Assembly: GCF_000237325.1 (NCBI RefSeq)
Contig: NC_017542.1
Coordinates: 1,247,501 to 1,311,500, forward strand
DNA from: Paenibacillus polymyxa M1
Lineage (GTDB): Bacteria; Bacillota; Bacilli; Paenibacillales; Paenibacillaceae
Direction of reading: 5' to 3'
DNA: 64,000 nucleotides
This document shows, piece after piece, positions 1 to 64,000 of this stretch. The position numbers and the translations under genes were made by a program. Below the pieces are notes generated by a model, which saw nothing but the letters and a program-made list of their open reading frames with translations, searched no databases and was not told the origin of the DNA. Positions within the stretch are counted from its first letter, which is position 1; each line of letters opens with the position of its first letter.

Positions 1-2
1 CG

Positions 3-302
3 TCCGAAATCGGTGGTCGGTGGATTGTGCTTAGCGTGGATGACCGGGAGGTTGTAGCTGGCATACTTTCACTTGGTGATGACAGCCGCGCTGCATGGAC
101 GCTACACCCAGGCCTTGTAATGCCGATTACGGAAGTGATTATTCATGATATTTATATCATGGAAATCCTATATGAGTTCCGTGAAGAATTGGAGGCAAAA
201 TTTGGCCCTAATCTAATCCATCTTCGCAATAAATTTGCTATGGGTCCGAATGGAAAAGGATATTATGTTCCTTTGACTGAAAAGAGCATTAAACGTGTAT
301 AG
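3..302 (+). CDS. Hypothetical protein, 5' end outside the window
   Basis: The reading frame is open from the first bases of the window through a TAG at 300-302. A GTG at 27 could serve as a start, but the codons before it (3-26) are open and code for sensible residues (Ser-Glu-Ile-Gly-Gly-Arg-Trp-Ile), so the gene probably begins upstream. The visible part is about 99 residues, soluble, with a conserved-looking FGPNLIHLRNKFAMGPNGKGYY stretch near the C terminus. I do not recognise the family. A bidirectional terminator at 336-362 closes it. Confidence 0.55.
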   Translation, partial: SEIGGRWIVLSVDDREVVAGILSLGDDSRAAWTLHPGLVMPITEVIIHDIYIMEILYEFREELEAKFGPNLIHLRNKFAMGPNGKGYYVPLTEKSIKRV

Positions 303-335
303 AGATTGTCCGAGGTCCGTTGTGCAAAAATAAAA

Positions 336-362
336 GGCCCATGGAATATGATTCCATGAGCC
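336..362. terminator. Bidirectional rho-independent terminator
   Basis: A 12-bp inverted repeat (336-347 with 351-362, one mismatch, 3-nt loop) is flanked by A-rich sequence on the left and AATTTATT on the right. It sits between two converging genes, so it can serve both. Confidence 0.75.
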
Positions 363-441
363 TAATTTATTGAATGCTGTGTTTAGGATGATAACCACTT
401 AGGCATTCTTTTTATTGAAGGTTTTAGGCATAAAACTAGTT

Positions 442-1524
442 TTACGCTTTGAATAAACCGGATTCTTTGACTTCAGACAGGAAGTTGTGGAACTCAGGTA
501 TGTTCAGCTGTTGCTGAGCATCGGACAAAGCGACTGCCGGGTTCGGGTGAACTTCTACCATGATGCCGTCGGCACCAGCTGCCAGGGCAGCCTTGGCGCA
601 AGGAGCCAGGATGTCCTTACGTCCTGTAGAGTGAGTTACGTCCACCAGTACAGGCAGATGGCTTTCCTTTTTCAAAATCGGAACAGCGGAAATATCCAGC
701 GTGTTACGTGTCCATTTTTCATACGTACGAATACCGCGTTCAATCAACATGACTTGTGTATTGCCACGGGAAACGATGTATTCAGCAGCATGAAGGAACT
801 CTTCCATTGTGGCAGCCAATCCGCGTTTGAGCAGAACCGGAGTTCTGGTTTCACCCGCAGCTTTAAGCAATTCAAAGTTGTGCATGTTGCGCGCGCCAAT
901 TTGAATGATATCGATGTATGGGATGGCTTCCTCCAAATGTCTTGGATCGACGATCTCACTGATTGTAGCCAGCCCGAACTCGTCGCCAACGCGTTTGAGA
1001 ATTTGCAGGCCTTCAATACCCAGCCCTTGGAAATCATACGGAGATGTACGCGGTTTGAACGCGCCACCACGCAGAATCGGCACACCGGCTTCCTTGAGAG
1101 CCGCACCTACCTCGCGAGTTTGTTGGTAGCTTTCCACCGAGCAAGGACCTGCAACCATGATGGAGGCTTTGCCGCCCACCAGTGTATCTTTAACCTTGAT
1201 AACCGTGCTATCCGGCTGATTTTTGCGGCTGACAATCAGATGTTTTTTGTGTTCTTCTTTTTGATAGTTCAGAGAAGCCTTGAAAATATTTTTGAACAGC
1301 TGGCGAATCGTAGCATCGTCGAAAGGTCCGCGATTAGCTGCGATCAGCTTGTCCAGCATTTGTTGCTCACGCACTGGATCAAAGTCAGGTACTCCTTGAG
1401 CTTCTTTCAATTTTCCTAGCTGTCCTGCCAGTTCAGCGCGTTGGGACAGCAGCTCCAGCAATTGCAAGTTTGTAGCATCGAGCTGTTCCCGCAACAGCTC
1501 CAAAGAATTTTCATTGGTTGACAT
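442..1524 (-). CDS. aroA: Bifunctional chorismate mutase / DAHP synthase
   Basis: This enzyme condenses phosphoenolpyruvate and erythrose-4-phosphate to DAHP, the first step of the shikimate pathway, and carries an N-terminal chorismate mutase-type domain (about residues 5-90) that usually acts as the feedback sensor. The 360-residue length and domain order match the Bacillus AroA(G) type. Visible signatures are [19 protein letters not shown], the QIGARNM segment and the C-terminal [13 protein letters not shown]. The start at 1524 is chosen because a GGAAGGG site precedes that ATG; a longer frame to 1611 would run into the leader terminator. A T-box leader lies immediately upstream, so control by charged tRNA is expected. 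Confidence 0.95.
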
Positions 1525-1592
1525 ACAGTACACCCTTCCCGATTTAAAAATTGTTTTTCTTTCAGCCCATAGACTTTTGCAGAAAATAACAC

Positions 1593-1901
1593 AAAAAGGC
1601 ACTCGTCGCAAGGGACGAATGCCGTGGTACCACCCTAATTACAGAAGTATACATGCAAGTCGTCAACGTCATTCAATCGACGGCAGTAACCTCTGAGCTT
1701 GATGCCCGTAACGGGGGCTTCCGGAAACCTCTACTGCGGTCAAAGGAATGAATCCTTCTGTCGTCGGTTCAAGGCTCGACTCGGGAGTGAATTTCAACGC
1801 GGGATTGCGGTACGCTCTCAGCAATACGTACCTTTCTGTGGGAATCCGATGACGCTTACTTGTCTCCGTCTATGTCTTTGTTCATGGTATTCAAAAGATT
1901 T
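1593..1901 (-). promoter_or_regulatory. T-box leader, probably tRNA-Phe specific
   Basis: On the minus strand the leader contains the 14-nt T-box sequence (AGGGTGGTACCACG, 1623-1636). It is followed by a terminator hairpin (1598-1607 with 1614-1623) and a T-run at 1593-1597. Stem I elements are visible: GGAGACAAGTAA near the 5' end and a GAGAG bulge motif. The best specifier candidate is TTC (minus strand, 1789-1791) followed by A, which would sense uncharged tRNA-Phe; this assignment is an inference from the stem I layout. Low Phe-tRNA charging would allow read-through into the DAHP synthase gene. Confidence 0.9.
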
Positions 1902-1907
1902 GACCTT

Positions 1908-1936
1908 ATTTTAAACAAAGTGGATGCAGAAGGCAA
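1908..1936 (-). promoter_or_regulatory. SigA-type promoter of the T-box leader
   Basis: On the minus strand a -35 TTGCCT (1931-1936) and a -10 TAAAAT (1908-1913) are separated by exactly 17 bp. The predicted start lies near 1901, which fits the 5' end of the T-box leader. Confidence 0.7.
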
Positions 1937-1980
1937 GCCCTGATTTCCGATTCTAGTTTTTGCATTCCCTATCTGTGCTA

Positions 1981-2160
1981 TCATCTTGCTTGATCTCTAG
2001 GTTCGGGCTTCGCTGATGCGACTCCTCGTGGGTTATCTTCGGCTATGCCATCGTCCGTATGAGTTTTGTCCGCAGTCCTGCGGTCATCCTCTTCTACAGG
2101 ATTCAAGGTTTTATAGCGTTTGTACTCCATATCAGCTTGAGACATCGGATCTTTATACAT
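1981..2160 (-). CDS. Small hydrophilic protein, 59 aa
   Basis: An uninterrupted 60-codon frame runs from ATG at 2160 to TGA at 1981. The protein is highly charged (starts MYKDPMSQADMEYKRYKTLN; C-terminal half rich in D, E, R and P), with no membrane segment or signal peptide. An AAAGGAG lies 14 nt before the ATG, which is long; the internal ATG at codon 6 is an alternative. It points the same way as the acidic 86-aa gene just upstream. The amino-acid use is that of a real protein, but the family is unknown to me. Confidence 0.5.
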   Translation of the reverse strand: MYKDPMSQADMEYKRYKTLNPVEEDDRRTADKTHTDDGIAEDNPRGVASAKPEPRDQAR

Positions 2161-2252
2161 AGGAGATTAGTCAACTCCTTTCGGTATATACACTTCATTA
2201 CCCGCATAGCAAGATGAGAAACCGCTTTCTTATCTCCTATAACATGCAGTAA

Positions 2253-2513
2253 TTAATCCAGAATATCGTCACTGTCCAGTTGCTCTTCTTCATCCCCATC
2301 GGTACCATTCAGCAAATCTGTACCATGCAGGAATTCAGCAGGCGCAGAGGGATCAACAGGACTGTTCGGTGTCAGTTCATCGGCATCAGGTACGTCCTCC
2401 AGAGGAGTATCAGGCCCCTCGATCAGATTCTCCCAGTTTGTTTCTGCATTTTGCAGGGAAGGCTCAAAATCATGATCCTGTAGCTCAGTCTTTTGATTGT
2501 CGCGATTTGCCAT
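2253..2513 (-). CDS. Acidic hypothetical protein, 86 aa
   Basis: A clear AAAGGAG lies 9 nt before the ATG at 2513. The product is strongly acidic (Asp/Glu-rich throughout, ending DGDEEEQLDSDDILD), has no cysteine, signal peptide or membrane segment, and is probably disordered. It may form a transcription unit with the 59-aa gene downstream (92-nt gap). Function unknown. Confidence 0.7.
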   Translation of the reverse strand: MANRDNQKTELQDHDFEPSLQNAETNWENLIEGPDTPLEDVPDADELTPNSPVDPSAPAEFLHGTDLLNGTDGDEEEQLDSDDILD

Positions 2514-2696
2514 CTAACTCAGCTCCTTTGCTTTTTGTTGCTTATTTCGACCTTACCCAAACCGCAGAACGGCTAAACTTAGAGTTAGTGTGTCTGTAAA
2601 AAGTTAAAATCATGCGAATAGGGATATGCTCTTTCCCAATAAGCGTTTTTTTGGTAACTGCTGTGATATGATAAAGAGGAGTTGGAGGGATATGAA

Positions 2697-2984
2697 TTGG
2701 AATGGTACATGTTTGGTCCGATGATTAGCCGGATCCGAGTAGGTCAAAAGGCATCTACTCCAGGCTATTCGCGTACCGTTATTCGGCGTCCGGATGGTTT
2801 ATACTGGACAGACGGCGGACAGGCCGGAAAAATAGTAGAAATACGCGATTATTTATTCTCCGATATTTGGACGATCTATGAGGATGAAGAATGTGAACCT
2901 TGGATAGGGCTTAGAGAGCAGATGGAGCAACGCGAACAGGAAATGATCATTAACCAATATGAAGATTTTACAAATAATGATTAA
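2697..2984 (+). CDS. Conserved hypothetical protein, 95 aa
   Basis: The small protein has an MFGPMISRIRVGQKASTPGY start region, then VIRRPDGLYWTDGGQAGKIVEIRDY and an acidic, glutamine-rich C terminus. The frame is open from a TTG at 2682, but that codon touches the AAGAGGAG. A TTG at 2697 has GGAGGG at 7 nt and is the better start; ATG 2709 has no site. No known domain is recognised. It lies 131 nt upstream of the sensor kinase gene and could be cotranscribed with it. Confidence 0.65.
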   Translation: MEWYMFGPMISRIRVGQKASTPGYSRTVIRRPDGLYWTDGGQAGKIVEIRDYLFSDIWTIYEDEECEPWIGLREQMEQREQEMIINQYEDFTNND

Positions 2985-3115
2985 AAAGAACATGATACCC
3001 TTATTTTGAAGAAGGTATGAACATCATCGTATAGAATAATATAGTTTCAGGAAGATAAAATGTTAAAACATATACAAATTTGTAAATCCTACTACGTAAC
3101 TTTGAGGTGCTTAAT

Positions 3116-5005
3116 ATGAGGCATGTGCCCAAAGCTGTCGCCGCTCTGCTAGCGGTCATTGTGATACTATTGTCGCTGGACCACATCGGCTATGCGGCCA
3201 AAATGACCCCGGAAAGGGAGTATAAGATACCCTCCTGGGATATGAGATGGGGAGCAGAAGACGAGGATGGCTCTTTAGATGAGGTAACTGATCACAGTAA
3301 GGTCTGGATGCATATTGAAGATGATACACAGCTGCTCAAGCAGCCAGGCAATAGAGGCACCGCCTGGATTCGTATTAAGCTACCTTCGTTAAATGATGAA
3401 ACACCAGCGGTGCTTTTTGAAAATATTTATGGCAGGCACATTACACTGTATAAGGATGGCACCAATTTTTATGAATCGTACCGTGGCTATAATTATGAGA
3501 ATAATCGTATTCTGATTCCGCTGAAGCCAGAAGACAGTGGTAAAACATTATACATATGGACGGAAAGCAGTAAGAATAGACTGGGCATTATCGGAAATGT
3601 GATGACTGGTGATTATCGTGACTTGTTGGGAAACTTGGTCAGAATGGATGTCTTGGATATTGTACTGGGCAGTACATTTATCTTTATCGCCCTGGTGCTA
3701 TTGATCTGCTCGTTTTTCCTGTTCCGTCCAAGTATGGCCATGTGGTTGTCCCTAAGTGCGATTGTATTGTCGATCGGTCTGATGATTGTAACGTATTCAC
3801 CGTTTTTATATACGTTCTATCGAGGCTATGGCAAGCTGTATTTACAACTTTTTGATGTGGCGCTATTTATTCTGTTGCCTTCATTAGCCTTCTTTTTTGA
3901 GCAAAATATCAATTCAATTTTACTGATTCGGAAATTCAGAAAATTGTTAACCGCCTACTCTTTGTTCTGCTTCATCATCATGATTGTGAATTTAGGAGCA
4001 CAGGAGCGACTCAACGATGTATATTATTTCTTCAGTGTAATCGTCCTCGGTATATTGCTCGTAGCTTTGATGGTACTTTTGGTATTTGCTTCGATTCGCA
4101 TGGCGCTTAAGGGAGACCACGAAGCGATCATTTTATCGACAGGCTTTGCATTTTTTGCAGTCATCACGATCGCAGAACTCAGCTGGTTCTTTATCCGGGA
4201 CGGACACTACAATATGTTTTTATGGAAATGGGGCGTGTTCGGTTTTGTCCTGGCATTGATTGCGATCTTGGGCAGAAGGCTGGCGGAAAAGCACAAGCAG
4301 GTGGTTCGGTATTCCAGAGAACTGGAGATGTTCAATAATGAGCTTCAACGTTCAGAGAAAATGGAGATTATTAGCGATTTGGCTGCATCTGTAGCTCATG
4401 AGGTACGCAATCCGCTTCAGGTTACACGTGGATTTCTTCAGTTGATGAGCAAGCAGGAGGATGGTAAGAACAAAGACTATCTGCATATCGCTCTGGAGGA
4501 GTTGGATCGAGCGTCCGCGATTATTACTGATTTTCTGACTTTTGCCAAGCCGGAGTTTGACCATACCAAAACGTTGACCATATTGGATGAGTTCAAACAT
4601 ATAGAAGGAATTATCAGTCCAATGGCAAATCTGCAAGGTGGTAAAATTTCGCTGGATATTCCCCAGGAAATCAAAGTGCGCGGGAATTCCTCCAAATTCA
4701 AGCAGGCATTTATCAATATTATCAAAAACAGTATTGAAGCGTTGCGAGAACAGGGACATATTCATATATGGGCTTATGTGGACAATGGAGAAGCAGTCAT
4801 TCATATTCGGGATAATGGTGAAGGGATGGATGCTCAGACCTTATCCAGACTAGGTGAGCCTTATTTTTCGAATAAGACTAAAGGCACGGGTTTGGGGATG
4901 ATGGTGACCTTTCGGATTATTGAAACGATGAATGGTAAAATATCTTTTACAAGTGCAAAAGGGGTGGGAACAGAAGCGACCATCCGCTTCCCCGTAGCCG
5001 GATAA
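3116..5005 (+). CDS. Multi-pass membrane sensor histidine kinase, orphan
   Basis: The 629-residue protein begins with a signal-anchor helix (about 5-28). An extracytoplasmic domain to about residue 175 resembles the 7TMR-DISM sensor domain. About seven hydrophobic helices follow (about 180-400), then a short coiled coil and a kinase core. The H-box AHEVRNPLQVTRGFLQLM places the phospho-acceptor His near residue 428; the ATPase shows FINIIKNSIEAL (N), DNGEGM (G1) and GTGLGM (G2). This H-box resembles Bacillus sporulation kinases, which phosphorylate Spo0F and lack a partner regulator nearby, and none is seen here. ATG 3116 is preferred (GAGG at 8 nt). It converges on a ComQ-like/precursor pair, so it may sense that product. 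Confidence 0.88.
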   Translation: MRHVPKAVAALLAVIVILLSLDHIGYAAKMTPEREYKIPSWDMRWGAEDEDGSLDEVTDHSKVWMHIEDDTQLLKQPGNRGTAWIRIKLPSLNDETPAVLFENIYGRHITLYKDGTNFYESYRGYNYENNRILIPLKPEDSGKTLYIWTESSKNRLGIIGNVMTGDYRDLLGNLVRMDVLDIVLGSTFIFIALVLLICSFFLFRPSMAMWLSLSAIVLSIGLMIVTYSPFLYTFYRGYGKLYLQLFDVALFILLPSLAFFFEQNINSILLIRKFRKLLTAYSLFCFIIMIVNLGAQERLNDVYYFFSVIVLGILLVALMVLLVFASIRMALKGDHEAIILSTGFAFFAVITIAELSWFFIRDGHYNMFLWKWGVFGFVLALIAILGRRLAEKHKQVVRYSRELEMFNNELQRSEKMEIISDLAASVAHEVRNPLQVTRGFLQLMSKQEDGKNKDYLHIALEELDRASAIITDFLTFAKPEFDHTKTLTILDEFKHIEGIISPMANLQGGKISLDIPQEIKVRGNSSKFKQAFINIIKNSIEALREQGHIHIWAYVDNGEAVIHIRDNGEGMDAQTLSRLGEPYFSNKTKGTGLGMMVTFRIIETMNGKISFTSAKGVGTEATIRFPVAG

Positions 5006-5019
5006 CATCCGGCTTTTTT
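4997..5019 (+). terminator. Rho-independent terminator of the kinase gene
   Basis: A perfect 7-bp stem GCCGGAT/ATCCGGC (4997-5003, 5007-5013) with a 3-nt loop is followed by TTTTTT. The kinase stop codon (5003-5005) lies inside the hairpin. Confidence 0.85.
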
Positions 5020-5104
5020 GCGTTCGGAGAAAACGGAGGGAAGCTTGCTGAGCCCACCCGCTTGAGATTAAAAAGTATAGATTAAATAAGCTACAAGAAC
5101 CAAT

Positions 5105-5341
5105 CTACCACATCGCGCGAGGTTTCTGGGATGTAGCGAGCACGCCTGAAGGGTTTGGAGGGATAACCAGATAAAATTGATCAGACGTTTCCTCTACCGT
5201 TTTGATTTGGATATGATCGGGGATCACGACTCCTAACACATCACGAATTGCAGATTTGGGATCTGCCATCAGTTTCTCTCTGAAACTGGCATCCTCCCAA
5301 GCTTTTTGAATGACTTGTGTTTGAAGAACTTCAGTAGCCAT
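5105..5341 (-). CDS. NHLP-leader RiPP precursor peptide, C-terminal Trp
   Basis: The 78-residue product matches the NHLP (nitrile hydratase-like leader peptide) precursor family. Family features are an N-terminal helix with AWEDASFREKLMADPKSAI (about 15-32), LGVVIPDHIQIKTVEET (36-52) and the terminal leader strand FYLVIPPNP (56-64). What follows is a short putative core, PSGVLATSQKPRAMW, with no Cys and only a few Ser/Thr, so a lanthipeptide or thiopeptide is unlikely. The last residue is Trp. ATG 5341 (AGAGGG upstream) is preferred to the TTG one codon earlier. It lies 72 nt downstream of, and codirectional with, a class I isoprenoid enzyme gene, the order seen for comQ-comX. Prenylation of the Trp is an inference. 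Confidence 0.85.
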   Translation of the reverse strand: MATEVLQTQVIQKAWEDASFREKLMADPKSAIRDVLGVVIPDHIQIKTVEETSDQFYLVIPPNPSGVLATSQKPRAMW

Positions 5342-5416
5342 CAAAAATCACCCTCTCATTCAATTGGTTATAATTACCTAGTCAGTATACCACGTAAGAC
5401 TCAGAAAAATCTAGCA

Positions 5417-6352
5417 TTATTTCATATTTTTGGAGAGCCAATAATCAAGCCCGCCTCTTCGCAAATGTGAGCGTCCGCCTTCAATTTCTGCTGCCTCTTC
5501 GCTGAGCTCTGTTGCGATGGAATGTGCGAACCTATACAGACCGTGGATGGAAGGCTCCATCGTCTCTAGCTCCTGGACTGATTGATTCGCAATGTTCGCA
5601 TAGCTGGCGAGCGCCCCGCGTACATAAATCGCTTCCTGAATTTGTTGTGGTCCTAGTCCTTCACAGTACGCCGTCTTTTGTTCGGCGCTGATATGGGACA
5701 ATAGGCAGTTATAGCTATGTTCCACCAAGTCTTCTGACCAATCTGCCCAATCATCCGACATTTGGAGCACGAGCAAGCTCAAATCTGTCATATGGGTAAC
5801 AGTCTGGATCAGATCGGCATGATCTGCGAGCAATAAGGCACCCGTTCCGGCCATTTTTAATGGGCTGGCTTTTAGTGCGACCTTATTTCTTTCACCTTGA
5901 AAATAGTCCTCTGTTCCTTCGGATATCACACTAACGGCCCATTCGTCCACATACGTCCTGGCATATGACCAAAAAGGAGAGGTTGCCGGAAAAAGCTCCT
6001 GATAAATGTTTAGACACTCGGTATAGAAAAGCTGACTTAAGGCAAGTTGCGTTTTACGGTTGTCTGCTGCTGTGTCCATCACGTCGTCTTGAATTAAATA
6101 ATGAGCCATGACGAACACGTTGCCGAGTGACAGCTTGCGACATGTTTCGGGAGACAGTCCGGTCAGTTCCTGCAGCCAAAATGGAAGCAAATAGCATATG
6201 TAATTACGCGTACTGTCTTCCCGCAACGGATTAAACCGCGCCAGGTAGTCTAACCCCTCTTGCTGAAAGGGAACCGGAAATGTGGCCGTCCGTTCCTCCG
6301 CTTGGCGGAATACCTTTTCCAATTCTTCTTTGTATGCAAAATACCATTCCAT
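5417..6352 (-). CDS. Class I isoprenoid synthase-fold enzyme, ComQ-like candidate
   Basis: The roughly 311-residue, largely helical protein has the two Asp-rich motifs of the class I isoprenyl diphosphate synthase fold: DDVMD (residues 89-93) and SDDWADWSED (199-208), with a KASPLKMAGTGALLL helix before the second. These bind the Mg2+/diphosphate of an isoprenyl donor. Length and context (adjacent downstream short precursor ending in Trp) suggest a ComQ-type peptide prenyltransferase, but a terpene synthase or short-chain polyprenyl synthase is possible. The frame extends to ATG 6367; ATG 6352 has GGGTGG at about 6 nt and is slightly preferred. A TATAAT sits about 50 nt upstream. Confidence 0.8.
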   Translation of the reverse strand: MEWYFAYKEELEKVFRQAEERTATFPVPFQQEGLDYLARFNPLREDSTRNYICYLLPFWLQELTGLSPETCRKLSLGNVFVMAHYLIQDDVMDTAADNRKTQLALSQLFYTECLNIYQELFPATSPFWSYARTYVDEWAVSVISEGTEDYFQGERNKVALKASPLKMAGTGALLLADHADLIQTVTHMTDLSLLVLQMSDDWADWSEDLVEHSYNCLLSHISAEQKTAYCEGLGPQQIQEAIYVRGALASYANIANQSVQELETMEPSIHGLYRFAHSIATELSEEAAEIEGGRSHLRRGGLDYWLSKNMK

Positions 6353-6484
6353 GGCTACCACCCGCATCTCTTATAAATGTTTTTGTAGCGACTTATAGTT
6401 GTTATCCGCCATTATATAAGAGGTTGCGATATTGCAATATTATGTTATTTTTACATTGAGAATTATGTGAAAAAGATATCAACA

Positions 6485-6518
6485 AAAATCCCGGTCGGGA
6501 AGATCCCGCCGGGATTTT
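6485..6518. terminator. Bidirectional terminator
   Basis: AAAATCCCGG-CGGGA pairs with TCCCG-CCGGGATTTT (6485-6500, 6504-6518, one bulge), with T/A tracts on both sides. It closes the esterase gene on the minus strand and separates it from the isoprenoid enzyme unit. Confidence 0.8.
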
Positions 6519-6530
6519 GTTTTTTTAAAA

Positions 6531-7604
6531 TTAGATGATCTCCAAATAGTCAAGATAAGCATCCCATGTCCCATCATCGGCTGTTACAACAAGCTCAATC
6601 TTTTGATTTCCGGTGCCATGGTTGACATTTTTTAAAGTATAGACCGCAGGACTGCTCCCGCCGAAGTAGAAGGTACCCTTCGTTTGTCCACCAATTTTCA
6701 AGTCAACTTTGGCCATGTTGGAATTATTTGAAGCACCCCGGAGTGAAAAACTATGGGTACCGCTGGTGAAATTCTGTGTGAATTTCACCGAATCATTGTT
6801 CGTGTATAAAGCCACTCCGTTGAACGGCGAGCTGATATTTGAAGTGTACTGACCGCTCTTCGTCATATTTACTGCTTCGATTTTTGTGCTCGTGTTTGGC
6901 GGTGTTTCGTTGTTTTTGCCGTCAGGCGCTACCGCCCGGCCATTGCTTGGAGAGATCATACCAGAGCAAAGGTTGCGGTTTTTGAGATTCTGTGCGATTT
7001 GTGGGATCGCTTGGAGTGTAGTCTGATACTGATCATGCATAAGGATCACATCGCCGTTTTTAAGTCTGCTTGCGGCAGCTACGATCTGTGCGGTGGAGGC
7101 GCCGTTCCAGTCCTGGGAGTCAACGTTCCATAACACTTCGGTAAGACCGTTTTGGTTCTCAATGGATTTGAGGGTTCCATTGGTCTCGCCATACGGAGGA
7201 CGGAACAACTTTGGTGCCGTGCCAGTAATAGACTGTATTGTTTGCTGTGTGCGTGTAATTTCCGATGACATCTGTGATGCGCTCAGTTGCGTCATATGCG
7301 GATGTGACCATGAATGGTTACCGATCCACATGCCTGCTGCTTGTTGTTCACGTACGAGCGAAGAATTATTCTGCGCGTTTTGTCCAAGATTAAAGAGCGT
7401 TGCGCGTAATCCGTTTTGCTTCAGGGCACTAAGCAGTGCTCTGGTATTAGAGGGATTGGGGCCATCGTCAAAGGTTAACGCTACATAACCGTTCGAGCAA
7501 TCAGCCGCATGCGCCTGATTGTTGGAGATTACCAGCGACCCTGTGAATAAAGACACGGTGATTGACATAATCGCCGTCCATTTTCCTAATTTAGCTATAG
7601 ACAA
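6531..7604 (-). CDS. Secreted CE4 acetylxylan esterase with CBM36-like domain
   Basis: Secreted polysaccharide deacetylase. A signal peptide (to about residue 33, AHA) precedes a NodB domain with TFDDGPNP (Asp46/47), the metal-binding HSWSHPH, RPPYGET and the VILMHD motif. The sequence is close to the Streptomyces AxeA type (YGLTEVLWNVDSQDWN, CSGMISPSNGRAVAPDG), so removal of acetyl groups from xylan is more likely than chitin deacetylation. After a Pro/Thr linker, residues about 240-357 look like a calcium-dependent CBM36 xylan-binding module. Start: TTG at 7604 behind GGAGGAAG; the longer frame from 7622 includes the ribosome site. A GH11 xylanase relic lies upstream on the same strand. Confidence 0.88.
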   Translation of the reverse strand: MSIAKLGKWTAIMSITVSLFTGSLVISNNQAHAADCSNGYVALTFDDGPNPSNTRALLSALKQNGLRATLFNLGQNAQNNSSLVREQQAAGMWIGNHSWSHPHMTQLSASQMSSEITRTQQTIQSITGTAPKLFRPPYGETNGTLKSIENQNGLTEVLWNVDSQDWNGASTAQIVAAASRLKNGDVILMHDQYQTTLQAIPQIAQNLKNRNLCSGMISPSNGRAVAPDGKNNETPPNTSTKIEAVNMTKSGQYTSNISSPFNGVALYTNNDSVKFTQNFTSGTHSFSLRGASNNSNMAKVDLKIGGQTKGTFYFGGSSPAVYTLKNVNHGTGNQKIELVVTADDGTWDAYLDYLEII

Positions 7605-7673
7605 GGTTCTTCCTCCTAACAATTTTAATAAACAGTAAGGTTAGTTGATTTTAGAGTCGTTCCGCCCTTAGGA

Positions 7674-7842
7674 TTATCTGTCGTTAATCGTAATGGTATT
7701 ATTAGTTACATTGGCACTGCCGTACGCATAAATAAGAATTACCATTTGGTTGGTAGTTGGCGCTGTAGTTTACAGAAATATTTCCGATTTGCTGGTGTGT
7801 CTTGGTTTCGTCGAATTTCTTGCCTTTACGGAATAATGCTGA
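7674..7842 (-). pseudogene. Relic of a GH11 endo-xylanase gene
   Basis: On the minus strand, 7839-7723 encodes [20 protein letters not shown]...[12 protein letters not shown], a typical internal segment of GH11 xylanases, without the N-terminal part. It joins directly, in another frame, to [14 protein letters not shown] and a stop (7724-7674), which resembles the C-terminal GSANV..NT.TI strand of the same family. The middle of the enzyme, including both catalytic glutamates, is missing. The simplest reading is an internal deletion plus loss of the start. It lies just upstream of the esterase gene, on the same strand. Confidence 0.7.
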
Positions 7843-7899
7843 CTGTGATGCAATGCATTCTGTAGTAGCTTGATACAACATTTATTTCCAAAAATATAG

Positions 7900-7915
7900 T
7901 TGTAATCGATTACAA
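7900..7915. promoter_or_regulatory. LacI-family/cre-like palindrome
   Basis: TTGTAATCGATTACAA is a perfect 16-bp palindrome with a central CG. It matches the relaxed CcpA cre pattern (WTGNAANCGNWNNCA) and LacI-family operators in general. It sits upstream of the xylanase relic on the minus strand, so it was probably its operator. The rest of 7916-8175 holds no gene that I can support. Confidence 0.55.
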
Positions 7916-8175
7916 ATTAATATTATCATGTTACCCTTCATATTTAACCTGAAAAACTTCAAGTTATATTGTAGAAAGTTTAGTTGTTTATTTTTGCTCA
8001 CTCTACACGATAGTGTTCTCAAGGAGCGCGTGAAGATCGAAGGTTGGGTGTAATTGTGATAGCAATGCTCATGAGCTCTTTTTCCCGTCTTATGGTTACT
8101 TAACAGGCGAAATACGAATAAAAAAAGCTGAAAGAGAAAATATAGATGAAAAAGGGTGAAAGGAGGGTCCACAAC

Positions 8176-8652
8176 ATGAAAAAACAATGGAAATTGACCG
8201 CTGCTATCCTATATGGAGGAGTAATGATGTTTGGTGCTACAAGTGCCGCAGGAGCATACAGTATGGAATCAGAGCATTCGTTGCAAGCTCTCACTCCCAA
8301 TAATTCAGTCCAAGGGGAAGCCCAACAGTGGAATGTTGAACCACAGGACGATGACGGGCACGGACATGTGCACAGACATAGACACGGTAAAAGACCTGGC
8401 GGCTTGAATCACCATCTCAACGAGAAAGTAGCTAGGCTGCTGGGCATCACTCCTGTCCAGTTAGAGAAAGAGCTGGGACAGGGGAAATCGTTGGCCGAGG
8501 TTGCTAAAAGCAAAGGAATTCAAGAGGATCAGCTCATTGATAAATTGAAGAACGAAATGACCGTGGATTTGAAACGGCTTGTGAACCGTAAAGGTCCGAT
8601 TACATTTGACCGTAAATCTGGAACTTCGAATGAAGCTCAATTGAAGCAATAG
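8176..8652 (+). CDS. Secreted protein with His-rich stretch, 158 aa
   Basis: A signal peptide (MKKQWKLTAAILYGGVMMFGA, cleavage near AAGA) is followed by a polar linker, a His-rich segment HGHVHRHRHGK and a small helical domain LLGITPVQLEKELGQGKSL / AEVAKSKGIQEDQLIDKL. That domain is a pattern common in secreted Paenibacillus and Bacillus proteins of unknown role. The His stretch could bind metal, which is inference. ATG 8176 follows GAAAGGAGGG at a good distance; the upstream in-frame ATG at 8146 does not. Confidence 0.75.
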   Translation: MKKQWKLTAAILYGGVMMFGATSAAGAYSMESEHSLQALTPNNSVQGEAQQWNVEPQDDDGHGHVHRHRHGKRPGGLNHHLNEKVARLLGITPVQLEKELGQGKSLAEVAKSKGIQEDQLIDKLKNEMTVDLKRLVNRKGPITFDRKSGTSNEAQLKQ

Positions 8653-8681
8653 TCTGGGAGTAAAATTGTTTTACAATAAAA

Positions 8682-8704
8682 AAGGATGGGGAGAACCCAT
8701 CCTT
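8682..8704. terminator. Bidirectional terminator
   Basis: A 9-bp perfect stem (8682-8690, 8696-8704) with a GAGAA loop has A-tracts to the left. It lies between two converging genes and overlaps the stop codon of the minus-strand gene. Confidence 0.8.
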
Positions 8705-9197
8705 ATATTTCAACTTCCTTATCATTTACGATGTCATATTTAGTTACTTTACCAGTGTATTTGTCTACGTAATAGAATCCATAAGTTGCAATGTGATCAG
8801 GGAAATCTTCGAAAGCTCTTAAAGAGTATTTTGTTCCTTCGATCCCTTCAACCATTACGTGTAAATTATATTTAGTAGCTTCGTTTTTTATTTTATCCAA
8901 AAGAATATCGAGTGCTTGATTTTCTGTAATAATATTTTGCTGTTTCCCTAAATAGAGTTTATTACTCTTGATGCTGATTGGTCTGCTTTCGGCAGTTCCA
9001 ATATCCTTAACAGAGATGTACGTGTTTCCGTTGTAAATTAAGCCCTCGGCAGTGTTCTTTTTTGTACCCTCTAAAAATACATCAAACTTTTTCACAACAG
9101 CATTTACACTTGTTCCAGACGCAGCCATTGCGGTTGCACCCGTAATCATCATCCCTACGGTTAAGCCCACGAATAGCCCCTTTAATTTGTCATTCAT
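8703..9197 (-). CDS. Secreted stalk-domain-like protein, 164 aa
   Basis: A signal peptide (residues 1-26, ending AMA-AS) precedes a segment VVKKFDVFLEGTKK...LIYNGNTYISVKDIG that resembles the copper amine oxidase N-terminal (stalk) domain found in Gram-positive secreted proteins. A C-terminal part (about 85-164) has a PepSY-like flavour (YGFYYVDKYTGKVTKYDIV). ATG 9197 follows AAGGGG; the 20 codons upstream in frame are not needed. No enzymatic motif is seen. Confidence 0.65.
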   Translation of the reverse strand: MNDKLKGLFVGLTVGMMITGATAMAASGTSVNAVVKKFDVFLEGTKKNTAEGLIYNGNTYISVKDIGTAESRPISIKSNKLYLGKQQNIITENQALDILLDKIKNEATKYNLHVMVEGIEGTKYSLRAFEDFPDHIATYGFYYVDKYTGKVTKYDIVNDKEVEI

Positions 9198-9283
9198 TCT
9201 AATTACCCCTTTTATGTATGTAAATTTATTTATTAATAATATCCCAAATATCACCATACATAAAGTGATTGTTGTGAGGAGAG

Positions 9284-9790
9284 TCAGCTATCTTTAAAAA
9301 GCTTAAAAAAGTCTATCGTTTCATTAAAATCATCATCATCCGTATAAATGTTCATGACCTTGCCTATTTCGATTGCAAAATCTACATACTTATTGGGTTT
9401 AGCAGATATGATATTCTTGTGTATCTCCAGACCCGATGGATGACTCACATGATTTTTAGGAGAAACACCTGCTAGCTCCAATAGTTCCGTGGCAGAACAA
9501 ATGGTCGCGATCACTTTATGATCATTATTCAGTGCTTTAATGAGAGCTAGAAGTTGCTTGTTTGTCTTTAATTGAGTGTTATCTCCACCAGGTATAATTA
9601 GGAGTTGGATGTCCTCCGCAGACACTTCATCAAGGGCTACCGCAGGCGTAACTTTAAAATCCTCATAGGAAATGACAGGATCTTTGGATACTCCAATCGT
9701 AACAATATCCCCTTTGGTTTTCATAAAATAGGTTGCTAGCATAATTTCAAAACTAACATACCCATCATAAATTAGAACATGTGACTTCAT
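9284..9790 (-). CDS. DJ-1/PfpI family protein
   Basis: A 168-residue single-domain protein of the DJ-1/ThiJ/PfpI class. It starts with the buried strand HVLIYDGYVSFE, has LLIIPGGDN and the nucleophile elbow IATICSAT with the conserved Cys. Members act as deglycases, chaperones, amidases or regulators; the sequence does not decide between them. The ribosome site GGGTG precedes the ATG. The C-terminal TDDDDFNETIDFFKLF is unusually acidic. Confidence 0.8.
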   Translation of the reverse strand: MKSHVLIYDGYVSFEIMLATYFMKTKGDIVTIGVSKDPVISYEDFKVTPAVALDEVSAEDIQLLIIPGGDNTQLKTNKQLLALIKALNNDHKVIATICSATELLELAGVSPKNHVSHPSGLEIHKNIISAKPNKYVDFAIEIGKVMNIYTDDDDFNETIDFFKLFKDS

Positions 9791-9972
9791 TTATACACCC
9801 ACTAACCATTTTTCTGTTTTAAGTCCGTTAAAAGCGTTTTTAGGAAGTTTACATATAGTCAGAATATATCATCTTAAAGAGTTTAAATCCATATTTTACA
9901 GCAATATCATTTGGAAGTTTTGGAATCTAATTTATTAAATTTTGGTCATTATGGTTTCGAAGTTAAAAAATA

Positions 9973-10003
9973 ACCAGTCGCCTTGAGATAAACAGCGACT
10001 GGT
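9973..10003 (-). terminator. Terminator of the AbrB-like gene
   Basis: A 9-bp perfect stem ACCAGTCGC/GCGACTGGT (9973-9981, 9995-10003) is followed on the minus strand by TTATTTTTT. It lies 35 bp past the stop of the regulator gene at 10038. Confidence 0.75.
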
Positions 10004-10037
10004 AATTGGAGTTTACTGGGATCAAGTTAATCAACAC

Positions 10038-10487
10038 CTATAATAGCTTTTTAAGCTGAGATATACGGCTTTGTGACACGCCAAGCCATTCAGCATATTC
10101 GCCTTGCTGGGCTGTTGGATACTCACGCATAAGTCTTCTTAGATGTTCAACCAAATGTTGCGACGATGATCGTTTTATGCTTTTCTCACTATCTCCAGCT
10201 TCCTTAACAGCAAGAGCAGGTATTGGACAATCCTCGATGTTTCCCTTCAAATCTTGTATGCATTTCTTACATAAAAATGAATGTCTGAAATAGCTTAAAT
10301 CCTGGACCGAATGGCATATGTGGCAGCAGACTCCAATATACTTCCGCATACTTAACAATCCGGTTTCAACATCCAAATAAAATTCTAAAGACTCGCCAGC
10401 TTGAATACCCATAGAGGTTCGCAATTCCTTTGGAATAACAATCCGGCCTAACGTGTCCAAGGGACGTGTCATACCTGTATTTTTCAA
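10038..10487 (-). CDS. AbrB-like regulator with zinc-ribbon and HTH
   Basis: The N terminus (KNTGMTRPLDTLGRIVIPKELR) is an AbrB/MazE swapped-hairpin DNA-binding domain. A middle segment has two Cys pairs (CCHICH, CKKC) that could form a zinc knuckle. The C-terminal 40 residues (AQQGEYAEWLGVSQSRISQLKKLL) form a helix-turn-helix. A TTG at 10487 sits behind GGAGAAGG and gives the canonical AbrB start; the ATG at 10505 would include the ribosome site in the coding region. AbrB itself is about 95 residues, so this is a longer variant. It is divergent from the receptor gene at 10690 and may control it. Confidence 0.8.
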   Translation of the reverse strand: MKNTGMTRPLDTLGRIVIPKELRTSMGIQAGESLEFYLDVETGLLSMRKYIGVCCHICHSVQDLSYFRHSFLCKKCIQDLKGNIEDCPIPALAVKEAGDSEKSIKRSSSQHLVEHLRRLMREYPTAQQGEYAEWLGVSQSRISQLKKLL

Positions 10488-10594
10488 GTGACCTTCTCCT
10501 ATCATAATAATCTATCATCCAATGATCTCCTAATAAAAATATAAAAATCTATAAAGTAAAAGTATTTATTGATGTTCCAAAAGATGGTATTATC

Positions 10595-10735
10595 ATGAAT
10601 GAAAAAACAGTAATTATACTATTTGTTTCAAAACTATATGAATTATTGAAAATGGGAATCTATGAAGATGCTGAAAGGGTGGTTTATCCATGGAAATCAC
10701 ACCTACGATACAGGCAGAAGTTCAAACCTATCTGA
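10595..10735 (+). CDS. Possible small upstream ORF, 46 aa
   Basis: A 47-codon frame (ATG 10595, TGA 10733-10735; begins MNEKTVIILFVSKLYELLKM) overlaps the first 46 nt of the receptor gene in another frame. The N-terminal half reads like an amphipathic helix; the part overlapping the receptor gene is unremarkable. There is no good ribosome site. It may be a chance frame or a leader that tunes receptor translation. Confidence 0.2.
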   Translation: MNEKTVIILFVSKLYELLKMGIYEDAERVVYPWKSHLRYRQKFKPI

Positions 10736-12090
10736 AACGAAAAGGCTTAACCATGACCGAGTTTGGTCACACGATCGATTTGAATGTAGGTACAGTTAGT
10801 GGTATTGTGACGGGCAACCGGTCTATGTCTGTTCACCAACTGGATAGTATTACTGCGGGAATGAATTTACCACCGGATTATTTTTACGAACGATACATTG
10901 AAGAATGCATTGAAGAATGTCCGCTAAACTGGAAAAAAATCAGTCCGTTCCTGTACCGATGCATTGAGCTAGGGCGATTGGACTGCTTGCAGCGAGTTGT
11001 CATTCTGTTATTGGATAACCCTAATTATCTGCCATCGCTCTTTGAAGTCGCCGAAAATGTATACCAAGACGGTTACAACGAAGCAGCCGCTTACTTATAC
11101 AAAAAGGTAGCTGAAAGTGAGAAGCAGCAGCATTCAGAGCGATTGGCGATCTGCCAATATCGCTTGTTCCAAATCAACGTCGGACAGGATCGGGCTGTAA
11201 ACCTTCAGGCTGCCATCGAATTTGCCCCTTTTGTGGATCGTTTAGACGAGATAGAGCAGTTGGATGCTTTAAAAGATTTGGCAAATGTCTATAGGTCATT
11301 AAGTATGTGGGACAAGGTGTATGAATTTGCACATCGGATGGGTCAGTTAGGACAACTCCAATATCATTTGGTTCACAATTCCAAGCGAAAAGGAACAGAG
11401 CCACGAAAAAAGCTAAGCAGACCATTGTTTGTATACATAGCCTACGCCGAATTGATGTGTGCTAATGCTTGTGATGCAAAAGGCGATCATGCACAAGCAT
11501 TAGCACATCTTCGTGGTTATTCCGATCTAAGCTGGGTGAAGGAAAATGATCCAGATACACTCCATTGGCTAGAAAAATTTGAGCATTGGGCAAAAATTAA
11601 TACCTGTGTTAATAAGCTTATGTCTGGAGATATTAGTGTGCTGCCAGATTACGTTGAACATATATCTGGAGAGCAACATATATTTGCAGAACTTTTAAAT
11701 GTCATAGAAGTAGCTAATCGTTACAACATCGATATTGATCATATTCTTCAGCAGTTTGAACCCCAAATTACAGTCTATCGTGATCAAGAATATACGAGTA
11801 CATTAACAGAGCAGCAAGTCATACTCGAAGAAACTGTACGATTCTGGTATAAGTTAGCTAAATACAACCTATATAAAGGGAGATACCTTTATGGGTTTAA
11901 ATGCTTAATAGAAGCTTTGAAAAAAGCTGGTATAATTAACCACGCACTACTTATTTCCAATTGTGCAGGCTTATTTTTCTGTTTCAGTGAGCTTGCTACT
12001 CCTGAAATGCAGGCACAATTTTATTCTGCTTATAAGGAGGTGTGGGAAAAAAATGATCAAGAAGACAGTTTTAATTTTGGCAACAATTAG
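10690..12090 (+). CDS. RRNPP-type peptide-responsive regulator (HTH + TPR)
   Basis: A 466-residue protein with an N-terminal XRE-type helix-turn-helix (about 5-60; LTMTEFGHTIDLNVGTVSGIVTGNRSM is split here only for reference) and a long helical TPR-like C terminus. This is the architecture of RRNPP quorum-sensing receptors (PlcR, AimR, and the AimR-like Alo receptors described in P. polymyxa). Such proteins bind a short imported peptide that alters DNA binding. The 3' end overlaps by 38 nt a gene for a secreted propeptide, the usual receptor/signal arrangement. ATG 10690 follows GAAAGGGTGG. A Spo0E-like gene lies downstream as a candidate target. Confidence 0.85.
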   Translation: MEITPTIQAEVQTYLKRKGLTMTEFGHTIDLNVGTVSGIVTGNRSMSVHQLDSITAGMNLPPDYFYERYIEECIEECPLNWKKISPFLYRCIELGRLDCLQRVVILLLDNPNYLPSLFEVAENVYQDGYNEAAAYLYKKVAESEKQQHSERLAICQYRLFQINVGQDRAVNLQAAIEFAPFVDRLDEIEQLDALKDLANVYRSLSMWDKVYEFAHRMGQLGQLQYHLVHNSKRKGTEPRKKLSRPLFVYIAYAELMCANACDAKGDHAQALAHLRGYSDLSWVKENDPDTLHWLEKFEHWAKINTCVNKLMSGDISVLPDYVEHISGEQHIFAELLNVIEVANRYNIDIDHILQQFEPQITVYRDQEYTSTLTEQQVILEETVRFWYKLAKYNLYKGRYLYGFKCLIEALKKAGIINHALLISNCAGLFFCFSELATPEMQAQFYSAYKEVWEKNDQEDSFNFGNN

Positions 12091-12178
12091 CTTTTTACTG
12101 GTAGTTGGATTACCAGTTCCAACTGAAATCCCAAGCGCTAACACAGTCCAAGTTCAAGGACATATTGGCACAGCTTAG
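12053..12178 (+). CDS. Secreted signalling propeptide (Phr/Alo type), 41 aa
   Basis: The 41-residue product has a Lys-Lys start, a hydrophobic helix (MIKKTVLILATISFLLVVGL) and a polar tail ending VQVQGHIGTA. This is the form of RRNPP pro-signals, which are exported, cleaved and re-imported as 5-10 residue peptides. A likely mature peptide is the C-terminal six or seven residues (GHIGTA or QGHIGTA); this is inference. TAAGGAGG lies 12 nt before the ATG, inside the receptor gene, so the two are translationally linked. A terminator follows directly. Confidence 0.82.
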   Translation: MIKKTVLILATISFLLVVGLPVPTEIPSANTVQVQGHIGTA

Positions 12179-12201
12179 TCGATTTTTTTGTTTTTTTCAT
12201 T

Positions 12202-12227
12202 GGCCAGCTTATTGCTGGTCTCTTTTT
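12202..12227 (+). terminator. Terminator of the receptor/propeptide unit
   Basis: Stem GGCCAGC/GCTGGTC (12202-12208, 12214-12220, one G-T pair) with a 5-nt loop is followed by TCTTTTTG. It is preceded by two T-runs just after the propeptide stop. Confidence 0.8.
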
Positions 12228-12316
12228 GTATTATTTTGTAATTTTTTGCTTCAAAATTGATCCTGACGTATTTGTACATCCCTTCTTAAAATGAGATTCA
12301 GTAGGAGGTATGTAGG

Positions 12317-12571
12317 ATGAACAAAGATGAAACGGTAACGTTAACTCAACAAATCGAACATGCCAGACAACACTTGCTTGATCTTTACGCAGAGTATGGC
12401 TTAGGACATGCTTGTGTACTGGAGCAGTCTATGCTTTTGGATGAACTAATTAATCAGTTCAACCGTATGTTTCAGACCAGGAAGCAGCCTCACCCGGTTT
12501 TGGACCAGATCCTTAACAACGACGATGGTATGTTCAGTTTATCCCCCCATTCTTTTTATGCAAAACTGTGA
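12317..12571 (+). CDS. Spo0E-like aspartyl-phosphate phosphatase
   Basis: The 84-residue protein is of the Spo0E family: two helices with the signature EQSMLLDELINQFNR (the S-x-x-LD-x-LI motif). Family members dephosphorylate Spo0A~P or other response regulators and delay sporulation. An AGGAGG-type site (GTAGGAGGTATGTAGG) precedes the ATG. It lies 139 bp after the propeptide, beyond the terminator, and is therefore a candidate for separate regulation by the adjacent receptor. Confidence 0.85.
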   Translation: MNKDETVTLTQQIEHARQHLLDLYAEYGLGHACVLEQSMLLDELINQFNRMFQTRKQPHPVLDQILNNDDGMFSLSPHSFYAKL

Positions 12572-12688
12572 CTTCTCCCACGTAATGCTTATAATTATTC
12601 TATATAATGACTTATTTTAAAACAAAATACATATCCATGTCATAAAATGTTAATCAGTTACGGACATGATTCAGCATGCTTAGACAAC

Positions 12689-12720
12689 AAAAAAAGCAGA
12701 GCTCAATACGTGAGCCCTGC
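12689..12720 (-). terminator. Terminator of the acyltransferase gene
   Basis: A 10-bp stem (12696-12705, 12711-12720, one mismatch) is followed on the minus strand by a seven-T run (12689-12695). Confidence 0.8.
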
Positions 12721-12772
12721 GAAAGTCCTTGAGGGTGTTCGAATCCCCCATATTGAACGCTGAAGCAGAAGA

Positions 12773-13996
12773 TTAGCTAAGCTCCTGTGTGCTTTTGGAA
12801 GCACGTTTGGAGGAGAGGAACTGAAAATTAGGCCGCCAGTTCAATCGCTGTCTGCCTTTGGAGCCAACAATCCAGTTGCCGCCAGGCAGATGGGCAAAGA
12901 ACCAACTGATGCCCAGGGAAACACTTGCCACGACGACAAACGTAATGAGCGTAGCTGTAAAATGATGATCACCCAGTGCAAGCGGACGAGTGTAATAGGA
13001 TATGAAGGATAGCACGAGTGCATGGGCCAGATATCCTCCGAAGGAGTAGCGTCCAATCCAGTTAAGCATACGGCGAAACGGCTCGGTACGCGGGTCTTTT
13101 TGCAAATGAAGCAGCAGTCCGTACAACAAAAGCAACTGCGAGACAATCAGCACGAAGGTGCTTGGCTTTAAATAGGTAGAAATATTGAGATTGATCGTAT
13201 CGCCAGACTGGATCAGCATCGTGTGACCCATGAGCATGAACAGACCAATAAAAACAAATACATTCCATGGCAACGTCTGCTGGGCCAATCCCCGCCAGGT
13301 GTCCGTCATATAGGCGCACACTGCGCCCAGCATAAAATAGAAAAAATACATAACAAAGTTATAAGTGCGGTAATCTAACAAAGTCTGCCCAAAGGACGGC
13401 AACCAAGCGCTCCATGCAGACATGTCATAGTAGGACCATTGTAACAGCAACGCATAAGCCGCAGCAGCAATCAGCATCACAGCCAAAACAAGCTGCTTGC
13501 GCTTTTTGGTGCTATAACGACGTAGAAACGTTCGAATCTGCTCGGTTGCTTTTGCAAATAAAGGAAACCAAATATAAAACTGAAAGATCATGACCACAAA
13601 CCATAGATGATATCCGCTGACAGGGATGATCATTTCCTCGAACATACCTTTGTAAAAGGATAAATTTCCCCACTGCGCGGTTGACCAGTTCTGAGTACAC
13701 ACCCAATAGACAACCGTCCAGCAGAGAAAAGGAACATAAATATCTCGAAACCGTCTGCCAATATAACGGGAATAGCCAATCGGTTTGTTACCATTATAAA
13801 ATAACAGCGTCGCAGACAGGAAAACGAACGTCGGTGTGCCAAAACGTGTCAAATGGTACAGCATCGCGAGCATAACGGAATCCGGCTGTTGGATGTCGCT
13901 GCGATAAATATATTCGCCAATGCAATGCTGAAGCACGACAGCGAGGTAGGCAAGACCCCGTAGTTCTGTCCACTCTGCGATACGCGGCTTGCTCAT
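12773..13996 (-). CDS. Membrane acyltransferase, acyltransferase-3 family
   Basis: The 407-residue protein has ten or so membrane helices and the N-terminal signature ELRGLAYLAVVLQHC with the conserved RG and H of acyltransferase-3 (OatA/NodX-like) enzymes, which O-acylate surface glycans or lipids. A second motif, PTFVFLSATLLFY, follows at about residue 60. No extracellular SGNH domain is present, so it is the membrane part only. Start at 13996 behind AAAAGGAG (8 nt). The basic C-terminal tail is cytoplasmic by the positive-inside rule. Substrate unknown. Confidence 0.82.
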   Translation of the reverse strand: MSKPRIAEWTELRGLAYLAVVLQHCIGEYIYRSDIQQPDSVMLAMLYHLTRFGTPTFVFLSATLLFYNGNKPIGYSRYIGRRFRDIYVPFLCWTVVYWVCTQNWSTAQWGNLSFYKGMFEEMIIPVSGYHLWFVVMIFQFYIWFPLFAKATEQIRTFLRRYSTKKRKQLVLAVMLIAAAAYALLLQWSYYDMSAWSAWLPSFGQTLLDYRTYNFVMYFFYFMLGAVCAYMTDTWRGLAQQTLPWNVFVFIGLFMLMGHTMLIQSGDTINLNISTYLKPSTFVLIVSQLLLLYGLLLHLQKDPRTEPFRRMLNWIGRYSFGGYLAHALVLSFISYYTRPLALGDHHFTATLITFVVVASVSLGISWFFAHLPGGNWIVGSKGRQRLNWRPNFQFLSSKRASKSTQELS

Positions 13997-14128
13997 CCAT
14001 ATCACTCCTTTTCCTCAAGATTCGCACATGTTTTTCCTAGCACAATTGTAGGTATTGTACCGTAGGAACATTAGTGCAGGATTAACGCCACCTGAAAGTA
14101 AGAAGAGTGAAGTAGTTCCAATTTAATA

Positions 14129-14143
14129 TGATTGCGTTTACAA
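14129..14143 (-). promoter_or_regulatory. cre site (CcpA operator)
   Basis: On the minus strand TTGTAAACGCAATCA matches all fixed positions of the cre consensus WTGNAARCGNWWNCA. It lies 72-86 bp before the sugar-sensing operon, so carbon catabolite control is expected. Confidence 0.7.
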
Positions 14144-14214
14144 TCTAAGTGAAACCAGAATAAATTAAAGTGAATTTATAACTTAAGGATACGCACAGGA
14201 AGAGGAGAGGAAGG

Positions 14215-15222
14215 ATGAAGAAAACGCTGCTGGTGTACATGCTGCTGATTGCAGCCTTTGCTCTCTATGTGTTCAGATATGAACAAACCGGGCGGTTGAA
14301 TGGAGCTTGGGAGGAAAAAGGGCTACGAGGCAGTATCGGAGAAACGTATATGATGATTACGTTCCAGTCCGGTTTGGAGTATTGGAAAAGCGGGCTCAAG
14401 GGCTTCGAGGATGCTGGGGATGCCTTGGGGGTAACGGTGGAGTATCGGGGGGCTACCCGGTATGATGCACAGGAGCAGACGACGGTCATTGAGCAGGCGA
14501 TTGCCCGTAAACCCGCAGGCATTGCCATATCAGCGATTGATCCCCACTCCCTGATCCCGGTCATTAATAAGGCACTGGATGCCGACATCCCTGTAGTGCT
14601 GTTTGACGCCGGAGCGCCGGGGAGCCGGGCATATACTTTTTTGGGCACAGATAATTATAAGGCAGGCGTGACCGCTGCGGAAAAAATGGCAGAGCTGTTG
14701 GGACGTGAAGGCCAAGTCGCTGTTCTCACACTGCCCGGGCAGCAAAATCATGAGGAACGCTCGCGCGGCTTTCGCGATACCATTCAGCGGCAGTATCCTG
14801 CCATGAAGGTGGTGGAAGTGGTAGATGGTCGTGCTGACGTGATGGTGTCTAGGGATGAATCGCAAAGGCTAATGAAAGCTTATCCGAAACTGGCGGGTAT
14901 TTTTGTGACCGAAGCCACCGGAGGAACAGGTGTGGGTGAGGCAGCACTGAGCCAAAAAAGCAGTCATCCGCTGAAGATTATTTCTTTTGATACGAATAAA
15001 GCGACACTGGATATGATTCGTGATGGGACCATCTCGGCAACGATTGCCCAAGGGACATGGAATATGGGCTATTGGTCACTTCAATATCTGTTCCATCTGC
15101 ATCATCATTTGACGATTCCTGCACCTTCTTCGTCTGGAGATAACACCCCGCTGCCCGTGCGGGTGGATACTGGGATTTCCGTCGTCACCCGAGCGAATGT
15201 AGATGATTATTATGCAAAATAA
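14215..15222 (+). CDS. Membrane-anchored sugar-binding protein, sensor partner
   Basis: Periplasmic-binding-protein fold of the ribose/galactose type (about residues 45-320), with TFQSGLEYWKSGLKGFEDA, ISAIDPHSLIPVINKALDADIPVVLFDAGAP and the C-terminal TIAQGTWNMGY. The N terminus is an uncleaved-looking hydrophobic helix (MKKTLLVYMLLIAAFALYVF) without a lipobox Cys, so it is probably a membrane-tethered sensor and not a transporter subunit. It overlaps the YesM-like kinase gene by 20 nt. Such triads (binding protein, kinase, YesN) sense a sugar, as in XylFII-LytS. The ribosome site AGGAGAGGAAGG precedes ATG 14215. Confidence 0.85.
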   Translation: MKKTLLVYMLLIAAFALYVFRYEQTGRLNGAWEEKGLRGSIGETYMMITFQSGLEYWKSGLKGFEDAGDALGVTVEYRGATRYDAQEQTTVIEQAIARKPAGIAISAIDPHSLIPVINKALDADIPVVLFDAGAPGSRAYTFLGTDNYKAGVTAAEKMAELLGREGQVAVLTLPGQQNHEERSRGFRDTIQRQYPAMKVVEVVDGRADVMVSRDESQRLMKAYPKLAGIFVTEATGGTGVGEAALSQKSSHPLKIISFDTNKATLDMIRDGTISATIAQGTWNMGYWSLQYLFHLHHHLTIPAPSSSGDNTPLPVRVDTGISVVTRANVDDYYAK

Positions 15223-17257
15223 ATATTGGAAGCGCATCCACTTAAGGATGCATCAAATGATGCCGAGGTTACGCTTGCGCAATATGCCTTTACGCTATCA
15301 GCTCATGGTGCTGTTCTTGCTGTTTGGCATCGTGCCTTCGCTGGGACTAGGCCTGCTGGTGAATTGGACGGTGGAACGGATTATTGAGCGGCAGGTGGAA
15401 AATCATACGATGCAGTTGATTGGCAAGGTGAACGAAGCACTGGATACCAAAATGGAAAATTTGCAGAACATGACGTATCTGGTTGCCTTTAATCCTGATA
15501 TTGGGGAGTTTTGGAAAGGGCGGACGCTGGCCGATGGCCACGCGGGTCATACAAGTGGTGCAACGCCAGAAAATCAAGGGAAGCAAGCACAGCAGCCTCT
15601 CCTTAACCAGGCACCTGGCTCCAAGCAGGCAGTAAGTTCCGTACAGGAGCAGGATACCCTATATGAAATGAAGCAATTTTTGCAGGGCTTTACCACCTTA
15701 TATCCTGAAATTGCAGGGATTCTGATCGTGAACGAAAAAGGCGATTATATCAGCAATGAAATGTATGCTCGAAGCACGCGTAGCCTAACGGAAGAAGACT
15801 GGTACACACAGGCGGCGCAGCATGCAGGTATATTCACGGTGCTGGGACAGCCAAGTCACCGTAATGTGACCACTCATGTCCGGTATAAGGACAGTGAAAT
15901 TGTCTCTGTCGTTCGCTCGGTCACGGACCCAGAGACAGGACATGTACTGGGTGTGATTATGATCGATCTCAAGCTGCGGGCTGTGTCGCAAGCCGCCAGA
16001 GATGTAACCTTGGGCAAAAGCGGGTATGTCATGGTGACAGATGCCAAGGGACGCAGTGTATATATGCCAGATATGCCTTTGATTGAGCGCATTCCGCCGC
16101 AATGGTTCGGGACAGAGGATAGCGGAATGTTTACCCGTGAAGCCGGAGGTAGGGAATTGCTCTTCATGTTCCAGGCTTCCGAGTTCACGGGCTGGAGAAC
16201 AGTGGGAGTATTCCCGGCACGCGAATCTACACTGGAAGTGCGGCAAATTCAGTTCTACGTCGTCTGTTTTGTTTTCATTGTATGTCTGTTTGGTTTAACG
16301 GCATCCTTGCGATTGTCCAGTTCCATCGCGCAGCCGATTTTCCGGCTTATGTCTTATATGCGTAAGGCAGAGACAGGGGATCTTACGGTTCGCCAGTGGA
16401 GTGAGCGCGGGGATGAAATCGGAATGCTGGGCCGTAGCTTTAACCGGATGCTGGAGCAGATCCGCCGTCTCATGTTGCTTAGTGAACTAAGGGAACGGCA
16501 AAAACGGGATGCCGAACTGCGCAGTCTCCAAGAGCATATTAAGCCGCATTTTCTATACAATACGCTAGATACAATTCATTGGATGGCTCGGAAAAATGGA
16601 GCAGACGACGTATCCGACATGGTGGGGGCGTTATCGAAATTGTTCCGCCTTGGACTGAGCAAAGGGGATGACTTTATTTCGCTGCGCTCTGAGGTTGAGC
16701 ATATCACGAGCTATATGCAAATCCAGCAAACCCGTTATCGTGATCGACTTCGCTGGGAATTGAATGTTCCCGACGAGCTGAAGGATCTGTTTGTATTGAA
16801 GCTGATGCTTCAGCCTGTAGTGGAAAATGCGATTTACCATGGTATTAAGGCCAGACGCGGTCCAGGCACAATTTGCGTAGAAGCTAAAGCCGAGGACGGC
16901 AAGCTGCTGCTGACGGTACGTGACGACGGTGCAGGGATGACGGCGGAGCGTCTGTGTGAGCTGCGTGAATGGCTGGAAAGACCGCTGGAGGCGATGGAAG
17001 GAAGACGGAAACAAAAGGAAGTTCGTACAAATGGCAGAAGTTACGGCATGCTGAATGTACAAGCACGTATCCGATTGTCTTTTGGCGAGGAATATGGAAT
17101 TACATTGGACAGTAAAGAAGGGACAGGTACCTGCGTTACAATCACTCATCCGTTGCTGCTGGATATGGCGCAACTGAAGAAGCCTTATGACAAAGGAGAG
17201 GGTCAGGATGACGAAATCCAAGGGAACAGACAACGCGACAACGGCGAGTCTGATTGA
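15203..17257 (+). CDS. YesM-type sensor histidine kinase
   Basis: A 684-residue kinase with TM1 near residues 35-55, an extracytoplasmic Cache-like domain (about 60-345), TM2 (about 350-372) and a HAMP segment. The kinase core has the HIKPHFLYNTLDTIHW H-box and the ATPase motifs LQPVVENAIYHG and RDDGAGM. This is the LytS/YesM family, which pairs with YesN-type AraC response regulators, and the next gene is one. The start overlaps the binding-protein gene; ATG 15203 or 15212 are equally possible. Confidence 0.9.
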   Translation: MIIMQNKYWKRIHLRMHQMMPRLRLRNMPLRYQLMVLFLLFGIVPSLGLGLLVNWTVERIIERQVENHTMQLIGKVNEALDTKMENLQNMTYLVAFNPDIGEFWKGRTLADGHAGHTSGATPENQGKQAQQPLLNQAPGSKQAVSSVQEQDTLYEMKQFLQGFTTLYPEIAGILIVNEKGDYISNEMYARSTRSLTEEDWYTQAAQHAGIFTVLGQPSHRNVTTHVRYKDSEIVSVVRSVTDPETGHVLGVIMIDLKLRAVSQAARDVTLGKSGYVMVTDAKGRSVYMPDMPLIERIPPQWFGTEDSGMFTREAGGRELLFMFQASEFTGWRTVGVFPARESTLEVRQIQFYVVCFVFIVCLFGLTASLRLSSSIAQPIFRLMSYMRKAETGDLTVRQWSERGDEIGMLGRSFNRMLEQIRRLMLLSELRERQKRDAELRSLQEHIKPHFLYNTLDTIHWMARKNGADDVSDMVGALSKLFRLGLSKGDDFISLRSEVEHITSYMQIQQTRYRDRLRWELNVPDELKDLFVLKLMLQPVVENAIYHGIKARRGPGTICVEAKAEDGKLLLTVRDDGAGMTAERLCELREWLERPLEAMEGRRKQKEVRTNGRSYGMLNVQARIRLSFGEEYGITLDSKEGTGTCVTITHPLLLDMAQLKKPYDKGEGQDDEIQGNRQRDNGESD

Positions 17258-18509
17258 CCAAGCCATACCAGAAGTAAGCATAGCCACGGCTAAACGTTAT
17301 CAAGTATTGATCGCAGATGATGAGCCGATCATTCGTGAGGGGATTCGGGACTGCCTGGACTGGACGGCTTTGGGCATGGAGGTTGTAGCAGAGGCCGAGG
17401 ACGGTGAAGAAGCGCTGAAGCTGGTTGGTCAGCTTAGCATCGACATTGTGCTGGTCGATATGAATATGCCGTTCATGGATGGGATTGAACTGATTCGGCA
17501 GCTGAGGGAAGGACGCTCGGAGTGCCGTTGCCTGATCATTTCCGGGCATGATGAATTTGCTTATGCACAGGAAGCTGTCCGGCTTGGCGTAGAAGATTAT
17601 ATTCTGAAGCCGGTAAATGCGGATCAGCTTCACGCTGCATTGTCACGGCTTCGTCAGCGACTGGACGAGGAGCACAAACGCGCCGCCTATGTAGAACAAG
17701 CTGCCGGGCAGATTGAACGGAATATTCCGCTGCTGCGTCAGCGATTTTGTCTGGAATGGCTGGAAGGACAGCACACGGGAAAAGACGTCATGGAGCAGTT
17801 GGCGTTTTTACGTCTTCCATCCCGGCCACCTGTTCAGATCGGTGTCGTACGGTGGCCTGCGGCAGAGGCCCGGCAGACGATTATGCGCGAGAATGACCGC
17901 CAGTTGTTTCTTTTTGCCGCTGAAAATATTATTGGCGAACTGCTGGAGGACCGACCGCATGTGTTGTTCCGCGATGCGAACGGACTGATCGGCATATGCC
18001 TGTGGCAGGAGGCACCCGAGACGATCGGCGCTTCCATGGAGCAGGCGATTGGACGTTACCTGAATATAGCGGTTCATACGCATGTGGAGTCCAACGAGGG
18101 TGGGCTGGAAGGCGCAATCAATGCGTACCGGGTGAGCCGGGATCGGGTGTACGGTGAAGCGCAGCTATCTCCCATCGTACGCCGGGCACGGCAGCTTATT
18201 CAGGAAGGTTATGCCGATCGCGAGCTGACGCTGGAAGCTCTTGCCTCGCGGCTACAGGTATCGGCTGTATATCTCAGCCGTGTGCTCAAAAAGGAGCTCA
18301 ACGACAGTTTCGTGACCCTCGTCACGCGTGCCCGTATCCGCAAAGCAGTGCAGCTACTGGACTCTACGACATTGTCTGTGCTTGATATAGCAGAACGTAC
18401 GGGATACGATAGTCAGCACTATTTTAGCACTGCTTTTAAAAAAGCCATGGGCGTGTCTCCTGTGCAGTACCGTAAGGGCGGGGGAATTCAGGAAAATTCG
18501 TCGGAATAG
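17208..18509 (+). CDS. YesN-type response regulator with AraC DNA-binding domain
   Basis: A receiver domain (about 30-150) has DDEP, the phospho-acceptor in VDMNMPFMDG and the Lys in LKPVNADQL. A middle linker follows, then two AraC-type helix-turn-helices (LTLEALASRLQVSAVYLSRVLKK and VLDIAERTGYDSQHYFSTAFKKAMGVSP in sense, each a standard motif). It is the partner of the YesM-like kinase, whose gene it overlaps by 50 nt. ATG 17208 has AAGGAG at 9 nt and is preferred over ATG 17187. A likely target is a sugar-utilisation operon such as the ABC transporter at 21.8 kb (inference). Confidence 0.9.
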   Translation: MTKSKGTDNATTASLIDQAIPEVSIATAKRYQVLIADDEPIIREGIRDCLDWTALGMEVVAEAEDGEEALKLVGQLSIDIVLVDMNMPFMDGIELIRQLREGRSECRCLIISGHDEFAYAQEAVRLGVEDYILKPVNADQLHAALSRLRQRLDEEHKRAAYVEQAAGQIERNIPLLRQRFCLEWLEGQHTGKDVMEQLAFLRLPSRPPVQIGVVRWPAAEARQTIMRENDRQLFLFAAENIIGELLEDRPHVLFRDANGLIGICLWQEAPETIGASMEQAIGRYLNIAVHTHVESNEGGLEGAINAYRVSRDRVYGEAQLSPIVRRARQLIQEGYADRELTLEALASRLQVSAVYLSRVLKKELNDSFVTLVTRARIRKAVQLLDSTTLSVLDIAERTGYDSQHYFSTAFKKAMGVSPVQYRKGGGIQENSSE

Positions 18510-18566
18510 GAATGTTGGATTGCGGAATTGCCTTGCGCCCTCTCATGATAATCTGTGCTAAAAAGT

Positions 18567-18582
18567 GTGTGTGTAATCACAC
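18567..18582. promoter_or_regulatory. Palindrome before hcp, Crp/Fnr-like
   Basis: GTGTG-N6-CACAC is an interrupted palindrome 70 bp upstream of the hybrid cluster protein gene. It resembles a Crp/Fnr-family half-site spacing (TGTGA-N6-TCACA) but is not an exact match. An oxygen or nitric-oxide regulator is plausible. Confidence 0.4.
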
Positions 18583-18652
18583 CCGCACGTTCAGGGGTTT
18601 GTTACGCTGTAGATAACGAACAAATATCTATCAATATTTGGAGGAAAACGAT

Positions 18653-19945
18653 ATGTTTTGTTATCAGTGTGAACAGACGCCGAGCGGCGGGTGTAAAGTC
18701 ATCGGAGTATGTGGGAAAAATGAGACGGTAGCAAGCTTGCAAGATACAATGATTTTTGCATTAAAAGGGATTGCTGCCTATGCGACACATGCTCGTCAGT
18801 TGGGATATACCGATCCTGAGGTGGATCGGATCACGCATGAAGCGTTATATATGACCTTAACCAATTCTAACTTTAATGTACAAGAGCATTTGGAGATGGC
18901 GATGAAGGTCGGAAATGCTGCTGTACGGATCATGGATGTGCTGGATCGTGCGCATACGGATCGTTTTGGCATTCCACAGCCGATTACCGTCAGCCAAAAT
19001 AAAATCGAAGGCCAATGCATCGTCGTGACCGGACATAATTTGTACGCGCTGGAAGAATTACTGCGTCAGACCGAAGGAAAGGGCATCAATATCTACACTC
19101 ACTCGGAGATGCTGCCTGCCCACGGTTATCCGGCGTTGAAAAAATATGCACATCTCAAGGGCAATATCGGCAAGGCCTGGTACGATCAACGCAGATTGTT
19201 TGAGGAATTCCCAGGGGCGATTCTTGCTACGACGAACTGTGTTATGCCGATTAAAGGCACCTATGCAAACCGCTTCTTCTCGTATGAAGTAGCAGGGCTG
19301 GAGGGTGTTGCCAAAATTGTGAACGACGATTTCTCTCCACTGATTGAACGCGCGTTGGCTCTGCCAGCCGCAGATGTAGACTCTGAACAGGTGCTTACGA
19401 CAGGATACCATCATGAGACAGTCATTGGGCTGGCACCTGAGATCATTCAGGCAGTCAAAGATGGACATATCCGCCGTTTCTTCGTCATCGCAGGCTGCGA
19501 CGCACCAGGCAAAGGCGGTAACTATTACCGCGAGCTGGCTACATCCTTGCCGAACGACACGGTCATTTTGACCACGTCTTGTGGTAAGTTCCGCTTTAAT
19601 GATGTGGACTACGGCACCGTTGGAGATACTGGCATTCCGCGTTATATTGATTTGGGACAATGCAATAATTCCGGTTCTACTGTGAAAATCGCTCTGGCAT
19701 TAGCCGATGCTTTCGGATGCACAGTGAATGAGCTGCCTGTCAGCATTGTGCTGTCCTGGTTTGAGCAAAAAGCGGTTGCCATCCTGCTAGGCTTGTTCAG
19801 TCTTGGTATCCAGGATATTCGCATCGGACCGAAACCGCCTGAGTTTATTTCTTCTGGTGTATTGGATGTGTTGGTGGAGATGTTTGGCTTGAAGCTAATT
19901 ACGACCGCAGAGGAAGATATGAAAGCGATGCTGGCGTTGTCGTAA
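18653..19945 (+). CDS. hcp: Hybrid cluster protein (hydroxylamine reductase)
   Basis: A 430-residue iron-sulfur-oxygen protein. The N-terminal CYQCEQTPSGGCKVIGVCG supplies the four cysteines of the proximal cluster; later ligands of the hybrid cluster are seen in TTNCVMP, GCDAPGKGG, TTSCGKFRF and the DLGQCNN segment. Hcp is a nitric oxide reductase or nitrosylase and reduces hydroxylamine in vitro; it is induced under anaerobic nitrosative stress. ATG 18653 follows TTGGAGG; a longer frame to 18638 begins at that site and is rejected. It is a single-gene unit with its own terminator. Confidence 0.95.
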   Translation: MFCYQCEQTPSGGCKVIGVCGKNETVASLQDTMIFALKGIAAYATHARQLGYTDPEVDRITHEALYMTLTNSNFNVQEHLEMAMKVGNAAVRIMDVLDRAHTDRFGIPQPITVSQNKIEGQCIVVTGHNLYALEELLRQTEGKGINIYTHSEMLPAHGYPALKKYAHLKGNIGKAWYDQRRLFEEFPGAILATTNCVMPIKGTYANRFFSYEVAGLEGVAKIVNDDFSPLIERALALPAADVDSEQVLTTGYHHETVIGLAPEIIQAVKDGHIRRFFVIAGCDAPGKGGNYYRELATSLPNDTVILTTSCGKFRFNDVDYGTVGDTGIPRYIDLGQCNNSGSTVKIALALADAFGCTVNELPVSIVLSWFEQKAVAILLGLFSLGIQDIRIGPKPPEFISSGVLDVLVEMFGLKLITTAEEDMKAMLALS

Positions 19946-19956
19946 GAGGTAGGTAG

Positions 19957-19986
19957 GGAACTGCAGAGTGCAGTTCCTTTTTTTTG
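19957..19986 (+). terminator. Terminator of hcp
   Basis: A 9-bp perfect stem GGAACTGCA/TGCAGTTCC (19957-19965, 19969-19977) with a GAG loop is followed by a run of about nine T. Confidence 0.9.
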
Positions 19987-19988
19987 TT

Positions 19989-20336
19989 TCATCGTTCATC
20001 CATTCTCATAAATATATCCGTAAGAATCTTTAAGGCCAGCTCAGTATCTTTGGATTCACGAGTTCTTAGGAGAGACAAAATGGCTTTTATACTCGAATCT
20101 TCTTCGGTAAGCTCATCATTTTCCTTCACATATGTAAGCAATTGATAGACGCCCACGTTCAATGCTTTCGCTATTTTCTCCAGATTTTTCAAAGATATAT
20201 TTCTCTCCGCACGCTCGATGAAACCAATATAACTCGAATTGAATCCTGCTTGTTCGGCTAAAGCTTCTTGCGAAAGCCCTTTGGACTTTCGAATATCTCG
20301 GATACGTGTACCGACTAATTCTAAAAGTTCTGACAT
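19989..20336 (-). CDS. XRE-family transcriptional regulator, 115 aa
   Basis: An N-terminal HTH (about 5-65; RIRDIRKSKGLSQEALAEQAG and SYIGFIERAERNISLKNLEKIA) is followed by a helical tail of about 50 residues. It resembles SinR/C.EsaI-type small repressors. AGAGGTG precedes the ATG. It lies next to the 171-codon helical gene transcribed in the opposite direction; no target is evident. Confidence 0.8.
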   Translation of the reverse strand: MSELLELVGTRIRDIRKSKGLSQEALAEQAGFNSSYIGFIERAERNISLKNLEKIAKALNVGVYQLLTYVKENDELTEEDSSIKAILSLLRTRESKDTELALKILTDIFMRMDER

Positions 20337-20546
20337 GAATACACCTCTCTATAGTTAGAAGTGTAGAGAAAGAGTTACATCTAATTAATATGCGTTAGTA
20401 AGTAAATTGAATTAAAAACTACTATATAGTAATATTCATTATGAAGCTTGTCCGATAGCTAGAAAATTATACATTTTAGTGGTCCATTCATATGCTACGT
20501 TGCTCACACTGTTTATGAAATTCTAATTCAGGAGTTGATTCCCCCC

Positions 20547-21050
20547 ATGAAACATTACTCCTTAAGCAACCAACTACATAGTGAAGCTGATTTTAAATTG
20601 CCTAAGTATAGTGACACCCACATATTGAATTGCATGCTGGATTTTCAAAACCTTGCCCAACACCAAATACAGCTTGCCCAGATGATGCGCGACCATAATC
20701 AATGGCTAAACTGCCTCATTCTTTGCGATCGCGCCATGTTTTCAATGGCGAAGGCCATATATGTACATCGAAATCAAATCATACCTTTATCCATCAGCCT
20801 ATCCATGAACGATCTGCTCAGGCTAATTCGCTCGGATGCGGAGCCGTGTTTAGATATGGTGCTGTTTATGGGTACCGTGCATTATTTGGTTTCTGGAGAG
20901 GATGAAGCATCCGAGGAGACGATGAAACAGGAGGAAGTAGACCTGTTGCTTTATAAAACAGACTCTATTCTAGAGCGTCTATCACGGCGGATTGTAGCTA
21001 ATCCATCGAAGCGCTATCCGTCTATTTTTAAAGAAACCTCGTTACATTAA
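20547..21050 (+). CDS. Hypothetical helical protein, HEPN-like
   Basis: A 167-residue protein, largely helical, with a central block NQWLNCLILCDRAMFSMAKA and SMNDLLRLIRSDAEPCLDMV that resembles HEPN-type domains (in their non-nuclease form; no clear R-x4-6-H is seen). No signal peptide. The in-frame TTG at 20535 abuts AGGAG, so ATG 20547 is preferred (spacing 12, long). It is followed at 46 nt by the MazG-like gene. Confidence 0.5.
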   Translation: MKHYSLSNQLHSEADFKLPKYSDTHILNCMLDFQNLAQHQIQLAQMMRDHNQWLNCLILCDRAMFSMAKAIYVHRNQIIPLSISLSMNDLLRLIRSDAEPCLDMVLFMGTVHYLVSGEDEASEETMKQEEVDLLLYKTDSILERLSRRIVANPSKRYPSIFKETSLH

Positions 21051-21096
21051 ATTGTTGAATTTTTTAAACTTCATATCAGAAAGGGTGTTATTTGAT

Positions 21097-21423
21097 ATGC
21101 CTACATACAACAAGCTGGTGCGGGACCGGATCCCGCATATCATTATGTCTCAGGGTAAGGAAAGTCGGACACGCATTTTAGACACAGAGGAATATAAGCA
21201 GGAACTGCGAACGAAGCTTCGTGAAGAGACTGAGGAATATTTTGCAGCGGACAAAGATCAGGATGCGCTGGAAGAACTGGCGGACATGCTGGAAGTCATC
21301 CGAGCGCTGGCGGAAGTACATGGAGCGAATGTAACCGAGCTGGACAAGCTGCTGGCGGCCAAAACCGAGGCACGAGGCGGATTCCAGGAGCGGGTGTTCT
21401 TAATTGATGTCGATGAAGTTTAA
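21097..21423 (+). CDS. MazG-like NTP pyrophosphohydrolase
   Basis: A 108-residue all-helical protein starting MPTYNKLVRDRIPHII, with the metal-binding EETEEYF and EELADMLEVIRAL segments of the phosphoribosyl-ATP pyrophosphohydrolase/MazG fold (E-x3-E and E-x2-D). It probably hydrolyses non-canonical nucleoside triphosphates. ATG 21097 follows GAAAGGGTG (10 nt); upstream in-frame codons are not protein-like. Confidence 0.82.
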   Translation: MPTYNKLVRDRIPHIIMSQGKESRTRILDTEEYKQELRTKLREETEEYFAADKDQDALEELADMLEVIRALAEVHGANVTELDKLLAAKTEARGGFQERVFLIDVDEV

Positions 21424-21688
21424 CGTCAAGCTCATTCGGATAACTTAGCGGATGAGCTTATAGCTGGAATACAACATGCCTCCGGGGTAAAGCTGTTGGC
21501 TCCGCATCTAAAATAGCTTTTCAATCAATTGCAACTACCCTCCATTGCCCCTCATTGTTTTTTATTAAAGTAATACCTTCCCCCACACAAAGGTTAAAAT
21601 TTTATAAAAAAAGTTCAAAACCTGCAAAGACCTTCCCCAGCCTGGAATGATACCATGTGTTTGCACATAAAAAAAGGAGAGGTACTCA
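21424..21688. other. Intergenic region before the sugar transporter
   Basis: This stretch holds an imperfect hairpin (about 21429-21462, arms CTCATTCG/CGGATGAG) without a T-run and AT-rich sequence that probably contains the transporter promoter. I cannot place -35/-10 boxes with confidence and see no gene. Confidence 0.4.
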
Positions 21689-21787
21689 TTGCCTCACTTA
21701 TGTAAGCGCTATCTAACTTCTAGTCTAATTAGCACTGACCTGAGGATTTTACAAAATCCTTACCTTCAAATGACCTGCATCACATGA
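21689..21787 (+). CDS. Possible leader peptide, 32 aa
   Basis: A TTG frame ([15 protein letters not shown]...) has an excellent AAAGGAGAGG site 6-9 nt upstream. It ends in a TGA that overlaps the ATG at 21784 (ATGA), the first in-frame ATG of the binding-protein gene. This would couple it to the transporter. The composition is not typical of a folded protein, and the cre site lies inside it, so it may be chance. Confidence 0.25.
21700..21714 (+). promoter_or_regulatory. cre site (CcpA operator)
   Basis: ATGTAAGCGCTATCT matches the cre consensus at every fixed position but the last. Its position 90 bp before the transporter operon suggests catabolite repression. Confidence 0.55.
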
Positions 21788-21804
21788 GGAAAGGGGAACT
21801 TCAT

Positions 21805-22890
21805 ATGAAAAAAGGAGCTGTTGTTGTTTGGCTTCTGGTTTTGGCCCTGATGCTTTCGGCCTGCAATCTGGCGGAGAGTGGAACGGGCAGCAAGGAAAAA
21901 GGCTATGTGGGTATTTCCATGCCGACCAAATCGTCCGAGCGTTGGGTAGGGGACGGGGAGAATATGGTTCGGTTGTTTCAGGAGCAAGGCTATAAAACGG
22001 ATTTACAGTATGCCGAGGATGTGGTGGAAAATCAAATTTCCCAAATCGAAAATATGATCACCAAGGGCGTCAATGTAATGGTCATCGCTTCGGTCGATGG
22101 GAACACGCTGACGGATGTAATTCAGAAGGCACACGACCAAGGGATTCAAGTCATTTCTTACGACCGTCTGATTCGCAACACACCGTATCTGACGTATTAT
22201 GCGACTTTTGATAACTTCAAGGTGGGCGTGTTACAGGCGGCATATATTGAGAAGAAGCTGGGCCTCAAAGAAGGCAAGGGCCCTTTCAATATCGAGCTGT
22301 TCGGCGGATCACCGGATGATAATAACGCATACTTCTTCTTTAATGGTGCGATGTCCGTACTTAAACCATACATTGATTCCGGCAAGCTGGTTGTGCGCAG
22401 CAAGCAGATGACGATGGCACAGATCGCTACGCTGCGATGGGACGGAGCTTTAGCACAGTCGCGGATGGATAATCTGCTGAGTGCCTACTATTCAGGGGCC
22501 AATCTGGACGCGGTGCTCTCCCCGTATGACGGCATTAGTATCGGTATCATTTCATCCCTCAAAGGGGTCGGATATGGATCTGCGAATAAGCCACTGCCGA
22601 TCATCACGGGACAGGATGCAGAACTGGCTTCAATTAAATCTATTGTGGCTGGTGAGCAGACCCAAACCATATTTAAGGACACCCGCAAGCTGGCTGAGCA
22701 AACGGTCGTGATGGCCAACAGCATTTTACAGGGCAAGCAAGCGAAAGTGAATGACGTTAAATCCTATAACAACGGTAAAAAGGTAATTCCTGCGTACTTG
22801 CTTGATCCGATCTCGGTGGATCGGACGAATGTGGAGAAGGATATTGTCGGCAGTCACTATTACACCAAAGAGCAAATTGGTCTCAAATAA
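21805..22890 (+). CDS. Sugar ABC transporter substrate-binding lipoprotein (ChvE-like)
   Basis: A 361-residue lipoprotein (signal [11 protein letters not shown], lipobox Cys) with the ribose/xylose-type binding fold. [19 protein letters not shown] phrasing ([16 protein letters not shown]), [20 protein letters not shown] and [12 protein letters not shown] match the multiple-monosaccharide binding protein ChvE/XylF group, for xylose, arabinose, glucose or galactose. It is the first gene of a three-gene operon with the ATPase and permease. ATG 21805 follows AGGAAAGGGG. Confidence 0.88.
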
Positions 22891-22922
22891 GAGTAAGAAT
22901 CCAACCGAAAGGAGCGTATCCC

Positions 22923-24473
22923 ATGACTGGAATCATTTTGGAAATGAAGGGAATTACCAAAACCTTTCCTGGCGTAAAGGCATTGGAAAATGTAAATCTC
23001 AAGGTCAAGGAAGGCGAGATTCACTCGCTGTGCGGCGAGAACGGTGCGGGCAAGTCGACGCTAATGAAGGTACTGAGCGGTGTATATTCGCATGGAACCT
23101 ACGAAGGGGATATTATTTTCCAAGGCAAAACGTGTGAGTTCAAGGATATCAAGCAGAGTGAGGAATTGGGCATCGTCATTATCCATCAGGAGCTGGCATT
23201 GATCCCGTATCTCTCGATTGCGGAAAATATATATCTGGGCAACGAGCGCGCTAGCGGCGGTGTGATTGATTGGAAAGAGACTTTTGTGGGGACACGCGAT
23301 CTGCTGTCTAAGGTCGGTTTGAGTGAAAATCCCAATACATTGGTTACGAACATCGGGGTCGGCAAGCAACAGCTGGTCGAAATTGCGAAAGCGCTCTCTA
23401 AAAAGGTAAAGCTGCTTATTCTGGATGAACCGACAGCGGCATTGAATGAGGATGATAGTGAAAATCTGCTTAATTTGATGCTGGAGTTTAAAAAACAGGG
23501 CATTTCCTGCATTCTCATCTCCCACAAGCTGAATGAGGTCGCAAAGGTGTCGGATTCGATTACGATTTTGCGAGATGGGAAGACGATTGAGACGCTGGAT
23601 ATGAAAAAGGATGAGGTCACAGAGGATCGGATCATTAGCGGGATGGTTGGACGCGATTTGACCAGCCGTTATCCAGAGCGTCATGCCAAGATTGGCAAAG
23701 TTGTGTTGGAAGTGAAGGACTGGACGGTGTATCACGAGCATCATGCAGACCGCAAGGTGCTGGATCAGGTGAATCTGAATATTCGCAGCGGTGAAATTGT
23801 CGGTATTGCCGGGCTGATGGGAGCAGGACGGACCGAGCTGGCGATGAGTATCTTTGGCAAGTCATACGGACGCAATATCTCGGGTCAACTGATTAAGGAC
23901 GGTAAGCCGATCCAGAACAACACGGTTACGGACGCGATTAACAACGGTTTTGCCTATGTGACGGAGGATCGCAAGGAGTATGGCCTCATTTTAATGGATG
24001 ATATCAAGCGCAATATTTCGTTGACCGGTCTGAGCAAGCTGACGAAAGGCGCTGTGGTCAATGAGCAGGAGGAAGTCGTCGTTGCAGAGGAAATGAAAAA
24101 AAGCATGAACATCAAAGCGCCGAGCATTTTACAGAAAACCGGTAATCTGAGTGGCGGTAATCAGCAGAAGGTAGTACTGAGCAAATGGATTTTTGCCGGA
24201 CCGGATATTCTGATTCTAGATGAACCGACGCGCGGCATAGATGTGGGTGCTAAATATGAAATCTACACGATCATTCATCGACTTGCCGCTGAGGGTAAGG
24301 GTGTGCTGGTCATTTCGTCTGAGCTGCCAGAGGTACTAGGCTTGTGTGACCGGATTTATGTCATGAATGCCGGGCGGATCACCGGAGAGGTTAGCCGTGA
24401 GGACGCATCGCAGGAAACGTTGATGAGATATATGACCAAGTCAGGAGGCGTGAAGCATGGAAACCATAACTAA
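22923..24473 (+). CDS. Sugar ABC transporter, tandem ATP-binding protein (GguA/XylG-like)
   Basis: A 516-residue protein with two ABC domains. The first has Walker [10 protein letters not shown], a signature degenerated to [15 protein letters not shown], and Walker [12 protein letters not shown]. The second has a degenerate Walker A (GLMGAGRTE), [14 protein letters not shown] and [16 protein letters not shown]. This is the monosaccharide (CUT2) family. It lies 32 nt after the binding protein and overlaps the permease by 17 nt. AAAGGAG precedes the ATG. Confidence 0.92.
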
Positions 24474-25620
24474 ACTATTTAAAAATAACATCCGCCAATA
24501 TGGAATGATGATTGCGCTGGTCGTCATTATGATCTTGTTCGAGGTGCTGACAGGCGGCTTGCTGTTGAAGCCGATTAATATTACCAATCTGATTTTGCAA
24601 AACAGCTACATTCTCGTGCTGGCCATCGGGATGGTGCTGGTTATCATCACTGGGCATATTGACTTGTCCGTCGGCTCCATAGCCGCTTTTGTCGGTGCGG
24701 TTGCCGCCATTATGATGGTCGATTGGCAGCTTCCAGCGTGGATCGCTGTGATTGCAGCTTTGCTGGTCGGAGCGTTAATTGGGGCATGGCAAGGGTTCTG
24801 GGTCGCTTATGTACGGATTCCGGCATTTATCGTGACCTTGGCGGGGATGCTGCTCTTCCGCGGATTAACAATGATCGTGTTGGAAGGCCAGTCGATCTCT
24901 CCTTTCCCGGGAGGATTTCAGAAAATCAGTTCAGGTTTCCTGCCGGATTTTTCAGCTACCGGTTATAACCTAGTATCCATCATTGTCGGCATTGCTCTTA
25001 CGGTATGGTTTATTGTGAATGAACTTCGTGAACGCCGTTCTCAGCTTAAATATGGATTTGAGGTTCCACCACAGGCGTTATTTGTACTCAAATTGATCGT
25101 AGTGGCTGCTGTGATTAATCTGTTCACCTTCATGCTCGCGAGCTATGCGGGGATACCGAACATTCTTGTCCTGCTGTTCATCCTGATCGTGGTATACTCC
25201 TTTGTCATGAACCGTACGATTATGGGTCGTCATGTGTATGCATTGGGTGGAAATGAAAAGGCAGCGGGCCTGTCCGGTGTTAAAACGAAAAAAGTAACAT
25301 TCTGGGTATTTGTCAACATGGGCGTATTGGCTGCCATTTCCGGTCTCATCTTTGCTGCACGTCTGAACGCGGCTACGCCGAGAGCGGGTACGAACTTTGA
25401 ACTGGATGCCATCGCAGCTTGCTTTATTGGTGGAGCTTCGGCGTCAGGCGGGATCGGCACGGTTTTTGGAGCCATTATCGGTGGTTTGGTTATGGGCGTA
25501 CTGAATAACGGTATGTCTCTGATCGGCCTCGGTATTGACTGGCAGCAAGGCATCAAGGGCTTGGTACTGCTGCTGGCGGTTGCCTTCGATATTTACAACA
25601 AAAACAAAAGATCAGTTTAA
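24457..25620 (+). CDS. Sugar ABC transporter permease (GguB/XylH-like)
   Basis: A 387-residue CUT2 permease with about ten membrane helices and family motifs [24 protein letters not shown] and [14 protein letters not shown] / [19 protein letters not shown]. It forms the membrane pore with the tandem ATPase. GGAGG precedes ATG 24457, within the ATPase gene. A terminator follows at 25648. Confidence 0.92.
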
Positions 25621-25647
25621 GCTTATATTCAATATTGTAAAATAAGC

Positions 25648-25688
25648 AAACCTCCAGTCCCACTTGAAATTGTGGCTGCTGGAGGTTT
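25648..25688. terminator. Bidirectional terminator
   Basis: A 10-bp perfect stem AAACCTCCAG/CTGGAGGTTT (25648-25657, 25679-25688) has a 21-nt loop and a T-run on the right and A-rich sequence on the left. It lies between the converging transporter and SDR operons. Confidence 0.8.
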
Positions 25689-25724
25689 TTGCTTTGTTAG
25701 GTTTATGGCTATCAGCTAACCCAA

Positions 25725-26630
25725 CTAAGTCGTCACCATTTGTCCGCCGTTCACATGCAGCGTCTGGCCGGTAATGTAGGAGCCATCATCCGAAGCCAGC
25801 AGGACATAGGCAGGAGCCAATTCATAAGGCTGCCCGGCCCGCTTCATCGGCGTATTGCTGCCAAAGGTACGAATGACTTCAGGCGACTGTGTGGCCGGAT
25901 TCAGCGGAGTCCAGATCGGACCGGGAGCAATGGCATTCACGCGAATACCTTGATCGACCAGATTATTAGCCAAAGCACGCGTGAAGCTGACAATGGCTCC
26001 TTTGGTAGCTGAATAGTCAATCAGATTCTTTTGCCCAACATAGGCTGTAACCGATGCCGTATTGACGATGCTGGCCCCAGCCCGCATATACGGCAAGGCT
26101 TCTGTAGTCATATGGAAGAACGAAATAATATTCGTGTCAAACGTGTCACGAAGCTGCTGTTCACTGATATCCAGATACGATTCGCGCACAAACTGAACAC
26201 CCATATTATTAATGAGGATATCAATACGACCGAAGGTTTCCATCGTTTTTTGAACAACCAGACAGCAGTTGCTTCTTAGCCTTAGATCACCCGGAATTAA
26301 CAAACAACGTCGGCCAAGCCTGTGAATGACATCACGGGTTTCCATAGCATCTCGATGCTCATCGAGATAGGCAATGACCACATCGGCTCCTTCCTTGGCA
26401 AAAGCCACTGCAACCGCGCGACCAATGCCGCTGTCCCCGCCGCTAATAATAGCCACCCGATCCTGAAGCTTTCCCGTGCCGATATACTTTGGATTATCAA
26501 ATATAGGGCGTGGAACCACCAGGTATTCCAACCCCGGCTGTCTATATTGATGCTGGGGAGGAAAAGCAATCGGAACTTCTTTACATTGGGTTTCTTTACC
26601 ATAATAAGGATATTGATATTGGCAATTCAT
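25725..26630 (-). CDS. SDR family oxidoreductase (general-stress type)
   Basis: A 301-residue short-chain dehydrogenase of the long YhdF/YdaD subgroup: a 50-residue N-terminal extension, the cofactor loop ISGGDSGIGRA, NNMGVQ and the catalytic YSATK with Ser upstream (NTASVT). It probably reduces a carbonyl with NAD(P)H; these proteins belong to the SigB-type stress response in Bacillus. It is the second gene of a unit with the metallo-hydrolase (79-nt gap). Confidence 0.88.
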   Translation of the reverse strand: MNCQYQYPYYGKETQCKEVPIAFPPQHQYRQPGLEYLVVPRPIFDNPKYIGTGKLQDRVAIISGGDSGIGRAVAVAFAKEGADVVIAYLDEHRDAMETRDVIHRLGRRCLLIPGDLRLRSNCCLVVQKTMETFGRIDILINNMGVQFVRESYLDISEQQLRDTFDTNIISFFHMTTEALPYMRAGASIVNTASVTAYVGQKNLIDYSATKGAIVSFTRALANNLVDQGIRVNAIAPGPIWTPLNPATQSPEVIRTFGSNTPMKRAGQPYELAPAYVLLASDDGSYITGQTLHVNGGQMVTT

Positions 26631-26709
26631 TTAATAATCCCTTCTTTTAGGCGTTTTGAAATCCAATATATTCGAAATAGGCGCAAACGGTGAATCGGGA
26701 GTTATCACC

Positions 26710-27462
26710 TTATGCCGAAATCGTTGCTCCATCTGCCGGAATATGGACACGCTTCTCCAGACCTTCACGATTGATATGTTCCGTAAGCTCGGAGCGAGTC
26801 AGTACACAATGGTTGATTGCTTCCATATGGACAGCAACGACTTGTGTGTAAGGGGCATGCTGTGCAACAGCCGTTACATCTTGGGCAGTCATAATAATGG
26901 GATCACCCACCGTAAACCGCGCTCCTCCAGCGTTCACGATCGTCCAGTCAGGGCGGAATTTATCCAGTGCTTCCGCGACTTCACTGCACCAAATGGTATC
27001 CCCGGCCACATAGACGACAGGCTCACCTGGAGCCTGAAATACAAAGCCAGATACGGCTCCCATCTGTTCCCCGATTTCTCCGGTACCGTGATGCCCGGTT
27101 GTACGGGTAATCTCGATTTTCCCGACTGAGCCAGCCACCGAAATCGGAGTAACCTGTGTAAAACCGTCAGCCATGATTTGTTCTTCATTTCCGGGCTGGC
27201 AGAAGACAGGAATTTGTTTGTCCAGCCAGCGTACTGCCGCCGGGTCCCAATGGTCTGGATGCAAATGCGTGACGATGACCACGTCAGGCTGTCCAAGCGT
27301 CTGCCATTGTGGTGGCAAGGGAACCAGCGGATTGCGGAAAGTGTTTTCCGTATTGGGAACTGGTGGATTTAGGCCAGCATCACTCAGCATCGGATCAATC
27401 AGAAATTTTACTCCAGCGTATTCGATCCATAAGGTTGCGTTGCGGATTAGTGTGATTTTCAT
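26710..27462 (-). CDS. MBL-fold metallo-hydrolase (UlaG-like)
   Basis: A 250-residue metallo-beta-lactamase fold protein with the HLHPDHWD metal motif, GHHGTGEIG and the DTIWC strand. It resembles YtkL/UlaG-type L-ascorbate-6-phosphate lactonase-like hydrolases; the substrate is unknown. TAAAGGAGC precedes the ATG. Divergent from the Lrp-type regulator (158-bp shared region), which may control it. Confidence 0.85.
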   Translation of the reverse strand: MKITLIRNATLWIEYAGVKFLIDPMLSDAGLNPPVPNTENTFRNPLVPLPPQWQTLGQPDVVIVTHLHPDHWDPAAVRWLDKQIPVFCQPGNEEQIMADGFTQVTPISVAGSVGKIEITRTTGHHGTGEIGEQMGAVSGFVFQAPGEPVVYVAGDTIWCSEVAEALDKFRPDWTIVNAGGARFTVGDPIIMTAQDVTAVAQHAPYTQVVAVHMEAINHCVLTRSELTEHINREGLEKRVHIPADGATISA

Positions 27463-27620
27463 ATATAGAAGCTCCTTTAATCGTAAATGTTTTTTGACCG
27501 AGTGTATTTTCGGCCGTTCTTTGTTTCTGCTACAATCATATCTGACGCAAGAAGATGCAGGCTACGGCCTGCTGAAAGGAAAACCAGCATTCTCGTTTCA
27601 TCATGAAAGGAAAAATAACT

Positions 27621-28046
27621 ATGGAACTATTCGTACCTGATGACACCGACCTGCGCATTCTTCATCATTTAATTGAAGACAGCTCTTTAACGCACAAGGA
27701 GATTGGTCAGCTTGTTCATTTGACAGGCCAAGCAGTAGGGACACGTGTTCGAAAAATGCAGGATGCAGGTATTATTGAAGGCTATACACTGCGCTGGAAC
27801 CCGGAGAAAATTGGGCAGACGATTCATGCCTTTATTACGGTATTTTTAAATTCAGGAACGACTCACAGTGCTTTTCAGACTTTTGCACGGGAGCATCCCT
27901 CTATTGTCGAAATCCATCGGGTAAGTGGGGAAGGCTGTTATTGGATGCGGGTGCGCATGTCATCACAGTCAGAGTTAAATACCATGCTGGATGAACTTAC
28001 GAAGTTTGGTAACTACAAATTGAGCTTTTCCATTGGTGAAATTTAA
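27621..28046 (+). CDS. Lrp/AsnC-family regulator
   Basis: A 141-residue protein with an N-terminal winged HTH (LRILHHLIEDSSLTHKEIGQ, then LTGQAVGTRVRKMQDAGIIEGYT) and a C-terminal RAM/AsnC ligand domain (VEIHRVSGEGCYWMRV). ATG 27621 follows AAAGGA at 9 nt; ATG 27603 would include it. It probably senses a small metabolite and regulates the divergent MBL/SDR genes (inference). Confidence 0.87.
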   Translation: MELFVPDDTDLRILHHLIEDSSLTHKEIGQLVHLTGQAVGTRVRKMQDAGIIEGYTLRWNPEKIGQTIHAFITVFLNSGTTHSAFQTFAREHPSIVEIHRVSGEGCYWMRVRMSSQSELNTMLDELTKFGNYKLSFSIGEI

Positions 28047-28050
28047 TAGT

Positions 28051-28082
28051 AAAAGCTTTCGGCATTTGTGCCGAAAGCTTTT
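28051..28082. terminator. Bidirectional terminator
   Basis: A 14-bp perfect stem (28051-28064, 28069-28082) with a TTTG loop, beginning AAAA and ending TTTT, lies between the Lrp-type gene and the converging acetyltransferase. Confidence 0.9.
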
Positions 28083-28108
28083 GTTTACGAGGGCAATTGA
28101 AGTCAGCG

Positions 28109-28588
28109 TTATAGGCTCATTTTAAAAATATGCTGTAAGCCGTGTTGTCCCATTTTAGTGTTACCTTCATTGATAAAGCCGCATTTGAGATACAGATTTT
28201 GGGCAGCTTGATTACGGGCATTGACGCCCAGTACAATCTCGCGAATATGTGGAAAGTGTCTAGAGATGAACTGTGGTAGCAGAAGCAGCCCTTGTTTAGC
28301 GAACCCTTGTCCCTGATCTGCATAATGAATAGAAAACGCACGTAGCAACAGTGCCTCAGAAGTATTCGTATAGTCTGCTAATTCATCTCCATCGTATAAA
28401 ATGAAAAATCCAACCGGCCTTCCAGTAGCCGTAATGACGACGGGATGGCGGTGTGGGTCTTCCTTGGCTAGTGCCAGCATTTCAGCTGGCATTCCAGTAA
28501 ATTGCTTCTGCACCTCAGGCAAATAAAAGGTATGTAAAATAGCATCATGCTCACAATGGTAAGGGACAAGCTCTACATTATTCATCAT
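28109..28588 (-). CDS. GNAT-family N-acetyltransferase
   Basis: A 159-residue GNAT protein: VGFFILYDGDEL, the acetyl-CoA region ADQGQGFAKQGLLLL and the C-terminal VNARNQAAQNLYLKCGFINEG. The substrate cannot be read from the sequence. Either of two consecutive ATGs (28588, 28585) may start; CGGAG spacing favours the second. Confidence 0.85.
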   Translation of the reverse strand: MMNNVELVPYHCEHDAILHTFYLPEVQKQFTGMPAEMLALAKEDPHRHPVVITATGRPVGFFILYDGDELADYTNTSEALLLRAFSIHYADQGQGFAKQGLLLLPQFISRHFPHIREIVLGVNARNQAAQNLYLKCGFINEGNTKMGQHGLQHIFKMSL

Positions 28589-28715
28589 TACACTCCGATC
28601 TGTACAAATTTCAACTTACTATACATCTCGTTGCTAAAAAAAGAAACCTGAACTCGCCTTACTTACGTATTATCCATACATAAACTAGCATAGTCAAAAG
28701 GAGACGTCTACGCTT

Positions 28716-29639
28716 ATGAAGCAGCTTATAGAATATCGGGAAAGTCAGGATGTATTGCACCAAGAGCTGAAGCATATTGAGAAGTGGGAGAAGGAGCAGA
28801 AGGATATTTTTTTCTGGGAAAAAATCGGCAGATGGCCCTTTATGCTGCTGGATCGACTGACGCCCAAAATCATTAAAGACAAGCTGGAGCAACTGCTTAA
28901 TGAGATGGGCAGCTTCATTCAGAATGGCGGCAAATATTTGGTGAAAGAAGAAACAGTTCTGAGCAAGTTAAACAAGACGGCCCGTGAATATATAATTCAG
29001 CAAAATGGTGCAGATTTCGCCTCGGATCCGGAGGATCAGCTCCGTGCCGGGGAAAATGCAGATGCGGAGCATAGTGAGGAATCCACGTGGGATTTGAAGC
29101 AGGCGGCAGAGCTCCCACTAACGATCATGGATCAGACTGCGGACGATATGACGTCGGGACGCATTACCTTTGCCACCGCTCAGGGAGCAACCACGGGGAT
29201 TGGCGGTGTATTTACAATTGCGGCGGATATCCCTATTTTGCTCGGCTTGTCACTCAAGGTGCTTCAGGAAATCGCTTTGTGCTATGGCTTTAACCCCCAT
29301 GATAAGCAGGAACGCATTTTTATTATTAAATGTATGCAATTTGCTTCATCCGATATTGTGGGTAAAAAGGCTGTATTAGAGGAACTGGCCTTGTTCGATG
29401 ATCCTTCACGTCAGGCACAGGTTTTTTCCCAGATGCAGGGATGGAAAGAGGTCATTAACACCTATCGCGATCAGTTTGGATGGAAAAAGCTGCTGCAAAT
29501 GGTCCCGATTGCAGGCATTTTGTTTGGCTCCATTGCCAATCGCAGTGCGATTAGTGACGTAGCTGAAGCGGGGAAAATGCTGTATCGGAAGCGTCGTATT
29601 TTAAAGCGTTTAGCAGAAGTAGAGAATGGGTTGGAGTAG
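28716..29639 (+). CDS. EcsC-family protein
   Basis: A 307-residue protein with a charged N-terminal helix and an EcsC domain (about 110-305), recognised by TFATAQGATTGIGGVFTIAADIP, the EIALCYGFNPHD segment and the C-terminal VPIAGILFGSIANRSAISDVAEAGKMLY. EcsC domains sit at membranes; the biochemical role is unknown. The ribosome site AAAAGGAG is 12 nt from the ATG. It stands alone, with no terminator seen. Confidence 0.85.
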   Translation: MKQLIEYRESQDVLHQELKHIEKWEKEQKDIFFWEKIGRWPFMLLDRLTPKIIKDKLEQLLNEMGSFIQNGGKYLVKEETVLSKLNKTAREYIIQQNGADFASDPEDQLRAGENADAEHSEESTWDLKQAAELPLTIMDQTADDMTSGRITFATAQGATTGIGGVFTIAADIPILLGLSLKVLQEIALCYGFNPHDKQERIFIIKCMQFASSDIVGKKAVLEELALFDDPSRQAQVFSQMQGWKEVINTYRDQFGWKKLLQMVPIAGILFGSIANRSAISDVAEAGKMLYRKRRILKRLAEVENGLE

Positions 29640-29751
29640 AAGTAAGGAATAGAGGAGAGATGAAGAATGGGGTAGAAATGAGGAATGTAGCTTGAGTTAG
29701 TTGTTTATGAAGGTGTGCAGCGGCCAATGATGGCCGCCACACGGTTGCCTG

Positions 29752-31020
29752 TTACACTTCGACTCCATTTTCTTCCGCCCAGCGATTCAGGGTTTTGTCT
29801 GTAGGAAGTAAGAAGGTTAAAATGCCGAGCAGTGGCAAAAAGCCGCACAGGAACATGATGTTGGTGATGCCTACTTTGTCGATCCAATTGCCGAGCACGA
29901 GTGCGCCCACACCGCCCAGACCAAAAGCCAGGCCTGTAATGAGACCGGACACCGTCCCGATTTTGCCAGGCACGAGCATCTGTGCATATACGACTGTGAC
30001 CGAAAAGCTGGACAACATAATAAATCCGATAATCGCCAGCAGGATCGCCGTCCAGAATTGGTTGGCATAAGGCAATAGCAGCGCCAGCGGTGCAGCTAAT
30101 ACCATGGACAGAAAAATCATATTGCGTTTACCAAAACGGTCTGCCAGCGGGCCGCCAAAAAAGGTGCCCAGCGCTCCAGCTCCGAGGAACAGGAAAATGT
30201 ACAGCTGTGCGTCAGCCAATGGCATTTTAAATACTTCCATCAGGTAAAACGAATAGTAACTGCCGATCGAGGTCGAATACCACGAACGAACAAATACCAG
30301 CAGAATGAGGACAATCATGGCAAACATAATACGGCTGCGCACTTCGGGTTTCATGCGGCGTGTCGCCGTTTTTTTGCGTGCAATGCCTTCTGTACGCAGG
30401 ACGTTACCGTACCAGCGGGCAATGAATGATTGCACTACAATTCCGGCTGCCGCAATGCCTGTGAACCAGATAGCGCCAAACTGCCCCAACGGGATAAAAA
30501 TCCAGCTTGTGAGCATCGGTGCCAGCGATTGACCTGCATTGCCGCCGACCTGGAAAATGGATTGTGCCAATCCCCGGCGTGATCCTGCCGCCATATGGGA
30601 TACACGCGAGCCTTCGGGGTGAAAGGCAGCTGAGCCTAAACCCACGAAGATGACTGCGATTAGCACCGCTTTATAATCGGCTGCATAGGCGAGCAGCAGC
30701 ATACCAGTGAGCGTAAAGCCCATACCGATAGGAAGGATAGCGGGCGTAGGCCGTTTGTCCGAAAACAAGCCAATTACAGGCTGCATAATTGAAGCTGTAA
30801 AGTTGATGGCGAATGAAATCCAGCCGATCTGCGTGTAGCTCAGGCTCATAGATTCCTTCAAGATCGGAAAGATCGCTGGAATGACCGATTGAATCGAGTC
30901 ATTGAACAGATGGACGAAACTGATCGCAATCAGAATCGCAAAAACGGTGCCTTTCGCTTGCGGCCCCTGGAGGGGGAGCGATTGGCCCGTTTCTTTTTTT
31001 GTAGCAGATTTAGTAGTCAT
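29752..31020 (-). CDS. fsr: MFS efflux transporter, fosmidomycin-resistance (Fsr) type
   Basis: A 422-residue 12-helix MFS protein. The N-terminal SFVHLFNDSIQSVIPAIFPIL and the loop GSAAFHPEGSRVSHMAAGSRRG are typical of the Fsr subgroup. Fsr exports fosmidomycin in E. coli; the natural substrate here is unknown. CCGGAGG precedes the ATG. Possible antibiotic relevance is by homology only. Confidence 0.85.
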   Translation of the reverse strand: MTTKSATKKETGQSLPLQGPQAKGTVFAILIAISFVHLFNDSIQSVIPAIFPILKESMSLSYTQIGWISFAINFTASIMQPVIGLFSDKRPTPAILPIGMGFTLTGMLLLAYAADYKAVLIAVIFVGLGSAAFHPEGSRVSHMAAGSRRGLAQSIFQVGGNAGQSLAPMLTSWIFIPLGQFGAIWFTGIAAAGIVVQSFIARWYGNVLRTEGIARKKTATRRMKPEVRSRIMFAMIVLILLVFVRSWYSTSIGSYYSFYLMEVFKMPLADAQLYIFLFLGAGALGTFFGGPLADRFGKRNMIFLSMVLAAPLALLLPYANQFWTAILLAIIGFIMLSSFSVTVVYAQMLVPGKIGTVSGLITGLAFGLGGVGALVLGNWIDKVGITNIMFLCGFLPLLGILTFLLPTDKTLNRWAEENGVEV

Positions 31021-31227
31021 GGCAACCTCCGGATATGTATGTATATTTTAAGATATAGGAAGCAATCCGTTTGCAGCAAATGGCTGAAAGTGGGATAAAG
31101 TCCCCCTTTACTCATCGCTGCTTGCCCATTCTGCTGGATACTCTTTATTACTCGATCCTCTAATTCACAATAGATTATCTTGCACTGAGTGCATTGTATC
31201 TGTATAAGATATCCTTTACTTATCATT

Positions 31228-31919
31228 TTAATCTCTAACATGCATAAATGGGTTCAACTCGTCTTCAGGGATTATTAGATTTCCACAGTAGACTATATTG
31301 GAATGAAATTCCCATTCGCCATATGCTACTAAATGGTTATCATCCTTAACTCTTTTAATTAATGCCCAAATCCCAAGATTACTTTGTGCGTTTGCATCAA
31401 GAAGAATCCAATCCTTGTATTGAAACAGCTGAGCCTCTCCAAACATATGAAATGAATCCAAATATCCTGTTCCATCACGGGGCGGCATTTCATTACATAC
31501 ATTTTTCAAAAAAAGGACTTGCTCCACTCTGACATGGATCCAAGCTCTTTTTTCATTTTTGGATATGATGTCTTCAAATCTACATTTAATAAACGCAGAG
31601 AAGCTGATCTCATCAGGTTGTTCTTCCCAACCATTAAAATGTGAATAAGCAGGTCAGGTCTGAATAAAGTCCAAAAAGTTTCTCCAACGGACATATGAAA
31701 AGGAAAATATACTTGTACTTTTTTTAAGTCACCTTCTGCCGGGGGGTTCAATGCTCTTTCCCATATCTCACTATTTAGATCTGGAGTATCATGTTTGAAA
31801 TCTGCCCAGTCCATAGTATCTTCGATGGCTACAATCTCAAAATCTTTGTTTTCTAATAGGGGTTTATCTGGTACCTGTTGACACGCTCCACACTTGAAAG
31901 CAATAGTTTCCTCGTTCAT
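31228..31919 (-). pseudogene. Hypothetical gene split by a 5-bp tandem duplication
   Basis: Two overlapping minus-strand frames (31919-31506 and 31527-31228) are halves of one gene. At 31651-31660 the minus strand reads GACCTGACCT. Removing one copy of GACCT joins GETFWTLFRP to AYSHFNGWEEQPDEI and restores a 228-residue frame, continuous through SKNEKRAWIHVRVEQ. The intact protein would have a CGAC N-terminal pair, an acidic middle and no membrane segment; I do not know its family. As it stands, translation ends after a 137-residue product with a scrambled tail. Confidence 0.75.
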
Positions 31920-32076
31920 AAGACAACCTACCTTAATTAAATTTTATGCTCTACTGCTCCAACTATATTGATCATAAGGACACATCAACATGGTGAAAGT
32001 ATTACAAACACCATAAAACTATTTCTATGTTGAATGTTGCTGATATTCCTTTTACATATAAATAAACAAGAAGAAT

Positions 32077-32104
32077 TTAACAAAACTAAGCTCTTTATTT
32101 AACA
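32077..32104 (+). promoter_or_regulatory. Possible Pho-box repeats
   Basis: Two TTAACA hexamers start at 32077 and 32099, 22 bp (two helical turns) apart, as in PhoP direct-repeat sites (TT(A/T)ACA every 11 bp). The position in between is not conserved. The downstream gene is a phosphatase, which makes phosphate control reasonable but unproven. Confidence 0.35.
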
Positions 32105-32129
32105 AACTTAAGATATGATTCTTTATGTC

Positions 32130-32145
32130 ATACAACTTGTTGTAT
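32130..32145. promoter_or_regulatory. Palindrome upstream of the acid phosphatase gene
   Basis: ATACAAC-TT-GTTGTAT is a perfect 7-bp inverted repeat with a 2-bp centre, 55 bp before the start of the phosphatase gene. It may be an operator; the protein that binds it is unknown. Confidence 0.4.
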
Positions 32146-32200
32146 AGACAATAGCTACGTAGAAGCAGTACGAAGAGCACAAGACAAGAGAGGATCTGAT

Positions 32201-33976
32201 TTGAGAATGAAATTGCTAAGAAAACCACTATCAGTGGCATTATTATCTCTACCTTTACTTCTAGGTTCTCTAGGTGGAAGTTATGCGAGTGCGGCCACGC
32301 TGCCAACGACAGTAACTCCAACAGAACCGTCATGGGGATATTTTGTAGATCATTATAAAAATAATAGTGCTGCTAATAAGACGGAAAGCTCCAATCCGAC
32401 TCTCGGGCTGCTCTCTGAATTTAATAGGCTTTGGACTCCCGGCGCTACCTGGGACACGGGCACCAAGCTAAACAGCAATGTACTGGATGCTAATATTCAA
32501 AAAGTAATTGATATCGCTGCCCGTCGCACTTCCAGTGAGGCCGATGCGGCTTATTTGGATGATCGTCGAAATCAGAGCTACAGTGTAATCGACGGTCTGG
32601 GTTCGCTCACTGATGTATATCGAAAGAAGGCAGGCGCCACGACAACAATCAACGACGTCCCGGCCGATGCTACAACTAAAAAATATGAAGATGAGGGAAC
32701 AAACGCAGGGGATACAAGTTCCAGTCTCGGCAACGTCGTGAATTTGGTCAATACCTTGCGCGGGGACTACTCTACGACGAACCCGGCTAAGTCTTACTTT
32801 AGTTATCCTCGTCCGTTTCGCTGGAGTGATAATTCAGTAGTTGTTCCAAGTCTGATCCCCGCTCTCAAATCTGATGCTACTAATGATGGCGGCTTTCCTA
32901 GCGGTCATACCAATGCTGCGTATCTCAGTTCTATTGCCATGGCCTATGCCATGCCGGAGCGTTATCAGGAATTACTGACACGAGCTTCGGAGCTGGGCAA
33001 TAATCGTGTTGTTGCTGGTATGCATTCACCACTTGATGTCATGGGAGGACGTGTCATGGCAACAGCGATGGCTGCGTCCATCCTGTCTGATCCAGCCAAT
33101 AGCAGCTTGAAGAAAGCAGCTCATCAGGATGCTCATGAACAATTGCTGTCCCAAAAAGGTACAGCCCTAGATCGTTTCAGCAACTATGCTACAAACAAGA
33201 AAAATTATAATCAACGATTAACGTACGGATTCAGCCCGATTAATCCAACGACGAAGCCAATGACAGTGCCTAAGGGAGCGGAGGTGCTGTTGGAGACACG
33301 CCTACCTTACCTTGACAGCACACAACGCCGTTGGGTATTGGCTACCACGGGGATTCCTTCCGGCTATCCTGTGCTTGACGATGCCGAAGGATGGGGCCGA
33401 TTGAACCTGTTTTCCGCCGCGGATGGCTATGGTGCTTTCGTCAATAATGTTACAGTAAATATGGACGCCTCCAAAGGTGGTTTCAACGCATTGGATCGCT
33501 GGCGCAACAATATTTCCGGTGTTGGAAAGTTGACTAAAAAGGGAACAGGTACGTTGAAGCTTATGGGTAGCAATGTTTATTCCGGCGGTACACAGATCGA
33601 TCAAGGCATACTCGAAGGTAATTCGGAGGCAGCTTTCGGAAGTGGTGCAGTTACGAATAACGGGGGAACTCTTCTTAAAAACAATTCTGGAAAGCTGATT
33701 GTTGGCGGGAATTACAAACAAACTGCCAAGGGAAAACTTGAACTCAACCTAGGCAGTAAAAATGACGTACTTAAAATTAAGGGAACAGCACAACTTAACG
33801 GGAAATTACGCCTGAATTTTTCTAACAAATATGTACCAGCTAGCGGTGCCACCATTTTAACCTACGGTAAACGCAATGGGGCATTCTCTTCCATTGAAGC
33901 AGCAGGTCTACCAAGCAATTATAAAGTGAAGGTTGTCTATACAGCCAATAGTGTTCAGTTAAAAGTCACGAAGTAA
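32201..33976 (+). CDS. Secreted class A acid phosphatase with beta-strand repeat tail
   Basis: A signal peptide (to about residue 32, ASA-A) precedes a PAP2-type acid phosphatase domain with the three motifs KSYFSYPRPF, GGFPSGHTNAAY and NRVVAGMHSPLDV (K-x6-RP, PSGH, R-x5-H-x3-D). It hydrolyses phosphomonoesters outside the cell. From about residue 430 comes a different region, GVGKLTKKGTGTLKLMGSNVYSGGTQIDQGILEG, an autotransporter-associated beta-strand repeat, followed by a beta-rich C terminus ending VKVTK. Such repeats are typical of Gram-negative autotransporters; there is no outer-membrane barrel here. The start is TTG 32201 (GAGAGGA at 6 nt) or ATG 32207. Confidence 0.85.
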   Translation: MRMKLLRKPLSVALLSLPLLLGSLGGSYASAATLPTTVTPTEPSWGYFVDHYKNNSAANKTESSNPTLGLLSEFNRLWTPGATWDTGTKLNSNVLDANIQKVIDIAARRTSSEADAAYLDDRRNQSYSVIDGLGSLTDVYRKKAGATTTINDVPADATTKKYEDEGTNAGDTSSSLGNVVNLVNTLRGDYSTTNPAKSYFSYPRPFRWSDNSVVVPSLIPALKSDATNDGGFPSGHTNAAYLSSIAMAYAMPERYQELLTRASELGNNRVVAGMHSPLDVMGGRVMATAMAASILSDPANSSLKKAAHQDAHEQLLSQKGTALDRFSNYATNKKNYNQRLTYGFSPINPTTKPMTVPKGAEVLLETRLPYLDSTQRRWVLATTGIPSGYPVLDDAEGWGRLNLFSAADGYGAFVNNVTVNMDASKGGFNALDRWRNNISGVGKLTKKGTGTLKLMGSNVYSGGTQIDQGILEGNSEAAFGSGAVTNNGGTLLKNNSGKLIVGGNYKQTAKGKLELNLGSKNDVLKIKGTAQLNGKLRLNFSNKYVPASGATILTYGKRNGAFSSIEAAGLPSNYKVKVVYTANSVQLKVTK

Positions 33977-33996
33977 CCAAATAGGACAATTTAAGG

Positions 33997-34063
33997 TGCA
34001 CCTTTGGAATACACCGGATAAACCATGAAGTTATCCAGTGCCCATTCTTAAGGTGCATTTTTT
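33997..34063 (+). terminator. Terminator with nested hairpin
   Basis: Outer arms TGCACCTT (33997-34004) and AAGGTGCA (34050-34057) precede TTTTTT. An inner GGATAA/TTATCC hairpin (34016-34021, 34031-34036) sits in the loop. It ends the phosphatase transcript. Confidence 0.65.
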
Positions 34064-34157
34064 GTTCCCGTAAAAAGTCCATTTCTCAGAGTTATTTATA
34101 GCCAAGGGTATAAAGAGGTCAAAATTTGACCTTAATGTAGTAAAATAATCGCGCTGT

Positions 34158-34172
34158 TTGAAAGCGCAGTCA
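34158..34172 (+). promoter_or_regulatory. cre site (CcpA operator)
   Basis: TTGAAAGCGCAGTCA fits the cre consensus with one mismatch. It overlaps a small GCGCT/AGCGC inverted repeat and lies 80 bp before the sucrose PTS gene. Confidence 0.6.
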
Positions 34173-34252
34173 TGTTATTCTTAAGAAGCATATTAGTCCA
34201 AGTTTTAAAGGTACAGACTAACTAAGAGGAACAGAGGAAAGGAAGAAGACTG

Positions 34253-35659
34253 ATGAGTCTTGAGAAAGAATACGTTAAAATAGCCCAGGATGTCATTAAA
34301 GGGCTTGGCGGAGAAGACAATATTATTTCTATGGCACATTGTGCTACACGGTTGAGATTGATTGTAAAAGACAGGGACATTATTGATGATGAATTTATTG
34401 AGAATATTGATAAGGCAAAAGGGGTGTTTTTTACCTCCGGACAATATCAAATTATTTTTGGAACCGGTACCGTGAACAAGGTTTACGAAGCAATGGTCGG
34501 CCAGAACGTATCTGCTACATCAAAGGCAGAGCTGAAAGAGAAGGCCTCAACACAAGATGACAACTTTTTCAAAAGAATGATCCGGGTTTTCGGAGATGTA
34601 TTTGTTCCCATTATCCCAGCATTGGTAGCTACCGGATTGTTTATGGGAGTTAGGGGCTTGGTAACTCAGCCTGCACTGCTTCAGTTATTTGGACTTACAC
34701 CGGATGATATTTCTGCGAATTTCATATTATTTACACAAATACTGACCGATACCGCGTTTGCCTTTTTGCCTGTGCTGGTATGCTGGTCAGCGTTCAGAGT
34801 ATTTGGCGGGTCGCCGATCTTGGGGATATTGCTCGGACTCATGCTGGTAAGTCCTTCTTTACCTACATCCTGGGATGTCGCTCAACATGTGAAGGAACCT
34901 CTTTTATTTTTGGGCTTCATCAAAATCGCAGGCTATCAGGGTTCAGTTCTGCCGGCGTTCATTATAGGGATCGTGGGAGCGATGATGGAGAAGAGAATCA
35001 GGAAATCCGTTCCCGAAGCACTGGACTTGATTTTGACACCGTTTCTGACATTATTGCTCACACTGGTACTGGGCTTGTTCGTGATTGGTCCCATCTTCCA
35101 TGAAGTAGAGGTTTTAATATTATCGGCAGTTACAGCTATTTTGAAGTTGCCGTTTGGCATTGGCGGATTTATTTATGGAGGCATTAATCAGATTATTGTC
35201 GTTACCGGACTGCACCATGCGTTGAACCTGATCGAAATACAGATGCTGGTGGATGGCGGCTGGAATATGGTTAACCCGATCAGTTCGGCATCTATTTGTG
35301 CACAAGCGGGTGCGGCGTTAGCTGTCGGCTTGAAATCCAAAAGATTAAAAACCAAATCTATTGCCTACCCGTCTGCCGTGTCTGCACTGCTCGGCATTAC
35401 AGAACCCGCTATTTTTGGGGTGAACATTCGATATGGCAAACCATTCGTGATGGGCTTGATTGGGGGAGCGGTTGGAGGATTCTTCGCACGTATCTTTAAT
35501 GTTCAAGCAACAGGTATGTCGATTACAGCTATACCTGGTTTGTTATTGTATCTGAATAATCAAATTTTTCTGTATGCTTTAGTTTGTGTAATCGGTTTTG
35601 GTGTAGCATTTGCGTTGACGTGGATCTTTGGATTTAAAGAAAAAATAGAGAACAAATAA
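34253..35659 (+). CDS. PTS sucrose-type IIBC permease
   Basis: A 468-residue PTS transporter. The IIB domain (1-85) has the phospho-Cys motif SMAHCATRLRL. The IIC domain (about 105-460) has about ten helices with GITEPAIFGVN and the VVTGLHHALNLIE strand. It is of the glucose/sucrose superfamily, SacP/ScrA type. No IIA domain is fused, so a glucose-type IIA from elsewhere is required. With the GH32 gene downstream, sucrose or a sucrose-containing oligosaccharide is the likely substrate. GAGGAAAGG precedes the ATG. Confidence 0.9.
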   Translation: MSLEKEYVKIAQDVIKGLGGEDNIISMAHCATRLRLIVKDRDIIDDEFIENIDKAKGVFFTSGQYQIIFGTGTVNKVYEAMVGQNVSATSKAELKEKASTQDDNFFKRMIRVFGDVFVPIIPALVATGLFMGVRGLVTQPALLQLFGLTPDDISANFILFTQILTDTAFAFLPVLVCWSAFRVFGGSPILGILLGLMLVSPSLPTSWDVAQHVKEPLLFLGFIKIAGYQGSVLPAFIIGIVGAMMEKRIRKSVPEALDLILTPFLTLLLTLVLGLFVIGPIFHEVEVLILSAVTAILKLPFGIGGFIYGGINQIIVVTGLHHALNLIEIQMLVDGGWNMVNPISSASICAQAGAALAVGLKSKRLKTKSIAYPSAVSALLGITEPAIFGVNIRYGKPFVMGLIGGAVGGFFARIFNVQATGMSITAIPGLLLYLNNQIFLYALVCVIGFGVAFALTWIFGFKEKIENK

Positions 35660-35677
35660 AATTTAGTGGAGAAAATC

Positions 35678-37936
35678 ATGGACAACAAAACATTGCTTGA
35701 AAAATTGAACAGCCTATCAATAGAAGAGAAAATCGGCCAGCTCATCCAACTAACCGGTGATTTTTTTGAAGGTGACATGGATACGGTTGTGACGGGCCCT
35801 TTGAAAAAACTAGGGCTAAATACGGATTATAATATTTATAATACGGGCTTCATATTAAACATCACCAACCCGGAAAAAATAATCCGGTTGCAAACCGATT
35901 ATTTGGAAAAATCGGTTCATAAAATTCCGCTGTTATTCATGGCAGATATTATCTACGGATACCGAACCATTTTTCCGATTCCGATTGCTCAAGCATGTAG
36001 TTGGAACTATGAGGAGATAGAGAATGCGGCTTCGATTGCTGCTCAGGAATGCTACGATGAAGGCATTCATGTAACCTTTTCCCCTATGGTAGATATGGTT
36101 AGAGATCCTCGCTGGGGGCGGGTGATGGAATCGCCCGGAGAGGATACATTGTTGGCAAAGAAATATGCCCAGAGCGTAGTTCTGGGAATCCAGGGCAGCA
36201 ACTTGGAAAGCACAGCCGTGCCAGCCAATAAAATTGCCGCTTGCGTCAAACATTTTGCTGCTTATGGAGCGCCTGTCGCCGGACGTGAATACAATGCCGT
36301 GGATCTATCGGAGCATGCATTGCGAGAATATTATTTGCCTGGATATCAAGCTGCAATAGAAGCGGGTGCCAAGCTTGTCATGACGGCTTTTAATACGTTG
36401 AATGGTATCCCTGCGACTGGAAACGAGTGGCTTAACCGTGATGTACTAAGACAGGAAATGAATTTTGACGGTGTATTGATCTCGGATTACGCCGCTATTG
36501 AAGAGTTAATCATGCATGGTTATGCCGAAGACGAGGCTTCCGCCGCTAGGCTGGCATTGTTGGCAGGTGTAGATGTGGATATGAAGACGGCAGTGTACGC
36601 TAATCAATTGAAAGATGTAATATCTGATAATAGCTATATGCTGGAGCTTCTGAATGAAGCTGTATATCGTGTCTTAAAGCTGAAAAATGATTTGGGGCTG
36701 TTCGAGGACCCATACCGCGGATTACAGGAAATCGTTAAACGTTCAACAAGCAGTATTCTGTCAGACGAACATAAACAAGCGGCACTGTCCTTGGCAGAAG
36801 AATCCGTTGTGCTGCTGAAAAATGAAAATAATGTATTGCCGTTGTCAAAGGAAACGAAGGTAGCTTTAATGGGTCCCTATGCAGAAGAAAATTCTACCTT
36901 GGGCATGTGGGCGATTAAGGGAGAGCAGACAGACACTATAAATTTGAAAACAGGGTTGTTACAGCTTGTTGGCTCCGACAATCTCTCGGTATGCAGAGGA
37001 AGTTATCTGCTACCTCCTGATGCAAGGGAAACGTTCGATAAATATGCGGACAAGCTGGCTGTTGAAACAGGTTCCGAGGAAGTTCTACTGCAAGAAGCCA
37101 TTAGGAATGCAAATGAAGCAGAAGTCATAGTCCTTGCCTTGGGAGAAAGTATTTATCAGAGCGGAGAAGGTGGATCACGAACGAATCCGACGCTTCCAGA
37201 GCCGCAATTGAGACTACTTCATGAATTAAGCTTATTGGGCAAAAGGATTGTTCTGATCGTATATAGTGGAAGACCTTTGATCCTTACCGATGTTGCTGGA
37301 AAAGTGGACGCCATTGTTCAGGCCTGGTATCCGGGAACGATGGGCGGAGAAGCGCTGGCCAATATACTGTATGGGGAAGTAAATCCGTCTGGGAAATTAG
37401 CGATGACCTTTCCACGTAGCGTCGGACAAATTCCGGTATACTACAATGAGCTGAATACAGGAAGACCGAATTTAAAGGAAAATGGCTCTTATCGCTTTGC
37501 GTCCCGATATATAGATGAAGTGAACGAACCCTTGTATCCGTTTGGCTATGGCCTATCCTATACCTCATTTGAATACAGTCTGTTAACCGTCAGCCAAAAG
37601 GAAATGAAAACAAATGAGTCAGTGGATATCCGTATTTCTGTATCCAATACTGGAACGTATGCTGGGAAAGAAACGATTCAATTATATATTCGCGATAAAT
37701 TTGCAAGTGTTGCAAGACCCGTTAAAGAATTAAAAGACTTTAAAAAAGTATTTTTACAAAGCGGCGAGACTACAATTGTGGAATTTTCAGTGGATGAGGA
37801 CATGCTTAAATTTTATGGACGTGAAATGGAGTATAAGAGTGAGCCAGGCGAATTTGAGGTTTATATCGGTTCAAGCTCACAAGACATTTTGCTAAGCTTT
37901 AGTTTTACTTTGTTACCGGAGGATAAACATGAATAA
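35678..37936 (+). CDS. Intracellular GH3 beta-glucosidase-type hydrolase
   Basis: A 752-residue three-domain GH3 enzyme. It has the N-terminal TIM barrel with FSPMVDMVRDPRWGRVMESPGED, KHFAAYGAP and the nucleophile segment GVLISDYAAIEEL (Asp). The GH3 C-terminal domain has LGESIYQSGEGGSR, and a fibronectin-type III-like end begins near FGYGLSYTSFEYS. There is no signal peptide, so the substrate is taken up first. ATG 35678 follows GTGGAG; a GTG at 35666 is less likely. It lies between the PTS and GH32 genes, overlapping the latter by 8 nt, which hints at a mixed glucosyl-sucrose substrate. Confidence 0.9.
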   Translation: MDNKTLLEKLNSLSIEEKIGQLIQLTGDFFEGDMDTVVTGPLKKLGLNTDYNIYNTGFILNITNPEKIIRLQTDYLEKSVHKIPLLFMADIIYGYRTIFPIPIAQACSWNYEEIENAASIAAQECYDEGIHVTFSPMVDMVRDPRWGRVMESPGEDTLLAKKYAQSVVLGIQGSNLESTAVPANKIAACVKHFAAYGAPVAGREYNAVDLSEHALREYYLPGYQAAIEAGAKLVMTAFNTLNGIPATGNEWLNRDVLRQEMNFDGVLISDYAAIEELIMHGYAEDEASAARLALLAGVDVDMKTAVYANQLKDVISDNSYMLELLNEAVYRVLKLKNDLGLFEDPYRGLQEIVKRSTSSILSDEHKQAALSLAEESVVLLKNENNVLPLSKETKVALMGPYAEENSTLGMWAIKGEQTDTINLKTGLLQLVGSDNLSVCRGSYLLPPDARETFDKYADKLAVETGSEEVLLQEAIRNANEAEVIVLALGESIYQSGEGGSRTNPTLPEPQLRLLHELSLLGKRIVLIVYSGRPLILTDVAGKVDAIVQAWYPGTMGGEALANILYGEVNPSGKLAMTFPRSVGQIPVYYNELNTGRPNLKENGSYRFASRYIDEVNEPLYPFGYGLSYTSFEYSLLTVSQKEMKTNESVDIRISVSNTGTYAGKETIQLYIRDKFASVARPVKELKDFKKVFLQSGETTIVEFSVDEDMLKFYGREMEYKSEPGEFEVYIGSSSQDILLSFSFTLLPEDKHE

Positions 37937-39320
37937 AAGCGACGCTTATCATCTTAAATATCATATTATTCCTCCTTACGGGCTATTAAATGATCCTAAT
38001 GGACTTGCCTTTTTCAATCAACAATATCATGTCTTCTATCAGTGGAACCCCCAAGGAACCGAACATCGAAATAAATGCTGGGGCCATGTTGTTTCGAGCG
38101 ATCTGGTGCATTGGCAAAGAAAAGGTGTAGCACTGGAGCCTTCGGAATGGTATGACAAGGATGGCATTTATTCTGGAGGCGCTATAGTTCATGATGAAAA
38201 GCTGTATCTGTTTTACACAGGAAATGTAATCAGAAATGATGGAGTCAAGGAAAGCTATCAATGCGCAGCCATTTCGGAGGATGGGGAGCATTTTCAGAAA
38301 ATGGGCCCTTTGTTCGAACATCCCAAAGGCTATACCAGACATGTCCGAGATCCGAAAGTATGGAGAGATCGGAACGGGAGCTGGTGGCTGATCTTGGGCG
38401 CTCAAAGAGAGGACCTGACTGGAGAAACGCTTATCTACAAATCTGCAGATTTGTCTGATTGGGAATACCAAGGATCATTTTTGGATCATGATCATGAGTT
38501 CGGATATATGTGGGAATGTCCTGATCTACTTCAATTTGCGGAAAATGATATTTTTGTCTTCTCTCCTCAGGGTTTACCGGAAGCAGGCGAATATTATAGA
38601 AACCCTAACCAATCGGGATATATTGTTGGGAAATTCATGGATACAGGAAAATTTAGCGGGAATCTTGCCCATTTCAAAGAGCTTGATCGGGGGTTTGATT
38701 TCTACGCGCCACAATCATTTAAGGTGAATGATAGAACCATTATGTTCGGATGGATGAGTGCCATGAATGAAGAAGCAGAGAGGGCTGTTCCAACCATTCA
38801 GGAAGGCTGGATTCATGCGCTGACCCTTCCTAGAGAAATAGTGTTGTCTAACGGTGTGCTATACCAGAAACCATTATCGGAATTACAGTTGTTAAGATTG
38901 GATGGTGTGCATTCTAAGGAGAACATTCACAAAAATGGGGTTTGGATGCTGCCTTCCTTGCAGGTGGAATGTATTGTTCATTTTTCGAAGCTTACAGAGA
39001 ACTTCAAAATGATAGTGAGAAATGCTGTGGAAATTGACTATGATTCAGAAGAAAACAGTTTAACCGTATGGAGAACCAACTGGTTGACGAACCAGAGGGA
39101 GTACAGAAAAGCAACATTAGCCAATCAACTTGTAGACATGCAAATATTTATAGAAAGCTCAAGTCTGGAGATTTTTGTGAACGAAGGCGAGGAAGTATTT
39201 TCTCTGCGTTATTTCTTGGAAGATACGGAACAGCGCAGTGTGATGCTTGATGCAGGAGATAATGAAGGAGAAATTGAGATTTATCAGCTGCAGGAATGTG
39301 GAGCCATAATCAATCATTAA
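37929..39320 (+). CDS. scrB: GH32 sucrose-6-phosphate hydrolase
   Basis: A 463-residue GH32 enzyme: the five-bladed propeller with the nucleophile motif LLNDPNGLAFFNQQYHVFYQ, the RDPKVW transition-state stabiliser and the MWECPDLL acid/base, then a beta-sandwich. It cleaves the fructosyl bond of sucrose-6-phosphate brought in by the PTS. CCGGAGG precedes ATG 37929, within the GH3 gene. A terminator follows before the regulator gene. Confidence 0.92.
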   Translation: MNKSDAYHLKYHIIPPYGLLNDPNGLAFFNQQYHVFYQWNPQGTEHRNKCWGHVVSSDLVHWQRKGVALEPSEWYDKDGIYSGGAIVHDEKLYLFYTGNVIRNDGVKESYQCAAISEDGEHFQKMGPLFEHPKGYTRHVRDPKVWRDRNGSWWLILGAQREDLTGETLIYKSADLSDWEYQGSFLDHDHEFGYMWECPDLLQFAENDIFVFSPQGLPEAGEYYRNPNQSGYIVGKFMDTGKFSGNLAHFKELDRGFDFYAPQSFKVNDRTIMFGWMSAMNEEAERAVPTIQEGWIHALTLPREIVLSNGVLYQKPLSELQLLRLDGVHSKENIHKNGVWMLPSLQVECIVHFSKLTENFKMIVRNAVEIDYDSEENSLTVWRTNWLTNQREYRKATLANQLVDMQIFIESSSLEIFVNEGEEVFSLRYFLEDTEQRSVMLDAGDNEGEIEIYQLQECGAIINH

Positions 39321-39366
39321 AACGATATTTTTTATCTTTCACCTGCAGAGCTACAAACAGGCAAGG

Positions 39367-39411
39367 AAAGGCTGTTCATTCTCCGTTTGCGAGAAGAACT
39401 GCCTTTTTTTG
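39367..39411 (+). terminator. Terminator of the sucrose operon
   Basis: AAAGGC-GTTC pairs with GAAC-GCCTTT (39367-39377, 39396-39406, one mismatch), extended inside by TTCTC/GAGAA, and is followed by a T-run. Confidence 0.75.
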
Positions 39412-39536
39412 TCTTAGTCGGCTGAAGAGATTTCAGCTTGTGTAGGCATTTTACTATCGGTATAGTATGAGTATTAGAGTATATGACTGAATATAAATTA
39501 CTGTTGATTACTCATAGCTGGTTGATGAGGTGTCGT

Positions 39537-40370
39537 ATGAAAAAAATTTATGAACATATTGAAATAGACAGAAGAAAAATGATTAACCTCTTTATGTTTC
39601 AATCGACAGATACAGAAAGAGTCATCCCCATGCATTTTCACAGCAATATGGAATTAATCTATTGTACAAGTGGAAGCCTCAAAGTGTGGCATGAAGGAAA
39701 GATAACCATTTTGAAGGAAAAGGATGCACTTTTTATTAATAGCAATGTACCGCACTCCACCCAAAGTATTACGGAAAACCAAGTTGTTGTATTGCAATTT
39801 CCAGCTACCTTTTTTGCCAATGAACAAGTATTCATCCAATTAAACACGCAAGAGAGACAAGTTGAACATACTATACTTTCTAAATTAAGAGAGTTATTTA
39901 TGGATATATATAACCTGCATATTTCCAAAGGGAAATATGACTATATTTTAGAGCAAAGCCGAATTATTGAGCTTAAGTATTTGCTCGTTAATCATTTTAG
40001 TCAGACAGCAGACATACAGCCAGAGGTATTTAGCGAAAAGCAGCGAAAGATAAAGACGATCATGGATTTTATTAAAGAGCATTACGCCGAAAATATTAGT
40101 CTGGCGAAAACAGCCCGAATCTGCGGCTATTCAGAGGCGTATTTGTCGAGAATGTTTCATGAATATACAGGTCAGACGTTTACGGAGTACAAGCAAATTC
40201 TTTGTCTGGAAAAAGCAATCGATTTATTGGAAACAACGAATAAGTCACTTACAGAAATTTCTTACGAGGCGGGCTTTCCCAACGAAAAATCGTTTAGAAA
40301 AGCTTTTAAGGAAGTTATGGGTAAAACCCCTTATGAATATAAAAAATCAAAATTTGATCTGAGTGTGTAA
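39537..40370 (+). CDS. AraC-family regulator with N-terminal cupin
   Basis: A 277-residue regulator: a cupin-type sensor domain (about 20-120; PMHFHSNMELIYC, KEKDALFINSNVPHS) and a C-terminal pair of HTHs (AKTARICGYSEAYLSRMFHEYTG and LTEISYEAGFPNEKSFRKAFKEVMGKTP, both standard AraC motifs). It probably activates the upstream sugar operon. ATG 39537 follows GATGAGGTG; the longer frame to 39483 has no site. Confidence 0.85.
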   Translation: MKKIYEHIEIDRRKMINLFMFQSTDTERVIPMHFHSNMELIYCTSGSLKVWHEGKITILKEKDALFINSNVPHSTQSITENQVVVLQFPATFFANEQVFIQLNTQERQVEHTILSKLRELFMDIYNLHISKGKYDYILEQSRIIELKYLLVNHFSQTADIQPEVFSEKQRKIKTIMDFIKEHYAENISLAKTARICGYSEAYLSRMFHEYTGQTFTEYKQILCLEKAIDLLETTNKSLTEISYEAGFPNEKSFRKAFKEVMGKTPYEYKKSKFDLSV

Positions 40371-40420
40371 ACGACACAAGCGTAATCCTTTTATGGATGA
40401 TTTCAACAGACTAGAAAATG

Positions 40421-40467
40421 GGGGCTGTCCCTGAGTCATTTTATGACCTTTGGGACAGCCCCTTGTT
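40421..40467 (+). terminator. Terminator of the AraC-family gene
   Basis: An 11-bp perfect stem GGGGCTGTCCC/GGGACAGCCCC (40421-40431, 40452-40462) has a 20-nt loop and is followed by TTGTTT. It faces the que genes and may act for both strands. Confidence 0.8.
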
Positions 40468-40499
40468 TATTTGTATGCAAGTGCACAGAGAGGATCAGC

Positions 40500-40997
40500 C
40501 TAACGATTATCCACCGTCTCTGGATACATATCATGGTTCATCATACGATGCTCTGCGATTTGCTCATATTTCGTTCCCGGCTTGCCGTAGTTAGTGTACG
40601 GGTCGATCGAGATGCCGCCGCGTGGCGTGAACTTGCCCCATACTTCAATGTAGCGAGGGTCCATCAGCTTAATCAAGTCATTCATGATGATATTGACACA
40701 GTCTTCATGGAAATCACCGTGGTTGCGGAAGCTGAACAGGTACAGCTTAAGGGACTTGCTTTCAACCATTTTAATATCAGGAATGTAGCTGATGTAGATG
40801 GTTGCAAAATCAGGTTGTCCTGTGATCGGGCACAGGCTGGTGAACTCTGGACAATTGAATTTTACAAAATAATCGCGGTACGGGTGTTTATTATCAAAGC
40901 TTTCGAGAATGGCGGGATCATAGGCAAAAGTGTATTGTGTGCCTTGATTGCCAAGTAGGGTAACGTCGGTCAGTTCTTCAGGTTTTCTTCCGGTCAT
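40500..40997 (-). CDS. queF: NADPH-dependent 7-cyano-7-deazaguanine reductase
   Basis: QueF reduces preQ0 to preQ1, the last step before tRNA insertion in queuosine synthesis. The 165-residue, single-domain form carries the thioimide-forming Cys in [11 protein letters not shown] and the NADPH/substrate segment [21 protein letters not shown]. It follows queE on the same strand after a 374-nt gap that holds hairpins, so it may have its own promoter. Confidence 0.95.
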
Positions 40998-41085
40998 GTT
41001 GAGTGAGGCTCCTTAAAGTTGGTTTAGTTTGGTAAAAGGGAGAGGGAGTTATGGTGGGGAGGTTCGGTTAGGCGACGCTTCGCGA

Positions 41086-41131
41086 AGGATTTGAGCTTCC
41101 GATCGCTAACGCTTCTCCAGCTTCAAATCCT
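41086..41131. repeat. REP-like imperfect palindrome
   Basis: The arms pair over 12 bp with one bulge, around a loop of about 21 nt. Its base composition is different from the AT-rich flanks. I suspect a multicopy palindromic element, but no second copy is seen in the window. Confidence 0.35.
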
Positions 41132-41206
41132 CCGCTCCGCTGCTGACCGCCGTCAACACCATAAAGTCCCTACCCGTTTACATGTGGGTTGGGCAGAAAT
41201 GGAATT

Positions 41207-41240
41207 TCGCTCCTTATATTTAAGGAGCGATATTTTATTG
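41207..41240 (+). terminator. Hairpin with T-rich tail
   Basis: TCGCTCCTTA/TAAGGAGCGA (41207-41216, 41221-41230) with a TATT loop is followed by TATTTTATT on the plus strand. On the minus strand the tail is not T-rich, so it would not fully stop queE transcripts before queF. Confidence 0.5.
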
Positions 41241-41371
41241 TGAAACCCCGTCCTCGCGGACGAGCGTTTCTCTCTTTTTATATGGCTTTGGGTGTCGAGG
41301 GTGCACTTCGACTAATTTGGTGTATCTTGTGTATCACATACAGCTCATACGGAATATATTACATATACGCG

Positions 41372-42169
41372 TTATACGCCGCGTTTGTTGCCCCATACGA
41401 GGGTGTGGAGCTGTGGGAGTACTCTTACATCGTTTAGTCGGGAATCGTCCATGACACGGTCGATAAGCCATTCATAACGATGGAGCAGGGACTCCGCAAT
41501 CTGTCCGGTGTTCTCCGTGTTCACATCTGGATTACCCGTCTGGAGGAACAACGGTATATGTGGATAGCGCTCGTGAATGGTGCGGGCATAGGCGAGATCG
41601 GTGTCATTGAAGATGACAACCTTCAGGCTGCATGCTCCAGCCATCCTTTGGTTTGATAGACGGGTTACGATATCATCCAGCACCTCCCAGTTGGTCGTCA
41701 TGCCAGAGCTGGGCGGCTTCGGGGATAAGGTCACTTCATCGATATCGTACAGCCATTCCTGCCAACGGGAGCCTTGTGTTTCGACAGCGGTGGCAATGCC
41801 TTGACTGCGTAGCAGGGTAATCAGCGCCCCAAGCTGTGGCAGCAGGGCAGGATTGCCTCCGGAAAGGGTCACATGCGAGAACCGTTCGCCGCCGATGGAC
41901 TTTAGTTCCTGCCAAATATCTGTGGCACTCAGACGTCGAATTTGATCCTTGGCGCTGCCGTCCCAGGTAAAGGCGGAGTCGCACCATGAGCAATGGTAGT
42001 CGCAGCCTGCGGTACGAACAAACATCGTTTTACGACCAATGACCATACCTTCGCCCTGAACGGTGGGACCAAACACCTCAAGTACAGGAATAGGGGCTGC
42101 TTTAGCCCTATCGAGAGTTGTCGTAGGTTGGTGAGTAGTTACGGTATTAGCATTTACGGTATTACTCAT
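41372..42169 (-). CDS. queE: 7-carboxy-7-deazaguanine synthase
   Basis: QueE is a radical SAM enzyme that rearranges 6-carboxytetrahydropterin to CDG. The 265-residue protein shows the substrate motif FGPTVQGEGMVIGRKT and the cluster motif CDYHCSWC (C-x3-C-x2-C) followed by DSAFTW. The ATG overlaps the end of queD by 8 nt. An N-terminal extension of about 25 Thr/Asn-rich residues is longer than usual. Confidence 0.95.
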   Translation of the reverse strand: MSNTVNANTVTTHQPTTTLDRAKAAPIPVLEVFGPTVQGEGMVIGRKTMFVRTAGCDYHCSWCDSAFTWDGSAKDQIRRLSATDIWQELKSIGGERFSHVTLSGGNPALLPQLGALITLLRSQGIATAVETQGSRWQEWLYDIDEVTLSPKPPSSGMTTNWEVLDDIVTRLSNQRMAGACSLKVVIFNDTDLAYARTIHERYPHIPLFLQTGNPDVNTENTGQIAESLLHRYEWLIDRVMDDSRLNDVRVLPQLHTLVWGNKRGV

Positions 42170-42653
42170 CGAACATCCACTCCCGTCGGAACTCGGCGTA
42201 GCTGGTAGGTGTCTCGAACAACCTTACAAATTCGGTACGTCCACCTTCAACACGATTGCAGTATGCATCCGAGGTCAAGGCAGACTCCATTTGTTCAAAG
42301 ATCCAGACGACCATATTTTCCGCCGTTGTATTCATTGGAGGAAGCGTCTCATTCAAGTAACGGTGATCCAGAAAAGGCTCAATTCGCTCTTTCCAGATTG
42401 TTTTGATATCACCAAAATCCAGCGTTAGACCTGTTTCTCCCGGTATTCCGCTTATGCCAAATACGACGATATAAGTATGTCCGTGCAGATTTTTGCATTT
42501 GCCTTCGTAACAGTGCAAATGGTGTGCTGCATCGAACGTAAATTGTTTGCTAACAAGTACACGCTTGCGGTGATAACGCAGCTGAGAACGCTCAATGTCT
42601 GTCCCGAACTGCTGGAGCTTGTCGACAATGCGAAAGGTACCTGGCTCACGCAT
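42162..42653 (-). CDS. queD: 6-carboxy-5,6,7,8-tetrahydropterin synthase
   Basis: A 163-residue PTPS-family enzyme that converts dihydroneopterin triphosphate to 6-carboxytetrahydropterin. Zinc ligands are visible in [22 protein letters not shown], with the catalytic Cys in the same stretch; [11 protein letters not shown] follows near the end. The start at 42653 (AAGGAG upstream) replaces a longer frame to 42755, and overlaps queC by 8 nt, so translation is coupled. Confidence 0.93.
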
Positions 42654-43329
42654 GACCTTCAACTCCTTGGGAGGAAGCTCCGCGCACTGCGAGATACTGC
42701 TCGAGTCCGGCACGACGGAGATTGCAAGCAGGACATTCGCCACAGCCATCGCCAATGATGCCGTTATAGCACGTTAGTGTACGGGTTCTTACAAATTCAA
42801 AAGCTTTCAGCTCATCGGCCATTTGCCAGGTTTCGGCCTTGTTCAACCACATGAGCGGGGTATGAATCACAAAGGGATAGTCCATCGAAAGGTTCAGTGT
42901 GACGTTCAGCGATTTAATAAAGGAATCCCGGCAATCGGGATAGCCGCTGAAATCTGTCTCGCAAACGCCTGTAATGATATGGCGCGCTCCTTTTTGCTTG
43001 GCGAGAACTGCTGCGAAGCTCAGGAACAATAGATTACGACCGTCAACAAATGTGCTAGGCAGTTCGCCTTCCTCTTGAGTAATGTCAATGTCGGTGCGTG
43101 TGAGGGCATTCGGGGCAAGTTGGTTGAGCAGGCTCATATCCAGTACCGTTTGCGGAACACCCAGCTCGCTGGCGATTCCGGCGGCAACTTCGATTTCCTG
43201 CTTGTGGCGTTGACCGTAATCGAACGTCACAGTTTCTACTTCGGCAAAATGTTTTTTTGCCCAAAATAAACAGGTTGTACTGTCTTGGCCGCCGCTGAAT
43301 ACGACGACTGCTTTTTCGTTTGTAAACAT
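42646..43329 (-). CDS. queC: 7-cyano-7-deazaguanine synthase
   Basis: QueC makes preQ0 from CDG, ammonia and ATP. The 227-residue protein has the PP-loop [12 protein letters not shown], the [13 protein letters not shown] segment and the zinc site [10 protein letters not shown]. It is the first gene of queC-queD-queE. ATG 43329 follows GAGAGG; the in-frame extension to 43368 is not needed. A preQ1-I riboswitch lies in the leader. Confidence 0.95.
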
Positions 43330-43470
43330 AAAAAAACCTCTCGATCTTCTTGGAATGGTGTAAGACACAGCGTCTTGTCACGTGGAAGAAAGAGAGTTCT
43401 TGAACCGGCTTCAACAAAAAACAGGCCTTGCCCCGCAAGTTCATTTTCAAATGCGGAGGACAAAGCATCG

Positions 43471-43506
43471 TTAGTTTTTTATAGAGGGAGTTCGCGAACC
43501 TCTCCC
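43471..43506 (-). promoter_or_regulatory. preQ1-I riboswitch
   Basis: On the minus strand the aptamer reads GGGAGAGGTTCGCGAAC, then TCCCTCTATAAAAAACTAA, with the P1 stem, the loop and the A-rich tail that folds back as in the class I preQ1 aptamer. It lies about 140 nt before queC. Between them a CTTGC/GCAAG hairpin and a T-run (about 43419-43440) could be the expression platform. Binding of preQ1 would reduce que expression. Confidence 0.9.
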
Positions 43507-43593
43507 ATGCGTTATGCATGGATTTTCTTCATTAGCATCTGCCACGAGGACAGACAGCTTCATTAATAGCATTGCCATTATAGCATGGCAGGA

Positions 43594-44298
43594 CTATTTG
43601 ATAAACACTCCACCAAACGGAATGATTTCCCTTAAAAGTCGTTTGATCACGCCATCGTCGTTCATATCCTGCTGAAGCCGCCGATGATGCTCACCGGCAT
43701 GAAATAATACAGTACCATGTCCAGTCATTTTAAAATGATAGTTCATATGCTGGCTGGCCAGATGGTTACCGTATACGGTTAACTCCAGCTTGGCATTTTC
43801 TGGATAGGCTATGACGCTGCTCGCATCGACATAGATCGGCTCTGAGGGATGAAGTTGTTCTTGACATACCAATCCCTGTGTCAAAATACCAATGTAACCT
43901 ATACCGTCAAATTTCATTTTAATGACATCACGGCTAAACAACATGTTTTTCATGCTTAGTAGCTTGGTACGCATTTGGATGCCGGCGCTGTACCAGAACA
44001 GGTTGCGGAAATCGTATAGCAGATCGTCGCTTCCTTCAAGCTTGATCATCTTCAGACTAAAGCCAGGAGGAAGTGCGGCAATTAGTCGGCAAGCCCCTGT
44101 GAAATCGGCCTGAATCAGTTTGTGCTTGCGGTACATGCCTTTAATATTCATCAGCTTATCACTACGGCCTGCACTGGGGCCGCGATACGCGATAATTTGC
44201 TGCGGATGCAGAACGTGCAGCTTTTCCCCTTCAGTCAGGTCGAGCGTTACGACTGAACCGACGCTTTCATCATGGTGTTGTCCTGCTTGTATGTCCAT
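43594..44298 (-). CDS. AIM24-family protein
   Basis: A 234-residue beta-rich protein of the AIM24/TIM24-related (DUF124-like) family: GEKLHVLHPQQIIAYRG, the central IGYIGILTQG and a GHGTVLFHAGE end. Bacterial members are poorly characterised, with a two-fold repeat jelly-roll fold. AAGG precedes the ATG. The next gene downstream on the same strand is queC, across its riboswitch. Confidence 0.8.
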   Translation of the reverse strand: MDIQAGQHHDESVGSVVTLDLTEGEKLHVLHPQQIIAYRGPSAGRSDKLMNIKGMYRKHKLIQADFTGACRLIAALPPGFSLKMIKLEGSDDLLYDFRNLFWYSAGIQMRTKLLSMKNMLFSRDVIKMKFDGIGYIGILTQGLVCQEQLHPSEPIYVDASSVIAYPENAKLELTVYGNHLASQHMNYHFKMTGHGTVLFHAGEHHRRLQQDMNDDGVIKRLLREIIPFGGVFIK

Positions 44299-44323
44299 TC
44301 AGACCTTTCATCCTTTCAGGCAG

Positions 44324-44764
44324 TTAGTATCTTCCCGAACGTCGACGCATCCCGTAACGCAACAGTCGGATACCGATAAAATAACCGGCCAGCAGAATGA
44401 TAGCCGTGATGATGAGCATTTTATTTCGGTGTGAAGCCTGATCGCGCTGGGTTTGAAGATTTTTTAATTCTGTAACAGTGTCGTTCAGTTTGCGGTTTTG
44501 CTCCAGCAGTTGGGCGTTCTGCTTCTGATAGGTTTCAATGCTGGTGCGGGCCTTTTCCAGATCTTCCTGTGTTTGTCGGTAGCTTTCCTTGAGTTGGTAC
44601 ACATCGCCGGGCAACCGCGAAAACTGCTCAAAGCCTTGATATACATCATCCCAATAAGCAGCATGAACTTCGGGTACACGAGTTACCCCAAAAATAAACA
44701 AAAGTGCTATAGCAGCGCAGACAATGCGGCGGTACAAAGCCAAGCGACAAGTTGCTCGTGCCAA
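44324..44764 (-). CDS. Secreted coiled-coil protein with C-terminal membrane helix
   Basis: A 146-residue protein: a signal peptide (about 1-35, VHA-A), a coiled coil (about 55-110, YRQTQEDLEKARTSIETYQ and onward, heptad-like with Q/E/K) and one C-terminal membrane helix (MLIITAIILLAGYFIGIRLL) with a basic tail. TTG 44764 is the start, with AAGGGGGA upstream. It precedes and may be cotranscribed with the AIM24 gene (25-nt gap). Confidence 0.75.
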   Translation of the reverse strand: MARATCRLALYRRIVCAAIALLFIFGVTRVPEVHAAYWDDVYQGFEQFSRLPGDVYQLKESYRQTQEDLEKARTSIETYQKQNAQLLEQNRKLNDTVTELKNLQTQRDQASHRNKMLIITAIILLAGYFIGIRLLRYGMRRRSGRY

Positions 44765-45076
44765 GAGATGTCCCCCTTTTGATAAACCAAGATGTTAGAT
44801 GTTACAGATCATTACCCATAACACATGGTTACGTACAATATAATGATTTGGATGCAGGTTTTAGAATATACAGACGACAAATACGGGAAAAGATGATCAA
44901 AAAAACTCGATATATTAGTTTAAGTGTACCTTAAAACGGGTATATCAAGGAAGCGGCAACATTCCGGCAGTTTTCCCAACAAACGAGTAAAGAACAACCC
45001 GCACCTGATCAGGGCTTGAAGAGGAATATATGAGCTGAAATATATTAAAAATAGATATAGAAGGAGATTTTGAAAG
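44765..45076. other. Intergenic region, divergent promoters
   Basis: I see no gene in this AT-rich stretch between two divergent genes. It should hold promoters for both sides, but no convincing -35/-10 pair could be fixed. Confidence 0.4.
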
Positions 45077-45232
45077 ATGAACGACAGAGAGCAAAACTAT
45101 ACCATTTTAAAAATTACTGTTAATGGAAAGCCATTATCAAAGGAGCTCATCGTGGACAGCACTACTTTTGCTCCTATATCCGATGTTTGCACAAAGACGA
45201 ATGTTTCTTTAACGGAAACTTCAATTTCATAA
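45077..45232 (+). CDS. Small stalk-domain-like protein, 51 aa
   Basis: A clean AGAAGGAGA lies 9 nt before ATG 45077. The product (MNDREQNYTILKITVNGKPL, then IVDSTTFAPISDVCTKT) resembles a single copper amine oxidase N-terminal-type repeat (NGKPL, a gap, then a ...STTFAPISDV strand). No signal peptide is present. A strong terminator follows 28 nt after the stop, so it is a one-gene unit. Confidence 0.6.
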   Translation: MNDREQNYTILKITVNGKPLSKELIVDSTTFAPISDVCTKTNVSLTETSIS

Positions 45233-45260
45233 GTTTAAATATATGAAGTAGACTATCATG

Positions 45261-45287
45261 TAGCCCGGCATACGCCGGGCTATTTTT
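45261..45287 (+). terminator. Rho-independent terminator
   Basis: A 9-bp perfect stem TAGCCCGGC/GCCGGGCTA (45261-45269, 45274-45282) with an ATAC loop is followed by TTTTT. Confidence 0.92.
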
Positions 45288-45456
45288 GCGTATTTATGCA
45301 ATTGGAAAGGATTAAATTGTTATTTCGCGAATTAGGTCCCCTTTCATAAAGATTACCATGTATAATTTTCACAATCAAACATATGTTCCCTGACAATATA
45401 GTGTCAGATAACACTGTTAATTTAGAGTTACATGTTCTTTTAGGGGGAATTTACCA

Positions 45457-46224
45457 GTGGTGAAGTCAATGCTCAATGTAACGTACACATGGGACAGAGA
45501 GTCTATATCGGCGAATGGGTCCAAACAAGTAAATCTACTGATAGAATGGGGCTATGGAGCTATACGTAAAAGAAAAGGGAACCTAATACCGAAGGCAGCG
45601 GGATGTGACCTTCAACTTCAGTTCAATCCAGAAAACGGGGTAAATCTATTAAAAGTTGAAGGGGTGAGACTCGGGTTTAAAGAATCAGAAAACGGTGATT
45701 GCATGTTTGTTCACTGTGGTGATGTATGGCGGGGCAAATATAGACAAGCTATTTTGACGTTTTCTATCCCTGCTCACGCGTCCGGAAGACATACGATTGG
45801 AATGATCGAGTGGAGCTGGCGCAAGCCATCGCAGGAAAAGCGAACGCTGATCCGGACGGACCAGCTCTATATCCATTACACGCATCATCTTGGTTTGCTG
45901 AGCATGCCATCCAACCCGAAGGTGGAAAAATACATAAAGCTGAATGAGACGTCCCCAATTGTGAAAAAGGCATTGCGTATGTACGAGAAAGGGGAGCCTG
46001 AGCGAGGAGCGTTCATCCTTACGAGACAAGCAGATGAATTGCTTATATGTGCAGCCAGAAGCGAAGACATGGACTATCTGGAGGAAGCCGAGTTACTTTT
46101 GTCCCTACGCAATAAATGGAGTGGGCCTTTTGTATCGTTTAAAGCGTATAGCTCTAAGGTCTTTTTTAATAAGGAAATATCGATAGGAGATGTTCATTTT
46201 ACGGAGAATGATAGGCTGAGATAG
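45457..46224 (+). CDS. Beta-domain protein resembling VWA C-termini, 255 aa
   Basis: A 255-residue protein without a signal peptide. The first 150 residues are beta-rich and include QAILTFSIPAHASGRHTIG. The C-terminal helical part (NPKVEKYIKLNETSPIVKKALRMYEKGEPERGAFILTRQ, split here for reference, then a further helix) resembles the tail of VWA proteins of the Ca-activated channel type. The VWA domain itself is not present, so this is a partial resemblance. GTG 45457 follows AGGGGGA. Confidence 0.55.
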   Translation: MVKSMLNVTYTWDRESISANGSKQVNLLIEWGYGAIRKRKGNLIPKAAGCDLQLQFNPENGVNLLKVEGVRLGFKESENGDCMFVHCGDVWRGKYRQAILTFSIPAHASGRHTIGMIEWSWRKPSQEKRTLIRTDQLYIHYTHHLGLLSMPSNPKVEKYIKLNETSPIVKKALRMYEKGEPERGAFILTRQADELLICAARSEDMDYLEEAELLLSLRNKWSGPFVSFKAYSSKVFFNKEISIGDVHFTENDRLR

Positions 46225-46295
46225 ATAATTATGCTAGTTTATTTGAGCAAATTAGTGAGTCTAATTTACTATCTTTTTGTAAAGGAGAGACTTCC

Positions 46296-47279
46296 TTGAC
46301 TGATCGGTTGATACGTTTAATGCGGATTATTACTATTGTTCAGGCAAATCCGGGGATATTGGCAAGAGAGCTTGCCGAACGTTGTGAAACATCAGAACGT
46401 ACCATATACCGAGATATGGAGGCGCTAAGCGCTATGCATATTCCGATCGCGAATATGGGGCATGGCAAGGGGTACATTTTTATTAGCAATTTTGCTTTGT
46501 ATCCTCTGAATTGGACAGAAGAAGAGGCAGAGGCTTTTACCAAGCTGGGAGAGATGATGGAAACGATAAAGCCTCTTTTACCGCCAGCTTTTGAAAGTGC
46601 TTATGAGAAAGTGATGGCCTCTAGTCAGAAAAAAAAGATGGACCAGACGAGCTTCGCGCAGGAAATGAAAAATATCATCCGGCTCGGCTCGACACTTGAT
46701 CGGGAAAACCAGCCCTATCTGCTCAGGCTGATTGTTTTGGCGAGTCTTACGCAGCAGACAATTGAAGCGGAATACAGCTCGCCTCAAAATGAAGATGTAT
46801 CATTGGTGCAAGTAGATCCTTATTGTTTGGTTCCTCAAGACCGGCGGTTCTATATGCTTGGTTTTTGTCATAAGCAATCCGCCATGAGAACCTTTCGGAT
46901 CAGCCGCTTTCGGAATATGAGGATTTTGCCGTATACGTTTCAAAAAAATACATCTGAAATGGAAATGTTTTTTAAAGGTACCTGGTCGGTGACCAAAGGA
47001 AATCAAAATATTCGGTTTGTGGTACGTTTTTCTGCCGATTCTGTATATCGGGTCAAAGAAGAGGAACTGTTCATCAAGCCTCTTCTCAAGGATTTGCCGG
47101 ATGGAAGTTTGTTGTTTGAGGTGACGGTCAATCATGACCGTGAATTTCTGGATTGGCTCACATCCTATGGAGCTGAAGCCGAGATTCTGGAACCTTTACG
47201 GTACCGCAAACGTATGCAAGAAATGCTGCGAACCTGGGGGGCGTTTTACTTCGATAAGAAGGCTGGAAATCAAGAATAA
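46296..47279 (+). CDS. YafY-type HTH/WYL-domain regulator
   Basis: A 327-residue regulator: an N-terminal winged HTH (LARELAERCETSERTIYRDMEAL) and a WYL domain (about 145-220; VQVDPYCLVPQDRRFYMLGFC, RTFRISRFRNMRIL), ending with a WCX-type extension. WYL proteins bind nucleic acids or nucleotides and control transcription. TTG 46296 follows AAAGGAGAG and is the only plausible start. Confidence 0.88.
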   Translation: MTDRLIRLMRIITIVQANPGILARELAERCETSERTIYRDMEALSAMHIPIANMGHGKGYIFISNFALYPLNWTEEEAEAFTKLGEMMETIKPLLPPAFESAYEKVMASSQKKKMDQTSFAQEMKNIIRLGSTLDRENQPYLLRLIVLASLTQQTIEAEYSSPQNEDVSLVQVDPYCLVPQDRRFYMLGFCHKQSAMRTFRISRFRNMRILPYTFQKNTSEMEMFFKGTWSVTKGNQNIRFVVRFSADSVYRVKEEELFIKPLLKDLPDGSLLFEVTVNHDREFLDWLTSYGAEAEILEPLRYRKRMQEMLRTWGAFYFDKKAGNQE

Positions 47280-47321
47280 CAGGGGGGAAGATCCCCCGGG
47301 ACGGGCCGGGGAGCTATCTGC

Positions 47322-47993
47322 TTAACGGTCCTTAAACAGGTTGGCGAGATTGCCGAAGGGACTGTACTGCTCCTGTTCTTCTTCTGGCGAAGAGTAGACG
47401 AGCTTTGAGCCGCGACTTTCTTCATCATCGGCAGCATTATGAACTAATGTAAGACGATCAAAATGGTGCATGAAAACCTGAGCAGTATTCACGGCATCAT
47501 CCAGTGCTCGATGCTGTTGACCGTCAAACTCAATGTTGCACAATTCCAACGCCTGAGACAGGCTCAACTGACGATACTTTCCATTGGAACTAAACAGACG
47601 GGAAATTTGCTTCTGTATATCATTTGTATTATGAATCCAACCGAGATCTACATGATGAGTACGACAATGGGATACCAGCTTCTGACGGTCATCCGGGCCC
47701 CATGCGCATAAATAATAGGTCGAATCCGTGCCTAGCCAGGCAATAAATTGCTTCACAGCTTCAGGAAAGAGTGGAGCGGCATCAATGTCTCGTTGAGTAA
47801 TACCCGTAAATTGAACAGTATCTGTAGAGATTACAGGCCGATTTGATGGTCTCACAAAACTGTGAAACGTATCCGCCACGAATAGACCATCTTCTCCATG
47901 AATAACTTTGACGGCACCGATATCAATGATTTCGGAGGAATATCTGGCGTTACGGCTAACGGTAAATTCAAGATCATAAATAATGTATTGCAT
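47322..47993 (-). CDS. DEDDh 3'-5' exonuclease (KapD-like)
   Basis: A 223-residue exonuclease with the DEDDh residues visible: DLEFTV (Asp/Glu), the AWGPDDRQKL segment and HRALDDAVNTA (His/Asp). It is closest in layout to KapD, which delays KinA-driven sporulation in Bacillus, but other RNase T-like roles are possible. AAGGAGTCC precedes the ATG. The C-terminal 40 residues are acidic and low in complexity. Confidence 0.82.
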   Translation of the reverse strand: MQYIIYDLEFTVSRNARYSSEIIDIGAVKVIHGEDGLFVADTFHSFVRPSNRPVISTDTVQFTGITQRDIDAAPLFPEAVKQFIAWLGTDSTYYLCAWGPDDRQKLVSHCRTHHVDLGWIHNTNDIQKQISRLFSSNGKYRQLSLSQALELCNIEFDGQQHRALDDAVNTAQVFMHHFDRLTLVHNAADDEESRGSKLVYSSPEEEQEQYSPFGNLANLFKDR

Positions 47994-48123
47994 TTAAAGG
48001 ACTCCTTCCACACACATAACTGATCCCGATGGATACCGGGACAAATGTTCTCTGCCCGAATAACTCTTCTCCATCATACCTCTCGGTTCACAACTTGTCA
48101 GCGGTTAAAAGGCTTGCTTTCAA

Positions 48124-48163
48124 AAAAAATATGCGATGTCCAAATGGGCTTGGACTATCGCAT
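48124..48163 (-). terminator. Terminator of the nucleotidase gene
   Basis: ATGCGAT-GTCCAA pairs with TTGGAC-ATCGCAT (48131-48143, 48150-48163, one bulge) and is followed on the minus strand by TATTTTTTTT (plus strand 48122-48130). Confidence 0.75.
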
Positions 48164-48237
48164 ATCTAAAAACTCCTAACATATAGCAGCATCCGAAAAC
48201 ACCTGGATTCCGAACGCTGCTGTTGCTAGCTATTGAA

Positions 48238-50145
48238 TTAGGCCGGGAGGTCTAACTTTTGCCCCGGATAAATGCGGTGAGGATTCTTCAACTTATTCAA
48301 CTGCTGAAGCTGTTGCCAGGTAGTGCCGTGTTTGCGGGAAATGTCATACAGTGTATCCCCAGATTTCACAACATACACATGGCTATTTGCAGCTTGTGCA
48401 GTGGTCGATACCTGCTGTGGCTTGCTAGTTTGAGACTTTGCAGGTGCCGGTTTCACAGGTGCTGGTTTCGCAGCCGCTATGGAATCGGATTGCGGTATCT
48501 CCTGCAGAGGTGCTGGCGTCGTGGTCGGAGCAGACGGCACAGCTTGTGTGGCAGGGAGAGAAGTTTTTCCGTCTGCCTTGGCTTCTTGAATACGGCCGGC
48601 CGCTTGTGCTTGCAGGCTAGCAGAGCCCACTTTTTGCATATAGCGGATTAACGCTTCATCCAGCGATCCGAACATACCTGCCTGTGGGTATTTAGCGAAC
48701 ATCGTATATTGGTCACCGCCTACAGCAGTAAAATCATTGGTAGCCAGTGTGTATGTTGCCTCAGGATCAAGGGCCTTTCCACCAATCAGGATGGAGTGAA
48801 CACGGCTGCCTTTGGCTGCTGAGGTGTCTATTTTGAACGAGATGCCGGATACTTGTGGGAAGCCCCCGCTCGGTTCCGGGTATGAGGCTGCGCCATTTTC
48901 CAGTGCGGCCTGAAGGTCAGAGCCTTTCACTTTCAGGGTAACGATTTGGTTGCCGAAAGGCAGTACGGTGATGATGTCTCCCTTGGTAACCGTGCCTGCT
49001 TTGATGGAAGCACGGATGCCGCCACCGTTTGTTAAAGCCACGTCTGCTCCCGAAACGTCACGCATAGCATCGGTGAGCAGGTCGCCGAGATTGGTTTCAC
49101 CCGCACGTACCTTTTCGCGCGCTCCTTCCAGATCTACACTTGTTTGTGCTACAACCTCTTTAAGAATAGGTTCTTGTTCTTTCTGAATGGAGGTGATTAA
49201 TGCAGCAATTTCAGCGTTGGGCTGAACGTCAGCAGCTTGAGTCGAATCGATCAGCTTCGCTTGCTTTTGGACAACCTTACCGCCGTCTACCCATAGATCC
49301 ACTACACCCAGATACTTGGTGTATTCACCTGCACTAGCGATCAACGTGCCATTGTCACCGAACAAGCCTTTTTCCAGCACGGTATGGCTGTGTCCGTCGA
49401 TGAAAATATCAATGCCAGGCACTTCCTTCACGACCTTGAGGCTGGTGTCTTTGCTGGACGCATCTTGTCCTAGGTGACCCAGAGCAACAACAACATCCAC
49501 TTTGCTGCGGATTTCGTCTACGGCCGCTTTGGCTTCAGCCGCAGGGTCGGTGAATTGAATGCCTTCCACATTTTTAGGATTGGTTTTATATGCCGTTTCA
49601 GGCGTAGTTAGGCCGATAATACCGATTTTAACGCCATCCACTTCTTTAATAGTATACGGTTGGAACAAACGTGTTCCGTCCGTTTGCTTAATGTTGGCGC
49701 TCAGTACAGGGAACTGAATCTCTTTACTCAGCTCAACCAGATGCTTCCAGCCGTAATTAAACTCATGGTTACCGGGAACCATTGCATCATAGCGCAGCTT
49801 ATTAATTACTTTTACGATACTTTCACCATTGACCAAAGTAGCGAAGGTCGTTCCATGAACGGTATCCCCATCATCCAGCAGTAATGTATTAGGATTGGCG
49901 GCGCGATATTGATCGATAATGCCCGCCAGCTTGGCGAAGCCCATTTCCTTGTCGTTGGCGACCACGTGGGCATGGGTATCATTCGTATGTAGGATGGTGA
50001 TGTGTTTACCGCTGACTGGAGACGGTGTTGTTCCCGTTCCTGCTGTTCCCGCATTAGCAACTGGGTCCGCTGCTGCTGTGCCGAGACAACCAAGTAGAAG
50101 CACGGCGGTCGTCAAGATCGACGAGAGTTTTTTCCATGAGTTCAT
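48238..50145 (-). CDS. Secreted 5'-nucleotidase with C-terminal LysM
   Basis: A 635-residue secreted enzyme: a signal peptide (to about residue 26), a metallophosphatase domain (ILHTNDTHAH, GDTVHGTT, GNHEF, GHLGQD, DGHSHT) and the 5'-nucleotidase C-terminal domain (LTNGGGIRASI, TLATNDFTAVGGDQYTMF). A Pro/Ala linker of about 55 residues leads to one LysM (YVVKSGDTLYDISRK, ...IYPGQKLDLPA). It releases phosphate and nucleosides from extracellular nucleotides and is held on the wall by LysM. AAGGA precedes the ATG. Confidence 0.92.
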   Translation of the reverse strand: MNSWKKLSSILTTAVLLLGCLGTAAADPVANAGTAGTGTTPSPVSGKHITILHTNDTHAHVVANDKEMGFAKLAGIIDQYRAANPNTLLLDDGDTVHGTTFATLVNGESIVKVINKLRYDAMVPGNHEFNYGWKHLVELSKEIQFPVLSANIKQTDGTRLFQPYTIKEVDGVKIGIIGLTTPETAYKTNPKNVEGIQFTDPAAEAKAAVDEIRSKVDVVVALGHLGQDASSKDTSLKVVKEVPGIDIFIDGHSHTVLEKGLFGDNGTLIASAGEYTKYLGVVDLWVDGGKVVQKQAKLIDSTQAADVQPNAEIAALITSIQKEQEPILKEVVAQTSVDLEGAREKVRAGETNLGDLLTDAMRDVSGADVALTNGGGIRASIKAGTVTKGDIITVLPFGNQIVTLKVKGSDLQAALENGAASYPEPSGGFPQVSGISFKIDTSAAKGSRVHSILIGGKALDPEATYTLATNDFTAVGGDQYTMFAKYPQAGMFGSLDEALIRYMQKVGSASLQAQAAGRIQEAKADGKTSLPATQAVPSAPTTTPAPLQEIPQSDSIAAAKPAPVKPAPAKSQTSKPQQVSTTAQAANSHVYVVKSGDTLYDISRKHGTTWQQLQQLNKLKNPHRIYPGQKLDLPA

Positions 50146-50340
50146 GTTGTTCCTTCAACCTCCCATAAAATGAATGAATTAGAGAAACCGCTTACGTCCA
50201 CATTTTATCAGATGATTGTAAAAATAACTCTTATTTTATATCAAAGCACTACATTTTTTTGAGATATCGGTTGTTAAATCCACTGTCTAGTTACCTATAT
50301 TATAGAGGCAGTAATAGACAATCATCTCATAGAATAGGAA

Positions 50341-50766
50341 CTATTGTTCTGTTTTGTGATCAAAAAAAAGGGCAGTCTCTTTGGGCAGCCCGATCCGGGG
50401 TAAATAGTGATCCAATGTTTCGTCAGCGAGCGGCGGATTCCCTTCACTCAGCAACAGCACAGCAAAGCGATTAGCCTGTTGTTCAAATTTTCCTGGAGAA
50501 AAGTAGGAATGTTCCTCCATAAAAAAGCGGCTAATGCCTTTATGCAGTCGGTCATGTCCCAATTCATGCGCACAGACGAACCGTTCCCATTCTGGTGTAA
50601 GGCCGTTGTGAATGACGATAAATCTTCTGCGCAGCTTGTGATAATACAACCCTTTGGTTGTGGAACCCAGATCGCAATATCGGATATGGATGCCTAGGGC
50701 TTTCGCAATATCGAAGGGGCAATTGGTACGGTATTTTCGGACAAGTTTGTGAATGAGTTCGTTCAT
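50341..50766 (-). CDS. ImmA/IrrE-family metallopeptidase
   Basis: A 141-residue protease with the zinc motif CAHELGHDRLH (HExxH). In mobile elements such as ICEBs1, ImmA cleaves the neighbouring repressor ImmR after a DNA-damage or peptide cue. Here it follows a XRE-type repressor gene by 11 nt and is in the same transcription unit, at the edge of the phage-tail cluster. AGGTGAACGC precedes the ATG. Confidence 0.87.
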   Translation of the reverse strand: MNELIHKLVRKYRTNCPFDIAKALGIHIRYCDLGSTTKGLYYHKLRRRFIVIHNGLTPEWERFVCAHELGHDRLHKGISRFFMEEHSYFSPGKFEQQANRFAVLLLSEGNPPLADETLDHYLPRIGLPKETALFFDHKTEQ

Positions 50767-50777
50767 GCGTTCACCTG

Positions 50778-51251
50778 CTATCCCTGATCTTTGCTCGCCC
50801 CGGGATCTGCGGGCTTTTTATGTTTGTTCATTTGCTTGGCTTCCCAGAACAGGCCTGTCAGTACGTCCTTGATCCGTTGACGGTCTTTTTCATCGAGCGG
50901 AATGCCATCAAACATTAATTCGTCGTCTTCCTCCAGCATTTTTTTAAAATCCCGGCGGTCTTTGGAGTTTGCCCATTCTGGTACAGTAGAACGATAAAGC
51001 TCATGCGGATTTTGCTCTATAGAATCATCATCTGCCCAATATCCGGCGGCCTTCATCATTTCGGTATAGGATACGCTGAGCGCGTCCGCTATTTTGCGGA
51101 GGGTGGAGGGTTTGGGAACTCCACGCAGTCCATTTTCGATGCGGGAAATTTGTGAATTACTAATACCTGCGGCATCTGCCAATTGGTTGATGCTCAATTG
51201 CTTGTGCTCACGCTGCTGTTTTAGGTAGGTTCCGAATGCTGGCTGTTCCAC
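50778..51251 (-). CDS. XRE-family repressor, ImmR-like
   Basis: A 157-residue protein with an N-terminal HTH (LKQQREHKQLSINQLADAAG, SNSQISRIENG) and an acidic C-terminal part. It pairs with the ImmA-like protease downstream and probably represses the divergent tail-cluster regulator. GTG 51251 is the start, behind AAAGGAG. Palindromic sites at 51328-51341 and 51492-51505 are candidate operators. Confidence 0.85.
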   Translation of the reverse strand: MEQPAFGTYLKQQREHKQLSINQLADAAGISNSQISRIENGLRGVPKPSTLRKIADALSVSYTEMMKAAGYWADDDSIEQNPHELYRSTVPEWANSKDRRDFKKMLEEDDELMFDGIPLDEKDRQRIKDVLTGLFWEAKQMNKHKKPADPGASKDQG

Positions 51252-51327
51252 AATGGAGCTCCTTTCTGCAATAGAATCATAGATTCAGCTCTATTATACC
51301 ATTAGGTAAATAGTAAAAGCACGTAAT

Positions 51328-51341
51328 ATGCCAAAAGGCAT
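51328..51341. promoter_or_regulatory. Operator-like palindrome ATGCC-AAAA-GGCAT
   Basis: A perfect 5-bp inverted repeat around AAAA lies in the divergent region between the repressor and ArpU-like genes. A degenerate second copy is at 51492-51505. Binding by the ImmR-like repressor is plausible. Confidence 0.5.
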
Positions 51342-51491
51342 AGAAAAGTAGAGCGAATATCCTGTTTTTGGGGCTATATTGCTTTTTTTCACGATGGATA
51401 CCTATCCTAAATAATGTTATGTTATACTCAAGATACGAACAAAAGGGGAACAAAATGTAAACAAGTACGTTTTTTATTTAAAAATACATCA

Positions 51492-51505
51492 TTGTCAAAA
51501 GGCAT
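51492..51505. promoter_or_regulatory. Second operator-like site TTGTC-AAAA-GGCAT
   Basis: This is a one-sided degenerate copy of the palindrome at 51328, 23 bp before the ArpU-like start codon. Its position near the start would let a bound protein block transcription. Confidence 0.45.
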
Positions 51506-51527
51506 AATATAAGGAGTGTTGCTTTTC

Positions 51528-52016
51528 ATGAGAAATAACTTACCCGAATTAGACCGTCGCAAAACGCAGAATGCATTGGAGGGTGTATTTGAGAAATACC
51601 GGATTTATAAAACAATAACCTTTATGGATCGGGAAAGCTTTATTACTGCTGGCTATACGGACCGCCCGAACGGACCCACGAATGTGACAAGCGATCCAAC
51701 GGCCCGGACTGCTGTATATAATGTAGATGCTCCTGCAGCCCGCTTGGCCTATTGCCAAATGGTGGATGCTGTAGTGAGCCGCTTGAATGAACGTGAACAG
51801 CTACTCATCCGTGAACGTTATTTAAAAGATGACGATGTGTTCGATTACAAGGTTTATAATTATGTGTTGGACCCACCAGTCAGCAAGGATACGTATACGA
51901 AGCTTCGCACGCGTGCTTTTTATAAAATGGCGCTAGCGCTGGCAGACCAAGGCGTTTTGAATCTGGCAAGCTTGCAGAAGGGCGCGGATCGAAGACTGGG
52001 TTCGGTAAATGCATAG
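51528..52016 (+). CDS. ArpU/sigma-like phage late regulator
   Basis: A 162-residue protein of the ArpU/RinA/Xpf-like group: helical, with SRLNEREQLLIRERYLKDDD as a sigma-70 region 4-like first part and a second segment DPPVSKDTYTKLRTRAFYKMALALAD as a HTH. Such proteins switch on late phage genes. ATG 51528 follows AAGGAGTG (9 nt). The tail genes begin 1.3 kb downstream, after an aadK-type gene. Confidence 0.78.
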   Translation: MRNNLPELDRRKTQNALEGVFEKYRIYKTITFMDRESFITAGYTDRPNGPTNVTSDPTARTAVYNVDAPAARLAYCQMVDAVVSRLNEREQLLIRERYLKDDDVFDYKVYNYVLDPPVSKDTYTKLRTRAFYKMALALADQGVLNLASLQKGADRRLGSVNA

Positions 52017-52122
52017 GGATCACAGTCTGTGGCTCTATTAACTTAGACAGCAAGGAGTATGAACCATAAAGGTGAATAAGAAGCATAGGTCTCAATTAAA
52101 ATGGGAACGGAGGACGGATGTA

Positions 52123-52977
52123 GTGAGAAGTGAACCAGAAATGATGAATATGCTTGTAAAGTTTGCTATGAACGATAAAAGAATACGATTGGTCACGATG
52201 GAAGGATCACGTACAAACTTCAATGTTCCTCCTGATTCATTTCAAGATTATGATATTTCTTACTTTGTAACAGATATGGATTCTTTCAAGGAAAGTGATC
52301 AATGGCTGAACGTGTTTGGGGATAGGCTTATGATGCAAAAACCCGAGGATATGGAGCTTTTTCCATCAGAACTAGGTAACTGGTTTTCATATATCATTCT
52401 TTTTGAGGATGGAAACAAATTAGATCTGACACTGATCCCTATAAACGAGGTAGAGGATTATTTTACGAATAGCGATGGTTTAGTTGAGGTTCTGCTCGAC
52501 AAGGATGTGCTGATCCAAGAGGAAGTGATCGCAAACGATCATCAATATTGGATTAAAAAGCCCACTGCAAGGGAATTTGATGATTGCTGTAATGAATTTT
52601 GGATGGTTTCAACTTATATCGTAAAAGGATTGGCGAGAAAAGAAATCCTGTTTGCTATTGACCATTTGAACGAGATTGCACGACCTAATTTGTTGCGAAT
52701 GATGGCTTGGAAGATTGGATCAGAGCAAGGGTACACCTTTAGTGTAGGAAAAAACTATAAATTTATAAATCAGTATCTTCCTAATGAAGATTGGAAAAGC
52801 CTACTATCGACTTACTCAGAGAACGGCTATCAAGAAATGTGGCAGTCTTTACTTACTTGTTATTCATTGTTTAGAACATACGCTAAGGCTGTGGCAAGCA
52901 GTTTGAAATATGAGTATCCAGAATACGATGAAGCCATTACTAGGTACACTGTAAATATTTATAATTCATTGAATTGA
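52123..52977 (+). CDS. aadK: Aminoglycoside 6-adenylyltransferase, AadK type
   Basis: A nucleotidyltransferase that adenylates streptomycin at the 6 position. Motifs are MEGSRTN, QDYDISYFVTD and FEDGNKLDLTLIP (the ANT(6) metal/ATP site). From the GTG at 52123 (GGAGG at 9 nt) the protein has 284 residues, the length of Bacillus AadK; a frame from 52072 lacks a matching N terminus. It carries its own terminator and lies between the ArpU-like regulator and the tail genes, like a cargo gene. Resistance is by homology; expression is unknown. Confidence 0.88.
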   Translation: MRSEPEMMNMLVKFAMNDKRIRLVTMEGSRTNFNVPPDSFQDYDISYFVTDMDSFKESDQWLNVFGDRLMMQKPEDMELFPSELGNWFSYIILFEDGNKLDLTLIPINEVEDYFTNSDGLVEVLLDKDVLIQEEVIANDHQYWIKKPTAREFDDCCNEFWMVSTYIVKGLARKEILFAIDHLNEIARPNLLRMMAWKIGSEQGYTFSVGKNYKFINQYLPNEDWKSLLSTYSENGYQEMWQSLLTCYSLFRTYAKAVASSLKYEYPEYDEAITRYTVNIYNSLN

Positions 52978-52986
52978 ACGATATAA

Positions 52987-53018
52987 TAACCGCCTTTTTA
53001 AAGGGCGGTTATTTTTTT
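52987..53018 (+). terminator. Terminator of aadK
   Basis: An 8-bp perfect stem TAACCGCC/GGCGGTTA (52987-52994, 53004-53011) is followed by seven T. Confidence 0.9.
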
Positions 53019-53061
53019 GTGTACAGCATCAATAATCAGATTAAACGCATTTTTAAACACA

Positions 53062-53075
53062 GGAACAAACGTTCG
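53062..53075 (-). promoter_or_regulatory. Near-consensus LexA (SOS) box
   Basis: On the minus strand CGAACGTTTGTTCC fits the Gram-positive box CGAACRNRYGTTYC with a single mismatch at the eighth base. It lies in the untranscribed-looking region between the aadK terminator and the first tail gene. Confidence 0.5.
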
Positions 53076-53216
53076 CAAAATGTCGCCTAACTTCATCCCT
53101 AGTCTCTACTTTTATCGTCCAGTTCTCCGGCAACGCATTCGTTATAAGGGTGTAAGATTATATCATCGGGAATCAAGACAAGAGGACATACCGAAGACAC
53201 ACACAGTCAAACGTTA

Positions 53217-53240
53217 GCCGGCCAATAGGGCCGGTTTTTT
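53217..53240 (+). terminator. Hairpin terminator before the tail cluster
   Basis: GCCGGCC/GGCCGGT (53217-53223, 53229-53235, one G-T pair) with AATA plus G as loop is followed by TTTTTT. It may end a transcript starting near the LexA box or insulate the tail genes. Confidence 0.65.
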
Positions 53241-53299
53241 CATGCGGTGATCGTCTCTGTCACTTCCCGGGAATTCGTTGATAGAAAGGAGGAGTCGTG

Positions 53300-53434
53300 T
53301 TGCCTAAGCAAGGGATGCTGCAATGTATGAGTACAAGACTGCGCCGGATGAGAACATGGAAGTGGAAAAAAGCCTGGCTAAACAGTCACAACATGCGAGC
53401 GCAGGATACGCAAGGGTGGCATGCCACAGGATGA
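53300..53434 (+). CDS. Small basic protein ahead of the tail genes, 44 aa
   Basis: A TTG frame behind AAAGGAGGA (6 nt) encodes a 44-residue basic, Trp-rich product (MPKQGMLQCMSTRLRRMRTW, then KWKKAWLNSHNMRAQ). Its TGA overlaps the ATG of the next gene (ATGA at 53431), a coupling typical of this cluster. The protein has no recognised domain. It may simply be a coupling leader. Confidence 0.45.
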   Translation: MPKQGMLQCMSTRLRRMRTWKWKKAWLNSHNMRAQDTQGWHATG

Positions 53435-54291
53435 GACAAGCCTTTAAGCAAAAGCTCATTGACATTATTCCAGCACTGCAAGGGCGTGTATACGATGTTC
53501 AGCCCCCATCACAGACGGCAGAGGAGCCGTATGCAGTTATGGCGCTAGGCGAGGAAATCTGGAAGTCTTCCTGGGCCGGTTACCGGCAGGTTGTCCGCAT
53601 CAAGCTGTACGCAGGACAAGCGGGGCTGGCGCAGGCCGATGTATGGGCGAATGCCTTGATTGCCGGACTGCACCGGGCATCGGTGACAGGCAAAGGTGAG
53701 GACACGTCGGCTTTTACCGCACACTATTTGGGCGTGCGGGATGCTGAAAAGCTGGACACGGTTACGGGCAAGGCCTATAGAACGCTGCGTTTTGGCGTGT
53801 ATGTGCCTGAAACGGAAGGCGGTTCGGCTACTCCAGCACCTGGTGCAGCACAGCCAGAAGAATGGCTGGCAGCGCTGGTCCGCTGGACGCAGAAGCAACT
53901 GGGCGAATCGTGGTCGGTATACGCCGACGCATGGCCTGCACAGCCGGGAAGCCACGCGGTATTATGGCGGCTGAGCGGCTGCGAAACCCGGATGGCGGGA
54001 GCTTCCATGTATGAGCTCCGCAAACGGTTCATCGGGCATATCACCGCCCCGGATACCACCGAAGAGAATCGCGCAGCTTCCGCGCTGGTCGAAGGCTTTG
54101 CCGCTCAAATCCAGCTTCCTCTGGAGCAGGACAAGGGCCGTTATATGTCTACGGCTGAAGCATCAGCCGATTTGCAGGCAGATGCCATTTTAGACGGTCA
54201 GCTTCGGCTGACGCTGGTACAGCGGCGTATGCGTCCGGCTGAGGAAGCGGCATTGATTCGCAGAGTGGAAATTCATCCTATTTTGAAATGA
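53431..54291 (+). CDS. Phage tail terminator-like protein, two domains
   Basis: A 286-residue protein. Residues 1-130 (MRQAFKQKLIDIIPALQGRV, SSWAGYRQVVRIKLYAGQ) look like a tail terminator/minor tail protein of Myoviridae-like phages. After a Pro/Ala linker, residues about 150-286 repeat the same pattern (EEWLAALVRWTQKQLGESW), with VLWRLSGCETRMAGASMY, so the gene seems to encode a duplicated domain. ATG 53431 is preferred over the frame start at 53323, because it overlaps the upstream TGA. Confidence 0.6.
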   Translation: MRQAFKQKLIDIIPALQGRVYDVQPPSQTAEEPYAVMALGEEIWKSSWAGYRQVVRIKLYAGQAGLAQADVWANALIAGLHRASVTGKGEDTSAFTAHYLGVRDAEKLDTVTGKAYRTLRFGVYVPETEGGSATPAPGAAQPEEWLAALVRWTQKQLGESWSVYADAWPAQPGSHAVLWRLSGCETRMAGASMYELRKRFIGHITAPDTTEENRAASALVEGFAAQIQLPLEQDKGRYMSTAEASADLQADAILDGQLRLTLVQRRMRPAEEAALIRRVEIHPILK

Positions 54292-54301
54292 GGTGGTCCG
54301 A

Positions 54302-54520
54302 GTGACCTTGGAAAACCAAGAAAAGGCCCCGGTACATGACGGGCAGGAAGCGAGTGGCCCACGCTACACGCTGGAGGAACTAAAGGAGCACGCAGAATCA
54401 TTGTTTTCTGTGAAAGAAGAAGTGCTGGCAGGCGCCTTTTTTGGCGCACAAGACAAGCTGTTTACGGTAGCAGAAGCACACACTAAAATCGAACAATTTA
54501 TGAAAGCGAAGGTGGATTAA
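54302..54520 (+). CDS. Small tail-cluster protein, 72 aa
   Basis: A 72-residue acidic, helical protein (RYTLEELKEHAESLFSVKEE, ...TKIEQFMKAKVD) with the form of small proteins that precede the sheath gene in PBSX-like clusters (YqbJ/XkdJ position). GTG 54302 follows GAGGTGG. It is 2 nt from the sheath gene. Its role, perhaps a chaperone or adaptor, is unknown. Confidence 0.6.
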   Translation: MTLENQEKAPVHDGQEASGPRYTLEELKEHAESLFSVKEEVLAGAFFGAQDKLFTVAEAHTKIEQFMKAKVD

Positions 54521-54522
54521 TT

Positions 54523-55989
54523 ATGGCAGGCGGAACATGGGAAAACACGAATAAACCGGTATTGCCGGGTTTGTATATGAATTTTCAGGCAGCAGCAGCT
54601 TCAGCGATTCAAGGTGGATCACGTGGTACGGTCGTTGTACCCGTCAAGGCAAATTGGGGCCCTGTACGTGAGTTTGTAGAGGTTGGCAGTGAAACGGCTA
54701 TTAGCCAAATCTTCTCCGGCGACAGTGAGAACGGTGCGACAGCATATTCCACATTGTATCTGGCTTTGCTGGGAGGTCCGAAAAAACTGCTCGCTTACCG
54801 GTTGGCAGATGACACGGCTGCTGAAGCGTCTGTAACGCTGAAAAGCGGTGGCGAGACCCCGACCGACGTGCTGCGTTTGAAGGCTTTGTACACAGGAAGC
54901 CGCGGTAATGGTTTTGCCGTAACGGTACAGCCGACTTTGGGTGACGAGCAAGCTCGTGAGGTGCGCCTCTATGAAGGAACCAAACTGCTGGGTACGTACA
55001 AAGGCAGCGACGGTACGGCTGCTTCGATTGCCAAAGCGCTGAACGAAAACAGCGAAAACGTATGGGTAAAAGCTGAGGTTGTCGGCGAAGGCGGCATTCC
55101 AGCGGATGTCAGCGGCGTACATCTGACAGGTGGCAATAGCGGCAATAGCAAGCTGGTTAATGCCGATTACATTGCGATGCAGGAAGCACTTGAGGGACAG
55201 GAATTTAATGTGCTGGCCCTGGATTATGCAGCCGATCTGGCATTGCTGCAAAGCTTTGCTGCCTGGATCAAACGTGTGCGGAGCGAAGGCAAAGGCGTCA
55301 TCGCTGTATTCGGCGGTTCTGCGGCAGACGATGTGTCCAAAACAGCTGTCAGCTTGGCCTCTGCACGTTCCCTGGCGCTGAACCATGAAGGCATCGTGAA
55401 TGTGGGTACAGGTGTACGCCTGGCAGGTACGGACTACAGCTCCGCCCAAACGGCTGCCTATGTAGCCGGGCTGATTGCAGGCCAACGTTTGAACCAATCC
55501 GCAACGTACGCGGTTACGCCTTTTGAGGATGTAACCCGCCGCTGGACACGTTCCGAGCAGGAACAGGCTGTCCGTAACGGGGTGTTCCTCCTGTTCTTCG
55601 ACGGCCGTCAGGTCAAAGCGCTGCGTGGAATCAACAGCTTGGTGAACCCGTCTGCCGGACAAAACAACGCATGGAAGAAAATCCGTTCCCTCCGTGTTAT
55701 GGATGCCATTAACGCTGACTTGCAGCGTGCAGCCGAAGAGACTTACATTGGCAAAATCAACAACACGGTGGAAGGTCGTCTGGCACTCATCGGTGCGATC
55801 AAAGAATACCTGGCACAGCTGTCGCTGAGCAACGTGATCGAGGCAGATGGCTACGATGTCATTCTCGACCCAGCCTACTACGGTGATGCGCCAGTCATCA
55901 AACCGGAGCCGGATCAAGTGTTCCTGCAATGGAACGTGAAGCTCACCGACGTGATGGAGCAACTGTTCGGCACATTTTACGTGCAATAA
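54523..55989 (+). CDS. xkdK: Contractile tail sheath protein
   Basis: A 488-residue sheath subunit of the XkdK/phage P2-like type. It has GTVVVPVKANWGP near the N terminus, a variable domain (about 105-210; with KALYTGSRGNGF) and the conserved C-terminal part (TPFEDVTRRWTRSEQEQAV, GKINNTVEGRLALIGAIKEYL, QVFLQWNVKLTDVMEQLFGTFYV). It forms the contractile sheath that drives the tube through the target envelope. Confidence 0.92.
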   Translation: MAGGTWENTNKPVLPGLYMNFQAAAASAIQGGSRGTVVVPVKANWGPVREFVEVGSETAISQIFSGDSENGATAYSTLYLALLGGPKKLLAYRLADDTAAEASVTLKSGGETPTDVLRLKALYTGSRGNGFAVTVQPTLGDEQAREVRLYEGTKLLGTYKGSDGTAASIAKALNENSENVWVKAEVVGEGGIPADVSGVHLTGGNSGNSKLVNADYIAMQEALEGQEFNVLALDYAADLALLQSFAAWIKRVRSEGKGVIAVFGGSAADDVSKTAVSLASARSLALNHEGIVNVGTGVRLAGTDYSSAQTAAYVAGLIAGQRLNQSATYAVTPFEDVTRRWTRSEQEQAVRNGVFLLFFDGRQVKALRGINSLVNPSAGQNNAWKKIRSLRVMDAINADLQRAAEETYIGKINNTVEGRLALIGAIKEYLAQLSLSNVIEADGYDVILDPAYYGDAPVIKPEPDQVFLQWNVKLTDVMEQLFGTFYVQ

Positions 55990-56110
55990 ATAAGCATTTT
56001 ACGGGTATAAGCATTTCGCATGCAATCAGCAGAAATAAAGTAGCTTTTTAACAACGAGGATTTTGTGAAATCCCGAACTATATTATGAATTATTTTGAGG
56101 AGGAAAAGAA

Positions 56111-56518
56111 ATGTTGGATGCTTCAAGAGTTATTTTAGGTACGTTTGGTCAGGCGTATATTGATGGGGTATGGCAGACACATATTAACAAGCTGGAAGCT
56201 AGCGTGGAAATTGATAAAAGAGAACTGAATTTGGTAGGTAATACGTGGAAAGTCCATAAAAATGGAGCTAAAAAAGGTACTGGGACGATGAGTGGTTACA
56301 AAGTAACTTCTGATATGATTCGTCGCGGTTTTGAAAAATTCGATATTATTTCCAAGCTGGACGATCCCGAATCTTTTGGACATGAACGCGTTCGTTTGAT
56401 TCGCTGCATGCCGGATAAAATTCAATTGGCCAACTGGACTGCAGGGGAAGAAGTGCCAGAAGAAACGACTTTTACCTTCGAAGGCTATGAGTTGCTTGAT
56501 CCGATTGTAGCAAACTAA
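56111..56518 (+). CDS. xkdM: Tail tube protein
   Basis: A 135-residue tube protein of the XkdM type: beta-rich, with KLEASVEIDKRELNLVGNTWK and KGTGTMSGYKVTSD, a short DUF2001-like fold. It polymerises as the inner tube under the sheath. GGAGG precedes ATG 56111 (121 nt after the sheath gene). Confidence 0.9.
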   Translation: MLDASRVILGTFGQAYIDGVWQTHINKLEASVEIDKRELNLVGNTWKVHKNGAKKGTGTMSGYKVTSDMIRRGFEKFDIISKLDDPESFGHERVRLIRCMPDKIQLANWTAGEEVPEETTFTFEGYELLDPIVAN

Positions 56519-56617
56519 ATTGGTGAACGGGGAATGAGATACTATCAGGTGTCTCGTTCCCCAAATGCATATAAGAATTTGTGAAATTCTGAAATAAACA
56601 ATAAGGGAGAATGACTT

Positions 56618-57052
56618 ATGAGCTTGAATGAGAATATGACAGAAGAACAAATTTTGGACAGTTTGTTTGAAGCCGCTGAAAAACTACCGGAAGAAACGGT
56701 TCGTATCAAGCGCCTCGATATGAAAATTGTGCTGCACGGCCTGACCTCCAGTAAGGTGGACAGCATTCGTGAGCGTTGCACGATTCGTCGAACCGTGAAG
56801 GGTGCCGTAGATGAAAAAGTAGATACCGAAACGTTCAACGCCTTGTTGATTTCGGAAGCTACCGGAAAGCTGGAAGTGAAGGGCCTGTCCCTCAACGGTT
56901 GGGGCGATCCCCGGATTACAAGCCGCTTGAAGCTGTCCGGTGGCGAACAATCTGTTCGCCGTATGCTGTTAGCGGGTGAACTGGATGCAGTAGGGGATAA
57001 GGTATTGGAACTGTCCGGATTTGGAGTTGAGATTGCTGATCTAAAAAACTAA
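56618..57052 (+). CDS. xkdN: Tail assembly chaperone, frame-0 product (XkdN-like)
   Basis: A 144-residue chaperone that coats the tape measure before tube polymerisation. It starts MSLNENMTEEQILDSLFEAA and contains VDSIRERCTIRRTVKG. Just before its TAA the reading frame crosses A-AAA-AAC (57043-57049), a classic -1 slippery heptamer. A -1 shift fuses it to the next ORF, as in gpG/gpGT of other tailed phages. Confidence 0.88.
   Translation: MSLNENMTEEQILDSLFEAAEKLPEETVRIKRLDMKIVLHGLTSSKVDSIRERCTIRRTVKGAVDEKVDTETFNALLISEATGKLEVKGLSLNGWGDPRITSRLKLSGGEQSVRRMLLAGELDAVGDKVLELSGFGVEIADLKN
57043..57049 (+). other. Programmed -1 ribosomal frameshift site A-AAA-AAC
   Basis: In the zero frame the codons are CTA AAA AAC TAA, which places the heptamer in X-XXY-YYZ phase immediately before the stop. 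The -1 frame continues CTA ATC AGC TCC GGG GGA ATG without a stop into the downstream ORF. A GC-rich stretch (57099-57170) follows and could add structure. Confidence 0.8.
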
Positions 57053-57204
57053 TCAGCTCCGGGGGAATGACGACGATGCTGTACCACTTGTGGGTCCGGC
57101 ACCACCTCCGTCCCGGAGACTTTTGGCGGCTTCCCCGCGGTGAGCGCATGCTGCTGCTGGCGTTTGCTGAAGAAGAACTAGATGCTCTAGCAGATAATAT
57201 GTAG
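57049..57204 (+). CDS. Tail assembly chaperone, -1 frame extension (T-domain)
   Basis: The -1 frame from 57049 encodes 51 residues before a TAG: L-I-S-S-G-G-M-T-T-M, then LYHLWVRHHLRPGDFWRLPR and an ELDAL end. The YHLWVRHHLRPGDFW pattern is the usual T-region of PBSX/Paenibacillus chaperones. A free start at ATG 57067 has poor support, so I take this as the 3' part of a fusion of about 195 residues (join 56618..57049, 57049..57204). Confidence 0.78.
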   Translation, partial: LISSGGMTTMLYHLWVRHHLRPGDFWRLPRGERMLLLAFAEEELDALADNM

Positions 57205-57224
57205 TAGTTAAAGGAGGTGTAGGT

Positions 57225-59105
57225 GTGGATGATATCTTGGATATAAGAAGTTTAAGTAGAGTTAATAAAGAATTAAAAGCTATGGATCGATACTTTGAGA
57301 GTATCCAGAAGAGGGCAAGAAATTTTGGGCTTAATAGTTTTCAAAGACAAAAGATAGTTATTGACCAAACTACGGAGTCAGTTAAGCGACTTTCTAATGC
57401 GTTAAGTAATTTAACTTCACGTTTATATAAAATAAATCGCCTGACCCGAAATTTATCTGGAATTAAGATTGCTGTTAAATGTTCCTGTTCTAAGGATTGC
57501 TCGAAATGTAAGATGACAACTTGCGCTAAGAATGGCGGTTCCTATTGGTTTAATCATTCCTTGATCGAACAGCAAAACAAAATTAGTATCCAACAAAAAA
57601 ATCAGAAAAGTGGAAAAAATAATAATGTTGCAATCCCTAACATACCTTTAGGGTCTAAAATATCCAGCAATCTTGGTAAGTCTCAAATTTCTCAAAGTTC
57701 AGCGAGTAAAAATAATGAAAAACAGAAGATTGTTATAAAAAAACCTGTTATGGATCTTATGAACTTCTTTAAGTTTTTTAATAAGCCGAAAGACTTTGTA
57801 GAATCACTAAATAAAACTGTTAAAGCCTACAGGGCCATTACTCTGTCACAAGTTGCTGCAATGCCTACATGGTTAAAGAATACTAAAACTTGGATCGACG
57901 ATGTAGCAAATCAAATTAAAACATCTACTGTATACACGCAAGCAGCTTCTATATTTTCCAGTACTCCTTCTTGGCTGAAAACAGGATTAAAAGGTGCAGC
58001 GAAATATGGAGGAAAAGCTATTGGGTTTGCTGATTTAGGCTTTGATATAAGTGAGATTCTAAATGCTAAGGGAGAAGAAAAATATAAACTGATTGGGAAA
58101 TTGGTTGCAGGAAAAACCGGAAATATTTTAGGGAAATCCTTTGGTATGCAAGTCGGTTCAAAAGTTCCCTATGCTGGAGTTGTGTTAGCTCCTGTCCTTG
58201 GTTATATATTTGGAGAAATAGGTGAAAAATTGTTTGAGCCGTTAGGGGAGAAAGGAATGGAGAAAGTTTGGTATGCCAAAACGCATCTTAAAGGCTGGAC
58301 AAAATCTTTAAAGGAAAGTATCGATCAGACTACACAAGACTTCAAACAAGGTATGATTGGTTTTAATAATGAAGTAGCTATAAAAGTGAACAACATAAAG
58401 GCTGCTACTCCTACTACAATTGATCATTGGAGTAAACAACTCGAAAGTTTCATCGGTAATCAGACGGGGAATCTGATGGGGGGAGTTGACAACTTGACCG
58501 AGAAAATATCAAGAAAAGTACCTGCTTCTAATAAAATACTGAATAACGTGAGAGAGCCTCTTAAAAATAAGATTAATGTTACAGGGAATTATCTGAAAAA
58601 TAGTATTCCAGGTCTCAGTGAAGGGGTCAAGGAGAAAATCAACAATATTAGTGAAGGGACTAAAAATTTCTCTAATAAATTGAATAACTTTGTTCAGAAA
58701 AATGCTGACCCTTTTAAAGAAAAAGTTAAAAAAGCAACATCAAAAACAAGCGATTTTCTTCAAATGATCTTGGATTCTCCAGAGAAATTGAACTGGGAGC
58801 TTATTCAGAGCACAGAGAAAACTGCTGCTAAAAAAAGTACTCCGAATAAATATTCTCGGACTTTAGTTGCAAGTTCTAGAACATATCGTGCAAATGATAG
58901 ACACAGAACAGCAGCAGTTCATTCAGTAAAGAATACAAATAGAAATAAAGCAAACATGCAAGTGAATATGCCAACAGGAGCAATTCAGGTGGCTGTTGGT
59001 GAACGTGTTAATTTTGATGCTTTGGCTTCAGAAGTAGGCAAACGCTTCGTAGCAGGATTCCGTCAAGCTATGGATAATAACAAGACAGCGAGAGCCCTAG
59101 TGTGA
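57225..59105 (+). CDS. Tail tape measure protein, AT-rich and Cys-bearing
   Basis: A 626-residue protein, placed between the chaperone and LysM hub genes where the tape measure (XkdO) belongs. It is mostly helical, with a hydrophobic middle (AGVVLAPVLGYIFGEIGEKL) and a C-terminal MPTGAIQVAVGERVNFDALA that suits the hub contact. The N-terminal part has an unusual Cys cluster (CSCSKDCSKCKMTTC, about residues 85-99). The gene is visibly AT-rich and Asn/Lys-rich compared with both neighbours, which suggests replacement by transfer. GTG 57225 follows AAGGAGG. Confidence 0.75.
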   Translation: MDDILDIRSLSRVNKELKAMDRYFESIQKRARNFGLNSFQRQKIVIDQTTESVKRLSNALSNLTSRLYKINRLTRNLSGIKIAVKCSCSKDCSKCKMTTCAKNGGSYWFNHSLIEQQNKISIQQKNQKSGKNNNVAIPNIPLGSKISSNLGKSQISQSSASKNNEKQKIVIKKPVMDLMNFFKFFNKPKDFVESLNKTVKAYRAITLSQVAAMPTWLKNTKTWIDDVANQIKTSTVYTQAASIFSSTPSWLKTGLKGAAKYGGKAIGFADLGFDISEILNAKGEEKYKLIGKLVAGKTGNILGKSFGMQVGSKVPYAGVVLAPVLGYIFGEIGEKLFEPLGEKGMEKVWYAKTHLKGWTKSLKESIDQTTQDFKQGMIGFNNEVAIKVNNIKAATPTTIDHWSKQLESFIGNQTGNLMGGVDNLTEKISRKVPASNKILNNVREPLKNKINVTGNYLKNSIPGLSEGVKEKINNISEGTKNFSNKLNNFVQKNADPFKEKVKKATSKTSDFLQMILDSPEKLNWELIQSTEKTAAKKSTPNKYSRTLVASSRTYRANDRHRTAAVHSVKNTNRNKANMQVNMPTGAIQVAVGERVNFDALASEVGKRFVAGFRQAMDNNKTARALV

Positions 59106-59121
59106 GTAGGAGGTGAATAGT

Positions 59122-59763
59122 ATGGAGTTTAGTTTGACGGATGGTAAGGGGAAAAAGTTTCAGTTTCCAGTAAATCCTGAGGAAGTAACGATTTCACGAC
59201 AAAAAGGATTTGATACAACGACGATCTTGTCCTACGGGGAGTTTGATTTTCCGCAAGGAGAGAAGGTGAAGGAAATCTCCTTCTCTTCTTTTTTTCCGAA
59301 AGAATACAATCCAGCGTATTGCACATATGAAGATATCCCTGATCCGCAGGAGGCCATGAACACGTTGAATGGCTTTTTGTTATCCAAGAGCCCGCTACGC
59401 TTTATCATTACGGAGACAGCTGTGAATGTGCCGGTAATTGTGGCTTCTCATAATTCAACCTTTCGGGGCGGGGAATATGGGGATGTGAATTTTGATTTGT
59501 CACTGCGAACCTGGAGTGAAATGAAAGTAGTCAAAAAAGCCGGCACCAGCTTGAAGTCTGCGACAGTCAACAAAAAGCCTCGCACGGATATGAAAGAAAA
59601 AAAGAAAACTTACACGGTTAAATCGGGAGATTCCTTGTCCAAAATTGCCAAGGTGGAGCTGGGAGACAGCTCCCAATGGAGTCGTATTTATCAGCTTAAC
59701 AAAAAGATCATCGGGAAAAATCCGAATGCGATTAAACCGGGGCAAAAGCTGGTGCTATCATGA
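59122..59763 (+). CDS. xkdP: LysM tail protein, XkdP-like
   Basis: A 213-residue baseplate/hub protein: an N-terminal beta domain (FQFPVNPEEVTISRQKGFDT, ISFSSFFPKEY) and a C-terminal LysM (YTVKSGDSLSKIAKVELGDS...AIKPGQKLVLS), linked by a Lys-rich stretch. It corresponds to XkdP of PBSX and gp53-like proteins. AGGAGG precedes ATG 59122; the frame from 59113 starts inside the site. Confidence 0.9.
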   Translation: MEFSLTDGKGKKFQFPVNPEEVTISRQKGFDTTTILSYGEFDFPQGEKVKEISFSSFFPKEYNPAYCTYEDIPDPQEAMNTLNGFLLSKSPLRFIITETAVNVPVIVASHNSTFRGGEYGDVNFDLSLRTWSEMKVVKKAGTSLKSATVNKKPRTDMKEKKKTYTVKSGDSLSKIAKVELGDSSQWSRIYQLNKKIIGKNPNAIKPGQKLVLS

Positions 59764-60737
59764 GCTATAAAGTCATTTTACAGCATAAATATGATCTGTC
59801 GCCGCTTGTGGAGAACATTAATTTGAGAGATTCACTAGAGCAAATCGCCTATCAGGGGACGGTCAATTTGGTCGTTACGTCCGATATGCCTACTATTTCT
59901 CCAGGGATGTCAATCCGGGTTAGCGGGATTCCTTATGGTAAAAAAGACTACGTTCCTCTGTTGTCCCCAGCGGTGATCTGGGAAGTGGAAACGTCGAACA
60001 ACGGACTCAAGCGTATGACGCTGACGCTATATGACCGTACGGTATATTTGGACAAGTCGGAGGATGAATATTTACTTCCTGCCAAGCAGACGGCTACTCA
60101 GCGTTTTCAGAAGTATGCGAGGGACTGGAAACTGAAAATCGCTTCTTTGCCGGACACAAAAAAGCAGCTCGGGCGCGCTGTATACCGAACACAGTCCATT
60201 TACTCCATGATGCTGGGCGATCTGCGGGAGACAGCCAAGGCGGGAGGGGAGCTATATCATCCACGTATGATTTCTTCCGGCTTAGAGCTTTACGAACTGG
60301 GCACGAACAAAGATGTGTACGTCTTGGAGAGAGTGACCGATACGACACAATCCCGAACGTTGGAAGGCGCAGCCACGAGAGTAAAGGTGTTGGCTACGGC
60401 GGCCAGTGAAACAGGGAAAGAGGTTCCTTCCAAGGTGATGGCACTTGAGGAAAAGGACATTGCCAAATATGGAACACTTCAGGTGATCGTACAGGATGAT
60501 GAGGTGAAATCGGGTGCGGCGGCACGTGAGTTGGCCAAAAGTAAGCTGAGAGGCATACAACAAACGATATCGGTAAATGCGCCAGATATGAACACGATTC
60601 GAGCAGGAGACGCGGTAATATTAGGGACCATGAAGCTGCTAGTAATTTCAGTAAGCAGGGAATTGGGCAACCCTGGCAGTATGTCGCTGGAGCTCGGAAC
60701 GTATGACGATGTAAAAAGGAGGTTTTACCTTGAATAA
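59760..60737 (+). CDS. xkdQ: Tail hub protein, XkdQ-like
   Basis: A 325-residue hub protein (gpD/gp27-like): a beta barrel (NLRDSLEQIAYQGTVNLVV), an insertion with DLRETAKAGGELY and a C-terminal region IVQDDEVKSGAAARELAKSKLRG. It overlaps the LysM gene by 4 nt (ATGA). It connects the tube to the spike. Confidence 0.88.
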   Translation: MSYKVILQHKYDLSPLVENINLRDSLEQIAYQGTVNLVVTSDMPTISPGMSIRVSGIPYGKKDYVPLLSPAVIWEVETSNNGLKRMTLTLYDRTVYLDKSEDEYLLPAKQTATQRFQKYARDWKLKIASLPDTKKQLGRAVYRTQSIYSMMLGDLRETAKAGGELYHPRMISSGLELYELGTNKDVYVLERVTDTTQSRTLEGAATRVKVLATAASETGKEVPSKVMALEEKDIAKYGTLQVIVQDDEVKSGAAARELAKSKLRGIQQTISVNAPDMNTIRAGDAVILGTMKLLVISVSRELGNPGSMSLELGTYDDVKRRFYLE

Positions 60738-61137
60738 AGACCCCTACGGGCATTTAGCCACTGCGCTGCAATCTTCATTTCATAAACATACCAAGCAAGC
60801 GTTGAGTGGAGTAGGTGCAGTATTAGGTACCATCACCTCCACAGGACTCAAGTTGGACGATTTTAAACATGAGCTTCAGGATTATCTAGTCGCCGAGCTG
60901 CCGGGACTGCTATCTGTACCACGCCATATGTACAAAGGTACCTCAACCTCGGTGGAATCAGAAAATTGGGAAGGCAAAGAGCTGAAAACTTCCTTTTATA
61001 TCGGGGAAGATGAGCTGGAGGATGTAAATCTGAGTCTGAACAAAGGACTTAAGCCTGGGGATCGTGTACTGGCGGTGCGGGTGAATAGTGGCAACGATGT
61101 GGTGGTCGTGTGCAAGGTGGTGAATGGACGTGGCTAA
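60730..61137 (+). CDS. xkdR: XkdR-like baseplate protein (DUF2577)
   Basis: A 135-residue DUF2577 protein, with HELQDYLVAELPGLL and LKPGDRVLAVRVNSGND, a small beta fold that suits a spike or hub part. TTG 60730 follows AAAAGGAGG inside the preceding gene (8-nt overlap). Confidence 0.85.
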   Translation: MNKDPYGHLATALQSSFHKHTKQALSGVGAVLGTITSTGLKLDDFKHELQDYLVAELPGLLSVPRHMYKGTSTSVESENWEGKELKTSFYIGEDELEDVNLSLNKGLKPGDRVLAVRVNSGNDVVVVCKVVNGRG

Positions 61138-61594
61138 TTTGTTTCCAGAAACAGACGATATGATTTGGACAGACACAGATGTGACCGATCCAGATGTGCT
61201 GGAGGATAATCGTGCGGTATTTGGGCGAAGCTGGAGGTTTGATTTTGAAGCCGGCGAGTTTGTTATGAGCCCTAGCCGTAAAATCGTGACTACAGGCGAG
61301 AAAGAAGCCTGGGTACAGTGGTGTGAAAAAGCGATTCGCACTCCTCGCTACCGTCATGTGATCTATTCACCTGACTATGGAAGTGAGCTGGAGGAGCTGA
61401 TTGGCAGCAGCTATGGGCACGCTGTGCAGGAAAGTGAAATTAAACGCATGGTCACAGAGGCGTTGCTAGCAGATGCACGTACGGCTAGTGTGGATCAATT
61501 CACGTTTCGCTGGGAAGGCGAGGCATGCTATTTTAGCTGCCAGATTACGAACGTGCGGGATGAAACGGAAATTGTGGAAAGTGTGGTGATCTAA
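61124..61594 (+). CDS. xkdS: XkdS-like baseplate wedge protein (DUF2634)
   Basis: A 156-residue gp25-like wedge protein: RAVFGRSWRFDFEAGEFV near the start, then YSPDYGSELEELIGSSYGHA. ATG 61124 overlaps the DUF2577 gene; GTG 61130 is an alternative. Baseplate assembly, before the J protein. Confidence 0.87.
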   Translation: MDVANLFPETDDMIWTDTDVTDPDVLEDNRAVFGRSWRFDFEAGEFVMSPSRKIVTTGEKEAWVQWCEKAIRTPRYRHVIYSPDYGSELEELIGSSYGHAVQESEIKRMVTEALLADARTASVDQFTFRWEGEACYFSCQITNVRDETEIVESVVI

Positions 61595-62745
61595 TGGCAG
61601 ACTTGCCGGAATATTTGGTAGACCAGACGGAAGAAGAAATTTTAAATCGGATGCTGGAAAAAGTGCCCTCGGACATCGATAAGTCTGAGGGCTCTTTTAT
61701 TTGGGATGCGCAGGCGCCGGTGGCATTTATGCTCTCTGAAGCCGCAATCTGGGCGCAGGAGCTGCTGCGTCGGGGGTTTGCCAGCACAGCAGCCAGCGAT
61801 AACCCAGATTTTCGCTCGCCGGAGCTGGATTTGCGGACAGCAGAACATGGAGTGACACGGCGGGAAGCCGTTGCTGCTTCAGGTAAGGTCAGGTTCACAG
61901 GCACAGCGGGAACAACTGTCCCAGCGGGAACGTTGGTGGCGACTCCGGCAGATGATGTATCCGGGGAAGCCTCCATTGAGTATGCGACCACGGCATCGGT
62001 CACGCTGGATGAACAGGGTACAGGAGAAGCAGTCATTCGGGCGGTTAATCCCGGACGCCGCGGCAATGTTCCAGCAGGCGTCATCCAGGTGATGGCTACT
62101 CCGATTAGCGGGGTTTCCTCTGTGATCAATACGGAGGAAACCAAAAGCGGCACAGACGTTGAGAGCGACCAACTGTTGCTGGAGCGTTTTTATGCCAAGG
62201 TGCGGAATCAGGGCACAAGCGGTAACAAGGCACAGTATACCCAGTGGGCGAATGAGATAGCTGGCGTTGGTGGCGTGGAGGTTGTTCCGCTGTGGAAAGG
62301 GCCAGGAACAGTGGGGTTATATGTGCTGGATACGGATAAACGAGCAGCCAGCCCGGATATCGTGGCTGCAGTGCAGAAGTATATTGATCCGACCCAGGAT
62401 GGGCAAGGCGAAGGGCTAGCACCAGCGGGCCCCGTGGTGACGGTTATGCCAGCGGCTGAAGTGGAAATAAACATTTCGGTCAAGGTACAGCGCACCAAAG
62501 AGAAGCCGTCCACACTGGATGAAATCAAAAAACTGATTGAAAACGGTGTGCGGACGTATTTGAAGCAGCTTGCTTTTTACAAGGCAGACCCGTTGGTACG
62601 ATATACCCGGATTTCTGCTGTGCTGCTGGACATTCCGATTATTATTGATTTCTCTGAACTGAAAATTAATGGACAGAGCAATCAGAATATTGAGATTGGA
62701 TCAGGTCAGGTGGCCGTGCTGGGGACGGTGAGCGTCAGTGAGTAA
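61594..62745 (+). CDS. xkdT: Baseplate J-family protein, XkdT-like
   Basis: A 383-residue Baseplate_J (gp47/gpJ) protein: ILNRMLEKVPSDIDKSEGSF, the central beta region GKVRFTGTAGTTVPAGTLVATPA, and DTDKRAASPDIVAAVQKYIDP, with VRYTRISAVLLDIPII near the end. It forms the baseplate wedge. The ATG at 61594 overlaps the previous stop by one base (TAATG). Confidence 0.92.
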   Translation: MADLPEYLVDQTEEEILNRMLEKVPSDIDKSEGSFIWDAQAPVAFMLSEAAIWAQELLRRGFASTAASDNPDFRSPELDLRTAEHGVTRREAVAASGKVRFTGTAGTTVPAGTLVATPADDVSGEASIEYATTASVTLDEQGTGEAVIRAVNPGRRGNVPAGVIQVMATPISGVSSVINTEETKSGTDVESDQLLLERFYAKVRNQGTSGNKAQYTQWANEIAGVGGVEVVPLWKGPGTVGLYVLDTDKRAASPDIVAAVQKYIDPTQDGQGEGLAPAGPVVTVMPAAEVEINISVKVQRTKEKPSTLDEIKKLIENGVRTYLKQLAFYKADPLVRYTRISAVLLDIPIIIDFSELKINGQSNQNIEIGSGQVAVLGTVSVSE

Positions 62746-63412
62746 CGATGAGACAAACAGTTTTGAAGATTTATTGAATAACACAGACCAGGGAAAACGC
62801 GCAAACCGTAGTGGCACTTTTGTTAACAGGGTAGCAATAGCGGGAGATACAGTGGATCAAATGAGCAGCGAGCGGGGACGCGAGCTGCTTTCCTATTTGC
62901 CAGCCTATTATGAAACCTCACGTGTGATGCGTTCTGATATGGATGCTAAAGGAAGCGAATTGGACGCTTTGTATCTGGCAATGGACGCAACGGTGGGACA
63001 GTTTTTCGTACGTACTGCCACCTGGGGGTTGGAACGCTGGGAAATGGAGCTGGGGATCGAAACCGACCTGGCGAAGCCATTGGATCAACGGCGTGCCGTG
63101 GTGGAATCGAAGCTGCGAGGGGCAGGAACTTTTTCCGGCCGGCTTGTTAAAAATGTAGCTGAAGCGTATGACGGAGGCACGGTAGAGGTTACTTTTCATC
63201 CTGCCGAATGGGGATTTACGGTCAAATTTATAGATACCATTGGGATTCCTCCCAACGTGGAGGACCTGAAAGCAGCCATTGAGGAGATCAAGCCCGCTCA
63301 CATGGCAGTGGAGTATAAATTACGTTACCTGACCATTGCCGAAGTGGAGTCTATGACCCTCTATGAAAATGAACATACAACACAGGATAGATATTTAGGA
63401 GGTGGCGCATAA
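62738..63412 (+). CDS. xkdU: XkdU/gpI-like baseplate protein (YmfQ/DUF2313)
   Basis: A 224-residue DUF2313 protein: RGRELLSYLPAYYETSRVMRS, the wedge-like WGLERWEMELGIETDL and the C-terminal VEDLKAAIEEIKPAHMAVEY. It precedes the fibre gene, as in PBSX. GTG 62738 overlaps xkdT by 8 nt. Confidence 0.88.
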   Translation: MSNDETNSFEDLLNNTDQGKRANRSGTFVNRVAIAGDTVDQMSSERGRELLSYLPAYYETSRVMRSDMDAKGSELDALYLAMDATVGQFFVRTATWGLERWEMELGIETDLAKPLDQRRAVVESKLRGAGTFSGRLVKNVAEAYDGGTVEVTFHPAEWGFTVKFIDTIGIPPNVEDLKAAIEEIKPAHMAVEYKLRYLTIAEVESMTLYENEHTTQDRYLGGGA

Positions 63413-63413
63413 C

Positions 63414-64000
63414 ATGGCAAGCGAAAAAACACCGAATCTTGGTTTAAATCAAATTGACCGCACATCGCCCAAAACGACGTATTTTGATTTGGAAAAGTAT
63501 TTGGATCAAAACTGGCGATCAGTTGATGAATTTGCAGGTGAGGTGAATGACGGTGTAAATGAGATTAAGAAGCGCCTGGATACGACGGAACGTAAGGCGG
63601 TAACTTTGGAACCCGGTGTACAGATTGTTCATGCGGAAAAGGCCGCGCCATTTTCGTTGACGGGGCTGAGCGGGCGTACGTTGGTGAATTTGTTGGGAAG
63701 ATGGGGGAATTTGAGTAGCTTAATGGGGGTAACACCGTATCAAGCCGATATAGCACTAGATAATTTGAATAAAGGAACAATGCCCAATTCGTTAAAGGTA
63801 ACAATCAAGCCTGGATATACCGTTGGAGTGGGATTTTATAGTAATTTTAAATTTTTATCTGGGAAATATTATGTTGCAATTGTAAGAGCGAAAGTGGGTA
63901 ACGCTACAGATGCAGGAATCTCGGCTCCGAATGCTCTAGTAGAATCGAAAGTTATAGTTAAGGATAAAACTAAATTTGCTACGGCTTGGTTTAGGCTGGC
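63414..64000 (+). CDS. Tail fibre-like protein, 3' end outside the window
   Basis: The gene starts MASEKTPNLGLNQIDRTSPK behind GGAGGTGG and is open to the end of the window (195 codons). An N-terminal helical part (residues about 20-65, DLEKYLDQNWRSVDEFAGEV) resembles the baseplate-binding end of side-tail fibres. What follows is beta-rich (KVTIKPGYTVGVGFYSNFKF). Its position after xkdU and the drop of GC in the distal part suggest the receptor-binding fibre. Confidence 0.8.
   Translation, partial: MASEKTPNLGLNQIDRTSPKTTYFDLEKYLDQNWRSVDEFAGEVNDGVNEIKKRLDTTERKAVTLEPGVQIVHAEKAAPFSLTGLSGRTLVNLLGRWGNLSSLMGVTPYQADIALDNLNKGTMPNSLKVTIKPGYTVGVGFYSNFKFLSGKYYVAIVRAKVGNATDAGISAPNALVESKVIVKDKTKFATAWFRL

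Follow-up and report, generated by a model that had tools for sequence, protein, structure and literature searches.

A predicted PalQ/PalX-type tryptophan prenylation locus beside an orphan KinB-type histidine kinase in Paenibacillus polymyxa M1

Genes and features of the locus

We analysed a stretch of 64,000 nucleotides from Paenibacillus polymyxa M1 (NC_017542.1, positions 1,247,501 to 1,311,500), which is referred to as the window. It contains a histidine kinase gene (P) and, on the opposite strand, the genes of a small peptide precursor (X) and of an isoprenoid-fold enzyme (Q), placed as an earlier note on this DNA had claimed (Table 1). X and Q are separated by 75 nt, and X lies tail to tail with P, with 99 nt from stop to stop. 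RNA folding of this convergent gap revealed nothing remarkable. Terminator-like sites number 3 in the stretch against 1.8 expected in shuffles, and a promoter scan did not exceed chance, with 1 site against 2.8 expected. A Pfam scan of the ten neighbouring ORFs showed no gene for an exporter or a protease.

Table 1. Features of the locus in window coordinates
Feature	Position	Strand	Remark
P, orphan histidine kinase, 629 aa	3116..5005	+	GTG start possible at 3107
Terminator-like hairpin 3' of the kinase gene	4996..5014	+	AGCCGGATAACATCCGGCT then T run; consensus match only
X, NHLP-leader precursor, PalX-type, 78 aa ending SQKPRAMW	5105..5341	-	Trp78 is the predicted prenylation site
X predicted core, last 8 residues SQKPRAMW	5108..5131	-	Length assumed from the 8-residue core of PalX (PMC10853753)
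Q, predicted PalQ-type tryptophan prenyltransferase, 311 aa	5417..6352	-	ATG at 6352; alternative ATG at 6367 gives 316 aa

The X product matches the NHLP leader model TIGR03793 with 67.4 bits (cut-off 50.9), in agreement with the description of X as an NHLP-type precursor that ends in Trp. The Q product has no match in Pfam or NCBIfam up to E = 10, and a profile search against PDB and Pfam returned nothing useful. Its AlphaFold2 model (pLDDT 90.5) resembles trans-polyprenyl synthases. Grouping with terpene cyclases had been named as a possible objection; none was present in the best 50 of 351 fold matches. The class I motifs noted in this enzyme are confirmed, with DDVMD at residues 89-93 (FARM, D89-D93) and SDDWADWSED at 199-208 (SARM, D200-D204), preceded by Q197. 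D89, D93, Q197, D200 and D204 are invariant in 118/118 Q rows and carry the same numbers as published for PalQ.

In a predicted structure of moderate confidence (pLDDT 74.3), P comprises a signal helix, a beta-rich extracellular domain (about residues 40-166), a 7TM region and a HisKA/HATPase core. The core domains are HisKA (PF00512), which contains H428, and HATPase_c. The sensor model PF07695 (7TMR-DISM) matches 9 of 19 aligned kinases and the window P weakly (E 0.045). Since the nearest receiver domain (PF00072) is 12.9 kb away, the view of P as a converging, seven-helix kinase without a partner regulator holds. The best solved structure for the kinase core is KinB (259.8 bits, next 128.6; 45% identity). 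The specificity residues of P are QVGFQL, and those of Bacillus subtilis KinB are given as TVGFQL (PMC6136694, Table 1). The pattern xxGFQL/M was found in 5 of 35 readable HisKA kinases of the genome (36 HisKA matches), P among them, and all five are orphans. The outside and membrane parts of P vary while the output residues are nearly fixed. P can be classed as a KinB-type orphan kinase whose specificity residues are like those of Spo0F kinases.

Comparison with known prenylated-peptide systems

The three-gene cluster palP-palX-palQ of P. alvei was described by Miyata, Ito and Fujinami in 2023 (PMC10853753). According to that account, PalQ attaches a prenyl group in vitro to the C-terminal Trp of PalX, an NHLP precursor, and requires the Trp to be terminal, and cleavage of the leader by lysate was also shown in vitro (PMC10853753). 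The window has the same components, namely a kinase, an NHLP precursor with terminal Trp and an isoprenoid-fold enzyme, and the same numbering of FARM, SARM and Q197; the cores differ, being SQKPRAMW here and DNVRRFFW in PalX. The locus is most probably the counterpart, in the P. polymyxa group, of the published PalX/PalQ system. The supposition that such a combination had never been described therefore falls, whereas the proposed prenylation of the Trp of an NHLP precursor by this type of enzyme gains support by analogy, being published for PalQ/PalX, with the same residues and layout here. The published account, as far as it was available, gives neither the kinase type of PalP nor its independence from the other genes (PMC10853753). 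PalQ itself (K4ZRG6) was not recovered by name or by the PalX core, and the published core occurred in 0/394 family genomes searched. A relative labelled P. thiaminolyticus shows 43% identity.

Many relatives of the window system differ from PalX in having residues past the Trp. The Trp lies near the C-terminus in 114/114 precursors counted; it is the last residue in only 53. The remaining 61 carry 1-6 residues after it, and 37 of these belong to the GPWR clade. One X per locus was counted, leaving out duplicates (L174, L180, L160) and L161, where one of two hits was spurious and the real X ends in ARWL.

With ComQXP of Bacillus, the window shares part of the predicted mode of action, with a class I isoprenoid-fold enzyme for the prenylation of Trp in a small precursor and an adjacent membrane histidine kinase, and also the enzyme-precursor order. 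The differences are in all three components. The window precursor has an NHLP leader; Q has the second Asp-rich motif (D200, D204), which ComQ lacks according to the P. alvei study (PMC10853753); and P, a HisKA/KinB-type kinase, has a sensor that resembles 7TMR-DISM and lies 12.9 kb from the nearest receiver gene, in contrast to a ComP-type kinase with an adjoining ComA-type regulator. P is excluded as a ComP homologue by its domain type and its kinship to KinB, ComP belonging to another HisKA type than PF00512. By our reading, the kinase of a ComQXP system should always accompany enzyme and precursor, but P occurs in 34/68 family genomes without Q. Of the comQXP-like system proposed in the earlier note, the predicted prenylating enzyme and its precursor beside a kinase remain, while the idea of a closed circuit is weakened.

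Distribution of the genes and predicted output of the kinase

Of 75 genus genomes, 63 have Q and X side by side (<400 nt) and the other 12 have neither, which shows that their association is not due to chance. X was found in 115/115 Q-bearing systems read; in one genome (G005) Q and X form a fused frame. The anticipated co-occurrence of all three genes thus holds for Q and X but does not extend to P, which all 12 genus genomes without them retain, undamaged and at an unchanged position. Here the interval from P to a downstream gene that is shared contains neither Q nor X. Of 68 family genomes without Q, a set that includes some incomplete genomes, 34 likewise carry P, two of them in a form that lacks the outside domain. 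Absence was scored on all candidates in the genus searches for Q and X and for most rows of a further search; elsewhere, usually the best 5 candidates per genome were used in one search and the best 20 in another. The persistence of P without Q and X means that peptide sensing is not its sole role, and perhaps no role at all. P has a task apart from the peptide, and several lineages carry it with no peptide genes.

By map position only, P is probably the orthologue of Kin1038 (PPE_01038) of P. polymyxa E681. The order and the count of five kinases agree between the strains, with map residuals of up to 53 kb; a second orphan kinase at 1217 kb is also compatible by position, but it lacks GFQL. 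Phosphotransfer from Kin1038 to Spo0F or Spo0A and an effect on sporulation are given in a review (PMC6429003). The sporulation kinases KinA-KinE and Kin1038 of P. polymyxa E681 resemble P in being orphans with GFQL-type specificity residues and a KinB-like core. P differs in its first specificity residue, Q where KinB has T, and in its 7TMR-DISM-like sensor. Based on the specificity residues and the probable Kin1038 identity, the predicted output of P is the sporulation relay, through Spo0F and/or Spo0A. The position of a kinase of this type beside peptide genes suggests a putative link between peptide and sporulation.

Possible roles of the peptide

We consider it probable, on the whole, that the Q-X pair yields a prenylated peptide, and this peptide may tune P as a kinase that would feed Spo0A. 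By analogy with PalQ, Q, with its trans-prenyl-synthase fold, would take a prenyl diphosphate and prenylate the indole C3 of Trp78 of X, and the NHLP leader would help Q to act on X. The leader would then be removed, as in P. alvei, and a short prenylated peptide released. P, judged from its specificity residues and probable Kin1038 identity, would feed Spo0F and/or Spo0A, and the peptide would most likely be an optional, putative modulator of P.

A closed comQXP-like quorum circuit, with the three genes as a single signalling unit and P as a receptor devoted to prenylated X, appears possible but doubtful. X is tail to tail with P in 114/115 systems read, with 6-326 nt between the stops, and it still adjoins P in a genome from which Q has moved away (G326). 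P is present in 113/113 genomes with Q and in 34/68 without (Fisher 4e-18, kinship ignored). In one subgroup with two kinases, the six genomes fetched that lack Q carry the second kinase type only. The only two kept kinase rows without an outside domain, a near-identical pair, both come from genomes without Q; fragments <400 aa, rows cut by the locus end and L160 were left out of the kinase tree. A partial Mantel comparison gave partial r of 0.28 for X and 0.54 for Q against the P ectodomain beyond the kinase domain, but it had no non-partner control and is not leaned on (near-identical systems were thinned to 58; two-kinase systems, duplicates and a few odd loci were left out). Against a closed circuit stand the 12 genus genomes that keep P intact and the fast evolution of its ectodomain with or without X. 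The latter also makes a relaxed sensor uncertain as a sign of a lost ligand in kinases of genomes without Q. Furthermore, the core of the GPWR clade is nearly invariant (difference 0.024) while Q differs by 0.311 and the P ectodomain by 27%, unlike pherotype co-diversification. Pherotype-like diversification of the core is thus not seen in this clade, although in the polymyxa group the core does vary more than the leader (0.168 against 0.048).

Likewise possible but doubtful is a reading of P as a mere neighbour with inherited synteny, in which the prenylated peptide of Q and X serves a different end (as an antimicrobial or surface-active peptide, or as a signal for another receptor). The lineages with P alone, including the 12 genus genomes, fit such a reading, as does the gain of antimicrobial activity by geranylated synthetic peptides reported in the available text of a review (PMC13290415). 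However, none of the 113 genomes with Q and X lacks P, X and P are closely spaced, and P is also absent from half of the genomes without Q. A function of Q as a terpene synthase or polyprenyl diphosphate synthase, with no relation to X, is very improbable: its fold matches are polyprenyl synthases and some relatives are named terpene synthase or polyprenyl synthetase, but the strict Q-X linkage, the conserved Q197 and Trp, the Q-X fusion and the published PalQ activity all speak against it.

The chemistry of the system is already known. Since P also occurs without Q and X, the cluster's kinase is independent of the other two genes. PalQ relatives that face a non-terminal Trp are potential peptide-lipidation enzymes. 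Both the genomic setting and the type of kinase suggest a role in sporulation control, and the prenylated peptide is a candidate for a signal that acts on Kin1038. A bolder and tentative proposal, which we hold to be rather improbable, is that the prenylated NHLP peptide is a cell-cell signal common in Paenibacillaceae, sensed by a 7TM kinase of the KinB type (in P. polymyxa, Kin1038) that feeds Spo0A directly, with residues past the Trp trimmed first or the Trp prenylated internally by a variant PalQ. If true, this would be a Trp-prenylated pheromone acting on sporulation, not competence.

The enzyme Q and its precursor X

The window covers positions 1247501-1311500 in a 6.23-Mb genome and encodes a kinase (P), a precursor (X), and an isoprenoid-fold enzyme (Q). 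The leader model bore out the NHLP-type precursor proposed in the earlier note from sequence. That note also regarded the three-gene combination as new, which does not hold: PMC10853753 describes the kinase gene palP, the NHLP precursor gene palX, and palQ together in P. alvei. The window system is real and a member of this published Pal system.

Genes of the window considered here
Gene	Coordinates	Strand	Domain or model evidence
100-aa gene 5' of the kinase	2682-2984		No Pfam match
Kinase P	3116-5005	+	HisKA and HATPase_c domains
Precursor X	5105-5341	-	NHLP leader model TIGR03793, 67.4 bits (cut-off 50.9)
Enzyme Q	5417-6352/6367	-	No Pfam or NCBIfam match

According to the same paper, PalQ prenylates the Trp of PalX, giving mass shifts with C5, C10, and C15 donors, and with limited substrate it prefers full-length PalX over the bare core. 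Adding Ala behind the Trp abolishes activity, whereas the D200A/D204A double mutant remains active; the residues discussed are D89/D93, D200/D204, and Q197 (PMC10853753). These five residues are invariant in a 12-row alignment, exactly at the published PalQ numbering, and remain so across all 118 rows of Q that the loci provided, some of them duplicates or close relatives. Judged by residues, layout, and numbering, Q belongs to the PalQ type. Among named relatives, it shares 92% identity with P. polymyxa and 89% with P. ottowii, which places the source species in the P. polymyxa group. Its AlphaFold2 model (pLDDT 90.5) retrieved polyprenyl synthases, including 2azk (lowest E-value, 4e-4) and 4jxy (highest TM among the first ranks, 0.69); MoeN5 was another match. 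A grouping with terpene cyclases would have counted against the Trp prenylation proposed earlier; none occurred among the best 50 of 351 fold matches. A Pfam scan of ten chosen ORFs between 442 and 14005, four of which had zero matches, revealed neither an exporter or protease nor any further RiPP enzyme. The Q relatives P0114, P0121, and P0122 of the P. thiaminolyticus group are publicly labelled 'methionine synthase I', apparently a misannotation. At locus L070 (genome G005, 3375-4607), Q and X form a single ORF with no intervening stop, either a natural-looking fusion or a sequencing frameshift.

The earlier expectation of a conserved C-terminal Trp was borne out in part. One X per locus was scored in 114 of 117 X-bearing loci, omitting two duplicates and L161. 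The last Trp lies near the C-terminus: it ends X in just 53, is followed by one residue in 18, by two (third-last Trp) in 38, by three (fourth-last Trp) in 3, and by more in 2. The GPWR clade, near relatives whose X ends in GPWR plus one or two residues (GPWRS, GPWRD, GPWRT, GPWRN, GPWRSF), supplies 34 of the 38 third-last and all 3 fourth-last cases; with it removed, Trp is still non-terminal in 24 of 77 X. Because PalQ requires a terminal Trp in vitro, such precursors would need trimming or a tolerant enzyme.

Relation of the kinase P to sporulation kinases

The claim that P is without a partner regulator was confirmed: P is among 8 of the 36 HisKA matches in the genome that lack a receiver domain within 5 kb. 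Among solved structures, the P profile scored highest with Geobacillus stearothermophilus KinB (3d36, 259.8 bits; next 128.6), with 45% identity in the fold search. We take H+7, +8, +11, +12, +14, and +15 to be the specificity positions of the kinase, at which P carries QVGFQL. The corresponding residues are TAGFQL in KinA and TVGFQL in KinB (Table 1 of PMC6136694). In a survey of HisKA-type kinases, xxGFQL/M occurred in 5 of 35 readable proteins, at 130, 864, 1252 (P), 1615, and 4685 kb, and all five are orphans (Fisher 1.5e-4).

Five putative kinases are named for P. polymyxa E681 in PMC7538429, namely Kin99, Kin689, Kin1038, Kin1377, and Kin3851. Since their gene numbers scale almost linearly with the map positions (1.21 kb per gene, residuals ≤53 kb), P is probably Kin1038 by position and order. 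An orphan at 1217 kb fits Kin1038 by position alone too, but its residues are NGGMGL. A review (PMC6429003) reports that Kin1038 partly rescued sporulation in B. subtilis mutated in kinA and kinB; the greater rescue with P. polymyxa spo0A suggested direct phosphotransfer to Spo0A. Of the first kinases in Q-bearing loci, 105 of 113 retain QVGFQL, as do 25 of 30 rows from genomes without Q. Across 16 GPWR-clade loci, the ectodomain diverges by 27% versus 5% for the kinase core. As far as these residues and divergences indicate, P has a variable input and a fixed output.

Linkage of the three genes and persistence of P

Q was found in 63 of 75 genus genomes, 326 of 394 in the family sample, and 91 of 149 in the order sample, which shares some genomes with the others. 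An above-cut-off NHLP precursor lay ≤400 nt from Q in the same 63 genus genomes and in none of the remaining 12; one of these (G031) has sub-cut-off NHLP matches elsewhere. Additional matches elsewhere occur in G016, G032, G036, G067, and G068. We read 117 Q-bearing loci, a subset of all genomes with Q, representing 115 systems from 113 genomes after removal of two duplicates. X was present in all 115 systems and ≤2.5 kb from Q in 113; X lies behind a kinase ~2.5 kb from Q in G319, and 35 kb from Q yet adjoining P in G326 (locus L213). X and P are tail to tail in 114 of 115 systems (stop-to-stop 6-326 nt, median 86), or in 116 of 119 by locus, the misses being two G326 loci and L168 (G381), where P is 16 kb away. 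Multiple X also occur: a tandem of five behind a single Q in L152 (G296, 4796-6281), three in L176, and two each in L145, L159, and L163. A second kinase copy lies near the first in L136-L140, L142-L145, L154, L179, L214 (X flanked by two kinases), and L218.

P persists where Q and X are absent. All 12 genus genomes without them carry P free of internal stops (44-53% identity), flanked upstream by the same genes and downstream by a common gene; compared with Q-bearing relatives, just Q and X are gone. The 100-aa gene keeps its position in all 12, and the window carries an extra polysaccharide deacetylase gene between P and the common downstream gene. Among the remaining 56 Q-less family genomes, P was recovered from 22 and was broken in one (G154), at E ≤ 1e-60 with the top 20 candidates of each genome scored. 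Altogether, P occurs in 34 of 68 genomes without Q versus 113 of 113 examined with Q (Fisher 4e-18, ignoring kinship and with the sets searched differently). Its absence from low-completeness genomes (e.g. G105, G282, G338, G368) may reflect assembly gaps.

On a quick-method tree of 154 kinase rows, the label for lacking Q needs 8 changes against all Q-bearing rows, and the starred branches force 8; genome-level events are fewer because second kinase copies are included. Seven separate genome groups without Q are visible. One of them (G033, G034, G037, G064) is nested within Q-bearing relatives, indicating loss of Q and X there. Within one subgroup of genome group g8, genomes with Q have two kinases, and the six fetched without Q have the second type only. 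Two kinases from genomes without Q and X, L229 (G246) and L230 (G206), lack the ectodomain, versus 0 of 124 Q-bearing rows kept; being near-identical, they count as a single event.

The constant co-occurrence of enzyme, precursor, and kinase that the earlier note set as a check holds from the side of Q and X but not from that of P, which is not a dedicated third member. As P is in all examined genomes with Q but also in many without, the Q-X pair relies on P or on the P locus, and P is independent of the pair.

Possible signalling to sporulation

By sequence, the PalQ residues are the same, Q-X linkage is strict, and a KinB-type orphan kinase lies tail to tail with X. Q would prenylate the Trp of X, as PalQ does that of PalX; the prenylated peptide may then be released and tune P, which may feed Spo0A. 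This one-way dependence fits a kinase that has a role of its own and that the peptide modulates only optionally. The data are also compatible with P as a dedicated receptor whose role changed where X was lost, and with P as a mere neighbour of Q and X.

A 2026 review (PMC13290415) handles PalQ as an enzyme, and PalP, PalX, NHLP, and Paenibacillus are absent as terms from the main text there; the search for PalQ prenyltransferase literature from 2023 on found nothing beyond this review and PMC10853753. In the literature surveyed, mostly at the level of listings, no sporulation-type kinase is named as linked to a Trp-prenylated peptide. This possible link is the interest of the window beyond the published system, and it is worth a test.
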